DNA of 53,157 nucleotides, taken from the NCBI GenBank assembly GCA_005240145.1, contig SBAS01000069.1, forward strand, positions 1 through 53,157, given 5' to 3'. The notes below the pieces were generated by a model. The model was given only the letters and a program-made list of their open reading frames with translations. It did not search any database and was not told where the DNA came from. The position numbers and the translations under genes were made by a program. Source of the stretch: Nitrosomonadales bacterium. GTDB taxonomy: Bacteria > Pseudomonadota > Gammaproteobacteria > Burkholderiales > SG8-39. Below are positions 1 through 53,157 of this stretch, one piece after another (the first letter of the stretch is position 1; the number at the start of each line of letters is the position of its first letter).

Positions 1-14
1 CATCCCCTTTTGCC

Positions 15-35
15 CCTGCCTAAAAATTAGGCAGG
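15..35. repeat. short perfect inverted repeat at the window edge
   Basis: Two 9-base arms (15-23 and 27-35, CCTGCCTAA and its complement) flank a 3-base AAA centre. No T-run follows on either strand, so it does not look like an intrinsic terminator. It lies next to the direct repeats at 51-94 and may belong to the same mobile-element remnant. Confidence 0.6.
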
Positions 36-40
36 ATAGG

Positions 41-96
41 TTGAACACCCTGGTCAATTTTGAACGCGCAGTACCCCGTTCAAATGGTCAATTTCC
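41..96. repeat. TGGTCAATTT direct repeats, possible IS21-type end remnant
   Basis: TGGTCAATTT occurs at 51-60 and again at 85-94. TTGAAC occurs at 41-46 and 60-65, with its inverse GTTCAA at 78-83. Repeated short motifs of this kind are typical of IS21-family termini, but no transposase gene is visible in the window. The rest of 1-309 holds no gene I can support; it ends in the promoter of the M24 gene. Confidence 0.35.
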
Positions 97-275
97 ATCA
101 CGCGCCAACATTTAGGCGCTTTTCCAGCCGCACGGGAATCCGAATTCGCACAGTCGTACCCATACCGAATATTGCCAAATTCCGGGTGAATGCTCAATGT
201 CTTTAGAGACGTATCGCACGCGCTGGGCGGGTTGCACGGAATGCTGGGTTTGTCCGATAGTCTTTGAATCGGTCT

Positions 276-302
276 TTGACTTCGATTCGTATTTGCTATC
301 CT
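276..302 (+). promoter_or_regulatory. candidate sigma70 promoter of the M24 operon
   Basis: A TTGACT -35 box (276-281) and a TATCCT -10 box (297-302, preceded by TGC, so partly extended) are separated by 15 bases. Transcription would begin about 7 bases later, almost on the ATG at 310, and no Shine-Dalgarno sequence is visible there. The spacing is slightly short, so this is a prediction by eye. Confidence 0.4.
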
Positions 303-309
303 CTTTCCC

Positions 310-1617
310 ATGGCTAAGAAAGCGAAGCGGCCGCAGTTCGTGCCGGTCGATCCTGACGACCTGAAGCCGATGCACCAGTGGCACCGGCCGCTGCAGGCGC
401 CGGGAATCACGCAGGTGGATTTCGAGGAGCGGGTGGATTTCAAGCGCCTGCACCGCTACCGCCTCGCGCGCACGCGCCAGTCGCTCGCAAAATCAGGGCT
501 GGGCGCGGTGCTGTGCTTCGACCAGCACAACATCCGCTACATCTCCTCCACCGTGATCGGCGAGTGGGCGCGCGACAAGCTGATCCGCTATTGCCTGCTC
601 ACCGGCACGGGGGATCCGTGGGTGTGGGATTTCGGCTCGGCGGCGCGCCACCACAAGCTTTACTGTCCGTGGCTGAAGGAAGACCACGTGCGCGCGGGCA
701 ATCCGGGCATGCGCGGCGCGATCGGCCCGTCGGTCGGTTTGTTCGAGGCGGCAGCGAGGGAGATCAAGGACATCCTGGTGCAGGAAGGCGTGGCGGGGAT
801 GCCGCTCGGCCTGGATTTATGCGAGCCGGGGTTTCTCTTCGCGCTGCAGAAGGTGGGGCTCAACATCCGCGACGGCCAGCAGGTGATGCTCGCGGCGCGC
901 GAAGTGAAGAGCCACGACGAAATCACGCTCCTCAACACGGCGTCCGCGATGGTCGACGGCGTCTACCAGGACATCGCCGAAGTGCTCAAGCCCGGCGTAA
1001 AGGAAAGCCAAATTGTCGCGCTCGCATCCAAGCGCCTGTACGAGATGGGCTCCGACTGTGTCGAGGCGGTGAACGCCATCGCCGGCGAGCGCTGCTCGCC
1101 GCATCCGCATAATTTCACCGACCGCCTGATCCGCCCCGGCGACCAGGCTTACTTCGACATCATCCATTCCTTCATCGGCTACCGCACCTGCTACTACCGC
1201 ACGTTCTCGGTGGGCCGCGCCACGCCGCCTCAGAAGGACGCCTACAAGCGCGCGCGGCATTGGATGGACGACGCCATCTCGATGCTGCGGCCCGGCGTCT
1301 CGACCGAAAAAGTGGCGAAGATGTTCCCGCAGTGCACCGAAATCGGCTTCGAAACCGAGATGGCCGCGTTCGGCCTCAATTTCTGCCACGGCCTGGGCCT
1401 AGGACTGCACGAGCGGCCGCTCATTTCGCGCGTCAATTCCTTCATCGAGCCCTACGAACTCAAGGCGGGGATGGTCTTCGCGGTCGAGACCTTCTGCCCG
1501 GCCAAGGACGGCGTCTCCGCGGCGCGGATTGAGGAGGAAGTGGTGCTGACCTCCGAAGGTGCGAGGATTATTTCCCTTTATCCTGCCCAGGAATTGCCGG
1601 TGGCAAATGCGTACTAA
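310..1617 (+). CDS. M24 family (creatinase/prolidase-fold) hydrolase
   Basis: The 435-residue protein has an N-terminal creatinase-like domain (about residues 45-200) and a C-terminal pita-bread M24 domain (about 205-420). Expected metal ligands are visible as Asp283, His360 in a HGLGLGLHE motif, Glu393 in VETF and Glu408. The second Asp of the family motif (GY..D.TRT) is replaced by Cys294 in GYRTCYYRT, so binuclear metal binding may be altered. Relatives include Xaa-Pro peptidases, creatinases and the DMSP lyase DddP, and I cannot say which reaction this one performs. It is the first gene of a tight operon: its stop overlaps the next gene by 11 bases. The operon's dehydrogenase and binding proteins suggest small-molecule catabolism rather than peptide turnover. 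Confidence 0.85.
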   Translation: MAKKAKRPQFVPVDPDDLKPMHQWHRPLQAPGITQVDFEERVDFKRLHRYRLARTRQSLAKSGLGAVLCFDQHNIRYISSTVIGEWARDKLIRYCLLTGTGDPWVWDFGSAARHHKLYCPWLKEDHVRAGNPGMRGAIGPSVGLFEAAAREIKDILVQEGVAGMPLGLDLCEPGFLFALQKVGLNIRDGQQVMLAAREVKSHDEITLLNTASAMVDGVYQDIAEVLKPGVKESQIVALASKRLYEMGSDCVEAVNAIAGERCSPHPHNFTDRLIRPGDQAYFDIIHSFIGYRTCYYRTFSVGRATPPQKDAYKRARHWMDDAISMLRPGVSTEKVAKMFPQCTEIGFETEMAAFGLNFCHGLGLGLHERPLISRVNSFIEPYELKAGMVFAVETFCPAKDGVSAARIEEEVVLTSEGARIISLYPAQELPVANAY

Positions 1618-2524
1618 ATCGACAATTGGCTGGATCGGCGCCGGGCGCATGGGCTTCGAGATGGCCGCGCGCCTCGCCACGGGCGGCGCGGACGTGCTGG
1701 TGTGGAACCGCACGCGCGAGAAAGCCGAGCCTTTGAAGAAGTACGGCGCCAAGGTCGCCGGCGATCTCACCGAACTGGCCTCGCGCGACATCGTGTTTTG
1801 CATGGTGTCGACGTGGAAGGATGTCAAGCAGGTAATTAGAAAACTGCTGGAGAATTCGAAACAGAAACCGAAGCTGGTGGCTGAGTGCTCATCTATTTCG
1901 CTGGAGGGCTCCGCCGAACTGCGCGAAATGCTGGAGAAGAAAGGCATCCAGTATCTCGCTGCACCGGTCTCGGGCAACGCCAAGGTGATCAAGGCGGGCC
2001 GGTTGTCCTTCGTTTGCTCCGGGCCGAAGCAGGCTTTTGTGCTTGCCAGGCCCTGCCTGAACCTCATGGGAGCAAATGCAAGTTATGTGGGCGAAGGCGA
2101 GCTCGCGCGCATCGTCAAAATCTGCCACAACGTGTTCCTCGGCGTGGTGACGCAGTCTCTCGCCGAGATCACGGTGCTGGCGCAGAAGGCCGGCGTGCCG
2201 CGCCATGCCTTTCTCGAATTCATGAACCAGAGCGTGATGGGCTCGACCTTCACGCGCTACAAGACGCCGGCGTTCGTCAACCTCGATTTCAGGATAACCT
2301 TCACGCCACAATTGCTGCGCAAGGACATGGACCTCGGCCTCGACGCGGGGCGCAGGTTCGAAGTGCCGATGCCGCTCGCGAGCGCGGCGCGCGATCTGAT
2401 CCAGTCGATGATCGGCCAAGGCTGGAGCGAACAGGATTTTGCGACGCTTCTGCTGCAGCAGGCGGAGGCTTCGGGAATCAAATTGAAACCGGAAAACGTG
2501 GAGGTGGGCGATGGATTGTCTTAA
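1607..2524 (+). CDS. NAD(P)-dependent beta-hydroxyacid dehydrogenase (HIBADH family)
   Basis: The 305-residue protein begins with a Rossmann dinucleotide-binding motif GWIGAGRMG (residues 8-16). It has the substrate loop APVSGNAKVIKAG (119-131) and the family's catalytic lysine at Lys171 in ARIVKICHN. This is the architecture of 3-hydroxyisobutyrate, tartronate semialdehyde and related dehydrogenases, which oxidise or reduce a hydroxyl next to a carboxylate. The ATG at 1607 was chosen over an in-frame start at 1559 because it puts the Rossmann strand at the N-terminus, overlapping the previous stop by 11 bases as is usual in operons. The next gene starts inside its 3' end (14-base overlap). 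The exact substrate is not readable from the sequence. Confidence 0.88.
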   Translation: MRTKSTIGWIGAGRMGFEMAARLATGGADVLVWNRTREKAEPLKKYGAKVAGDLTELASRDIVFCMVSTWKDVKQVIRKLLENSKQKPKLVAECSSISLEGSAELREMLEKKGIQYLAAPVSGNAKVIKAGRLSFVCSGPKQAFVLARPCLNLMGANASYVGEGELARIVKICHNVFLGVVTQSLAEITVLAQKAGVPRHAFLEFMNQSVMGSTFTRYKTPAFVNLDFRITFTPQLLRKDMDLGLDAGRRFEVPMPLASAARDLIQSMIGQGWSEQDFATLLLQQAEASGIKLKPENVEVGDGLS

Positions 2525-3473
2525 GGTCTTGCTGTCGGTATTTTTTGTTCTCGTAGTGGGAAATTCGCAGGCACAGACCTACCCTAACAAGCCGGTCCGC
2601 CTGGTTATCGCCTTTACGCCGGGTAGTTCGATCGACATTGTCGGGCGCGCGGTTGCCGCGAAGCTATCCGAGTTCTGGGGCCAGCCGGTGGTGCCGGAAA
2701 ACCGCGCCGGCGCGGGTGGCTCGATTGGCTCGAAGGTGGTGGTGGACGCCGCGCCCGACGGCTACACGCTGCTCGCCAACTCCTCCGCGCACGTGTCGAA
2801 CCCGGCGATCTTCGCCAACCTGCCCTATGACACCCTGAAGGACTTCACCAACCTTGCGCCGATGACGGCTGGGCCAAACGTGTTGTTCGTCGGCACCGGC
2901 ACCGGCTGGAAAACCTTCGCCGATTTCATCGCTGCCGCGAAGCAGAACCCCGGCAAGCTCAACTTCTCCTCCGCTGGCATCGGCAGCGGCACGCATTACA
3001 ACCTCGAGAAGCTGAAGATTGCGACCGGCATCAACGTCGTGCACGTGCCCTACAAGGGCACGCCCGAGGCGATCAGCGACACTATCGGCGGGCGCGTGTG
3101 CTGTTACTGGGCGCCGATCAATGCGGCTCTGCCGCACCTCCGCGGCGGCAGGGCGGTCGCGCTCGCCGTTTCCAGTGCGCAGCGAACTAGTTTGCTGCCG
3201 GACGTGCCGACTGTCGCTGAGTCCGGCGCCCCGGGTTTCGACTACACGCTTTGGCTGGCCTTGTGGGGGCCGGCGGGGATGCCCGCCGACGTCGTTGGCA
3301 AAATCAACGCCGACGTGAACCGTGCGTTGAGTACCCCGGAATTGCGCAGCCAGCTCAGTAACCTCGGCACGCTGCCGATGCAGATGACGGCACCCCAGTT
3401 CGCCGAGTTTGTGCGCAAAGAAATCGAGGAATCGCAGCGCATCCTTAAGGCGGCCGGTATCAAGCCGCAATAA
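2511..3473 (+). CDS. Bug/TctC-family periplasmic solute-binding protein (copy 1)
   Basis: The 320-residue protein carries a Sec signal peptide (about residues 1-22, cleaved after AQA) followed by the Bug signature YPNKPVRLVIAFTPGSS. The fold-typical motifs [14 protein letters not shown] and GSGTH follow. Bug proteins capture carboxylates or related small acids in the periplasm, in some cases for tripartite tricarboxylate (TctAB) transporters. No tctA or tctB membrane gene lies in this window, so it is an orphan receptor, as is common in Burkholderiales. It overlaps the upstream dehydrogenase by 14 bases and is followed 10 bases later by a paralogue, so it is almost certainly co-expressed with the catabolic enzymes. 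Confidence 0.93.
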   Translation: MDCLKVLLSVFFVLVVGNSQAQTYPNKPVRLVIAFTPGSSIDIVGRAVAAKLSEFWGQPVVPENRAGAGGSIGSKVVVDAAPDGYTLLANSSAHVSNPAIFANLPYDTLKDFTNLAPMTAGPNVLFVGTGTGWKTFADFIAAAKQNPGKLNFSSAGIGSGTHYNLEKLKIATGINVVHVPYKGTPEAISDTIGGRVCCYWAPINAALPHLRGGRAVALAVSSAQRTSLLPDVPTVAESGAPGFDYTLWLALWGPAGMPADVVGKINADVNRALSTPELRSQLSNLGTLPMQMTAPQFAEFVRKEIEESQRILKAAGIKPQ

Positions 3474-3483
3474 GGGAGCAGAG

Positions 3484-4440
3484 ATGTTTTTTCTCAGAAT
3501 TGTTGTTGTCCTGCTGGGTATGATCGGGATCGTTCATGCCCAACCCTATCCCGCCAAACCCGTCCGGCTGATCATCTCCTTCACGGCGGGCAGCTCTACC
3601 GACATCGTTGCCCGCATCGTGATGGCGAAGGTCTCGGAATACTGGGGGCAGCCCGCGGTGATCGAGAATCGCGCCGGCGCCGGAGGCTCGATCGGCTCCA
3701 ATGTGGTGGCGAGCGCGCCGGCCGACGGCTACACGCTGCTCGTCAATTCCTCGGCGCACGCGGTCAACCCGGCGATCTTCGCCAAGCTGCCCTACGACAC
3801 GCTGAAGGATTTCATCGACATCGTCCCGCTCACAGTGCAGCCCAACGTGCTGGTGGTGAACGCGACTTCCCCGTACAAGACCATGATGGACCTGGTGAAT
3901 TCCTCCAGGGCGCATCCGGGTGCACTGAATTTCGGCCATGCCGGCATCGGCAGCGGCACGCACCTCAACACCGAGCGCTTCATCGCCGCCGCGGGAATGA
4001 AGGTGACGCAGGTGCCGTTCAAGGGCACGCCGGAGGTCATCGCCGCGCTGCTGTCCGATTCGGTGCATTGCTACTGGTCGCCGATCTCGGCGGGCATGGC
4101 GGCGATCAAGGGCGGCAGGCTGCGCGCCCTGGCGGTAAGCTCGGCGAAGCGCAATCCGACGCTGCCCGAGGTGCCGACGACGGGCGAAGCGGGCGTGAAG
4201 GGCGCGGATTCGCCGCTCTGGTTCGGCATGTGGGCGCCGGCCGGCACGCCGCCGAACGTCGTGCAAAAGGTCTCGGCCGATGTGCGGAAGGCGCTCGCCG
4301 ACCCGGGCGTGAAGGAAAAGCTGTTGGCGCTGGGCAACGACGCCATGGACATGTCGCCGGCAGAGTTCGCGCGGTTCGTGCGCGAGGAGATCGACACCTA
4401 CCAGCGCGTGATCAGAGCCGCGGGCATCAAGCCTCAGTAG
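3484..4440 (+). CDS. Bug/TctC-family periplasmic solute-binding protein (copy 2)
   Basis: The 318-residue protein is a paralogue of the preceding gene. It has the same layout: signal peptide ending near residue 20, [49 protein letters not shown] and GIGSGTH. The ATG at 3484 was chosen because an AGGGAGCAGAG ribosome-binding sequence lies directly before it and because a signal peptide follows at once; the frame is open further upstream. The tandem arrangement and shared motifs point to local duplication, possibly with divergence of ligand. Its 3' end overlaps the 3' end of convergent nadE by 14 bases, so there is no room for a separate terminator. Confidence 0.93.
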
Positions 4441-6415
4441 GGACTTTTTTCAGGTCCTCAAGCCACACGGACGCATTGCCGTCCGAGGGCGCGCGCCAGT
4501 CGCCGCGCGGCGAGAGCGAGCCGCCCGAGCCCACCTTGGGGCCGTTGGGCAGGGCGCTCCTCTTGAACTGGCTGGTCTGGAAGAAGCGCCGCAGGAACAC
4601 CTCCAGCCATTTGCGGATTTCCGCGAGGCTGTAGCTTCCCTTCCACGCGCTCCAGGCGAGGAAGGCGACCTTGGCGGGCGCGTAGCCGAAGCGCAGCGTG
4701 TAGTAGAGGTGGAAGTCCTGCAGTTCGTAGGGGCCGACGGTGTCCTCGGTCTTCTGGCTGCCGGGGATCAGCTCCGGCGATATTTCCGTCGCCAGTACGC
4801 GCTCCAGCGCCTTCTTCACCGCAAGGTCGAACTGGCCTGAGGCGGCGACCCAGCCGATCAGGTACTGCACCAGGGTCTTGGGCACGCTGACGTTGACGTT
4901 GTAGTGCGACATATGGTCTCCAACGCCATAGGTCGCCCAGCCCAGCGCCAGCTCCGAGAGGTCGCCCGTGCCCACTACCAGACCGCCATGGTGGTTGGCG
5001 AGCCGGAACAGGTGGCTGGTGCGCTCGCCCGCCTGCACGTTCTCGAAGGCGATGTCGTATTGCTTGCGGCCCTTGGCGAAGGGGTGGCGGAGGTCGCGGA
5101 ACATCTGCATGCAGGAAGGGCGGATGTCGATCTCCTCCGCGCTCGCGCCCACCGCGCGCATCAGCTGCCAGGCGCTGGAGCGCGTGCGTGTCGAGGTGGC
5201 GAAGCCAGGCATGGTGTAGGCGAGGATGTTCCTGCGCGGCAGCGAGAGCTCGTCCATGACGCGTGCGCAGACCAGCAGCGCCTGGGTGGAGTCGAGGCCG
5301 CCCGAGACGCCGACGATGAGCTTTTTCGTTCCTGTAGCGCGCATGCGCGTGGCGAGGCCTTCCACCTGGATGCGGTAGACCTCCTCGCAGCGCGCGTCGC
5401 GCGTCGCCGGGTCGGACGGTACGTAAGGGAAGCGTTCGATTTTTCTCTTTAGTTTCAAAATGCCTTTGAAAAAAGGCAAAGAGAATTCAATCATCCTGAA
5501 TCGCCCGATTTCGGCAGCGTGGCGGCGCGCCGATTCGCCGAAGGAGTTCTGCCGCATGCGGTCAGCCTCGAGGCGCTCGAGGTCGATGTCCGCCAGCGTG
5601 AGCTGGGCGCTCGTGGCGAAGCGCTGCGACTCGGCGAGCATGGAACCGTTCTCGAACGCCATGGCGTGGCCGTCCCAGGCGAGGTCGGTGGTGGATTCGC
5701 CAGCGCCGGCCGCACTGTAGAGGTAGGCGGCGATGCAGCGCGCCGATTGGTTGGCGGCGAGGTCGCGGCGGTACTGTTGCTTGCCGATCACCACGTTGGA
5801 AGCCGAGAGGTTGGCGATCACCGTCGCCCCCGCGAGCGCGGCGTGGGAGGAGGGCGGCACCGGCACCCACAGGTCTTCGCAGATCTCGGCGAACAGCCGC
5901 AGTCCCGGCTGTTCCTTGCTCTCATAAATCAGAGGCCCCAAAGGAACGCTCTGTCCGGCCAACCTGACTTCCCGTACCGCCCCGTCACCGGGAGTGAACT
6001 GGCGCAACTCGTAGAACTCGCGGTAGTTCGGCAGGTAGGTCTTGGGCGTGAGGCCGAGCAGCCGGCCACGGCAGATGAAGGCGGCACAGTTGTACAGCTG
6101 GCCGCTCGCGACGACCGGCAGGCCGACGAAGGCGGCAATCGGCAGGGACTTCGTGCGCGCGAGCAGCCATGCGAGCGCGGCCTCGGACGCGCGCAGCAGG
6201 GCCTGCTGGTGGAAGAGGTCTTCGCAGCTATAGGCCGAAAGCCCGAGTTCCGGGAACACCGCGACAACCGCTTTCTGCTGCGCCGCCTGGCGCATCAACG
6301 CCAGCGTGGCAGCGGCGTTGGCCATCGGATCGCCGATGCGCACCAGCGGCGTGGCGAGCGCCACGCGCGCGAAGCCGTGCCGGTAAAGGTTGAAAAACTC
6401 GCCGCGCGCAGCCAT
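4427..6415 (-). CDS. nadE: glutamine-hydrolysing NAD+ synthase
   Basis: The 662-residue two-domain enzyme makes NAD from nicotinic acid adenine dinucleotide, ATP and glutamine. The N-terminal nitrilase-type glutaminase domain (about 15-300) shows the Glu-Lys-Cys triad as Glu56 (FPELGLSAY), Lys125 (TPKTYLPNY) and Cys179 (FAEICEDLW). The C-terminal synthetase domain (about 335-620) has the ATP pyrophosphatase P-loop SGGLDS (371-376) and the [19 protein letters not shown] segment. The length fits the long NadE class found in Mycobacterium and many Proteobacteria. The ATG at 6415 has no Shine-Dalgarno sequence, and a TAAAAT -10 box sits 8 bases upstream, so the mRNA may be leaderless. Confidence 0.95.
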
Positions 6416-6423
6416 GGAACGTC

Positions 6424-6461
6424 ATTTTACGCCTGTTCCTATATGGTGTATAAAGCCATAT
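6424..6461. promoter_or_regulatory. divergent nadE/tumE-like promoter region with a palindrome
   Basis: On the minus strand TAAAAT (6429-6424) lies 8 bases before the nadE ATG. On the plus strand TATAAA (6449-6454) lies 5 bases before the ATG at 6460. The plus-strand box sits inside an inverted repeat, ATATGG (6441-6446) and CCATAT (6456-6461) with a 9-base centre. Its right arm covers the start codon, a position suited to autorepression by the downstream winged-helix protein. The operator role is inferred. Confidence 0.4.
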
Positions 6462-6663
6462 GTATCAGGAGCGCGTCGTGCTGGCAGATGGAGTGGTGTT
6501 CGAGCTCGCGTTCAGGTCCGCTGCGGACTTCCGGCTGGCCTGCCTGAAAGGCAAGCGGCTGCTGGTCGAGTACCGCAGCGGGCGCGCCTACGCGTTCAAG
6601 TCAGTGGAAAAACTCAGGTACGACTTCGAACGCGATGCCGAAGACGCTCTACGTCAGGGTTAG
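6460..6663 (+). CDS. shortened TumE-like toxin-family protein
   Basis: This is a 67-residue protein. Its N-terminus (YQERVVLADGVVFEL) and C-terminus (YAFKSVEKLRYDF) resemble the two ends of TumE/DUF6516 toxins. The central segment of that family, which contains the conserved DNE.GKGDH residues thought to be functionally important, is absent, so the protein is about half the usual length of roughly 100 residues. It overlaps the next gene, a winged-helix protein of the partner-antitoxin type, by 29 bases, which preserves the toxin-first operon order. I therefore read it as an internally deleted and probably inactive toxin. Assignment to the family rests on the two ends and the neighbour, and is moderate. 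Confidence 0.55.
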   Translation: MYQERVVLADGVVFELAFRSAADFRLACLKGKRLLVEYRSGRAYAFKSVEKLRYDFERDAEDALRQG

Positions 6664-6994
6664 CGGGCAAGCCGACGCGCTCGATCGCTTCGAGGCCGCC
6701 TGGCACCTTGCCTCGGGCCGCCGTCCGCCGGCGCCGCTCGCGCTGCTCTCCTTCGCCGACCTGCCGCTCCTGATGAAAAACCTGACGCCCGCGCGCTGGG
6801 AGCTGCTGCGGGAGCTGAAAAAGGCGGGGCCGGTGACGATCTTCGCGCTGGCGAAGCTGCTCGAGCGGGATTACAAGAACGTGCACACGGACGTTGCGCG
6901 CCTTGTTGAATTGAACCTGATCGGAAAAAACCAGGACGGGAAAATAAGCGTGTCCTGGGGGGCGGTGCGCGCGGAACTCAGGCTCAACGCCTGA
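6635..6994 (+). CDS. winged-helix DNA-binding protein, TumA/HVO_A0114-like antitoxin
   Basis: The 119-residue protein has a C-terminal winged helix-turn-helix (about residues 55-110). The pattern is LTPARWELLRELKKAGPV, then FALAKLLERDYKNVHTDVARL, then a wing ending in a short acidic-basic tail. This matches the HVO_A0114/TumA regulators encoded downstream of TumE toxins. The protein would bind and repress its own promoter, where a palindrome overlaps the toxin start (6441-6461). It appears intact although the partner upstream is shortened, so it may persist as a free-standing regulator. It ends 9 bases before the convergent corA-type gene. Confidence 0.65.
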   Translation: MPKTLYVRVSGQADALDRFEAAWHLASGRRPPAPLALLSFADLPLLMKNLTPARWELLRELKKAGPVTIFALAKLLERDYKNVHTDVARLVELNLIGKNQDGKISVSWGAVRAELRLNA

Positions 6995-7003
6995 GGGCGT
7001 TCC

Positions 7004-7969
7004 TTACAGCCAGCCAGCCTTGCGGAAGCGCAGGAACAGCACCACGTCGATCACCACCATCAGACCCAGCGCGAACGGGTAGCCCCAGATCCATTTCAGC
7101 TCCGGCATGTTGTCGAAGTTCATGCCATACACGCCGGCGATCATGGTCGGCACCGCCACCAGCGCGGCGTAGGCGGCGAGGCGCTTGGTGACTTCGCTCT
7201 CGCCGATGGTGATCATGGCGAGGTTGACCTGCAGCGCGGTATTCACGGTATCGCGCAGGGAATCGAGCGACTGGTTGAGGCGCACCAGGTGGTCGTAGAC
7301 GTCGCGGAAATACTCGCCGAGCCCCGCGCAGACCGCCGGCACGCGCCCGCCGTAGAGCTTGCCCACCGCGTCCATCAGCGGCGCGGTGGCATGCTTGAGC
7401 GTGGTGACCTTCTGCTTGACGTAGTAGAGCGCCTCGATGTTGGCGCGGGCGGAAGTGTTGGCGAAAATCCGCTCCTCGATCGCCTCGAGCTCGGTTTCGA
7501 TCGTATCGAGCACCGGGAAATAGCGGTCCACCACCGCGTCCATCAGCGCGTAGAGCACGTAGCCCGAGCCGTGGCGCAGCAGCTCGGGCTCGCGCTCGCA
7601 GCGCGCGCGCACGCCGAGGAAGCCCTGCTCGGTGCGGTTGCGGACCGAGAGCACGTAGTTGGACCCGGTGAAGATGTTCACCTCGCCGACATGGAGTTCC
7701 TCCCCGACGGCTTCCACCACGTGCAGCACGGTGAAGATCTCGCTGCCGTATTCCTCGATCTTGGGGCGCTGGTGGCCGTGGCGCGCGTCCTCGACCGAGA
7801 GTTCGTGCAGGTCGAACTGCTGGGTCATCGCGTCGAGCTCGGCATCCGACGCATCGCGCAGCGCCACCCAGACGAAGCAGCCCGGCTTGGCGAGATAGTC
7901 GTGGATCTCGTCCTGCGCGATGTCGGCGAGCTTCTTGCCGTCCTGGTAGACGACGCAGTTGACTAGCAT
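7004..7969 (-). CDS. corA: CorA-family Mg2+/Co2+ transporter
   Basis: The 321-residue protein has a large cytoplasmic N-terminal domain with the PKIEEYG motif and long C-terminal helices. Two transmembrane segments lie at the very end, the first followed by the pore signature YGMNF. This is the standard CorA pentameric channel layout at normal length. The ATG at 7969 gives the family-typical start MLVNCVVYQDG. An alternative ATG 24 bases upstream (7993) lies inside the divergent Nudix gene. The start codon overlaps the Nudix start codon by two bases, so its promoter must lie inside the opposite gene. Confidence 0.9.
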   Translation of the reverse strand: MLVNCVVYQDGKKLADIAQDEIHDYLAKPGCFVWVALRDASDAELDAMTQQFDLHELSVEDARHGHQRPKIEEYGSEIFTVLHVVEAVGEELHVGEVNIFTGSNYVLSVRNRTEQGFLGVRARCEREPELLRHGSGYVLYALMDAVVDRYFPVLDTIETELEAIEERIFANTSARANIEALYYVKQKVTTLKHATAPLMDAVGKLYGGRVPAVCAGLGEYFRDVYDHLVRLNQSLDSLRDTVNTALQVNLAMITIGESEVTKRLAAYAALVAVPTMIAGVYGMNFDNMPELKWIWGYPFALGLMVVIDVVLFLRFRKAGWL

Positions 7970-8834
7970 GAATAATGATACCGTGAGCGCCATCGACCAG
8001 ACTGCGGCCCCTGCCCCTGCCAAGACGCGCGACGCGGCGACCGTCGTCGTGCTGCGCGACGCCGCGCGCGGCGTGGAGGTGTACCTCGTCAAACGCAGCC
8101 GCACGGTGGATTTCATGGCCGGCGCGCACGTCTTTCCCGGCGGCAGGCTGGACCAGGCCGACAGCGCCCCGTCGGCCTGCGCGCTGCTTTCGGCCGATGT
8201 GGCGGTACTGCGCGAGCGCCTCGGCGAGCCGCTGCCGGCGACCCACGCGGCGGGCCTGTTCGTCGCCGCGATCCGCGAAACCTTCGAGGAAGCCGGACTG
8301 CTGTTGGGGCGCCTCGCGGCCGGCTGGAGCATGAACGATGCGCGCCACGCGGTTGCCAACGGCGCACAATTCTCGACCCTCATCGAACGGCTCGACGCCC
8401 TGGCGCTGGTGCCCTGGGTGCGCTGGGTGACGCCCGAAATTTCGCCCAAGCGCTTCGATGCGCGCTTCTTCCTCGCCCGCGCGCCGGAGGGCCAGGAACC
8501 GCGGGTGGACGGCCATGAAGCGACCGAGGGCTTGTGGATCACGCCGCAGGACGCCCTGCAGCGATGGGAGGGCGGCAGCATGCTGCTCGCGCCGGCCACC
8601 GCCAAGAGCATCGAAATGCTTGTCGCATATTCGACTGTAGCGGCCGCACTTGAGGCCGCCGCGAGGCGGACTCCCCCTGTATCGATGCCGGTGGTCTGGA
8701 GCGACAGGGAGAGCGGGCGGGCCTATATCTCGCTTCCGGGGGACCCGCGCCATCCGGCGCCTGACGCGCTCGGCGGGGCGATCCGCCGTTTCCACCTCGC
8801 GGAGGGCCGTTACCGCAGCGTAAAAGCGACCTAG
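7968..8834 (+). CDS. Nudix hydrolase, NUDT7/19-like
   Basis: The 288-residue protein has a Nudix fold in which the box is split by an insertion. FPGGRLDQAD (about residues 49-58) is separated by roughly 35 residues from AIRETFEEAGLLL, which carries the metal-binding REx2EE glutamates. This spaced layout is typical of long Nudix proteins related to NUDT7/NUDT19, which act on CoA esters or other diphosphates; the substrate here is unknown. The ATG at 7968 shares the CATG palindrome with the corA start on the other strand. A GTG five codons later (7983) is a possible alternative start. No Shine-Dalgarno sequence is evident before either. Confidence 0.82.
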   Translation: MNNDTVSAIDQTAAPAPAKTRDAATVVVLRDAARGVEVYLVKRSRTVDFMAGAHVFPGGRLDQADSAPSACALLSADVAVLRERLGEPLPATHAAGLFVAAIRETFEEAGLLLGRLAAGWSMNDARHAVANGAQFSTLIERLDALALVPWVRWVTPEISPKRFDARFFLARAPEGQEPRVDGHEATEGLWITPQDALQRWEGGSMLLAPATAKSIEMLVAYSTVAAALEAAARRTPPVSMPVVWSDRESGRAYISLPGDPRHPAPDALGGAIRRFHLAEGRYRSVKAT

Positions 8835-8856
8835 GGCGCCAAAGTTAAAATACGCC

Positions 8857-10070
8857 ATGCCCAAGATCAGCCAGCGCGCGCAATCCCTCGGTACCGAAAA
8901 CGCCTTCGTCGTGCTCGCCGAAGTCACGGCGCTTGCGCGCCAGGGCAAGGACATCATCAGCTTTTGCATCGGCCAGCCCGACTTCCCGGCGCCGCAGCAC
9001 GTGCAGGAGGCCGGCATCCGCGCCATCCGCGAAGGCAAGCACGGCTACACGCCATCGGCCGGCATCGATCGCTGCGCGAGGCGGCGGCTAAGTACCTGGC
9101 CGGCATGCGCGGCGGCCTGCCGATCCGGCCCGAGGACGTGGTGATCGGCGCAGGCGCGAAGCCCTTTATCGCCTACGCCATCCTCTCGACCACGGACCAC
9201 GGCGCGGGCGACGAAGTGATCTACCCGAATCCAGGCTTTCCCATCTACGAATCGCAGATCCTCGCCAACGGCGCGAAGCCGGTGCCGGTGCACCTGAAGG
9301 AAGACCGGGATTTTGCCTTCGATCCGGCGGAGCTGGAAAAGCTCGTCACGCCGAGAACGAAACTCCTGATATTGAATTACCCGCACAATCCGACGGGTGG
9401 TTTACTTGGCAAGAAAGAATTACAGGCAATTGCGGCAATACTGCAAAAGCATCCCCAGGTCTGGGTTTATGCCGATGAGATCTATTCGCGCCTGTGCTTT
9501 TCGGGCGAGTTCTTCTCCATCGCCCAGGTGCCCGGCATGTACGAGCGCACCATCATTTGCGATGGCGCCTCCAAGACCTGGGCCATGACCGGCTGGCGCA
9601 TCGGCTTTGCATCCAACCCCGTGCTCGCGCCCGCTTTCACGCGCTGGATCACCAACACCGAGTCCTGCGCCTCGCAAATCTCGCAATGGGCCGCGATCGA
9701 GGCGATCACGGGACCGCAGGACGCGGCCGAAATGATGAAGCAGAGTTTTCTCGAGCGCGGGAAACTGATTGTCCGGCTGTTGAACGAGGTACCGGGCGTC
9801 AGGTGCCGCACCCCCGGCGGCGCGTTCTACGCCTGGCCCAATGTCACCGAGGCCTGCCGCATGATCGGCGCCGCCGATTCGGAGGAGTTCCGCAAGCGCC
9901 TGCTCCACGAAGCCGGCGTGGCAGTGCTCGCCGACATCCATTTCGGCGCGCGCGTGCCCGGCGAAGGCCAGCATGTGCGCTTCTCCTACGCCGCTTCGAA
10001 CGAGATGATCGAGAAGGGCGTTGCGCGCATGGCGGACTTCATCCGGAGGAACACCCGGAAGGTGGCGTGA
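8857..10070 (+). pseudogene. class I/II PLP-dependent aminotransferase, frameshifted
   Basis: The gene encodes an aspartate-aminotransferase-like enzyme of about 404 residues if one base is restored. The first 70 or so codons read SFCIGQPDFPAPQHVQEAG and GYTPSAGID in one frame. From about 9066 the protein continues in another frame with LREAAAKYLAGMRGG, PNPGFPIYESQ, NYPHNPTGG, YADEIYSRL and the PLP lysine motif CDGASKTWAMTGWR. A single missing base in the run near 9064-9072 (gatcgctgcg) explains the break; everything downstream is well conserved. It may be an inactive gene or an assembly error. A TAAAAT box (8846-8851) lies 5 bases before the ATG, and nudJ starts just after its stop. Confidence 0.85.
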
Positions 10071-10071
10071 A

Positions 10072-10524
10072 GTGAGCGTTTGGCGGCCCAGCGTCACCGT
10101 CGCGGCGGTGATCGAGCGCGACGGCAAGTTCCTCATCGTCGAAGAGCTGCAGGACGGCCGCAAGGTGCTGAACCAGCCCGCCGGCCGCCTCGACCCGGGC
10201 GAGACGGTGATCGAAGCCTGCGCGCGCGAAGTGCTCGAGGAAACCGCGCACCGGTTTGCGCCCGCGGCGCTGGTCGGCATTTACCGCTGGCTTTACCAGC
10301 CTGCCGATACCACTTTCCTGCGCTTCTGCTTTTCGGGCTCGATCACCGGCGTCGAAGCCTCGAGGCCGCTGGACAAGGAAATCGTGGCGCTGCACTGGCT
10401 GAATGCCAGGGAGATCAGGGCGGCCGCCGCCCAACATCGCTCGCCGCTCGTGCAGCAGTGCGTGGACGACTACCTCGCGGGGCGCGAATTCCCGCTTACC
10501 GTGCTCTCCAAGAGCTATGGGTGA
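10072..10524 (+). CDS. nudJ: Nudix hydrolase NudJ (phosphatase next to mnmA)
   Basis: The 150-residue protein resembles E. coli NudJ, which hydrolyses thiamine pyrophosphate intermediates and nucleotide di- and triphosphates. It starts with the family pattern [21 protein letters not shown], and the Nudix box [20 protein letters not shown] is complete except that the usual late glycine is alanine. The GTG start at 10072 was chosen because it has GGAAGG upstream and gives the correct N-terminus. It overlaps mnmA by 8 bases, matching the nudJ-mnmA pairing seen in E. coli and many Proteobacteria. Confidence 0.85.
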
Positions 10525-11575
10525 GCGCATCGTCGTCGGCATGTCGGGCGGGGTGGATTCCGCGGTGGCCGCGCTGTTGCTGAAGCGCGAGGGCTACGAA
10601 GTGGTGGGCCTGTTCATGAAGAACTGGGAGGACGACGATACCGACGCGTACTGCTCCACGCGCCAGGACCTGCTCGATGCGGCGGCGGTGGCGGACGTGA
10701 TCGGCGTGGAGCTGGAAGCGGTGAATTTCTCCGCCGAGTACAAGGATCGCGTCTTCTCCGAGTTCCTGCGCGAGTACCAGGCCGGCCGCACGCCCAATCC
10801 GGATGTGCTGTGCAACGCCGAGATCAAGTTCAAGGCCTTCCTCGACCACGCCATGGACCTGGGCGCGACGCGCATCGCCACCGGCCACTACGCGAAGGTG
10901 GTGGAGAAGAAAGGGCTTTACGAGCTGCACCGCGGCGCGGATGCGACGAAGGACCAGAGCTACTTCCTTCACCGGCTCAATCAGCAGCAGCTTTCGCGCG
11001 TGATGTTCCCGATCGGGAACGTGGAAAAGACCGCAGTGCGCCGCATCGCCGCCGAAGCGCGCCTGCCGAACCACGCGAAGAAGGACTCGACCGGCATCTG
11101 CTTCATCGGCGAGCGGCCGTTCCGCGAGTTCCTCAAGCGCTATCTCGCGCGCGAACCCGGGCCCATCAAGGATTCGTCCGGGAAAACGATAGGACGTCAT
11201 ATCGGGCTCGCCTTCTATACGATCGGCCAGCGCAAGGGCATAGGGTTGGGCGGCGCGGGCGATGCGTGGTACGTGGCCGACAAGGATATGGCGGCCAATA
11301 CGCTCACGGTGGTGCGGGGCCACGACCACCCGCTGCTCATGAAGAGCTCGCTGCGGGCGCAGGCGGCGAGCTGGATCGCGGGCCCGCCGGCGCCGGGCTC
11401 GACGCATTCGGCCAAGACGCGCTACCGCCAGGCCGACTCGGCCTGCATCGTGACGCGCTCGGACGAGGAAGAAATCGCGCTGGAATTCGCCCAGCCGCAA
11501 TGGGCCGTGACGCCCGGACAGTCGGTGGTGCTCTACGAAGGGGCCGCCTGCCTCGGCGGCGCCGTGATCAGCTAA
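10517..11575 (+). CDS. mnmA: tRNA-specific 2-thiouridylase MnmA
   Basis: This 352-residue enzyme inserts sulfur at position 2 of the wobble uridine (U34) in tRNA-Lys, -Glu and -Gln. It uses ATP for adenylation and sulfur delivered by a relay or desulfurase. The PP-loop MSGGVDS (residues 9-15), the catalytic Cys99 in [12 protein letters not shown], the second catalytic Cys195 in [10 protein letters not shown] and the C-terminal beta-barrel (from about 270) are all present. The ATG at 10517 sits within the end of nudJ and is the family-typical start ([12 protein letters not shown]). The gene is followed at once by a strong hairpin. Confidence 0.95.
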
Positions 11576-11577
11576 AT

Positions 11578-11631
11578 CAGGGACAGACCCCTATTTCCCA
11601 AGAACGGAAATAGGGGTCTGTCCCTGTTTTT
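11578..11631. repeat. REP-like GGGACAG palindrome, also a probable terminator
   Basis: Perfect 21-base arms (11578-11598 and 11606-11626) flank a 7-base loop, and TTTTT follows at 11627-11631. The arms begin CAGGGACAGACCCC. The element starts 3 bases after the mnmA stop, so it can end mnmA transcription and also separates it from the convergent GST gene. A relative with the same CAGGGACAG end lies at 50625-50692. Such GGGACAG palindromes are dispersed in many proteobacterial genomes, often linked to IS200-like RAYT transposases; none is in this window. Confidence 0.85.
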
Positions 11632-11632
11632 G

Positions 11633-13640
<2,008 letters not shown>

Positions 13641-13647
13641 GCCGCGG

Positions 13648-15669
13648 ATGATCTACGCCGCGACGATTTTCCTGTCTTCATTCCTGCTGTTCCTCGTGCA
13701 GCCGCTGATCGCGCGCCAGATCCTGCCCTGGTTCGGCGGCACCGCAGCGGTGTGGACGACCTGCATGCTGTTTTTCCAGACGCTGCTGCTCGCGGGGTAC
13801 GCCTACGCACACGCGACCAACGCGAAGCTGCAGCCGCGCGAGCAGGCAGTGGTGCACACGGTGCTGCTCGCGGCCGCGCTCGCGCTGCTGCCGATTGCGC
13901 CCAACGCAATGTGGGCGCCGACGGGTGCCGAGGAGCCGATCACGCGCATCCTGCTGGTGCTCACGGCAACCGTGGGACTGCCCTACCTGCTGCTCGCTTC
14001 GACCAGCCCGCTATTGCAGGCCTGGTTCGCGCGCGCGCGGCCCGGCGTCGATCCCTATCGCCTCTTCGCGGTGTCGAACCTGGCCTCGCTGCTGGCGCTG
14101 GTCGGCTATCCGCTCGCGGTCGAGCCCTTCCTGGGTGGCCGCGAGCAGGTGATCTGGTGGTCCATCCTGTTTGTTCTTTTTGCCGTTTTTTGTGCCGGAT
14201 TGTCCTGGTCCATTTCAGGGAAAAAAGAAGAAAAGAAAAAAACAATGGAGAACACCGCGCCGCCGCGCCGCGCCGACTACTTGCTCTGGCTGGCGCTCTC
14301 GGCCACCGGGTCGGTGCTGCTGCTCGCGGTGACCAACCACGTGACGCAGAACGTCGCGGCCATCCCGCTGCTGTGGCTCGCGCCGCTCACCCTGTACCTG
14401 CTCACCTTCATCCTCGCCTTCGAGGGCGGCATCCTGGGCTTCAACCTGTACCGGGCGGAGATTTTCTGGACGGTGGTCCTCGTCTGGCTGTGCGGCATGG
14501 CCTGGATGCTGGTCGACTCCCGCTACCAGTTCGACCTGTGGCTGCAGGCCGGCATGTTCCTCTCGGGCCTGTTCGTCGGCTGCATGTTCTGCCACGGCGA
14601 GCTGTATCGCGCGCGGCCGGCGGCGCGGCACCTGACCGCGTTCTACCTCACCATTTCGGCCGGCGGCGCGATCGGCGGCCTGCTGGTCGCAGTCGTGGCG
14701 CCGCTCGCCTTTCGTGCCTATGACGAGCTCGGCATTTCGCTGATCCTGCTCGCGGTGCTTGCGGCGGTGCGCTTTGCGTCAGTCAACCGATTCGCGCGCT
14801 GGGGGAGCCTGGCCGTGCTGCTCGCGGTGGCCGCTTGCACCACGTACGACAGCTCGCGCTTCGCCAAGGACGTGCGCGTATCGGCGCGCAATTTCTACGG
14901 CGTTCTGCGGGTGAAGGAGTACGGCGGCGCGGACCGGAGCTACCACCTGCGCCGGCTCGTGCACGGCGCAATCATGCACGGCGAACAGGACATGGTCACG
15001 GACGGACGGCGCCGGCCATCGACCTATTACCAGACCAGTTCGGGCGTGGGCGCCGCGGTGGTGGCGAAACAGGCGAAGGGCGCGATGCGCGTCGGCGTGA
15101 TCGGGCTGGGGACCGGGACCCTCGCCGCGTACGGGCGCAAGGGCGATGTCTACCGCTTCTACGAGATCAACTCCCAGGTCATCGCGATCGCGCGCACCGA
15201 ATTCAGCTACCTGGGCGACAGCGCGGCGACGATCGAAGTGGCCCTGGGCGATGCGCGCCTGAATCTCGAGCGCGAGCCGGCGCAGGGCTTCGACGTGCTC
15301 GCGGTGGATGCATTCTCCAGCGACGCGATCCCGGTGCACCTGATCACGAAGGAGGCCCTGGGCGTATACCTGCGGCACATGAAACGCGACGGCATCATTG
15401 CGTTTCACGTCTCCAACCGGTTCCTCAGCCTCGTGCCGGTGGTGGCGCGGCTGGCGCAGGAGCACGGCGCGCACGCGGTGCTGGTCTCGGACAAGGGCAA
15501 GGACGGCGACGACGACCACACCACCACCGACTGGGTGCTGGTGTCGCGCGAACGCAGCGCGCTCGAGGCGGCGGAGATCGAGGCGGTATCGCCCGAAACG
15601 CCCGAATCGAAGCCGGGCTGGCGCACCTGGACCGACGACTACTCGAACCTGGTGCAGATCCTCAGATAG
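13648..15669 (+). CDS. fused MFS-like membrane domain and spermidine synthase-like domain protein
   Basis: The 673-residue protein has about a dozen hydrophobic helices in its first 400 or so residues, starting FLSSFLLFLVQPLIARQILPWFGG. A C-terminal Rossmann methyltransferase-like domain of the spermidine synthase family (about 410-670) follows, with VGVIGLGTGTLAAYG, YEINSQVIAIA, GDARLNLE and DVLAVDAFSSDAIP. Such fusions are common in Proteobacteria, and their reaction has not been settled. A polyamine or other small-molecule transferase linked to transport is inferred. It begins 8 bases after the purB stop, so it is likely co-transcribed. A short A-rich stretch around 14219-14245 codes a charged KKEEKKKT linker. 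Confidence 0.85.
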   Translation: MIYAATIFLSSFLLFLVQPLIARQILPWFGGTAAVWTTCMLFFQTLLLAGYAYAHATNAKLQPREQAVVHTVLLAAALALLPIAPNAMWAPTGAEEPITRILLVLTATVGLPYLLLASTSPLLQAWFARARPGVDPYRLFAVSNLASLLALVGYPLAVEPFLGGREQVIWWSILFVLFAVFCAGLSWSISGKKEEKKKTMENTAPPRRADYLLWLALSATGSVLLLAVTNHVTQNVAAIPLLWLAPLTLYLLTFILAFEGGILGFNLYRAEIFWTVVLVWLCGMAWMLVDSRYQFDLWLQAGMFLSGLFVGCMFCHGELYRARPAARHLTAFYLTISAGGAIGGLLVAVVAPLAFRAYDELGISLILLAVLAAVRFASVNRFARWGSLAVLLAVAACTTYDSSRFAKDVRVSARNFYGVLRVKEYGGADRSYHLRRLVHGAIMHGEQDMVTDGRRRPSTYYQTSSGVGAAVVAKQAKGAMRVGVIGLGTGTLAAYGRKGDVYRFYEINSQVIAIARTEFSYLGDSAATIEVALGDARLNLEREPAQGFDVLAVDAFSSDAIPVHLITKEALGVYLRHMKRDGIIAFHVSNRFLSLVPVVARLAQEHGAHAVLVSDKGKDGDDDHTTTDWVLVSRERSALEAAEIEAVSPETPESKPGWRTWTDDYSNLVQILR

Positions 15670-15735
15670 TTCAGCGCAAGGCCGGCTACGGTGAGCTTCT
15701 TGCGCTCGTCGGCGATCTTTTCTCCGGGATTTGCC

Positions 15736-16569
15736 TTACGCGCGGAATGCGGCCTTGTCGGTACCCTGGTAGAGCGCCTTGACCTGGCGGCCGATCGCAT
15801 CGGCGTGCGCAGCTAGCGCGGCCTCGTCCAGGTCGGCCTTCGGCCGCGGCTCCAGGTCGAAATGACCGTACGTGTCCGTGCCGCGAACGAGCGTCGCCGA
15901 GTCGCGCACCTTGGTCTGGCGCACGTAGGTCGGGATGTAGCGGATGGACATGCCGATGCGCCGGTCGTTGGTGCGGTTGGCATCCGAGCCGTGCACGAGC
16001 TTGATGTGGTGCAGGGACATTTCTCCGGCGCCCATCGCCAGACCCACCGCCTTCGACTTGTCTACCGCCACCGCGATTTCCTGCCCGCGGGACAGCAGAT
16101 TGTCCTTGTGGAAGGTATCCACGTGCGGCAGCTGGTCGATCAGGTGGCTGCCTGGGATCACCTGCATGTAGCCGTTCTCCGGCGTGACCTCGGTGAAGGC
16201 GACCCACGCGGTGATGACGTGGTCGGGATCCAGGCCCCAGTAGGTCGAGTCCTGATGCCACGAGACGAAGCCGGGACTACTCGCTTCCTTGATGAAGAAA
16301 TTGGTGGTCCAGCAGAGGATGTCCGGTCCGATGCAGTCCTCGACCGCGTCCAGCACTTTCGGATGGTGGACCAGCTCGTCGGCCCAGGTGAAAAGCAAGT
16401 GCATCTTGTGCCGCCAGTTGCCCTGGATCGGTTTGCCGGTCTTCGCCTCGTGCGCTTCCAGCGCGGCTCGATAGCGCTGCGCGTCGGCGGCGGACATCAC
16501 GCGCACCGGGGAGTAGTAGCCGTCGCGCCGGTAGGCGGCGGTCGCGTCGCTGGACAGCAGTTTGGGCAT
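15736..16569 (-). CDS. phytanoyl-CoA dioxygenase family Fe(II)/2-oxoglutarate enzyme (copy 1)
   Basis: The 277-residue enzyme has the double-stranded beta-helix iron triad: His105 and Asp107 in SWHQDSTYWGLD, and distal His193 in LVHGSDANRT. Arg203-204 lie nearby for 2-oxoglutarate. PhyH-family enzymes hydroxylate small molecules; the substrate is unknown. The ATG at 16569 has GCAGGAG upstream on its strand. It is divergent from the GntR regulator, with a 21-base palindrome (16607-16627) between them, so it is probably a target of that regulator. A second PhyH-family gene lies at 21352 in the same island. Confidence 0.88.
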   Translation of the reverse strand: MPKLLSSDATAAYRRDGYYSPVRVMSAADAQRYRAALEAHEAKTGKPIQGNWRHKMHLLFTWADELVHHPKVLDAVEDCIGPDILCWTTNFFIKEASSPGFVSWHQDSTYWGLDPDHVITAWVAFTEVTPENGYMQVIPGSHLIDQLPHVDTFHKDNLLSRGQEIAVAVDKSKAVGLAMGAGEMSLHHIKLVHGSDANRTNDRRIGMSIRYIPTYVRQTKVRDSATLVRGTDTYGHFDLEPRPKADLDEAALAAHADAIGRQVKALYQGTDKAAFRA

Positions 16570-16606
16570 CGATGGGGCTCCTGCAGCGGGCCTCGTCCCG
16601 CACCGT

Positions 16607-16627
16607 TGATATACTACATGCATATCA
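16607..16627. promoter_or_regulatory. 21-base palindrome, candidate GntR operator A
   Basis: TGATAT (16607-16612) and its complement ATATCA (16622-16627) flank 9 bases. The site lies 38 bases upstream of the PhyH start and just before the GntR gene, which suits autoregulation and divergent control. On the minus strand it begins TGATATG, as does the site at 17479-17497. Confidence 0.45.
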
Positions 16628-16650
16628 CCGCAGTGCTGAAGGAGGCACGC

Positions 16651-16761
16651 ATGGCCGAGGTCAGGGCGGGGACGTTTCCGGACGACGACCAAAGCTATGG
16701 CGTCGACGACAGGGAGCACGAAAAATTCCTCGGCCTCGTCCAAAAGCGCAGGCACGCGTAG
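16651..16761 (+). CDS. 36-codon open frame with a strong ribosome-binding site
   Basis: AAGGAGG (16639-16645) lies 5 bases before this ATG, the best Shine-Dalgarno match in the neighbourhood. The frame encodes 36 residues rich in Asp, Glu and Lys (MAEVRAGTFPDDDQ...) and stops at 16761 just before the helix-turn-helix region of the GntR gene, which is in another frame. It may be a leader peptide or an unrelated small protein. Alternatively it may be the original start of the GntR gene, now separated by an indel. I recognise no family. Confidence 0.3.
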   Translation: MAEVRAGTFPDDDQSYGVDDREHEKFLGLVQKRRHA

Positions 16762-17438
16762 CGGCGCGCGCGGGGCGCGGCGCCCGCGCCGGCGCCCCGC
16801 AGTCGCTTACCGACCGCGCCTACACCGCGCTGGAGGAAATGATCGTGCGCCTGGAGCTGCCGCCGGGCAGCGCGGTGTCCGAAGCGATCCTGTCAAAGCG
16901 CCTGCGCATCGGCCGCACGCCGATCCGCGAGGCGCTGCAGCGCCTCGCGCGCGAGCGGCTGGTGCAGATCCTGCCGCGCCGTGGCGTGATCGTCTCCGGC
17001 ATCGACGTCAAGGCGCAGCTGCGCCTGCTGGAAGTGCGCCGCGAGCTCGAGCGGCAGGTGGCGCGCAGCGCCGCGCGTCGGGCGAGCGCGGAAGAGCGCG
17101 GCCGGTTCGGCGCATTGGCCACCGCATTCACGAAGGCCGCGCGCACCGGCGACGACGTGGCGTTCCTGCGCACCGACCGCGATTTCAACGAGTTGTGCCT
17201 CAAGGCGGCGCGCAACGAATTCGCCAGCACCGCGATGCAGCTGATGGCCTCCCTGTCGCGGCGCTTCTGGTTCCTGCACTACAAGCAGGCGGCTGACATG
17301 CCCGAAACCGCCAGGCTGCACGCCGACATCGCGCTTGCGATCGCCGCGGGCGATCCGGACGCTGCCGCGCGGGCCGCGGACGCCCTGCTGGACAACATCG
17401 AGACGTTCACGCGAAACACCGTGAGCACCGATTTTTGA
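16697..17438 (+). CDS. GntR-family transcriptional regulator, FCD subfamily (N-terminus unresolved)
   Basis: The winged helix-turn-helix (SLTDRAYTALEEMIVRLELP, RIGRTPIREALQRL, RERLVQILPRRGVIVS) is followed by an all-helical FCD ligand domain (LLEVRRELERQVARSAARR, FNELCLKAARNEF, HADIALAIAAGD). FCD regulators sense carboxylic acids and repress adjacent catabolic genes. The start is uncertain. The uninterrupted frame opens at 16572, across the operator. The natural-looking N-terminus MASTTGSTKNSSASSKSAGT begins at 16697 in another frame. One surplus G in the GGGG run at 16772-16775 would join that N-terminus to the DNA-binding domain, so an assembly or real indel is likely. It probably controls the dioxygenase, hydroxylase and TRAP genes around it. 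Confidence 0.8.
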
Positions 17439-17478
17439 GCGCTACAGCGGCACAGCACTCCGGGCGGCGCAAGCCTAG

Positions 17479-17497
17479 ACATATGGCTAACATATCA
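17479..17497. promoter_or_regulatory. palindrome upstream of the hydroxylase/TRAP genes, candidate GntR operator B
   Basis: ATATG (17481-17485) and CATAT (17491-17495) flank 5 bases. Read on the minus strand from 17497 the site begins TGATATG, like the minus-strand reading of the palindrome at 16607-16627. It lies 28 bases before the ATG at 17525. Both are candidates for the same regulator; the spacers differ (9 and 5 bases), so the match is only partial. Confidence 0.4.
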
Positions 17498-17524
17498 GCA
17501 CAATCCACGCTTTAGGAGGCGCCC

Positions 17525-18349
17525 ATGGCAGAACTCGTCGACCGCCACGAACCCGCCGAGCGCCAGCTCAGGTTCCGCGAGCAGTACCAGGCGCAGATCC
17601 ACCCGCTGTACAGCGGCCCGGTGCACGTCGGGGTGATGTATGCCGTCGGCCTGTCGGTCATCGCCTGGTGCGTGTCGCGGCTCGAGAACGCGGGCGTGGA
17701 ATGGCTGCTCGTGCTCCCGGTGTTTTTCTTCTCCAACCTGTTCGAGTGGTGGATCCACAAATATGTGATGCACCGGCTGGTCGACGTGTGGGCGCTGCGG
17801 GCGATCTACGACCGGCACACGCGCCAGCACCACCAGTATTTCACCGACAGCGAAATGAGCGTCTCGACGACGCGCGAGTGGCGGGTCATATTCTTTCCGT
17901 GGCGGGCGCTGTTCACGTTCATGGCCCTCGGCACGCCGCTTGCGTTCCTGCTCGGCTGGCTGCTGAACCCGAATGTGGGCTACATCCTCATGGTGACGAT
18001 GGTCGGCCAGTACCTGATCTACGAGACCTTCCACTACTGCTGCCACGTGCGCGACAACTGGTTCGTGCGCCACATGCCGTTCGTCAACACCATCCGGCGG
18101 CATCACTTTGCGCACCACAACTTCGGCATCATGATGACCTGCAACATGAACCTTACCTTCCCGATCGCCGACTGGGTGATGGGCACGAGCGACGTGAAAC
18201 GCGGCCTGATCGGCACGCTTTTCAACGGCTACAATGAAGATTACGTGCGGCCCGAGCTCAAGCCGACGATCGAGCGGTTCCGCCGCCCGGACGCGCCGGT
18301 TTCGATCGATGGACCGATCATGGAGCCGGGCCGGCAGCAGCCGGCCTGA
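17525..18349 (+). CDS. sterol desaturase/fatty acid hydroxylase superfamily protein
   Basis: The 274-residue integral membrane protein has the histidine clusters of the diiron hydroxylase superfamily: HKYVMH, HTRQHHQ, FHYCCH and HHFAHHN. Hydrophobic helices surround them (about residues 35-60, 62-80, 120-165). Members hydroxylate or desaturate lipids, sterols or small hydrophobic acids using O2 and an electron donor. AGGAGG (17514-17519) precedes the ATG by 5 bases. The TRAP binding-protein gene begins 35 bases after its stop, so it appears to be the first gene of the island's transport/oxidation operon. Confidence 0.88.
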   Translation: MAELVDRHEPAERQLRFREQYQAQIHPLYSGPVHVGVMYAVGLSVIAWCVSRLENAGVEWLLVLPVFFFSNLFEWWIHKYVMHRLVDVWALRAIYDRHTRQHHQYFTDSEMSVSTTREWRVIFFPWRALFTFMALGTPLAFLLGWLLNPNVGYILMVTMVGQYLIYETFHYCCHVRDNWFVRHMPFVNTIRRHHFAHHNFGIMMTCNMNLTFPIADWVMGTSDVKRGLIGTLFNGYNEDYVRPELKPTIERFRRPDAPVSIDGPIMEPGRQQPA

Positions 18350-18384
18350 GCGGACACGCCAAGGAAACCGAGGAGGAATTACCT

Positions 18385-19446
18385 ATGAAAAAGAGAGATT
18401 TTCTGAAGGCTGGAGCAGTCGCGGCTGCGCTAGCAATTCCTGCCGCTGCCCGCGCGCAGGGCGCCAGCTACAACTGGAAGATGGCCACCGGTTGGGGCGG
18501 CGGCCCGCTGATGGACATCGGCGCCAAGGCGTTCGCCGAGAAGCTGGAGCAGTTCAGCGGCGGCCGCTTCAAGATCCAGGTGTTCCCGGGCGGGGCGCTC
18601 GGCAACGCGCTGAAGGTCCCGGAAACGGTCAAGAACGGCATCGCCGAGCTAGGGCATACGTGGATCGGCTACGACTGGGGCAAGGACCCGACCACGGTCC
18701 TGTTCGGCGGCTATGCCGGGTCTTTCGACACCGAGCGCATGCTGCACTGGTTGTACGAAGCGGGTGGCGCCGACATGCAGCGCAAGTTCCGCGACGAGAC
18801 CGAGGGCGTCGTTTCGCTGATCCTGTTCATCCGCACCGCAGAGGCCTTCCTGCATTCGAGAAAACCGGTGCGCACGCTGGCCGACCTGAAGGGCCTCAAG
18901 CTGCGCACGGCCGGCGCCTGGCTGGAGATGGCGAAGGGCCTGGGCGCGGCGCCGGTGACGACCGCCGGCGGCGACGTCTACCCGATGCTGGAGCGCGGCG
19001 CGCTCGACGCCACCGAGTGGGGCACGCTGTACGAGAACATTTCGATGGGTTTCCACAAGATCGCCAAGTACATCATCTATCCCGGCGTGCACCAGCCTAC
19101 CGCGCCCTTTGAGCTGTGCATCAATAAAGAGGCCTGGGGCAAGCTTTCTGACGCCGACAAGAAGCTGGTGGAGACGGTCGCGAAGCTGGTGACCTTCGAG
19201 AGCTGGTTGAAGATCGGGCAGGAAGACGCCAAGGCGCTGGACTTCTACAAGAAGGCGGGCAACACCATCATCGAACTCGCTCCCGAAGTGCAGTACGCCG
19301 GGCGCAAGATCGGCCTGGACTGGGCGGACAAGACCGCCAAGGAGGGCAAGTACCCGCATTTCGCCGCGGTGCTCGAGAGCCAGAAGGCGCACGATGCGCT
19401 CTGGAAAGGCGCCGCAGGCTGGCGTACCGTCAAGGTCAAGAACTGA
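18385..19446 (+). CDS. TRAP transporter substrate-binding protein (DctP type)
   Basis: The 353-residue protein has an N-terminal export signal (KKRDFLKAG followed by a hydrophobic stretch and an AARAQG cleavage site). The KR pair before DFLK is close to, but not exactly, a twin-arginine motif. The mature part begins YNWKMATGWGGGPLMDIGAKAF and contains the DctP/TakP-like motif GLKLRTAG (about residues 171-178), where the ligand carboxylate is normally bound, and GGDVYPMLERGALDATEW. It captures an organic acid in the periplasm for the DctQM permease encoded next. GAGGAGGAA precedes the ATG. An intrinsic terminator follows, which would make this subunit more abundant than the permease. Confidence 0.93.
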   Translation: MKKRDFLKAGAVAAALAIPAAARAQGASYNWKMATGWGGGPLMDIGAKAFAEKLEQFSGGRFKIQVFPGGALGNALKVPETVKNGIAELGHTWIGYDWGKDPTTVLFGGYAGSFDTERMLHWLYEAGGADMQRKFRDETEGVVSLILFIRTAEAFLHSRKPVRTLADLKGLKLRTAGAWLEMAKGLGAAPVTTAGGDVYPMLERGALDATEWGTLYENISMGFHKIAKYIIYPGVHQPTAPFELCINKEAWGKLSDADKKLVETVAKLVTFESWLKIGQEDAKALDFYKKAGNTIIELAPEVQYAGRKIGLDWADKTAKEGKYPHFAAVLESQKAHDALWKGAAGWRTVKVKN

Positions 19447-19466
19447 GGCCGCGCTGCTGGCTCGAA

Positions 19467-19491
19467 GGGGCGCTCACGCGCCCCTTTTTTT
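19467..19491 (+). terminator. intrinsic terminator between dctP and dctQ
   Basis: GGGGCGC (19467-19473), a TCAC loop and GCGCCCC (19478-19484) are followed by seven T (19485-19491). It is the clearest intrinsic terminator in the window. Its place inside the TRAP operon suggests partial termination, raising the ratio of binding protein to permease. Confidence 0.85.
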
Positions 19492-19518
19492 CGCGGTCGG
19501 CGCGCGGGAGGGAATCCC

Positions 19519-20022
19519 TTGGATGCGGTGATAAGAACGATTGAACGCCTGACCGGCAGCGTCGGTATTCTGGCATCGCTGGCGATCGTGCCCCTGGTTG
19601 CGGCAACCTGCTACGAGGTTTTCGCCCGCTACCTCTTCAATGCGCCGACGATCTGGGCCTACGAAGTGGGCTACATCCTCACCGGGTCGCATTTTCTGCT
19701 CGCGATGGCCTACACGCTGCGCGAAGGCGAACACATCCGCATCGACATTTTCAGCACCAGATTCTCGCCGCGCACACGCGCCGTCATCGATCTGGTCAGC
19801 TACACGGTGGTCCTGCCCCTGATGCTCTGGCTCACCTACGCCCTTTTCAGCCACCTCGCCACGGGCTTCCTGCGGCACGAGCGCAGCGGCCAATCGGCGA
19901 TGAACCTGCCGGTCTGGCCGTTTCGCGTGGTGTTCCTGGTCGCGTTCAGCCTGCTCGCCCTGCAGATTTTCGCCGAAGTGATCAAGACCATCCGCAGGTT
20001 CCGTTCGGGCGGGGCAGGGTGA
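19519..20022 (+). CDS. TRAP transporter small permease (DctQ type)
   Basis: The 167-residue protein has four hydrophobic helices and the DctQ motif EVFARYLFNAPTIWAYEVGY (about residues 34-53). It pairs with the large permease and with the periplasmic receptor upstream. The TTG start at 19519 is supported by GGGAGGG about 6 bases upstream; a GTG three codons later is possible. The stop shares one base with the ATG of the large permease, so the two are translationally coupled. Confidence 0.9.
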   Translation: MDAVIRTIERLTGSVGILASLAIVPLVAATCYEVFARYLFNAPTIWAYEVGYILTGSHFLLAMAYTLREGEHIRIDIFSTRFSPRTRAVIDLVSYTVVLPLMLWLTYALFSHLATGFLRHERSGQSAMNLPVWPFRVVFLVAFSLLALQIFAEVIKTIRRFRSGGAG

Positions 20023-21341
20023 TGGATTTCCTGCCGTTCTTCATGCTGCCGGTGGCATTCACCCTGATGTTCCTGGGTGTGCAGGTGGCCTTTTCGATGA
20101 TGATTACCGCGGTGCTGTTCGGCCTGGTGATCTTCGGCAACCGCGTCATCTTCCAGTTCGTGGAGAAGATCGAGGACATCTCGTCCAATTTCGTGTTCGC
20201 CGCGGTGCCGCTGTTCGTGTTCATGGGCGCGATGCTGGAGAAGTCGGGCATCGCCGACAAGCTGTTCGAGGCGATCCACATCTGGACGCGGCGCCTGCCG
20301 GGGGGGCTCGCGATCGCGACCATCCTCATGTGCATCATTTTCGCCGCCTCGAGCGGCGTCATCGGCGCCACCGAATCGGTGGTGGGCCTGCTCACCATCC
20401 CGATCATGCTGCGCTACGGCTACGACAAGGCCCTGATTTCGGGCGTCATCACCGCGGGCGGTTCGCTCGGCACCATCATCCCCCCCTCGGTGGTGGCGGT
20501 GGTGATGGGTCCGCTCGCCAACGTATCGGTGGGCGACCTGCTCTACGGCATGGTGTTCCCGGGGCTGATCATGGCCGGGCTGTACCTGGTCTACATCCTG
20601 GTCCTGTGCGTGCTGCAGCCACGGCGCGGCCCGCGCATCCCGCCTGAGCCCGGCGACCCCAGCTTCGGCGAAAAGCTCTGGATCACCACGCGCAATCTGG
20701 TGCCGCCGCTGTTCATGATCTTCGCGGTGCTGGGTTCGATCCTGCTCGGCTGGGCCTCGCCCACCGAAGCGGCGGCGATCGGCGCGCTCGCCTCGGTATT
20801 GCTGACCGCCCTCTACCGGCACTTCACCTGGGGCGGGCTGTACGAGGCGCTGCTGAAGACGGTCAAGATCACCACCATGATCATGACGGTGCTGCTCGCC
20901 GGCACCCTCTTCACGGGCGTATTCATCGGCGGCGGCGGCATCAACACCGCCAGCATCCTCATCAACAAGATGCAGCTTTCGCCGTGGATGCTGCTCTCCC
21001 TGATGATGTTCATCATCTTCATCGCCGGCTTCTTCCTGGACTGGATCTCGATCGTGCTCATCTTCGTGCCGCTGTTCACGCCGCTCATCACGGCCGCGGG
21101 CTTCGACCCGGTGTGGTTCTGCGTGCTGTTCCTGATCATGATCCAGACTTCCTACCTCACCCCGCCGATGGCGCCGGCGATCTTCTACCTGCGCGCCGTG
21201 GCGCCGCCCGAGATCACCATCCGCGACATGTACCGCGGCGTGGTGCCGTTCATCGTCTTGCAGTGCGTGACGCTGGTGATCGCGATGGTTTACCCTCCGC
21301 TGGTGACTTGGCTGCCGAGCGTGATGCTGACCTTCAAATGA
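20022..21341 (+). CDS. TRAP transporter large permease (DctM type)
   Basis: The 439-residue membrane protein has about twelve hydrophobic helices and family motifs: VPLFVFMGAMLEKSG, AASSGVIGATESVVGLLTIP, GVITAGGSLGTIIPPS and GFFLDWISIVLIFVPLFTP. It forms the Na+-driven channel of the TRAP system with DctQ. The ATG at 20022 overlaps the DctQ stop; a GTG one codon earlier is an alternative. The dioxygenase gene begins 10 bases downstream, which links uptake to oxidation of the imported compound. Confidence 0.94.
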   Translation: MDFLPFFMLPVAFTLMFLGVQVAFSMMITAVLFGLVIFGNRVIFQFVEKIEDISSNFVFAAVPLFVFMGAMLEKSGIADKLFEAIHIWTRRLPGGLAIATILMCIIFAASSGVIGATESVVGLLTIPIMLRYGYDKALISGVITAGGSLGTIIPPSVVAVVMGPLANVSVGDLLYGMVFPGLIMAGLYLVYILVLCVLQPRRGPRIPPEPGDPSFGEKLWITTRNLVPPLFMIFAVLGSILLGWASPTEAAAIGALASVLLTALYRHFTWGGLYEALLKTVKITTMIMTVLLAGTLFTGVFIGGGGINTASILINKMQLSPWMLLSLMMFIIFIAGFFLDWISIVLIFVPLFTPLITAAGFDPVWFCVLFLIMIQTSYLTPPMAPAIFYLRAVAPPEITIRDMYRGVVPFIVLQCVTLVIAMVYPPLVTWLPSVMLTFK

Positions 21342-21351
21342 GGAGATTGCC

Positions 21352-22257
21352 ATGACTCCAGAGCAGGTACTCGCCACCCCGCCGCGCGTGCTCACCCAGG
21401 CGCAGCGCGAGTTCTATTTCGCCGAGGGCTACCTCTGCATCGAGCGCGCCATCGGCGCGGACTGGATCGCCAGGCTGCGCGCCGCGACCGAGGAACTGGT
21501 CGAGCGCAGCCGCGCAGTGACGAAGTCGGATGCGGTGTTCGACCTCGAGCCCAAGCACCGCCCCGAGGCGCCGCGCCTGCGCCGCGTCTCGAACCCGGTC
21601 GAGCAGCATCCGGTCTTCTGGGAGTACTGCCTGCACTCGCCGCTGCCGGACATCGTCGCCGACCTGGTGGGGCCGGATGTGAAGTTCCACCACTCCAAGC
21701 TCAACTTCAAGTGGGCGCAGGGCGGCGAGGAAGTGAAATGGCACTACGACATCAGCTTCTGGCCGCATACCAACTATTCGCCCCTGACGGTGGGCACCTA
21801 CCTGTACGACTGCGGCATGGAGCAGGGGCCTCTGGGCGTGATGCCGCGCAGCCACCTGATCGATCCGATGCTCTCGCAGTACGACTCCGGGGGAAACTGG
21901 ACGGGATGCCTGTCGGAGGCCGACTGCGCGAAACTGGACCTGTCCAGGGCGGTGTTCCTGCCGGGTCCGGCCGGATCCCTGACCATCCATAACTGCCGCA
22001 CCCTGCATTACTCCGCGAAGAACGAATCGGACCTCGGCCGGCCGCTGCTCCTGAACACGATGACCTCGGCGGACGCTTTTCCGTACACCGTGAACCCGAT
22101 CAAGCCGAAGCATGACCAGTACGTCGTCCGCGGCAAGCGCGCCCTCTTCGCGCATCACGACCCGCGGCCCTGCCTGATTCCGCCGGACTGGTCGAAGGGC
22201 TATACCTCGATTTTCGCGCTGCAGCAGGAAGAGAAAGAGGAGCTCGTCGCGCGCTGA
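21352..22257 (+). CDS. phytanoyl-CoA dioxygenase family Fe(II)/2-oxoglutarate enzyme (copy 2)
   Basis: The 301-residue enzyme carries the iron ligands His131 and Asp133 in VKWHYDISFWPH and a distal histidine in TIHNCRTLHYSAKN. These are followed by RPLLLNTMTSADAF, where the 2-oxoglutarate-binding arginine is expected. GAGGAGA precedes the ATG at 21352. Located directly after the TRAP permease, it is likely to hydroxylate the imported substrate. The two PhyH-family proteins of the island share motifs but are clearly divergent and probably act on different compounds or steps. Confidence 0.88.
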   Translation: MTPEQVLATPPRVLTQAQREFYFAEGYLCIERAIGADWIARLRAATEELVERSRAVTKSDAVFDLEPKHRPEAPRLRRVSNPVEQHPVFWEYCLHSPLPDIVADLVGPDVKFHHSKLNFKWAQGGEEVKWHYDISFWPHTNYSPLTVGTYLYDCGMEQGPLGVMPRSHLIDPMLSQYDSGGNWTGCLSEADCAKLDLSRAVFLPGPAGSLTIHNCRTLHYSAKNESDLGRPLLLNTMTSADAFPYTVNPIKPKHDQYVVRGKRALFAHHDPRPCLIPPDWSKGYTSIFALQQEEKEELVAR

Positions 22258-22305
22258 AGCGGCCGACGCCGTCGGCTGAACCGCCACTTTCACGGGAGAA
22301 CCGCA

Positions 22306-22698
22306 ATGGGCGCAGACGAGCCTCGCATCCTTCCAAAGACAGGGAGCTTTCTCGCCGAGGGGTCCAAACTCCCGACCGTCCGGATGGGCGTGCTTGAAGG
22401 TCAGGCGAGCGCCGGGCACGTTGACCTCAAGCCCCTGATGGTGGGCGAGGACATGTTGATGATCGAGCTCTTCGAGAAGGCCGGCGTGCGCGTGCCTGAG
22501 CACTCGCACGACGATCACGAGTCGGTGGTCTATCTGGTCAAGGGAAGGATGAGGCTCGTGATCGATGGCAAGGAATTCATCGCGCAGGCCGGGGACGCGT
22601 GGATCCATCCGAAAGGCGTGAAGCACTGGAGCGAAACCCTCGAGGACTGCCTGGCGATCGAGATCAAGTCGCCGCCGCGCAAGACCTGGAACACCTGA
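22306..22698 (+). CDS. cupin-domain protein
   Basis: The 130-residue single-domain protein has a cupin core: PEHSHDDHESVVYLVKGRM supplies the motif-1 His and Glu metal ligands, and PKGVKHWSE supplies the motif-2 histidine. Small cupins bind metal ions and act as isomerases, decarboxylases, dioxygenases or ligand-binding proteins; the reaction here is unknown. It follows the dioxygenase by 48 bases. Its 3' end abuts the remnant of a minus-strand DUF1330 gene. Confidence 0.85.
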   Translation: MGADEPRILPKTGSFLAEGSKLPTVRMGVLEGQASAGHVDLKPLMVGEDMLMIELFEKAGVRVPEHSHDDHESVVYLVKGRMRLVIDGKEFIAQAGDAWIHPKGVKHWSETLEDCLAIEIKSPPRKTWNT

Positions 22699-22760
22699 TG
22701 CGGCTCCTGGTACTTCTCGGGATTGGTGACATTGATTTGGGCGATGTGGTAGGCAGGCAT
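22697..22760 (-). pseudogene. 5' remnant of a DUF1330-like gene
   Basis: On the minus strand, an ATG at 22760 preceded by GGAAAG starts a reading frame MPAYHIAQINVTNPEKYQE. This is the typical N-terminus of DUF1330 proteins (small dimeric alpha/beta-barrel enzymes). After about 21 residues the frame runs into the antisense strand of the cupin gene, where no further similarity is seen. The rest of the gene has therefore been lost, probably when the cupin gene was joined here. Confidence 0.6.
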
Positions 22761-22814
22761 GGCTTTCCGCGCGGCGACCGGTTGCGGAATTGTCGAGCAT
22801 AGAATGAAAGCACC

Positions 22815-23564
22815 ATGACAGATTCCCTCGGTCACCGCGCCAAGTTCGGCGTGCTCGCCCCCTCCACCAACACCTCGGTGCAGCCCGAGTTCGACGCCAT
22901 GCGGCCTTGGGGCGTGACGCACCACCACTCGCGCCTTGTCATCCCCGACAGCAAAGTCACCGGCGACAAGAGCTTCCTCGCGATGATGGATGGCATCCGC
23001 AACGCCCTTTTCCCGGCGTTCGAGGCGGTGCTGACTTGCAGCCCGGACTACGTGGTGCTCGGCATGTCCGCCGAGACTTTCTGGGACGGCCTCAAGGGCT
23101 CGAAGAAGTTGCAGCGCGCGCTCGACAAGGTAGCGAAGGTGGGCGTGTGCATGGGCTCGGACGCCTGCCAGGCCGCGCTACGTGCGTACGGGCGCAACAT
23201 CAAGCGCCTGGGCATCATCACCCCCTACATGCCGGTCGGCGACCGCCAGGTTTACCGCTTCTTCACCGAGTGCGGCTTCGAAGTGGTGAACCTCCTCGGC
23301 CTCAAGTGCAGGAGCCCGCAGCTCATCGCGCACGAGTCGAAGCGCACGCTGCGCGACGCCATCAACAGCGTGAACAAGGGCAAGGTCGACGCCATCGTGC
23401 AGGTCGGCACAAACCTCGCCATGGCGGAAGTCGCCGCCATGGCCGAGTTCTGGCTCGACAAGCCGGTGCTCGCCATCAACACCGCCACCTACTGGTACGC
23501 GCTGCGCCAGTACGGCATCAAGGACAGGATCCACGGCTGGGGCTCTCTCCTGGCGGAGCACTGA
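22815..23564 (+). CDS. arylmalonate decarboxylase/maleate isomerase-like protein lacking the family cysteines
   Basis: The 249-residue protein has the Asp/Glu racemase fold seen in arylmalonate decarboxylase and maleate cis-trans isomerase: GVLAPSTNTSVQPEFD at the start, RLGIITPYMPVGDRQVYRFF in the middle and WLDKPVLAINTATYWYALR near the end. Active members use one or two cysteines. The corresponding positions here read GMSAETFWDG (Met-Ser) and VQVGTNLAMA (Val-Gly), without Cys. It therefore either uses other chemistry or is not a cysteine-dependent isomerase. It is the last plus-strand gene of the GntR/TRAP island. A TAGAAT box lies 9 bases before its ATG, so it may have its own promoter. 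Confidence 0.75.
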   Translation: MTDSLGHRAKFGVLAPSTNTSVQPEFDAMRPWGVTHHHSRLVIPDSKVTGDKSFLAMMDGIRNALFPAFEAVLTCSPDYVVLGMSAETFWDGLKGSKKLQRALDKVAKVGVCMGSDACQAALRAYGRNIKRLGIITPYMPVGDRQVYRFFTECGFEVVNLLGLKCRSPQLIAHESKRTLRDAINSVNKGKVDAIVQVGTNLAMAEVAAMAEFWLDKPVLAINTATYWYALRQYGIKDRIHGWGSLLAEH

Positions 23565-23587
23565 GACATCGATTTGAGAATAGTCGA

Positions 23588-24328
23588 CTACCCCGCCGTG
23601 TAGCCGCCATCCACCGGCAGCGCCACGCCGGTCACGTATGCGGCTTCGTCGCTCGCCAGATAGAGGATCGCCGCCGCGATCTCCTCCGGCTGGCCGAAGC
23701 GGGCCAGCGGGTAGCGCTTGAGCACAGCCTGCGCCCAGGCCGGATCGCGCCGCAGCGCGGCGGTCATCGGGGTCTCGATCACGCCCGGGCAGACGCAGTT
23801 CACCCGCACTTTCGGCGCCCATTCGAGCGCCATCTGGCGAGTGAGGTTGACGATCGCGCCTTTCGATGCCGCGTACGCCACGCCGGTGGAGCCGCCAACC
23901 AAGCCGAAGATCGATGCGAGGTGCGTGATCGACCCGGCGCCGCTCTCCAGCAGTGCCGGTAACGCCGCGCGTGAAGCCAGGTAGCTGCCGTTGAGATTGA
24001 TATCGACCACGCGTCGCCACTCCCCGGCCGTCGGTGTCGGGCCGGGCGTCTCGGGCCGCACCCCCGCCGAGTTCACCAGCGTGGTCAGGGCGCCGAAGCG
24101 CGCGAGCGCGGCCTGCACCATGCGCGCGCAGGCCGCCTCGTCCGTGACATCGGCACTCAACGCGATCGCCGCACCGCCCTGCGCCTCGATCCTCTGCGCG
24201 GTCTGCGTGGCGGCATCCTCGGCGACATCCACGCACGCGAGCTTCGCTCCTTCGGCGGCGAACCGCAGCGCCGTGGCGCGGCCCAGCCCCGATCCCGCGC
24301 CGGTCACCAGCGCGACCTTTCCGTTCAT
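23588..24328 (-). CDS. short-chain dehydrogenase/reductase (SDR)
   Basis: The 246-residue classical SDR has the cofactor motif TGAGSGLG (residues 9-16), VNSAG, and the catalytic YAASK with the preceding serine in LASIFGLVGG. PVDGGYTAG closes the protein. It oxidises or reduces an alcohol/ketone; the substrate is not known. The ATG at 24328 was chosen because AGGA lies 5 bases upstream; another ATG two codons earlier (24334) lacks that spacing. It lies just downstream of secF in the same direction and may be read with the sec operon. Confidence 0.9.
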   Translation of the reverse strand: MNGKVALVTGAGSGLGRATALRFAAEGAKLACVDVAEDAATQTAQRIEAQGGAAIALSADVTDEAACARMVQAALARFGALTTLVNSAGVRPETPGPTPTAGEWRRVVDINLNGSYLASRAALPALLESGAGSITHLASIFGLVGGSTGVAYAASKGAIVNLTRQMALEWAPKVRVNCVCPGVIETPMTAALRRDPAWAQAVLKRYPLARFGQPEEIAAAILYLASDEAAYVTGVALPVDGGYTAG

Positions 24329-24335
24329 CCGCATC

Positions 24336-25280
24336 CTAGACGACTGCGCCCTCATTCTTGTCGTCGAGGGGATTTTTCTTCGGCGCGTGCACGAACTGGG
24401 CGCGATCGACGCCGAGCCACATGACGAGCGGGCTCGCCACCAGCACCGAGGAGTAGATGCCGAAGCAGATGCCGATGGTGAGCGCGAGCGCGAAGTAGTG
24501 CAGCGCCGGGCCGCCAAAGAGCAGCATGGTGGTGGCCATGGCCTGGGTGCAGGCGTGCGTGATGATGGTGCGCGAGATGACGCCGGTAATGGCGCTGTCG
24601 ATCACCTCGGGCACGGAAGCCTTCCGCATCTTGCGGAAGTTCTCCCTCACCCGGTCGAACACCACCACCGACTCGTTCACCGAGTAGCCGAGCACCGCGA
24701 GCACCGCCGCGAGCACGGGCAGGGAGAATTCCCACTGGAACAGGGCGAAGAATCCCAGGATGATGATCACGTCGTGCAGGTTGGCGATGATCGCGGCGAG
24801 GCCGAAGCGCCACTCGAAGCGGATCCAGAGGTAGATGACGATGCCCACGGCGGTCACGAGCAACGCCAGCGCGCCGTATTCGGCCAGTTCCTCGCCGACC
24901 TGCGGCCCGACGAATTCGACGCGCCGCACCTCGGCGGTGGCGTCCTCGGTCTTGAGCAGGGCGGTGACCTTCTGCGACACATCGGCGGTCGATTGGCCCT
25001 TCACCACCGGCAGGCGGATCAGCACGTCGCGCGAGGAACCGAAATTCTGCACTTCGCCCTTGAGACCGGCTTTGTCGAGCGTCTCGCGGATCGCCTCGAC
25101 TTTTGCGGCGTCCTTGTAGTTCACCTCGACCAGCGTGCCGCCGGTAAATTCAACCGAGAAATGCAGGCCGTTGTAGGCGAGGAAGAAGACCGCGGCGGCG
25201 AAGGTGGCGAGCGAAATGATGTTGAAGACGAGCGCATGCCGCATGAAGGGAATGACGCGGCGGATTTTGAAGAATTCCAT
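24336..25280 (-). CDS. secF: protein translocase subunit SecF
   Basis: The 314-residue protein has an N-terminal transmembrane helix, a periplasmic region that starts HFSVEFTGGTLVEV, and the conserved membrane block GYSVNESVVVFDRVREN, which is the SecD/SecF proton-conducting signature. SecDF pulls translocated proteins from SecYEG on the periplasmic side using the proton gradient. It lies 15 bases after secD. The C-terminal tail is short and charged. Confidence 0.96.
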   Translation of the reverse strand: MEFFKIRRVIPFMRHALVFNIISLATFAAAVFFLAYNGLHFSVEFTGGTLVEVNYKDAAKVEAIRETLDKAGLKGEVQNFGSSRDVLIRLPVVKGQSTADVSQKVTALLKTEDATAEVRRVEFVGPQVGEELAEYGALALLVTAVGIVIYLWIRFEWRFGLAAIIANLHDVIIILGFFALFQWEFSLPVLAAVLAVLGYSVNESVVVFDRVRENFRKMRKASVPEVIDSAITGVISRTIITHACTQAMATTMLLFGGPALHYFALALTIGICFGIYSSVLVASPLVMWLGVDRAQFVHAPKKNPLDDKNEGAVV

Positions 25281-25295
25281 GCGTGCCCGGTGTCC

Positions 25296-27134
25296 CTATT
25301 TCCAGCCGGTATCGCCGATCGCGAGGTGCGCGATCTTGCGGCGGTGGCCGTAGGTGAGGTTGACGATCGCGCGCGATACCACGACCGAGGAGAAGATCGA
25401 GGTCAGGATGCCCAGGCAGTGCACCACCGCGAAGCCGCGCACCGGCCCCGAGCCGAAGATGAGCAGCGACAGGCCCGCGATCAGGGTGGTGACGTTGGAG
25501 TCCAGAATCGTGCCCCAGGCGCGTTCGTAGCCCGCCGCGATCGCCGCCTGCGGCGACTGGCCGCCGCGTATTTCCTCGCGAATGCGCTCGTTGATGAGGA
25601 CGTTGGCGTCGATCGCCATGCCCAGCGTGAGCGCGATCGCCGCGATGCCCGGCAACGTCAGCGTCGCCTGCAGAAGCGAGAGCAGCGCCACGAGGAAGAG
25701 CAGGTTGACGCCCAGCGCGATGGAGGAAAACACGCCAAAGAGGGTGTAGTACGCGCTCATGAAGACGACGATCGCGACGAAGCCCCACTTGGTGGCGTTG
25801 AAGCCCTTCTCGATGTTCTCCTTGCCCAGCGATGGGCCGACCGTGCGCTCCTCGATGATCTCCATCGGCGCAGCGAGCGAGCCGGCGCGGATCAGCAGAG
25901 ACAGGTCGTTGGTCTCGGTGGGCGTGAAGCTGCCGGTGATCTGGAAGCGGCTGCCGAATTCGCCCTGGATGGTCGCCACCGAGATCGCCTCGCCCTTGCC
26001 CTTCTCGATGAGGATGATCGCCATCAGGTGCTTCAGGTTCTCGCGCGTGGCCTGGCGCATGACGCGGCCCGCCGTCTCGTTCAGCTCCACCGACACCGCC
26101 GGGCGCTGGTCGTTGTCGAATGTCGCCGATGCGCCGATGAACTGGTCGCCGGTCACGAGGATCTGCTTTTTCACCGGCACCGCGCTCACGCTGCCGTCGC
26201 GCTTGCGCTCCGGGAAGACATCGACGTTGAAGCTGCTGCCCGAGCGCATCGCTTCCCCATCGACCAGCCGCACTTCGAGGGTCGCGGTGCGCCCGAGGAT
26301 GTCCTTCGCCTTGGCCGGATCCTGCACGCCGGGCAGCTGCACGACGATGCGGTCGATGCCCTGTTGCTGGATCACCGGTTCGGCGACCCCGAGCTGGTTT
26401 ACGCGCCGGTGCAGGGTCACGATGTTCTGCTTCACCGCGAGGTCCTGTTCGTTCTTCAGCGCTTCGGGCTTGAGCGTCGCGACGATCATGAAATCCTGGC
26501 CGTCTTCGCGCTTGGCCAGGGTGAGCACCGGGATGAGCTGGCCGATGGCCGAGTTCGCCTCGTCGCGCGTCTTGGCGTCGCGAAAGCGCAGGCGCAGCGT
26601 CTGGCCTTCGCGCGCGATGCCGGCATGGCGGATGTTTTTTTCGCGCAGGCCGGTGCGCAGGTCGCCGGCGAAGGATTCCAGCCGCTTGACGAGCGCCGCC
26701 TGCATGTCCACCTGCAGCAGGAAATGCACGCCGCCCCTCAGGTCGAGGCCGAGGTACATCGGCAGCGCGTGCACCGCGGTGAGCCAGGCGGGCGACGAGG
26801 AAAGCAGGTTCAGCGCCACCACGTACTCGGGATTCTGCGGATCCGGGTTGAGCGTCTTCTCGATCAGGTCCTTCGCCTTCAGCTGCGTGTCGGAATCCGC
26901 GACGCGGATGCGCAGGCCGTGCAGATCAAGCAGCACGCCCGTGGTGGCGATCTGCCGGGCCTTCAATACCTGTTCGAGGCGCCCGAGCAGGGCGGCGTCC
27001 ACCTTGACGGTGGCCTTGTTGCTCGAGACCTGGACGGCCGGCGCCTCGCCGAAGAAGTTCGGCAGCGTGAACAGCAGCGCTGCGGCGATCGTGACGCCGA
27101 TCAGCGCGTATTTCCAGGCCGGGAAGCGGTTCAC
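25296..27134 (-). CDS. secD: protein translocase subunit SecD
   Basis: The 612-residue protein has one N-terminal helix, a large periplasmic P1 domain that includes the GLDLRGGVHFLLQVD motif, and then six C-terminal helices with GMAIDANVLINERIREE, the RND-type proton-relay segment. It works with SecF, and with YajC encoded immediately upstream, to complete export. The gene begins directly after the yajC stop, so both are translated from one message. Length matches SecD in E. coli (615 residues). Confidence 0.97.
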   Translation of the reverse strand: MNRFPAWKYALIGVTIAAALLFTLPNFFGEAPAVQVSSNKATVKVDAALLGRLEQVLKARQIATTGVLLDLHGLRIRVADSDTQLKAKDLIEKTLNPDPQNPEYVVALNLLSSSPAWLTAVHALPMYLGLDLRGGVHFLLQVDMQAALVKRLESFAGDLRTGLREKNIRHAGIAREGQTLRLRFRDAKTRDEANSAIGQLIPVLTLAKREDGQDFMIVATLKPEALKNEQDLAVKQNIVTLHRRVNQLGVAEPVIQQQGIDRIVVQLPGVQDPAKAKDILGRTATLEVRLVDGEAMRSGSSFNVDVFPERKRDGSVSAVPVKKQILVTGDQFIGASATFDNDQRPAVSVELNETAGRVMRQATRENLKHLMAIILIEKGKGEAISVATIQGEFGSRFQITGSFTPTETNDLSLLIRAGSLAAPMEIIEERTVGPSLGKENIEKGFNATKWGFVAIVVFMSAYYTLFGVFSSIALGVNLLFLVALLSLLQATLTLPGIAAIALTLGMAIDANVLINERIREEIRGGQSPQAAIAAGYERAWGTILDSNVTTLIAGLSLLIFGSGPVRGFAVVHCLGILTSIFSSVVVSRAIVNLTYGHRRKIAHLAIGDTGWK

Positions 27135-27461
27135 TTACTTGATGGTCTTTATCGTGCCCTTGGGCAGGAGCAGCTGCACGGCAGGCCTCTGGATCCTGAT
27201 TTCGGTGTTCGGCGCGATTTCCAGCGTCGCGTAGTGCTCGTTGATCTCGATGATCTTGCCGATCAGGCCGCCCAGCGCGACGACTTCGTCGCCCTTCTGC
27301 AGCGCGTCGATCATCGCCTTCTGTTCCTTCGCGCGCTTCATCTGCGGCCGGATCATCAGGAAGTACAGCAGCACGAACATCAGAATGATGGGCAGGAAGC
27401 TCATCAGCCCGGCGTCGCCGCCGGTGGCCGGCGCTTGCGCGTAAGCAGGGGATATCAGCAC
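27135..27461 (-). CDS. yajC: preprotein translocase subunit YajC
   Basis: The 108-residue protein has a short N-terminal stretch (VLISPAYAQAPATGGDAG), one transmembrane helix (FLPIILMFVLLYFLMIRPQ) and a cytoplasmic domain starting MKRAKEQKAM with GDEVVALGGLIGKI. YajC associates with SecDF. The GTG start at 27461 was chosen because GAGGAA lies 6 bases upstream and because betaproteobacterial YajC usually begins in this way. A longer open frame upstream lacks such support. Confidence 0.9.
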   Translation of the reverse strand: MLISPAYAQAPATGGDAGLMSFLPIILMFVLLYFLMIRPQMKRAKEQKAMIDALQKGDEVVALGGLIGKIIEINEHYATLEIAPNTEIRIQRPAVQLLLPKGTIKTIK

Positions 27462-27496
27462 GAAATTCCTCGCTAGAAAGGCGGAAAAGCCTGTAA

Positions 27497-29586
<2,090 letters not shown>

Positions 29587-29594
29587 TGCCAGAC

Positions 29595-29602
29595 ATTATA
29601 AA
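29595..29602. promoter_or_regulatory. shared AT patch for queA (minus) and tRNA-Leu (plus)
   Basis: ATTATAAA reads as TATAAT on the minus strand (29600-29595), 8 bases from the queA ATG, and as TATAAA on the plus strand (29597-29602), about 12 bases from the tRNA 5' end at 29615. It is a second symmetric -10 region like that between GST and purB. Confidence 0.45.
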
Positions 29603-29614
29603 ATTCGATTGGCA

Positions 29615-29701
29615 GCCGAAATGGCGGAATCGGTAGACGCAGCGGACTCAAAATCCGCCGGTGGCGACACCATGAGAGTTCGAGTCTCTCTTTCGGCACC
29701 A
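29615..29701 (+). tRNA. tRNA-Leu (CAA anticodon)
   Basis: The 87-base tRNA has a 7-bp acceptor stem (GCCGAAA with TTTCGGC), an anticodon stem GCGGA/TCCGC around loop CTCAAAA, so the anticodon is CAA and reads UUG. It has a long variable arm, as expected for class II tRNA-Leu, and a T-arm GTTCGAG. The terminal CCA is encoded (29699-29701). It lies alone between queA and the rpf locus. Confidence 0.96.
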
Positions 29702-29704
29702 GCG

Positions 29705-29725
29705 GGCGGCGGCAATACCGCCGCC
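29705..29725 (+). terminator. GC-rich hairpin after tRNA-Leu
   Basis: Eight-base arms (29705-29712, 29718-29725) flank a CAATA loop, starting 4 bases after the tRNA. No T-run follows, so it may be a weak or factor-assisted stop, or a 3'-end stabiliser. Confidence 0.35.
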
Positions 29726-29823
29726 ACGGCGAAAATGATTGGCGGGCGCGGGCCCCTTTTGCTGGACATCGCCTAGGGCCGGGCGTAGGCTTTGCCGCAC
29801 TTTCCTCGGGGGGGGGAGGCAAG

Positions 29824-30510
29824 ATGGCCAAGGCGCAGGTTCACCTGCTACCGGCGGCGCGCAACACGGTGATGGTGGTGGACGACCAGTCCACCAGCCG
29901 CGCCATTCTCGAGCAGGTCGTACGCAGCCTGGACGACCGCGTCGTGGTGGAAGGCTTCGCGCGCCCCGTGGATGCCGTGGTCTGGGCCGCACGCCACGTC
30001 GCCGACCTGGTGCTGGTGGATTTCATGATGCCGGACATGGACGGCATCGAGCTGGTCGGGCGCCTGCGCTCCCTGCCGGGCTATGAGCACGTGCCGATCG
30101 TCATGATTACCGGACAGGACGATAAAAAGCTGCGCTACGCCGCGCTGGACGCCGGGATCACGGATTTCCTCACCAAGCCGGTGGATTCGCGCCAGTGCCT
30201 CGCGCGCGAGAAGGAAACCCTGCTGCGCCTGGACGAGGTCGAATGGGGCACGATGCAGGGCCACCCGGTCATCGGCCACGAAATCCTGAAGGGCAGCGCC
30301 TCGAAATACGTCCGCATGGGCGCCCTCATCGCGCTCGGCCACCACGAACGCTACAACGGCAAGGGCTATCCAAGCGGGCTGGACGGCGACCACATCCCGT
30401 TGTGCGCGCGCATCGTTGCGGTTGCCGAAGTTTTCGACGCGCTTACTTCGGTGCGGTCCTACAAGAAAGCCTGGAAAAGCGCAGATGCGCTCGACTACAT
30501 CCGCGCGTAG
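29824..30510 (+). CDS. rpfG: RpfG-like response regulator with a degenerate HD-GYP domain
   Basis: The 228-residue protein has a receiver domain (about 14-130: VVDDQ, phospho-Asp in VLVDFMMPDMDG, VMITG, LTKPVD). RpfG normally follows this with a full HD-GYP phosphodiesterase that degrades cyclic di-GMP, about 380 residues in all. Here REKETLLRL joins directly to DEVEWGTMQGHPVIGHEIL, so the segment with the catalytic HD pair (roughly 65 residues) and most of the linker are missing. HHERYNGKGYPSGL (GYP) remains. The frame then stops at TAG 30508-30510; reading through would add 13 codons ending at a TGA that overlaps the rpfC ATG. It is therefore very unlikely to be an active phosphodiesterase. 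Confidence 0.8.
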   Translation: MAKAQVHLLPAARNTVMVVDDQSTSRAILEQVVRSLDDRVVVEGFARPVDAVVWAARHVADLVLVDFMMPDMDGIELVGRLRSLPGYEHVPIVMITGQDDKKLRYAALDAGITDFLTKPVDSRQCLAREKETLLRLDEVEWGTMQGHPVIGHEILKGSASKYVRMGALIALGHHERYNGKGYPSGLDGDHIPLCARIVAVAEVFDALTSVRSYKKAWKSADALDYIRA

Positions 30511-30548
30511 CGCGACTTGCAGGACCCTTCTGCGGCTAGCAGCGCGCG

Positions 30549-33083
30549 ATGAGGACCTGGCTGCGCGATCTCGTTGCCAGTGTACGCGCACGCCTCGCCG
30601 CGCGCGCCGATACCGAGCACGAGCAGGCGCTCATCCGGACGGTGATCGGCGTCCTGCTCGGCCTCTACCTTCTGCCCGAGATCCTTGACCGGCACGCCGA
30701 GGGCCTGCCCGAACCGCATATCATGGTCTGGATCGGCTTCCTGGCCTTTTCGACGGCCATTTTTGGCGCGATTCTCGCCTCGCCAGACGTATCGCCGGCG
30801 CGTCGCGTCTTCGGCACCGTCCTCGATGCCGCCACCCTCAGCTGGTGCATGGCGCATTTCGGCGAACGGGGCCTGCCGCTATTCCTCGTCTATCTCTGGT
30901 TCACCTTCGGCAACGGCTTTCGCTACGGTGCGCGTTACCTCGTCGCGTCGCTGTTGCTCAGTATGTCCGGCTTCGTCATGGTACTCAGCCTGAGCGAGTT
31001 CTGGCAGGCGCGCCTCAACATGGGTATCTGGATGATGATGGGGTTCGTTGCGCTGAGCCTGTACGTGCTGACGCTGGTGCGGCGCATGTTCGACGCGCTG
31101 GCACGGGCCGAGGCCGCGAACCATGCCAAGCGCCGCTTCGTTTCGGTCGTCAGCCACGAGCTGCGCACGCCGCTGAATGCGATTGTCGGCATGTCCGACC
31201 TGCTGCGCGACACGCCCCTCTCGCGCGAGCAGGCCGACATGCTGCAAACGCTGCGCAGCTCCTCGCGCGTGATGCTCGGACTGGTGGAGGACGTGCTCGA
31301 CTTCTCCAAGATCGAAGCCGGCAAGCTGACGCTCGAGCGCACCGAATTCGACCTGCATGCGCTGGTGAACAGCACCCGCCGGATCCTGTCGACGCAGGCG
31401 GCCGCGAAGCGCGTCGAATTCGTGGTCTCGATCATGCCCGAGGTTCCGCTGGCGGTACGCGGCGACGCCCACCACTTGCGCCAGGTGCTGATCAACCTGG
31501 CGGGCAACGCGGTCAAGTTCACCGAGCAGGGCAGCGTCACTGTCCATGTCAGCGGCCAGGGTGAGACCGCCACCGGCGTGCGGCTCAAGTTCTCGGTGCG
31601 CGACACCGGCATCGGCATCGCGCCCGAGGCGCAAAGCAAGATTTTCGAAAGCTTTAGCCAGGCCGACCAGACCACGACACGCCGTTTCGGCGGCACCGGC
31701 CTTGGCACCACCATCGCCAAGCAGATGGTTGAATTGATGGGCGGCAGGATCGGCGTGGAGAGCGCGGTAGGGCTGGGGAGCACGTTCTGGTTCGAGACCG
31801 AGCTGGAGAAGCAGCCCGAGCGTGCGGGCGCGGTCGCTGGCGAGCTCGCCGGGGCACGTGTGCTGCTGGTCGGCTTTCCGCCGGCGCAGCGCGAAGCGCT
31901 CGAGCAATCGCTCACCGGATGGGGCGCCATCGCCGTTGCCGCCCCGGGCGTCGACGAAGGCGCGGCGCGGCTGGTGGCGGAAATCAGCCTCGCGCGGCCC
32001 TACCACAGCGTGCTCCTGTATTCGGACGGCAAGGACCTGCAGCTCGCGCAGCGTTTTCGCCGAGCCGCACCCGACCCGGCGCCGCCGATCGTGCTCGCGA
32101 TGCAGCGTGCGGCGGACGTGCCGCGCTTTGCGGCGCTGTCGGCCGGATTCGGCGCCGTGCTCGAGTTGCCGATCGAAAAGCGCCAGTTTTTCAACGTGCT
32201 GCACTCGGTCTCGGCGAGTGAGGAGGCGCGCGATGGCGTGGTGCGCCTCAAGGACTACGCGCGGCGCGGCGGCGCATCGAAAGGACTCAACGTGCTGGTC
32301 GCGGACGACAATCCGACCAACCGCGAAGTGCTCAGCCGCATCCTGGAACGCGGTGGGCATACGGCGACGCTGGTTGCGGACGGCGAGCGCGCCCTCGATG
32401 CCCTCGAAAACGCGCGTTTCGACGTGGCGCTGATCGACCGCAACATGCCCGGCTTGAGCGGCCTCGAAACAGTGCAGGCGATTCGACTCACCACGGGTGC
32501 GCGCGAGCGGCTGCCGGTCGTGATGCTCTCGGCCGACGTCGCCGCCGAATCGAAGCGCGAATGCCTCGAAGCCGGCGCCGACGCCTTTCTCGCCAAGCCG
32601 ATCGAAGCCGCGCGGCTGCTGGAAGAATTGCAAAGCCTCTGCGGCGGCAAGGTTCAGGACGCCTCCAGGCCGGTGGCCTCGGCGAACCTGCGAGCCTCGC
32701 GCGGCGACCGGCAGGAGCCGCTGCAGGCCGTCAATTCGGCCACGCTCGCCGACCTGGAAGAGCTGGGTTCTTCGCCAGCCTTCATGGACAAGCTGATCGG
32801 CGTGTTCGTCGCGGACAACGTCACCCTGATGGCAAAAATGGAAGCCTCGCTCTCGGCGCGCAACGTCGGCGAATTCCGCAGTCATCTTCACGCAATGAAG
32901 GGTTCGGCCGCGAGCATGGGCGCCGAACGCCTGACGTACTACTGCAAGGACGCCGGCCGGCTGTCGGATGCAGAGGTAAAACTGCAGATCCCGGCGCTGT
33001 TGAAGACGCTGCGGGAAGAACTCGCGGCAACGCGCACGTCGCTCGATCGCTACCTCCAGGAACGCAAGAAGTCTTCGGGCTGA
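30549..33083 (+). CDS. rpfC: RpfC-like hybrid sensor histidine kinase
   Basis: The 844-residue protein follows the RpfC layout: a short N-terminal segment with ADTEHEQALIR, about five transmembrane helices (30-180, with FTFGNGFRYGARYL), and a HisKA domain with His203 in SHELRTPLN. An HATPase domain follows (Asn320, DTGIGIAPE, GGTGLGTTIAKQMVELMGG). Next come a degenerate receiver-like stretch (435-555), a true receiver (580-695, phospho-Asp630 in LIDRNMPG) and an HPt domain with His781 (HAMKGSAASMG). RpfC senses the fatty-acid signal DSF and passes phosphate to RpfG. The frame is complete. Its start overlaps the end of the read-through rpfG frame, showing the two were once coupled. Signal and output partners are damaged here. 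Confidence 0.88.
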   Translation: MRTWLRDLVASVRARLAARADTEHEQALIRTVIGVLLGLYLLPEILDRHAEGLPEPHIMVWIGFLAFSTAIFGAILASPDVSPARRVFGTVLDAATLSWCMAHFGERGLPLFLVYLWFTFGNGFRYGARYLVASLLLSMSGFVMVLSLSEFWQARLNMGIWMMMGFVALSLYVLTLVRRMFDALARAEAANHAKRRFVSVVSHELRTPLNAIVGMSDLLRDTPLSREQADMLQTLRSSSRVMLGLVEDVLDFSKIEAGKLTLERTEFDLHALVNSTRRILSTQAAAKRVEFVVSIMPEVPLAVRGDAHHLRQVLINLAGNAVKFTEQGSVTVHVSGQGETATGVRLKFSVRDTGIGIAPEAQSKIFESFSQADQTTTRRFGGTGLGTTIAKQMVELMGGRIGVESAVGLGSTFWFETELEKQPERAGAVAGELAGARVLLVGFPPAQREALEQSLTGWGAIAVAAPGVDEGAARLVAEISLARPYHSVLLYSDGKDLQLAQRFRRAAPDPAPPIVLAMQRAADVPRFAALSAGFGAVLELPIEKRQFFNVLHSVSASEEARDGVVRLKDYARRGGASKGLNVLVADDNPTNREVLSRILERGGHTATLVADGERALDALENARFDVALIDRNMPGLSGLETVQAIRLTTGARERLPVVMLSADVAAESKRECLEAGADAFLAKPIEAARLLEELQSLCGGKVQDASRPVASANLRASRGDRQEPLQAVNSATLADLEELGSSPAFMDKLIGVFVADNVTLMAKMEASLSARNVGEFRSHLHAMKGSAASMGAERLTYYCKDAGRLSDAEVKLQIPALLKTLREELAATRTSLDRYLQERKKSSG

Positions 33084-33189
33084 GTGCCGGGCGCCCGCAG
33101 GGGCGCCATATTCATCGGCGCGCGCAGATGCCGGATAATGCGGTACTCGCGCACGACACTGGTGTACAGGCTTGGCTTGCAACAACCGA

Positions 33190-33522
33190 TTCGATCCGGC
33201 TCCAGCCGCAGGGCACAATCCACCCAGGTGTCGGCGACCGCGTCGAGCTCTTCGCGCCTCACCGGGTTGACCTGTTTGCGCACCTGCATCAAGGCCTGGT
33301 GGCCGCTGCGCCGGCGCGCGTTCTTCGCGATCCAGGCCTGCACTGCCGCTTCACCTTCGCCGTCAGCTCGTCGCCGAAGGACCGCAGGTCCTTGAGCAGG
33401 CTCAAGTTGAAGCAGGGAATGCTGCGCTGGTTCATCCAGCCCCAGATCGTTCCGGTCGCCGGCTCGAACTCGTACTGGACATTGGACGCCTGATGTTCCC
33501 CCTGCGCAATCCGACGCTGTTG
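33190..33522 (-). pseudogene. rpfF: remnant of rpfF (DSF synthase) with the crotonase core deleted
   Basis: Two pieces of an RpfF-like enoyl-CoA hydratase-family protein survive on the minus strand, in different frames. The N-terminal piece (about 33484-33360) reads VQYEFEPATGTIWGWM then PCFNLSLLKDLRSFGDELTA, matching the W..M...PCFN..L start of RpfF. The C-terminal piece (about 33345-33190) reads HQALMQVRKQVNPV then ELDAVADTWVDCALRLEP, matching the RpfF C-terminal helix (EL..I.E.WV.AA..IEP in Burkholderia). The 150-170 residue core with the catalytic glutamates is absent. The position, convergent with rpfC, is the same as in Xanthomonas. No DSF can be made from it. Confidence 0.72.
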
Positions 33523-33650
33523 CTATTGTGCGCACCACGCGTCCGACGCGCCGGCCCGGCAAGACGAAATGATCAATCCGGGTTCTAGCCGAAACCGCGC
33601 ACATGGGTTAAAGTTTTCAGGTCGTCAGGCACCAGTTTCGAGGGGGCTGC

Positions 33651-33887
33651 ATGTACGCCATCGTCTACAAGTCGGACGGATTCCCGGTCTGCCAGCAGGT
33701 CGCGGGCGTGAGTCCCGATCCCGTGGTGACCTGGAATACCGAGGCTGCGGCCAAGGCGTTCATTACCTCCAAGGCGGGCGATGCGGACTTCCAGGCCGTG
33801 CAGCTGACCGACGAGGCGATGGACAAGATCGCGCAGGCCATGGGCTGCGCGATCGAATCGATGATGTTGGAGCCGTACCCAAGTTAA
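33651..33887 (+). CDS. small hypothetical protein
   Basis: This 78-residue acidic protein (MYAIVYKSDGFPVCQQVAG...) has no recognised family, signal peptide or transmembrane segment. It contains two cysteines (14 and 65) and alternates short predicted strands with helices rich in Ala and Asp/Glu. GAGGGGG lies 5 bases before the ATG, which supports translation. It sits between the rpfF remnant and the convergent deoxynucleoside kinase. Confidence 0.6.
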   Translation: MYAIVYKSDGFPVCQQVAGVSPDPVVTWNTEAAAKAFITSKAGDADFQAVQLTDEAMDKIAQAMGCAIESMMLEPYPS

Positions 33888-33911
33888 GCGCGCCGAGCTG
33901 AATCCGGCCGG

Positions 33912-34544
33912 CTATCCCAGGCTGAAGAACTCGCGCCGGCTTTTCATGCCGCGCATGTGCGCAAGCAGCAGTTCCAGGTCCGTTTCGCGCGCGACAAAAT
34001 TCAGGTTTTCCGAGTTTACGATCAGCACCGGCGCCGCGCTGTAGTTGTAGAAAAAGCGCGCGTAGCCTTCGACCAGCAGGGCGAGGTAGTCCTCGCTGAT
34101 GCCGCGCTCGAATTGCACCGCGCGCCGCCGCACGCGTTCGTACAGCGTCGCCGGCCGAGCCTGCAGGTAGACCACGAGGTCCGGCGCCGGCGCCTGCGGC
34201 CGGATCGCGTCGTAGATCTTCTGGTACAGCGCCATCTCGTCGTCGGAGAGCGTGATGCGCGCGAAGAGGGGATCCTTTTCGAGCAGGAAGTCGGTCACTG
34301 TCGGCCGGCCGAACATGTCGGGTTGCGCGAGCGTTTCAAGCTGGCGCGCGCGCTGGAAGAGGAAAAAGAGCTGCGTCGGCAGCGCGAAGCGCGCCATGTC
34401 CTGGTAGAAGCGGCCAAGAAACGGGTTCTCGCCGGGCTCTTCGAGCAGGAGTTCGGCGCCGAGGCGCTCCGCGAGCCGCCGCGCCAGGCTGGTCTTGCCC
34501 GCGCCGATCGGACCTTCCACCGCGATATGGCGAAACTTCTGCAC
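33912..34544 (-). CDS. deoxynucleoside kinase
   Basis: The 210-residue kinase has a P-loop near its N-terminus (EGPIGAGKTSLARR, residues 10-23), the Glu-Pro region LLEEPGENPF, the FLLEKDPLFAR segment that replaces the DRS motif, and RPATLYERVRRRAVQFERGI of the lid. The family phosphorylates deoxyadenosine/deoxyguanosine for nucleotide salvage. The GTG start at 34544 gives the usual N-terminus; the open frame upstream runs into folK. In other betaproteobacteria this gene follows folK, often before panB. The ligand preference is inferred. Confidence 0.85.
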   Translation of the reverse strand: MQKFRHIAVEGPIGAGKTSLARRLAERLGAELLLEEPGENPFLGRFYQDMARFALPTQLFFLFQRARQLETLAQPDMFGRPTVTDFLLEKDPLFARITLSDDEMALYQKIYDAIRPQAPAPDLVVYLQARPATLYERVRRRAVQFERGISEDYLALLVEGYARFFYNYSAAPVLIVNSENLNFVARETDLELLLAHMRGMKSRREFFSLG

Positions 34545-34551
34545 CGGGACT

Positions 34552-35031
34552 CTAGTCGATTCTTGCGATCTTCTGCGAGCTGCAGGCAAGCAACAGGGTC
34601 TTTGCCAGACCCTTGCCTGGAACCGAAATATCGCCATCCAGCTCGAGCAAAGGCTGCAACACGAAGGCGCGCTCATGCATGCGCGGGTGGGGCACGCTGA
34701 GCTTGGGCGTGGCGATGACCTGCTCGCCGTAGAGCAGCAGGTCCAGGTCGAGCGTGCGCGGCGCGCTGGTAAATGGCCGCTCGCGGCCGTGCCGCCGCTC
34801 GATTTCCTGCAGGCGATCGAGCAGCGCGTCGGGGGCGAGCCCGGTGTCGATCTGGGCGACCGAATTCAGGAACTCGGGTTGATCCACGTGACCCAGGGGC
34901 GCGGTGCTGTAGAAGCTTGAATGCCCCGTCACGCGGGTTTTCGGCAGCCCCTGCAGTTCATCCATCGCCGCCATGAGTTGCCGGCGCGGCTCGCCGATGT
35001 TCGCTCCCAGACCGATAAACGCCCGGATCAC
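34552..35031 (-). CDS. folK: 2-amino-4-hydroxy-6-hydroxymethyldihydropteridine pyrophosphokinase
   Basis: This 159-residue enzyme transfers pyrophosphate to the pterin in folate synthesis. It starts IRAFIGLGANIGEPRRQL and contains the family markers STAPLGHVDQPEFLNSVAQI, GRERPFTSAPRTLDLDLLLYG and PHPRMHERAFVLQPL. The GTG start at 35031 gives the usual length. It lies 28 bases after pcnB, an arrangement widespread in Proteobacteria, and 7 bases before the kinase gene. Confidence 0.93.
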   Translation of the reverse strand: MIRAFIGLGANIGEPRRQLMAAMDELQGLPKTRVTGHSSFYSTAPLGHVDQPEFLNSVAQIDTGLAPDALLDRLQEIERRHGRERPFTSAPRTLDLDLLLYGEQVIATPKLSVPHPRMHERAFVLQPLLELDGDISVPGKGLAKTLLLACSSQKIARID

Positions 35032-35059
35032 GCGAGGCGGTCCTTGACCGGGGCGAGGG

Positions 35060-36388
35060 TCATTCAACCGGTGCGGGCGCAGGCGCGCCCTGCGGCTTGC
35101 GGCGCCTGCGGCGGCGTTTCTTGTGCGCTCCCGTGTCCGGCAGCAGCATGGCACGGCGCGTTTCCTCGTCCGCGCCCTGGAACGCGCGCCACCAGCTTTC
35201 GATTTCGGCGGGTACTTCGCCGCTCGCCGCGCGCAGCGCGAGGAAATCGTAAGCCATGCGAAAGCGCGGCAGATCGAGCAGCCGCCAGGGGCGCTGGCCC
35301 GAGCGTTCCTCGAAGCGCGGCTGCATCGCCCAGACTTCGCGCATGGTCGCGGTGAGCCGGCGCGTGATCGCGAGCTTGCCGCTTTGCGTCTCCAGGACCT
35401 CGTCCATCGCGACCTCGAGCGCCGGGATGCGGCGCTCGCCGCGTTTCTCGCGCGCCTTCCACGCCGCCAGCACCTCGTGCCAGAGCAGCGCGGCGAAAAG
35501 GAAGGCCGGCGACACCGGGCGCTCGGAGAGCACGCGCTCGTCGGTCTGCGCCAGCGCCAGCGTCACGAAGCGCTCGCCCAGCGGCTGCTCCAGGATCACG
35601 TCAAGCAGCGGCAGCATGCCCTTGTGCAGGCCCTCGTTGCGCAGCTGGCGCAGGCAGGCGCTGGCGTGCCCCGAGAGCAGCAGCTTGAGCATCTCCTCGA
35701 ACAGGCGCGGCGGCGGCACGTGCTCGAGCAGGGGCGCGAGGCGCTTGATCGGCGCGCGCGTCGAGCTTTCGACCGACAGGCCGAGCTTGGCGCCGAGGCG
35801 CACTGCGCGCAGCATGCGCACCGGATCCTCGCGAAAGCGCGTTTCCGGATCGCCGATGATGCGCAGCGTGCGTTTCTTCAGGTCGGCGAGGCCGCCGTGG
35901 TAATCGATGAGCTCGCCCGTCTTGCAGTCGTAGTACAGCGCGTTGACCGTGAAGTCGCGCCGGCGCGCGTCGTCTTCCAGCGTGCCAAAGACGTTGTCGC
36001 GCAGCACGCGCCCGTGCTGGTCCTTTTCAGCAGATTTGCTGTCCGTGCCGCGGAAGGTGGAGACCTCGATCGTTTCCGGGCCCAGCATCACGTGCACGAG
36101 GCGAAAGCGCCGCCCGATCAGCAGCGCGCGGCGAAAGAGCGGCTTGATCTGCTCGGGACGCGCGTTGGTGGCGACGTCGAAATCCTTCGGCCTGATGCCG
36201 AGCAGAACGTCGCGCACCGCGCCGCCGACGACGTAAGCCGAATAGCCGCGCTCGGCCAGCACGTCGCATACCTTCAGGGCGCTGGCGCTGATCGCGTTGC
36301 GCGTGACGCCATGTCGCGCCTGCGCCACGCGCTGCAGACCCGGAGAATCGTCGAGGCCGAGCACGCGGCGGATGAAGCGTTTGATCAT
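35060..36388 (-). CDS. pcnB: poly(A) polymerase I
   Basis: The 442-residue nucleotidyltransferase of the CCA-adding/poly(A) polymerase family adds 3' tails that mark RNA for decay. VVGGAVRDVLLG and KDFDVATNA supply the active-site Gly and Asp residues; RRDFTVNALYYD and GDPETRFREDPVRMLRAVR follow. The protein ends in a basic RRRRRRKP tail, as in E. coli PcnB, which favours PcnB over a CCA-adding enzyme. The genes upstream and downstream (HAD phosphatase, folK) fit the normal betaproteobacterial order. Confidence 0.93.
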   Translation of the reverse strand: MIKRFIRRVLGLDDSPGLQRVAQARHGVTRNAISASALKVCDVLAERGYSAYVVGGAVRDVLLGIRPKDFDVATNARPEQIKPLFRRALLIGRRFRLVHVMLGPETIEVSTFRGTDSKSAEKDQHGRVLRDNVFGTLEDDARRRDFTVNALYYDCKTGELIDYHGGLADLKKRTLRIIGDPETRFREDPVRMLRAVRLGAKLGLSVESSTRAPIKRLAPLLEHVPPPRLFEEMLKLLLSGHASACLRQLRNEGLHKGMLPLLDVILEQPLGERFVTLALAQTDERVLSERPVSPAFLFAALLWHEVLAAWKAREKRGERRIPALEVAMDEVLETQSGKLAITRRLTATMREVWAMQPRFEERSGQRPWRLLDLPRFRMAYDFLALRAASGEVPAEIESWWRAFQGADEETRRAMLLPDTGAHKKRRRRRRKPQGAPAPAPVE

Positions 36389-36400
36389 TGCGCGCGCCGA

Positions 36401-37063
36401 TTATCTCAGGGAAAGCACCAGCCAACCGCGCCGCCCGGCTTCGCTGGCGAGCTTTTCGTCCGGATCCACCGCCACCGGCCGAGTCACGCGCTCCAGCAGC
36501 GGCAGGTCGTTGTGCGAATCGCTGTAGAAGGTGCTTACCGGGAAGTCGCGCAGCGCGCGCCCCTGCGCCGCGAGCCAGGCGTCGAGGCGCTGGCTCTTGC
36601 CTTCGCGAAAGCACGGGATGCCGGCCACCCGCCCGGTGTAGCGGTCCCCGCTGCGTTCGGGTTCCGTGGCGAGCAGGTGCGGGACGCCGAACTCCTTTGC
36701 GATCGGGCCGGTGACGAAGCTGTTGGTGGCGGTCACCACGGCGCACAGGTCGCCGGCCGCGAGGTGTCCGCGCACCAACTCGCGTGCCGGGGCGCCGATC
36801 GCCGGCCGGATGCGCGTGGCCATGAAATCGGCGTGCCACCGGTCGAGCTCGCCGGGGGCGTGTGCGGCGAGCGGACGCAGCGCAAAGCCGAGGAACTCGT
36901 GGATGTCGAGCGTGCCGGCCTTGTACTGCTCGTAGAACGCGGCGTTCTGCGACTCGTAATCCTCCCGCCCGATCACGCCGCGATCGACGAGGAACTGGCC
37001 CCATTCGTAGTCGCTGTCGCAGGCGAGCAGCGTGTTGTCCAGGTCGAACAACGCGAGGTTCAT
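36401..37063 (-). CDS. HAD-superfamily phosphatase (subfamily IB)
   Basis: The 220-residue hydrolase has motif I ALFDLDNTL with nucleophile Asp7 and acid/base Asp9, motif II VVTATNS, and motif III/IV SDSHNDLPLLE. The architecture resembles SerB/CicA HAD-IB phosphatases; the substrate is unknown. It begins inside the end of hda (4-base overlap) and is followed 12 bases later by pcnB. Confidence 0.9.
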   Translation of the reverse strand: MNLALFDLDNTLLACDSDYEWGQFLVDRGVIGREDYESQNAAFYEQYKAGTLDIHEFLGFALRPLAAHAPGELDRWHADFMATRIRPAIGAPARELVRGHLAAGDLCAVVTATNSFVTGPIAKEFGVPHLLATEPERSGDRYTGRVAGIPCFREGKSQRLDAWLAAQGRALRDFPVSTFYSDSHNDLPLLERVTRPVAVDPDEKLASEAGRRGWLVLSLR

Positions 37064-37647
37064 TCCTTCAGGATCCCTTGAACCAGTGAAAGCGTGATTT
37101 GCCGTTGCCGTTCAAGAGACCTCTTGTCTGCTTCGTCGAGAATCGCCGTGAGCGTGTGCAAGTCGCGGCGCACATGGGTGAGGAGATAGCCGATGACTTC
37201 CTCGGGCAGGCGCATGCCGCGGCGCCCGGCCTCGGTGCGCAGGTAAGAGGCGCGTTCGGCGTCGCTTAGCGGTTTTACCTGGTAGACGAGGCCCCAGGCG
37301 AGCCGGGACTTGAGGTCTTCGCGCAGCGGCAACTGCGCCGGCGGTGCATTGCCGGCGGCCAGCACCCTGCCACCGGCCTGGCTGGCTTCGTTGATCGCGT
37401 TGAAAAGCCCGATCTGCGCGGCTTCACTCAATTTTTCAACGTCATCCACCGCAGGCGCACTGGCGCAGGCGCGCAGAAGATGACTCTTGCCCGATCCGGT
37501 TTCGCCCCAGAGGTAAAGGATGATCTCCGGAAAGTTTCCCCCCTGGAAGTCGCGCAGCCGCGCCAGCAGCTCGGCATTGGCGCCGGGAACGAAATTATCG
37601 AGACTGGGCTGCGGCGGAGGGGATATGCCCAGCGCAAGCTGCCGCAT
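37060..37647 (-). CDS. hda: Hda-like DnaA-related regulatory ATPase, shortened
   Basis: The 195-residue AAA+ protein begins MRQLALGISPPPQPSLDNFV, has Walker A GETGSGKSHLL, Walker B AVDDVEKL, sensor region AAGNAPPAQLPLREDLKSRL and a C-terminal lid. Hda, bound to the sliding clamp, stimulates DnaA-ATP hydrolysis to prevent over-initiation, and MRQLALG resembles the N-terminal clamp-binding peptide QL.LG. Between LLRACAS and AVDDVEKL about 25 residues found in other Hda proteins are missing, so one strand-helix unit of the ATPase fold is gone. The frame is intact; activity is uncertain. The start overlaps the perM stop by one base. Confidence 0.85.
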   Translation of the reverse strand: MRQLALGISPPPQPSLDNFVPGANAELLARLRDFQGGNFPEIILYLWGETGSGKSHLLRACASAPAVDDVEKLSEAAQIGLFNAINEASQAGGRVLAAGNAPPAQLPLREDLKSRLAWGLVYQVKPLSDAERASYLRTEAGRRGMRLPEEVIGYLLTHVRRDLHTLTAILDEADKRSLERQRQITLSLVQGILKE

Positions 37648-38717
37648 CACTTCGATCCGCCGTACAACGGGCCGGCCAGGTAGGCCGTCCTCATGTGGCG
37701 CAGCGCCACCAGCAGTGCCGCGCTCGCCGGCAGCGCGAGCAGCACGCCGAAAAAGCCGAATACCTGGCCGAAAGCGAGCAGCGCGAAAATTACCGCGACC
37801 GGATGCAGGCCAATGCGCTCGCCCACCAGCAGCGGCGTTACCGCCATGCCTTCCATCGCCTGTCCGATGCCGAAGGCGAGCCACACCCAGGCGACGCCGG
37901 TCAGGCTGTCGAACTGCAGCACCGCGGCGACGGTGCCGAGCAGGATACCGGTGAAGGCGCCGACAAACGGCACGATCACCAGCAGGCCGGTGATGACGCC
38001 GACCGGCAGCCAGAACTCGAGGCCCGTCGTCCACAGCGCCACCGAGTAGTAGATGCTCATGAGCAGCATGACGAGCATCTGCCCGCGAAGGAACTCGGCC
38101 AGTACGGCGTCGACCTCGCCCAGGATGTTCCGGGCGCGCTTGTGCAGGTGGCGCGGGATCATGGCGTCGACCCGAGCCACCAGCGAGTTCCAGTCGCGCA
38201 GCAGGAAGAACAGCACCACGGGCACCAGCAGCAGGTTGACGAAGAATGCGAGCAGCGCGAGGCCGCCGATCTTGAGCGAGCCGAGCATCCCCGCCACGAC
38301 GTCCTGGTTGTTGGCAAGGAAGCTGCGCGCGAGCTGCTTGACGGTCTCGATGTCGAGCTGGAACTCGATCGCGAAACGTTCCTTCAGCCACGGTGCGAAC
38401 TGCTGGTTCACCCAGGCGAGGAACGCCGGCAGCTGCTCCGACATCAGGCGCAGCTCCTTGATGAAGAGGGGCGCGATGACCAGCGCGAGGGCCGCCACGA
38501 GCGCGAGCACCAACAGCAGCACGAGCGCCACCGCCACGATGCGCGGCACGTAGCGCCCGGTGAGCCGGTTCACCAGCGGATTGAGGACGTAGGCGAGGAT
38601 CGCGCCGGCAAGGAAGGGCGCGAGGATGGGCGAGAGCAAATACAGCAGCACTCCCGTCGCCAAGGCGATCGCGAGCCAGCCCCACAAGCGCGGATCAGCG
38701 AGAACCGGTGCCTTCAT
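37647..38717 (-). CDS. AI-2E family transporter (PerM type)
   Basis: The 356-residue inner-membrane protein has about eight helices, a large periplasmic or amphipathic middle region (80-150), and the family motif FLRGQMLVMLLMSIYYS followed by GVITGLLVIVPFVGAFTG. Family members were proposed as autoinducer-2 exporters, but the substrate is generally unknown. In betaproteobacteria the gene usually sits between purM and hda, as here. Divergent transcription from purM leaves 39 bases between the two starts. Confidence 0.9.
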   Translation of the reverse strand: MKAPVLADPRLWGWLAIALATGVLLYLLSPILAPFLAGAILAYVLNPLVNRLTGRYVPRIVAVALVLLLVLALVAALALVIAPLFIKELRLMSEQLPAFLAWVNQQFAPWLKERFAIEFQLDIETVKQLARSFLANNQDVVAGMLGSLKIGGLALLAFFVNLLLVPVVLFFLLRDWNSLVARVDAMIPRHLHKRARNILGEVDAVLAEFLRGQMLVMLLMSIYYSVALWTTGLEFWLPVGVITGLLVIVPFVGAFTGILLGTVAAVLQFDSLTGVAWVWLAFGIGQAMEGMAVTPLLVGERIGLHPVAVIFALLAFGQVFGFFGVLLALPASAALLVALRHMRTAYLAGPLYGGSK

Positions 38718-38756
38718 TTCACGTAAAATTGCTGGAAAGACATCATTTTACCTGCC

Positions 38757-39767
38757 ATGTCGGAACCCCTCTCTTACCGTGACGCCGGCGTGGACATCGA
38801 CGCCGGAGATGCGCTGGTCGAGGCCATCAAGCCGTTCGCCAAGCGCACCCTGCGCCCCGAGGTGCTCGCGGGTCTCGGCGGCTTCGGCGCGCTGTGCGCA
38901 ATCCCGGCGCAGTACAAGGAGCCGATCCTGGTTTCCGGCACCGACGGGGTGGGCACCAAGCTCAAGCTCGCCTTCATGCTCGGCCGCCACGGCACGGTCG
39001 GCATCGACCTGGTGGCGATGAGCGTGAACGACGTCCTCGTGCAGGGCGCCGAGCCGCTCTTCTTCCTCGATTACTTCGCCTGCGGCAAACTGGACAAGGC
39101 CGTCGCCACCAATGTGATCCGCGGCATCGCAAAAGGCTGTGAAGAGGCCGGTTGTGCCCTGATCGGCGGTGAAACGGCGGAAATGCCCGGCATGTACCCG
39201 GATGGCGAATACGACCTCGCGGGGTTCTGCGTCGGCGTCGTGGAGAAGCAGCGCATCATCGACGGCAAAAGCATCCAGCCGGGCGACGTGTTGCTGGGCC
39301 TTGCCTCCAGCGGCGCGCATTCCAACGGGTATTCCCTGATCCGCCGCATTCTGGGCGACAGCAAGCCCAATTCCGATCTTGCCGACGCCCTTATGGAGCC
39401 GACCCGGATCTACGTCAAGCCGGTCCTCAAGCTCCTGGCGGCCGTGAACGTGAAAGGCCTCGCGCACATCACGGGCGGCGGCCTGGTCGGCAATGTCCCT
39501 CGCATGCTGCCGCAGGGAACGCGCGCGGTGCTGCGCAAGAAAATGTGGCCGCGTCCCGAACTGTTCAATATTTTGCAGAAAGACGGCAACGTCGCGGAGG
39601 ACGAAATGCACCGCGTCTTCAACTGCGGCATCGGCATGGTGCTCGCGGTCGCGCGCGAGCACGTCGCCGCCGCGACCATGCTGCTCAAGCGCGAAGGCGA
39701 ACTCGCCTACGAGATCGGCTTCATCGAAGCCGGCAGCGCTGCAGAGCCGGAGGCGGTCGTACTCTAA
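38757..39767 (+). CDS. purM: phosphoribosylformylglycinamidine cyclo-ligase
   Basis: The 336-residue enzyme of purine synthesis makes AIR from FGAM with ATP. It contains [66 protein letters not shown] and the [16 protein letters not shown] segment. Length is normal. A TAAAAT box lies at 38724-38729, 27 bases upstream, leaving room for a short leader. The unusual trailing copy of ...VVLxx...VVR codons after the stop is a short duplicated sequence (39758-39789). Confidence 0.96.
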
Positions 39768-39799
39768 TCCAGAAGCGGTCGTACGCTAAGGTCGGCCGG

Positions 39800-40189
39800 C
39801 TAGCGGCCGCTGGGGCGTCCCATCGGCCGCCGCCCGCGCGATTTGGGCGACTTGCGCTGCTGATCTTGGCGGAAATTGCGCGGCTGTTGCTGCTGCGGCC
39901 GGCCGCCGCCGCCCTGCGGGGGGCGCTGGCTGGCGCCGCGCGAGAGCGAGCCGACGCGCCGGATTTCGTTGGCCAGCGCTTCTGCGGTGGCGACGCGCAC
40001 CTGGCTGGTCGTGTCCTGCTGGGCGGCTTGCTGCTCTTCCAGGAGCGCCTGCTGCAGGCGGCCCAGCGAATAGGCGCGCGAAGCTTCCAGGCCGGTTTCC
40101 CTTTCGATTTCCTTGCGGTGCATTTCGATGCTGGCGATGAGATCGGTGACCTGATCCATCGGCGATTCTTCGTTTGTGTACGTACTCAT
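39800..40189 (-). CDS. conserved hypothetical protein with a basic, Gln-rich tail
   Basis: The 129-residue protein has an alpha-helical N-terminal half (DQVTDLIASIEMHRKEI, RLQQALLEEQQAAQQ) and a disordered C-terminal half rich in Gly, Gln, Pro and Arg (SQRPPQGGGGRPQQQQP, SPKSRGRRPMGRPSG). Such tails often bind RNA, but I recognise no family. The start at 40189 (MSTYTNEESP) is preferred; an ATG ten codons later is possible. Confidence 0.6.
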   Translation of the reverse strand: MSTYTNEESPMDQVTDLIASIEMHRKEIERETGLEASRAYSLGRLQQALLEEQQAAQQDTTSQVRVATAEALANEIRRVGSLSRGASQRPPQGGGGRPQQQQPRNFRQDQQRKSPKSRGRRPMGRPSGR

Positions 40190-40202
40190 AAAAACGATGG
40201 TA

Positions 40203-41066
40203 TCACTGGCTTGACGCTCTGCGCGCGAGGTAAATGCCGGCAAGCACAACGGCGCCGCCGGCGACCTGCAGCGCGACCAACTGTTCGCCGAGCAGGACCC
40301 AGGCGAAAAGCGCCGCCATCACCGGCTGAAACAGCAGGCCCACCGAAGAAAATCCCGCCGGCAGGTGAGCGAGCGCATAGGCGATGAGGCCCTGGCCCGC
40401 GGCGTGCGAAATCCATGCCAGACCGAGGAGAACCAGCCAGCCGTTGACGCCGCCGGGCAGAAAGACTTCCCCCGACGCGATCGCAATCGGCAGGAGGATA
40501 AGTGCGGTGATGGTGGTGGTGACTGCCATCAGTTGCAGCGTACCGGCGCCGGCATCGCGCAGCCCTTTCACCGACAGCAGGTACCAGGCGTAGAACATCG
40601 CCGTGATGATGCCCAGGCCGTCGCCAAGGAGCGCGTCCGGCGTAGAGCCAAGGCTCGCCCGCACCAGCAGGGCCACGCCCAGCAGCGCCGCCGCGAGCCC
40701 GGCGAGGAAGAGGCCGCTGGGACGCTGCCGCCACAGCACCCACGCCGCGAGCGTGACGAAGATGGAGGCGAGGTTCGCGAGCAGCGTGGAGTTGGCGACC
40801 GACGTGTACTGGATCGACCAGTGCCAGAAAACGAGGTCGCCCGCGAAGGCGATGCCGGCCAGGAGCAGCGGCAGGTGTTGGCGTTTGTCGAGAATTTTCC
40901 TGTCCCTGGAATTGAATGCAAAAAGCGTCCACAGCAGCGGTACCGCAAGCGCGACGCGCCAGAACGCACTGGCGGTCGGGCCGACGTCGGACACCCGCAC
41001 CCAGATCGGCGACAGCGCGATGCAGGTCGCGCCCGTGAACAGCGCAATCAGTGCCGGAGTCCGCAT
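40203..41066 (-). CDS. EamA-family (DMT) transporter
   Basis: The 287-residue membrane protein has ten predicted helices in two EamA repeats: the first starts GATCIALSPIWVRVSDVG, the second GDGLGIITAMFYAWYLLSVKG. The C-terminal repeat ends PVMAALFAWVLLGEQL, the classic EamA signature. Such proteins export amino acids or metabolites; the substrate is unknown. The start at 41066 matches the first helix and excludes a longer antisense extension into dnaE. Confidence 0.9.
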   Translation of the reverse strand: MRTPALIALFTGATCIALSPIWVRVSDVGPTASAFWRVALAVPLLWTLFAFNSRDRKILDKRQHLPLLLAGIAFAGDLVFWHWSIQYTSVANSTLLANLASIFVTLAAWVLWRQRPSGLFLAGLAAALLGVALLVRASLGSTPDALLGDGLGIITAMFYAWYLLSVKGLRDAGAGTLQLMAVTTTITALILLPIAIASGEVFLPGGVNGWLVLLGLAWISHAAGQGLIAYALAHLPAGFSSVGLLFQPVMAALFAWVLLGEQLVALQVAGGAVVLAGIYLARRASSQ

Positions 41067-41109
41067 GGGTAGATAGTAAGTCAGCGATGGTAAACTTTTG
41101 CCGACTCCC

Positions 41110-44562
<3,453 letters not shown>

Positions 44563-44622
44563 GCGGCTTTCGTCCCGCCTCGCCCCGCCACGTCCCGGCT
44601 CATCCCGGTTTCTGCAGACCAT

Positions 44623-44859
44623 GTGTCCCCGCACAGGCAGGCCGCCTCGCTGCAGCTGCTGGCGGCGATTCCCGCCGCCAATCATTCTCTTTTTGCGCGC
44701 GAGCCGATGCTCGAGTTCGATACCTCGTCGCATCCGTTCCGTGAGCAGCTTACGGATGCGCCGCTGCGGCACAAGGAAGGCTGGGTGGAGGTGCCGCGAC
44801 GGCCCGGCCTCGGCATAGAGGTATCGCGCGACGCGGTGGCGAAATACTCCATAGTCTAG
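44623..44859 (+). pseudogene. 3' fragment of a mandelate racemase/enolase-superfamily gene
   Basis: The last 70 or so residues of an enolase-superfamily protein remain: QAASLQLLAAIP, HSLFAREPMLEFDTSSHPFR, GWVEVPRRPGLGIEVSRDA. This is the C-terminal end of mandelate racemase/muconate lactonising-type enzymes, whose barrel and catalytic residues (300 or so residues) are absent upstream; dnaE ends 60 bases before. The fragment directly precedes the sulfatase gene and is probably a deletion remnant. Confidence 0.7.
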
Positions 44860-44872
44860 AATCGGCGCCGCC

Positions 44873-46351
44873 ATGCAGCCGAAGAACCTCCTCATCATCA
44901 TGTCGGACGAGCACAACCCGAAGGTCATGGGCTGTGCCGGGCATCCGTTCATCCGCACGCCGAATCTCGACCGGCTCGCGGCGCGCGGCACGCGCTTCAC
45001 CGCGGCGTACACGACTTCTCCGATCTGCGTGCCGGCGCGCGCCGCCTTTGCGCTGGGCAAATACATCCACCAGGTCGGCTACTGGGACAACGTCGACGCC
45101 TACGAGGGCGCGACACCGAGCTGGCACCATCACCTGCGCGCGCGCGGCCACAATGTGACCTCGATCGGCAAGCTGCACTTTCGCGGCATGCCCGGCGATG
45201 ATCACGGCCTGTCGCAGGAAATCGTGCCGATGCACATCTACCAGGGCCGCGGCGACATCAAGATGCTGATCCGCAATCCGCCGCCGCTGCGCAAGGGCGG
45301 GACCAAGCTGGCGAAATCGGCCGGGCCGGGTGAATCCTCCTACACCGTCTACGACCGCGACATCGCCGCGCAGTCGCAGATCTGGCTGCAACAGCAGGGC
45401 GAACGGGAGCGGCGCGAAGGTTCGCCGGCGAAACCCTGGGTGCTGTTCGTTTCGCTGGTTGCGCCCCACTTTCCGCTCACCGCACCGCCGGAGCATTACT
45501 ACGAATACTGGCAGCGCGAAATACCCATGCCCAAGCTCTACGAGAAGAGCCAGCGCCCGGCGCATCCCTACGTGCGCGATTACGCGGAGATATCCATGTA
45601 CGACCAGGGCTTCGACGGGCCCGAGAGCGTCAAGCGCGCGCTGGCCGGTTACTTTGGCCTCGTGAGCGCGGTGGACGAGAACATCGGCAAGGTGCTCGCC
45701 GCGCTGGAGCGCAGCGGTCTGGGTGCGAGCACACGCGTGCTCTACACCAGCGACCACGGCGACAACAACGGGGCGCGCGGCCTGTGGGGAAAGTCGACGA
45801 TGTACGAGGAGTCCGCCGGCGTGCCGATGATCCTCGCCGGCCCCGATGTGCCGGCGGGCAGGCGCAACGGCACGCCAGCGAGCCATGTCGACGTGCTGCC
45901 TCTGGCGCTGCAATGCGTGGGCGCGAACGAGCCGGAATTGCGCGCCGGTTGCCCGGGCGTATCGCTGCTCGACCTGGCGCGCGAACCGGAGCGTGACCGC
46001 GCCGTGCTCTCGGAGTATCACACCGTCGGATCGAAGTCCGCGGTATTCATGCTGCGCGATGCGCGCTACAAGTACGTCCACTACCTGGATGGCTATCCGC
46101 CGCAACTTTTCGACCTGGCGAACGATCCGGAGGAACTCGCCGACCTGGGCGTCGCGCCGGCGGGCCGCGCCATCGTGCGCGCGATGGAGGCGAAGCTGCG
46201 CGAGTTCTGCGACCCGCAGGAAGTCGACCGCCGCGCGAAGCAGCGGCAGATGGAACTGCTCGAGCGCTTCGGCGGCTACGAAGCGGCGATGAAGACCGGG
46301 GACCTCGGCTACACGCCCGCGCCGGGCAGCCGGCCCGATTTCAGTCCCTGA
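44873..46351 (+). CDS. sulfatase (arylsulfatase/choline-sulfatase family)
   Basis: The 492-residue alkaline-phosphatase-fold hydrolase has metal-binding Asp12 in IIMSDEHN, the C-x-P-x-R sulfatase signature (Cys52 in SPICVPARAAF, to be oxidised to formylglycine), and a second metal Asp in YTSDHGDNNG. No signal peptide is present, so it is probably cytoplasmic. The substrate may be a small sulfate ester, as in BetC choline sulfatase; no maturase gene is in the window. A TAGAAT box (44857-44862) lies 10 bases before the ATG, overlapping the stop of the enolase fragment. Confidence 0.9.
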   Translation: MQPKNLLIIMSDEHNPKVMGCAGHPFIRTPNLDRLAARGTRFTAAYTTSPICVPARAAFALGKYIHQVGYWDNVDAYEGATPSWHHHLRARGHNVTSIGKLHFRGMPGDDHGLSQEIVPMHIYQGRGDIKMLIRNPPPLRKGGTKLAKSAGPGESSYTVYDRDIAAQSQIWLQQQGERERREGSPAKPWVLFVSLVAPHFPLTAPPEHYYEYWQREIPMPKLYEKSQRPAHPYVRDYAEISMYDQGFDGPESVKRALAGYFGLVSAVDENIGKVLAALERSGLGASTRVLYTSDHGDNNGARGLWGKSTMYEESAGVPMILAGPDVPAGRRNGTPASHVDVLPLALQCVGANEPELRAGCPGVSLLDLAREPERDRAVLSEYHTVGSKSAVFMLRDARYKYVHYLDGYPPQLFDLANDPEELADLGVAPAGRAIVRAMEAKLREFCDPQEVDRRAKQRQMELLERFGGYEAAMKTGDLGYTPAPGSRPDFSP

Positions 46352-46360
46352 TTTCGCCCG

Positions 46361-48298
46361 TTAGGCAGGCGGCGTGGCGGCCGGCGGGTGCATCAGGACG
46401 GTCTGCCTGCCGTCGGCGAATCCGAGACCGAGTTTCTTCAACGCCGCCTCGATGCGCTTCAATGCGCTCGCGCGCAGGTCGAATTGCTTGCCGGGCGGAC
46501 TGCGGAACTTGCAGCGGAAGATTTTCACGCTGGGGTCGACGCGATAGAGCTTGCCCTTGAGCGGCTCGAGCAGGAGGCCGCCAAGCTCGGGATCGTTCTT
46601 CATGTCCTCGCCGATTTTCTTGATCATCTTGCGGATCGTCTCGCTATCGACCTCGATCGGCAGGGGCAGGTTGAATTTGTCGATCACCCAGTCGCGCGAC
46701 TGGTTGCGCACGGTGCCTAGCGAGCCGTAGGGCACAAAATGCAGCGGGCCGTTGTGGTGGCGCAGCGCCACCGAGCGCAGGGTGATCCGTTCCACGGTGC
46801 CCTTGGTATTGGTGCCGCTCTCGACGTACTCGCCGACCCGGAACGCGTCTTCGGCGAGAAAGAAAATCCCGGCAATCACGTCGCGCACCAGCGCCTGGGC
46901 GCCGAAGCCGAGCGCGATGCCGAGGACCCCGGCGCCGGCCAGCAGCGGCGTAATCTCGATGCCGAGCGCCCAGAGCGACGACAGCACCAGCATCACCATC
47001 AACACGACCGCGGTCGTGACCCGTAGCAGCGGCAGCAGCGTCAGCAGCCGCGAACTGGCATCCGGCGTGTGATGCGGATCGACCGGTCCGATGCCCGCGA
47101 GACGATGGTCGACCACGCTCCTGACGGCGATCCAGACGCCATGCGCGAGCAGGGCGAGGACCGCCACGCCGAGCAGGCGCAGGCCGATCCTGACCCAGGG
47201 GCTGACGGATTCGGCAAGCGCCGTGAGAGGCGTGTCGAGCGCGAGCGCGGCTGCGCCTATGCCCACGAGCACGACCACGAAGCGCGCGAGCGAAAGTACG
47301 ATCGCGGGCAGCGCGCCCTGCGCTTCGCCCGACTCGCCGTCGCCGCGCCAGTAGAAGTAAACCATGTCGCGCAGGCCGAGCTGGAGGGCGATCACGATAG
47401 CGACGATCAGCGTGACCGCCGCCACCCGCTCGCTCATCACCCAGGCGACGAACACCGCGGCGACCAGCAGGGCGAGCAGGAAGGAGCGTGGAATGATCGG
47501 CAAGCGCATCTGCGCCGCGCCGCTGGGGCCGCTCGGGCGGCTGAAGAGGGTGAAGGCGCCTACCAGGAGGATCAGGGTCGCCGCGGCGTAGGCCGCGAAG
47601 CGCAGCAGGCCGGCGGCGTGGCGCGCCTCGGCCGCACGCTCCAGGATCGCGGGGACGAACTGGCCGAACGCGAGCAGGCTCAGCGCCACCACCACGGTCG
47701 CGGCGAGCCAGCGCGCGCGGCGCGGGTCCACCGGGACCAGCTTGAACTGCGGCCGGCCCGGCGCAACGATGATGGCGACGGCGACCCACGACAGGCGCAG
47801 CGAGAGCAGGAGCAGCGTCAAGGCGATGACCAGTTCATGCATGCCCGCCGGCCAGCTGAAGGCTGCGGACACACCGATCGCGGCGAAGGTGAACAGCAGC
47901 ATTCCCGACACGCGCAGCAGCAGATGCCGCAGTCCGAGGCGCAACGCCTGCAGGGGCGTCTCTACCGGCGTCGCATGGATGGCGCGCAGCGGCGAATAGG
48001 CGTAAGTCCAGTACAGCCACTCGGCGGCGGCGCCGACGAGCAGCAGGATGAGGAGATAGGTGAATCCGCGCACGCCGGTTCCGCTCATCATCGACTTGCG
48101 CGTCTGCTCGGTCAGCTGGCGCAATTCGCCGGGGGCCTGGGCGAAGTTGCCGGCCAGGGTCTCGATGCGCGCCTTGGTTTCGGCCAGCGCTCCCATCGAC
48201 AGTGCGGCGAGGCTGTGCTCGCCGGCAGCCGCGAATGCCGGAGCGCTCGCGGCAAGCGACAGGGCCCCGACGCACAGCGAGCGCATCAGCCAGGTCAT
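46361..48298 (-). CDS. MscS-family mechanosensitive channel with a long N-terminal membrane domain
   Basis: The 645-residue protein has a signal-like N-terminus (ALSLAASAPAFAAAGE), a periplasmic coiled segment, about eight to ten further helices, and the MscS core near 450-640: GAGVLGIALGFGAQALVRDVIAG, the pore helix and beta-domain signature FRVGEYVESGTNTKGTVERI. It is the long-form mechanosensitive channel type that releases osmolytes on hypo-osmotic shock. It begins inside the stop of the upstream ferredoxin-membrane gene (4-base overlap), so the two are co-expressed. Confidence 0.9.
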   Translation of the reverse strand: MTWLMRSLCVGALSLAASAPAFAAAGEHSLAALSMGALAETKARIETLAGNFAQAPGELRQLTEQTRKSMMSGTGVRGFTYLLILLLVGAAAEWLYWTYAYSPLRAIHATPVETPLQALRLGLRHLLLRVSGMLLFTFAAIGVSAAFSWPAGMHELVIALTLLLLSLRLSWVAVAIIVAPGRPQFKLVPVDPRRARWLAATVVVALSLLAFGQFVPAILERAAEARHAAGLLRFAAYAAATLILLVGAFTLFSRPSGPSGAAQMRLPIIPRSFLLALLVAAVFVAWVMSERVAAVTLIVAIVIALQLGLRDMVYFYWRGDGESGEAQGALPAIVLSLARFVVVLVGIGAAALALDTPLTALAESVSPWVRIGLRLLGVAVLALLAHGVWIAVRSVVDHRLAGIGPVDPHHTPDASSRLLTLLPLLRVTTAVVLMVMLVLSSLWALGIEITPLLAGAGVLGIALGFGAQALVRDVIAGIFFLAEDAFRVGEYVESGTNTKGTVERITLRSVALRHHNGPLHFVPYGSLGTVRNQSRDWVIDKFNLPLPIEVDSETIRKMIKKIGEDMKNDPELGGLLLEPLKGKLYRVDPSVKIFRCKFRSPPGKQFDLRASALKRIEAALKKLGLGFADGRQTVLMHPPAATPPA

Positions 48299-49434
48299 GG
48301 GGCCGGGTCCCGCGCGGGCGCGGCGTCGTCGGCGAGCCAGTCCTGCGGCAGCCGCGCCGCCGAAGCGTCGGCGTAGGCCGGCAGCAGGCGCGTGACCTCG
48401 ACGCCCGCGCCCAGTACGCGCGCCTGGCATGCAAGGCGCACGCCCGCGGCGACGGGTTTTCCCTCGCTCACGCGCGCCAGGGTTGCCTGCTCGATGTCGT
48501 TGGCGGGGGACAGCGCCTGCGCACCCGCGTCCACCTGCACGCGGCAAGTACCGCAGCGTCCGCGCCCCGAGCAGACATGGGCATGCGGAACGTCGTTGAG
48601 GATACTCAGTTCGAGCACGGAGAGCCCGCGTCTACCCTGCGCGCAGGCGCCCCCGTCGTACACGATGCGCACGGGCGTCAACCGGTCGCGCAGCATTCGC
48701 GCGGCGAACACGCCCGCGGCGAGAAGCAGCAGGGCGCCGTAAGTGAGGAGGATCTGCGCCTGCAAGGCATCCATCTTGGAGGTGACCTTGACGATGCTGG
48801 TGATGTTGTCCGTGATATGGGCCTGCCAGGCCGGGTCGCTGGCGAGTTTTGCGAGCACTTCCTTGCCCGCTTCGGCGAATCCGATCAGCGCCAGGATCGG
48901 CACCGCGAAGAGCGCCGGCAGCACGAAGCCGCCGACACGCCGCCATACCGGCTTGAGCACCAGCCACGAATACAGGCCAAGCGCGGCGTGGATCCAGACG
49001 ATCACCACCACGAATAATTGCTGGAAGGCATAGCCGGGCGAGAATTTCCAGTAAATCGCGAGCAGCATGCCGTAGGCCGAGTCGAAGTCGGGCGTCACCT
49101 GGTCGGCCATGTAGGTCACCACCACGTGGTTGAGCAGCAGCGGCGGCGTAAGCAGCCCCAGCACCAGCTGCACCACGTCGGCACGGCTCAACGTCATGGA
49201 GCGGCGCGCCGAGATCGCGTACAGCCCGAACGCCACGTGGATGCACACGGCCGCGAGCAGCAGCGGCTGGCCTACGCCCGAGCGCCAGGGATCCATGAGC
49301 TGCGCGCGCCAGGCCTCCATCGCCTCGAGCGAGTGGATGCCAATGCTCAGATTGGCCAGGTGCCCGGTCACAAAGGCCATCAGGACGAGGCCGGATATCA
49401 GCCTCGCATTGCGAACCACCGTCGCGGCTTGCAT
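48295..49434 (-). CDS. membrane protein with C-terminal [2Fe-2S] ferredoxin domain
   Basis: The 379-residue protein has about five to six helices in the first 260 residues, with spaced histidines (GHLANLSIG, CIHVAFGLYA, LNHVVVTYMAD) resembling a SdhC/FrdC-type heme-bearing membrane anchor. A plant-type [2Fe-2S] domain (about 270-360) follows with CSGRGRCGTC and a later Cys (ACQA), four ligands in all. It could pass electrons across or into the membrane. The same membrane-ferredoxin block precedes adenylate cyclase domains in some Proteobacteria; here no cyclase domain follows. It is co-transcribed with MscS. A TATAAT box lies 7 bases from the ATG. Confidence 0.8.
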   Translation of the reverse strand: MQAATVVRNARLISGLVLMAFVTGHLANLSIGIHSLEAMEAWRAQLMDPWRSGVGQPLLLAAVCIHVAFGLYAISARRSMTLSRADVVQLVLGLLTPPLLLNHVVVTYMADQVTPDFDSAYGMLLAIYWKFSPGYAFQQLFVVVIVWIHAALGLYSWLVLKPVWRRVGGFVLPALFAVPILALIGFAEAGKEVLAKLASDPAWQAHITDNITSIVKVTSKMDALQAQILLTYGALLLLAAGVFAARMLRDRLTPVRIVYDGGACAQGRRGLSVLELSILNDVPHAHVCSGRGRCGTCRVQVDAGAQALSPANDIEQATLARVSEGKPVAAGVRLACQARVLGAGVEVTRLLPAYADASAARLPQDWLADDAAPARDPAP

Positions 49435-49441
49435 ACCGGGA

Positions 49442-49462
49442 ATTATAGGCTTGGACTAAAAT
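49442..49462. promoter_or_regulatory. divergent -10 boxes for the ferredoxin-membrane and acyl-CoA dehydrogenase genes
   Basis: TATAAT on the minus strand (49447-49442) lies 7 bases before the ATG at 49434. TAAAAT on the plus strand (49457-49462) lies 9 bases before the GTG at 49472. Neither gene has a Shine-Dalgarno sequence, so short or absent leaders are predicted for both. Confidence 0.45.
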
Positions 49463-49471
49463 CATCTTCCC

Positions 49472-50626
49472 GTGATACCGCGCAGCCTCTTTACCCCCGA
49501 GCACGAGACCTTCCGCGACAGCGTGCGGCGCTTCCTCGAAACCGAGGTCAAGCCGTTTGATGAGCGCTGGCAGGAGCAGGGCTACGCCGACAAGTCGGTG
49601 TGGAAGAAGGCGGGAGAAAACGGCTTCCTGTGCATGAGCATGCCCGAGGAATACGGCGGCTCGGGCGCGGACAAGCTCTTCAGCATGGTGCTGATGGAGG
49701 AGCAGGCGCGCATCAACAATTCCTCCGTCGGCTGGGGCCTGCATTCGGAAATCGTCGCGCCCTACCTGTTCAACTATGGCAGCGCCGCGCTGAAGAAGAA
49801 GTACCTGCCGCGAATGGCTGCGGGCGACATGATCGGCGCCATCGCCATGAGCGAACCGGGCGCCGGCTCCGACCTGCAGTCGGTCAAGACCAGCGCGATC
49901 CGCAACGGCGATACCTACATCGTCAATGGATCGAAGACGTTCATCACCAACGGGTGGAATTGCGACCTCGTCATCGTGGTGGCGAAAACCGATCCGGCCA
50001 AGGGCGCCAAGGGCACCAGCCTGATCGTCGTCGACACCTCGATGAAGGGTTTTGCCAAGGGCAAACGCCTGAAGAAAATGGGCTTGAAGGGCCAGGACAC
50101 GGCCGAGCTCTTCTTCGACAACGTCGAAGTGCCGGCGGAAAACCTGCTCGGGCAGGAAAACAACGGTTTCATCTACCTGATGCAGGAATTGCCGTGGGAA
50201 CGAATGCAGATCGCCATCGGCGCGGCGGCGAAATGCGAAGCCGCACTGCGCTGGACGATCGACTACGTGAATGAGCGCAAGGCCTTCGGCAAGCCCGTGG
50301 CCAGCTTCCAGAACACGCGCTTCAAGCTGGCCGAGATCGCGACCGAAGTGCAGGTGATGCGCGTGTTCGTCGACCGCTGCATGGAGCTGCTGCTGGAGAA
50401 GAAGCTCGATACGGCGACGGCGTCGATGGCCAAGTTATGGTCGACCGACATGGAGGGCAAGGTGCTGGACGAATGCCTGCAGCTGCACGGTGGCTACGGC
50501 TTCATGTGGGAGTTCCCGATCTCGCAGGCCTATGTCGATGCGCGCGTCACGCGCATCTACGGCGGCACCAATGAAATCATGAAGGAAGTCATATCCCGCT
50601 CGCTGGGACTCGGAGGCAAAGAATGA
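49472..50626 (+). CDS. acyl-CoA dehydrogenase
   Basis: The 384-residue flavoenzyme catalyses the first step of beta-oxidation. Motifs include AIAMSEPGAGSDLQSVKT (FAD binding), YIVNGSKTFITNG and RIYGGTNEIMKEV. The usual MCAD glutamate position near the C-terminus holds glycine (YGGTNE), while Glu243 in ELPWERMQIA occupies the position used by long-chain and isovaleryl-CoA dehydrogenases, so it is likely catalytically competent. The GTG start at 49472 is the only good candidate. It is the first gene of the beta-oxidation operon. Confidence 0.93.
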   Translation: MIPRSLFTPEHETFRDSVRRFLETEVKPFDERWQEQGYADKSVWKKAGENGFLCMSMPEEYGGSGADKLFSMVLMEEQARINNSSVGWGLHSEIVAPYLFNYGSAALKKKYLPRMAAGDMIGAIAMSEPGAGSDLQSVKTSAIRNGDTYIVNGSKTFITNGWNCDLVIVVAKTDPAKGAKGTSLIVVDTSMKGFAKGKRLKKMGLKGQDTAELFFDNVEVPAENLLGQENNGFIYLMQELPWERMQIAIGAAAKCEAALRWTIDYVNERKAFGKPVASFQNTRFKLAEIATEVQVMRVFVDRCMELLLEKKLDTATASMAKLWSTDMEGKVLDECLQLHGGYGFMWEFPISQAYVDARVTRIYGGTNEIMKEVISRSLGLGGKE

Positions 50627-50692
50627 AAAACGGGGACAGTCCACGTTTTTCTGGCTCCATTTCCCGGAAAACGTGGACTGTCCCTGTTTTTC
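50625..50692. repeat. REP-like GGGACAG palindrome inside the beta-oxidation operon
   Basis: Two 27-base arms (50625-50651 and 50666-50692) with two mismatches flank a 14-base loop. The core CAGGGACAGTCCACG is related to the element at 11578-11626 (CAGGGACAGACCCC). It begins at the last base of the acyl-CoA dehydrogenase stop and ends 15 bases before the thiolase ATG. It may stabilise the upstream message or attenuate the downstream genes. Confidence 0.85.
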
Positions 50693-50707
50693 GTATTGGA
50701 GGCATCT

Positions 50708-51913
50708 ATGGCTGAAGCAATGGTTTTCGAAGCGATCCGCACACCGCGCGGCAGGGGCAAGTCGAGCGGCGCGCTGCACGAAGTCAAACCGATCACGCTC
50801 CTGACCGGCGTGCTGAAGGAACTGCAGCAGCGCCACGACCTCGACACCTCGCAGGTGGACGACGTGGTGATGGGCTGCGTCACGCCAGTGGGCGAGCAGG
50901 GCAGCTGCATCGCCAAGACCGCGGCGCTGGCCGCGGGCTGGGACTATCGCGCTTCGGGCGTGCAGCTCAATCGCTTCTGCGCCTCGGGCCTGGAAGCGGT
51001 GAACATGGCGGCGCAGAAGGTGCGCTCGGGCTGGGAAGACCTGGTGGTCGCCGGCGGCGTGGAATCCATGTCGCGCGTGCCGCTGGGCACCGATCGCGGC
51101 CCCTGGGCTTGCGACCCGCAGACCGCGTTCGACACGGCGTTCATTCCGCAGGGCATCAGCGCCGACCTGATCGCCACGCTGGAAGGCTTTAGCCGCGACG
51201 ACGTCGACGCCTATGCGCTGCGCTCGCAGCAACGCGCCGGCGCCGCGCGCGAGTCGGGCCGCTTCAAGCGTTCGCTGGTGCCGGTGGCGGACGCCATGGG
51301 CGACGTGATCCTCGATCACGATGAATTCATCCGGCCGCAGACCACCATGGAAGGCCTGGCCGCGCTCAAGACTTCCTTCGACAAGATGGGCGAGCTGGGC
51401 TTCGACTCGGTCGCGATCCAGCGCTACCCGCAGGTGGAGCGCATCAAGCACGTGCACACGCCCGGAAATTCCTCTGGCATCGTCGACGGCGCGGCGGCGG
51501 TGTTGATCGGTTCGGAAGAGAAAGGCAGGCAACTCGGCCTCACGCCGCGCGCACGCATCGTCGCGGTAGCACTGTCGGGCGCAGATCCCACCATCATGCT
51601 CACCGGCCCGATGCCGGCGGCAAGGAAGGCGCTGGCGAAAGCGAAGATGCAGATCGAGCAGATCGACCTGTTCGAAGTCAACGAGGCCTTCGCCGTGGTG
51701 CCGATGAAGTTCATGAAGGAAATGCGCGTGCCCGACGAAATCGTCAACGTCAACGGCGGTTCGATCGCCATGGGCCATCCGCTCGGCGCCACCGGCGCGA
51801 TGATCATCGGCACGCTGATCGACGAGCTGGAGCGGCGCAAGCTGCGCTACGGCCTGGCGACGCTGTGCGTGGGCGGCGGCATGGGCATCGCCACGATCGT
51901 GGAGCGTCTCTGA
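50708..51913 (+). CDS. acetyl-CoA C-acyltransferase (thiolase)
   Basis: The 401-residue thiolase ends beta-oxidation by cleaving 3-ketoacyl-CoA. Acyl-accepting Cys91 lies in [13 protein letters not shown], the catalytic His in [11 protein letters not shown] and [11 protein letters not shown], and the second Cys in LCVGGGMG. It resembles FadA/FadI-type thiolases. The start is at 50708 after GGAGG (50698-50702); an upstream TTG is less likely. The FadB-type gene follows with one base between them. Confidence 0.95.
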
Positions 51914-51914
51914 G

Positions 51915-53157
51915 ATGGCGGTTTCGCCGGTTCGTCTTGAAAAGGATTCCGAAAACGTAGTCACCATCACCTTCGATGCCCCGGACTCCCCGGTGAATAC
52001 CATGACCGAGGCGTTTGCCGCGGCGTTTACGGACGTCGTGTCGCGCCTCTCGCGGGAGAAAAGCGCAACGAAGGGCGTAATTCTCGCCTCGGCGAAGAAG
52101 ACCTTTTTCGCCGGCGCCGAATTGAAGGATGTACTCAAGTTCGGCCCTGGCGACGGCCCGCAGGTGTTCCGCTGGATCGAGGCGGCGAAGAAGCAGATGC
52201 GCGCGCTGGAAACGCTCGGCATCCCGGTGGTCGCGGTGCTGGAGGGTTCGGCACTGGGCGGCGGCTGGGAATACGCGTTGAGCGCGCACTGCCGCCTGGT
52301 TCTGGACGACTCTTCAATCCAGCTCGGCCTGCCGGAAGTTAGCCTGGGCCTCCTGCCGGGCGCCGGTGGAGTTACCAAGATGACGCGCCTGCTCGGCCTG
52401 CAGGCCGCGTTTGCGTACCTGGTCGAGGGCAGGACGCTGCGGCCACAGGAGGCCGCCAAGCTCGGCCTGGTGCAGGGACTCGCCGCCAATCGCGAGGATC
52501 TCTTCAGGATGGCGCGCGAGTGGATCGCAGCCAACCCGTCGCCGAAGCAGCCCTGGGACGATCCAAAATACCGCATGCCGGGCGGCGGGCCTTCGAACCC
52601 CGCGATTTCGCAGATGCTTTCCGCGGCTCCGGCGATGCTGATCGAGAAGACGCGCGGCCTGTATCCGGCGCCCAAGGCGATCATGGCGGCGATGGTGGAG
52701 GGCGCCTACGTGGATTTCGATACCGCCCTGCGCATCGAGTCACGCTATCTCGCCAAGCTTGCCGTGGGCGGTGTGGCGAAGAACCTGATTTCGCTCTTCT
52801 TCAACCGCGGCGCGATCAAGTCCGGCGCTTCGCGGCCGAAGGACGCGCCGAAATGGAAAGCGACCAAGGTGGGCATCCTCGGCGCGGGCATGATGGGCGG
52901 CGGCATCGCCTGGGCCAACATGAATCGCGGCGTGCCTTGCGTGCTGAAGGACGTGTTCCTGGAGAAGGCCGAGGCAGGCAAGGCGTACAGCGCGAAAATC
53001 CTCGAGCGCAGGAAGAAAGATCCGAACCAGCTGTTGCTCATCAAGGCGACTGCCGACGCCAAAGATCTGGAAGGCTGCGACCTGATCATCGAAGCTGTGT
53101 TCGAAAAACGCGATCTCAAGGCGCAGGTGACGAAGGAGGCCGAGCCGAAGCTGATCG
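51915..53157 (+). CDS. FadB/FadJ-type enoyl-CoA hydratase/3-hydroxyacyl-CoA dehydrogenase (partial)
   Basis: The first 414 residues are present; the gene runs off the right edge. The N-terminal hydratase domain has the catalytic pair Glu119 (GGGWEYALSAH) and Glu141 (LPEVSLGLLPGAGG). The second domain begins with the NAD-binding KVGILGAGMMGGGIAWANMN at about residue 316. It performs the hydration and oxidation steps, completing the set with the dehydrogenase and thiolase upstream. GGAG lies 10 bases before the ATG. Full length is expected to be about 700 residues. Confidence 0.93.
   Translation, partial: MAVSPVRLEKDSENVVTITFDAPDSPVNTMTEAFAAAFTDVVSRLSREKSATKGVILASAKKTFFAGAELKDVLKFGPGDGPQVFRWIEAAKKQMRALETLGIPVVAVLEGSALGGGWEYALSAHCRLVLDDSSIQLGLPEVSLGLLPGAGGVTKMTRLLGLQAAFAYLVEGRTLRPQEAAKLGLVQGLAANREDLFRMAREWIAANPSPKQPWDDPKYRMPGGGPSNPAISQMLSAAPAMLIEKTRGLYPAPKAIMAAMVEGAYVDFDTALRIESRYLAKLAVGGVAKNLISLFFNRGAIKSGASRPKDAPKWKATKVGILGAGMMGGGIAWANMNRGVPCVLKDVFLEKAEAGKAYSAKILERRKKDPNQLLLIKATADAKDLEGCDLIIEAVFEKRDLKAQVTKEAEPKLI

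Follow-up and report, generated by a model that had tools for sequence, protein, structure and literature searches.

The window analyzed here, a stretch of 53,157 nucleotides from an assembly of 3.24 Mb in 130 contigs, contains an inserted block (15669-24336) whose flanking genes are directly joined at the same site in relatives. Family searches find all of the island genes named in an earlier, sequence-only reading of this DNA, as open frames and in the order given there. The first of them, on the reverse strand, is PhyH1 (15736-16569), an Fe(II)/2-oxoglutarate dioxygenase by family search and, by a PDB match, related to ThoJ (6zyk). Between it and an FCD-type GntR regulator (16800-17438, forward strand; FCD and GntR domains) lie an operator-like inverted repeat, TGATAT-N9-ATATCA (16607-16627), and a PanB-type scar (16651-16761, forward strand), which by PanB alignment consists of about 35 C-terminal codons behind a PanB promoter. 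A putative operator identified by motif match, TAACATATCA (17488-17497), is located 37 bp before FAH (17525-18349), a diiron membrane hydroxylase assigned, marginally, to the fatty-acid-hydroxylase superfamily (PF04116). FAH and the next four genes are all on the forward strand: DctP (18385-19446), a TRAP solute-binding protein related to TakP and TTHA0766; DctQ (19519-20022) and DctM (20019-21341), the small and large TRAP permeases; and PhyH2 (21352-22257), an Fe(II)/2-oxoglutarate dioxygenase and, among the genes of the system, the one shared most widely. Two further forward-strand genes, a cupin (22306-22698) and an arylmalonate-decarboxylase-fold protein without cysteines (22815-23564), are local additions. 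A short-chain dehydrogenase (SDR) gene (23588-24328, reverse strand), omitted from the sequence-only reading, belongs to the same inserted block.

The boundaries of the block are given by four genomes of the same genus, in which the left flank gene and secF are separated by 1, 4, 17 and 66 bp, and which place the end of the left flank at 15662-15668 and the start of the right flank (secF) at 24336-24338; a DNA search finds the joined arrangement in further relatives as well. In one of the four, G211, the island's conserved portion is found elsewhere, on contig L120, with which the window copy is colinear. The two GntR proteins are 86% identical, window positions 16602-16660 match the promoter and start of a PanB gene in L120, and the scar aligns end to end with residues 258-292 of that PanB. 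Judged from these alignments, a conserved, presumably catabolic regulon is present in reduced form at 15736-22257 (PhyH1, GntR, FAH, DctPQM and PhyH2), inserted between genes that are adjacent in relatives. How far this reduction has gone bears on whether the window copy is instead a relic in decay that no longer functions: compared with L120 it lacks the first GntR (GntR1), the second TRAP importer, the FAD oxidoreductase and both PanB genes, one of which survives as the 35-codon scar, and the start codon of its GntR is doubtful, the only usual candidates around the winged-helix domain being two ATGs, one at 16572 and the other, at 16839, within the domain itself. Decay is nevertheless improbable, given that PhyH1, FAH, DctPQM and PhyH2 retain intact frames, that their catalytic or binding residues are conserved where checked, and that both operator sites have been kept.

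Protein searches over 98 genomes of the family were used to tabulate co-occurrence, which was evaluated with Fisher's test. FAH and PhyH2 each occur in 24 of these genomes and together in 20 (p=2.7e-13, a value that takes genomes as independent, which relatives are not, so that the weight lies on how partners differ from non-partners). DctP occurs in 17 of the 98, every one of which also has PhyH2 (17/17), and PhyH1 orthologues of at least 68% identity occur in 21, of which 18 have PhyH2. These pairs are also near one another, lying at most 25 kb apart in 16/19 genomes for FAH and PhyH2, 15/16 for DctP and PhyH2, and 13/17 for PhyH1 and PhyH2. Consistent with this, a search of the window DNA against the same 98 genomes recovers GntR-FAH-DctPQM-PhyH2 as a block, at 83% identity in G211.

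A scan for PhyH2 over 84,980 genomes yielded 71 loci, and gene order was compared in these and in 20 loci from the family, many of the loci being related by descent; FAH, TRAP, GntR and PhyH1 recur alongside PhyH2, and 12 PhyH2 loci, including those of actinobacteria and Tistlia, have none of these partners. Many Betaproteobacteria that are uncultured and mainly from fresh water carry the gene set, as do a few cultured bacteria, among them Azospirillum brasilense and Piscinibacter sakaiensis 201-F6. By our own gene calls, a plasmid of the former bears FAH, TRAP, PhyH2, GntR, a kinase and an enolase, with the operator motif (described below) before FAH; because Azospirillum is alphaproteobacterial, the arrangement crosses classes. 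Taken together, GntR, FAH, the TRAP importer, PhyH2 and the nearby PhyH1 form a genuine conserved system, whose genes lie together in locus after locus and appear to be under common control.

The sequence-only reading had treated the whole cluster as one island, and this holds for the GntR/TRAP/two-PhyH/diiron set, as judged by co-occurrence, co-location and a shared operator; it fails for two genes, the cupin and the arylmalonate-decarboxylase-like one, which have neither co-occurrence nor operator in common with the rest and whose neighbors change freely in relatives, the outcome that the sequence-only reading had itself named as a refutation. The cupin is found in 3 of the 98 genomes and is absent from the PhyH2 loci. 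The decarboxylase-like gene occurs in 10 of the 98, three of them with PhyH2 (p=0.46), and in both of the other genomes that have both genes the two are on different contigs. Its orthologues sit in unrelated neighborhoods, for which reason it was dropped as a possible anchor of the system. In one unrelated cluster, L039, a cupin (57%) and a distant homologue of the decarboxylase-like protein (38%) lie close together. The window protein matches the Pfam Amdase family at 38 bits, and both catalytic cysteine positions are occupied by Gly: its N-terminal motif reads GMSAE, and the C-terminal active-site cysteine of the decarboxylase homologue 2dgd aligns with the Gly of a VGTNL motif. These cysteine-free motifs are kept in eight aligned sequences, with L037 varying in the first. 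Because the catalytic cysteines are replaced, the known cysteine chemistry of the family is not available and a decarboxylation or isomerization step is unsupported. The pathway proposed earlier--that is, import and hydroxylation followed by decarboxylation or isomerization by the Amdase-like protein, with the cupin participating--could appeal to the fact that these genes are co-directional with PhyH2, within 1.3 kb of it and in the same inserted block; set against the independent distribution of the decarboxylase-like gene, the lack of an operator before either gene and the lost cysteines, it is very unlikely to be correct.

The shared operator, TGATATRTYA, is an almost perfect palindrome that occurs in PhyH1 promoters. 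When every promoter in the retrieved loci is considered, the motif is present in 85 of 558 segments preceding island genes and in 7 of the 653 remaining ones; 29 permuted palindromes have from 0 to 2 occurrences each in the same promoter set. By gene, it precedes the corrinoid operon found in relatives in 14/14 promoter segments, FAH in 24/30, PhyH1 in 20/35 (a count that is not independent, because the motif was first read in PhyH1 promoters), the second TRAP in 9/17 (some of these sites lying in an intergenic region common to PhyH1), and DctP in 6/27; because some loci come from near relatives, not all of these counts are separate events. In the window, the repeat at 16607-16627 is perfect, with 0.17 sites expected for up to two mismatches, and related inverted-repeat sites occur in the PhyH1 promoters of relatives. 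From this enrichment, which is circumstantial evidence, we infer that the FCD-GntR protein binds TGATATRTYA and may be released from it by the substrate or a metabolite.

Clues to the nature of the substrate come from the importer. DctP, DctQ and DctM are present and intact, and all score above the Pfam cut-off. DctP aligns over most of its length with TakP and TTHA0766 (E=8e-39 and 8e-42, respectively) and, of six TakP ligand-site residues used for comparison (PMC1839085), keeps four (Arg177, Tyr100, Glu214 and Trp215), with Gln156 replaced by Glu and Glu240 by Gln; the same residues occupy these six pocket positions in all but one of 26 orthologues. A carboxylate ligand would fit this pocket, in line with the carboxylate import that the sequence-only reading had predicted, and it is moderately supported that DctPQM imports a small 2-oxo- or 2-hydroxy-carboxylate.

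In PhyH2 the predicted iron ligands (H131, D133 and H219) and the 2-oxoglutarate arginine, R230, are invariant in 32 sequences; in PhyH1 the corresponding HQD, H and R are present by reading, and the protein matches 6zyk in the PDB with 194 bits (E=3.7e-56). The FAH score to PF04116 is 31.9 bits against a cut-off of 31, and its histidine clusters (HX4H, HX3HH and HHxxHH) are, by reading, intact. The solved folds nearest to a predicted PhyH2 model (mean pLDDT 88.6) are GriE, EctD and proline hydroxylase H11, all hydroxylases of free small molecules, which rank ahead of an acyl-CoA enzyme. Hydroxylation by PhyH2, PhyH1 and FAH is thus predicted at the level of family membership. The nearest relatives of PhyH2 in sequence or fold (EctD, GriE, SnoK and MysH) would also suit enzymes that modify a secondary metabolite or a compatible solute, in the way that EctD hydroxylates its substrate ectoine, instead of degrading a compound. 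Tailoring of this sort is quite improbable, however, since importers and a GntR regulator share the operon, since formate dehydrogenase, formate-tetrahydrofolate ligase and enolase in relatives point to catabolism, and since scores are far below the ectoine model cut-offs. Ectoine utilization or hydroxylation itself was considered and rejected, the EctD/ThpD and EutA scores being 40.7 and 54.4 bits against cut-offs of 336.5 and 318 bits.

Further genes accompany this core elsewhere. In relatives, family searches identify an operon encoding an MtgC-like corrinoid protein, a URO-D methyltransferase of the MtaA/CmuA kind, a methyl-tetrahydrofolate:corrinoid methyltransferase, RACo, a MetF-type reductase and DUF1638. 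This operon lies directly before or after PhyH2, with PhyH2 directly following it in at least 10 loci; RamA/RACo and DUF1638 are reported to act together in reactivating B12 (PMC5764234, PMC12478193). PanB-type ketopantoate hydroxymethyltransferases occur beside PhyH1 and beside GntR, and relatives also carry formate-tetrahydrofolate ligase (Fhs), enolase, a kinase related to methylthioribose kinase, formate dehydrogenase, and a second TRAP and other importers. Several alternative importers and B12 methyl-transfer enzymes often go together with the regulon in relatives. A one-carbon, folate or corrinoid gene is present in 25 of the 47 loci that span 12 kb or more, and corrinoid modules are present in a minority (12/47). 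No substrate-defining enzyme was found in the wider flanks of relatives, which gave formate dehydrogenase and PanB; nor did the plasmid genes specify a compound, the hints being an IlvD-type dehydratase in the Indioceanicola annotation and the kinase and enolase in the Azospirillum gene calls.

Because of these one-carbon, folate and corrinoid genes in relatives, the system is read as catabolism of a methyl-bearing compound: a conserved regulon that would import and oxidize a small methylated carboxylate and, in relatives, pass one-carbon units to tetrahydrofolate, with the window holding a reduced copy. This reading, in which demethylation is inferred, is about as apt to be right as wrong. 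Its main competitor, though considerably less probable, is that the core oxidizes a non-methylated small organic acid, such as a branched 2-oxo or 2-hydroxy acid, and that the corrinoid and PanB modules are separate pathways, sharing its regulator because the compounds on which they act occur together. That would agree with the many loci, the window included, in which the core stands without any one-carbon enzyme, with the resemblance of DctP to 2-oxoacid and lactate binders, and with the IlvD-type dehydratase that adjoins PhyH2 in Indioceanicola, but the placement of PhyH2 directly after the corrinoid operon and the operator before every corrinoid operon examined suggest one shared metabolism.

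On the methylated-carboxylate reading, the following sequence of events may be envisaged. The FCD-GntR protein would occupy its operator until displaced by the substrate or a metabolite; DctPQM would take up the small 2-oxo- or 2-hydroxy-carboxylate, which an arginine together with a cation would hold in place; the three oxygenases, PhyH2, PhyH1 and FAH, would hydroxylate it; and methyl (or hydroxymethyl) groups would be stripped from it and passed to tetrahydrofolate, with the final one-carbon transfer performed in relatives by the corrinoid system or by PanB-type enzymes. The window block has no corrinoid gene by family search, the window genome (96% complete) has no RACo, and its one PanB is a distant copy only 30-31% identical to the island PanBs; because of the missing RACo and the single distant PanB, methyl transfer to folate cannot be shown in this genome. 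With neither a corrinoid system nor PanB nearby, the organism would therefore release formaldehyde or only hydroxylate the substrate.

More speculatively, the system may represent an aerobic 'methyl-stripping' regulon of a new kind, in which one regulator and its operator recruit, depending on the lineage, Fe(II)/2-oxoglutarate dioxygenases, a diiron hydroxylase, B12 methyltransferases and reverse-acting PanB-type enzymes, which together would dismantle a methylated, possibly hydroxymethylated, carboxylate and feed folate; this is a possibility rather than an expectation. Candidate substrates worth testing include methoxylated sugar acids and mycosporine-like compounds. If a methylated carboxylate is indeed consumed, it would constitute an unrecognized one-carbon source in lakes and soils, and the shared operator and the cultured carriers make the question of the substrate directly testable.

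The earlier statement that no known pathway combines these genes is borne out in the literature searched, which held no described system of this kind; for the combination of corrinoid proteins with PhyH dioxygenases, FAH and TRAP importers, it returned papers on B12 reactivation only. The individual parts do have known counterparts. TakP and TTHA0766 are TRAP importers of 2-oxoacids and lactate, which the window DctP resembles in alignment and in four site residues, but from which (TakP) it differs by Gln/Glu swaps at two pocket positions. PhyH2 has the PhyH fold and iron ligands in common with EctD, GriE, proline hydroxylase H11 and MysH, at an identity of only about 20-25%. The Amdase-like protein belongs to the same Pfam family as arylmalonate decarboxylase and maleate isomerase, but is without their catalytic cysteines. 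Finally, corrinoid methyltransferase systems that feed folate (CmuA, MtgBC and the O-demethylases, along with RamA/RACo and DUF1638) consist of the same parts that relatives of the window carry under the shared operator; unlike those systems, the version in relatives stands alongside PhyH dioxygenases, FAH and TRAP importers, and the window genome is devoid of RACo.

Relatives of the dioxygenase PhyH2 that share 54-65% identity with it occur in Actinomycetospora and Pseudonocardia (L101-L107 and L115) and also at L111 and L114; none of the PhyH2 partners is present at these loci, and such partnerless relatives may reveal the ancestral reaction. At 16572-16840 in the window, the GntR gene shows no ordinary start codon near its winged-helix domain, possibly due to the PanB deletion immediately upstream.

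The arylmalonate-decarboxylase-like gene (22815-23564) forms, together with those of L028, L029, L030, L039, L136 and L139, one clade of the arylmalonate-decarboxylase fold, in which the absence of catalytic cysteines is a conserved trait; at several of these loci CoA-transferase-like, FAD monooxygenase-like or other catabolic genes lie nearby.

The variant loci L062, L067, L090, L126, L132 and L133 encode fusions of a CmuA-like methyltransferase with a corrinoid protein, usually two of them, together with a third PhyH within a sugar-type ABC transporter operon. At L075, L109, L127, L130 and L151, PhyH2 is followed by an enolase, which exceeds the enolase cut-off score where scored, and by a methylthioribose-kinase-like gene (at L151 with a GntR between PhyH2 and these genes); this pair possibly constitutes a glycerate-to-PEP route.
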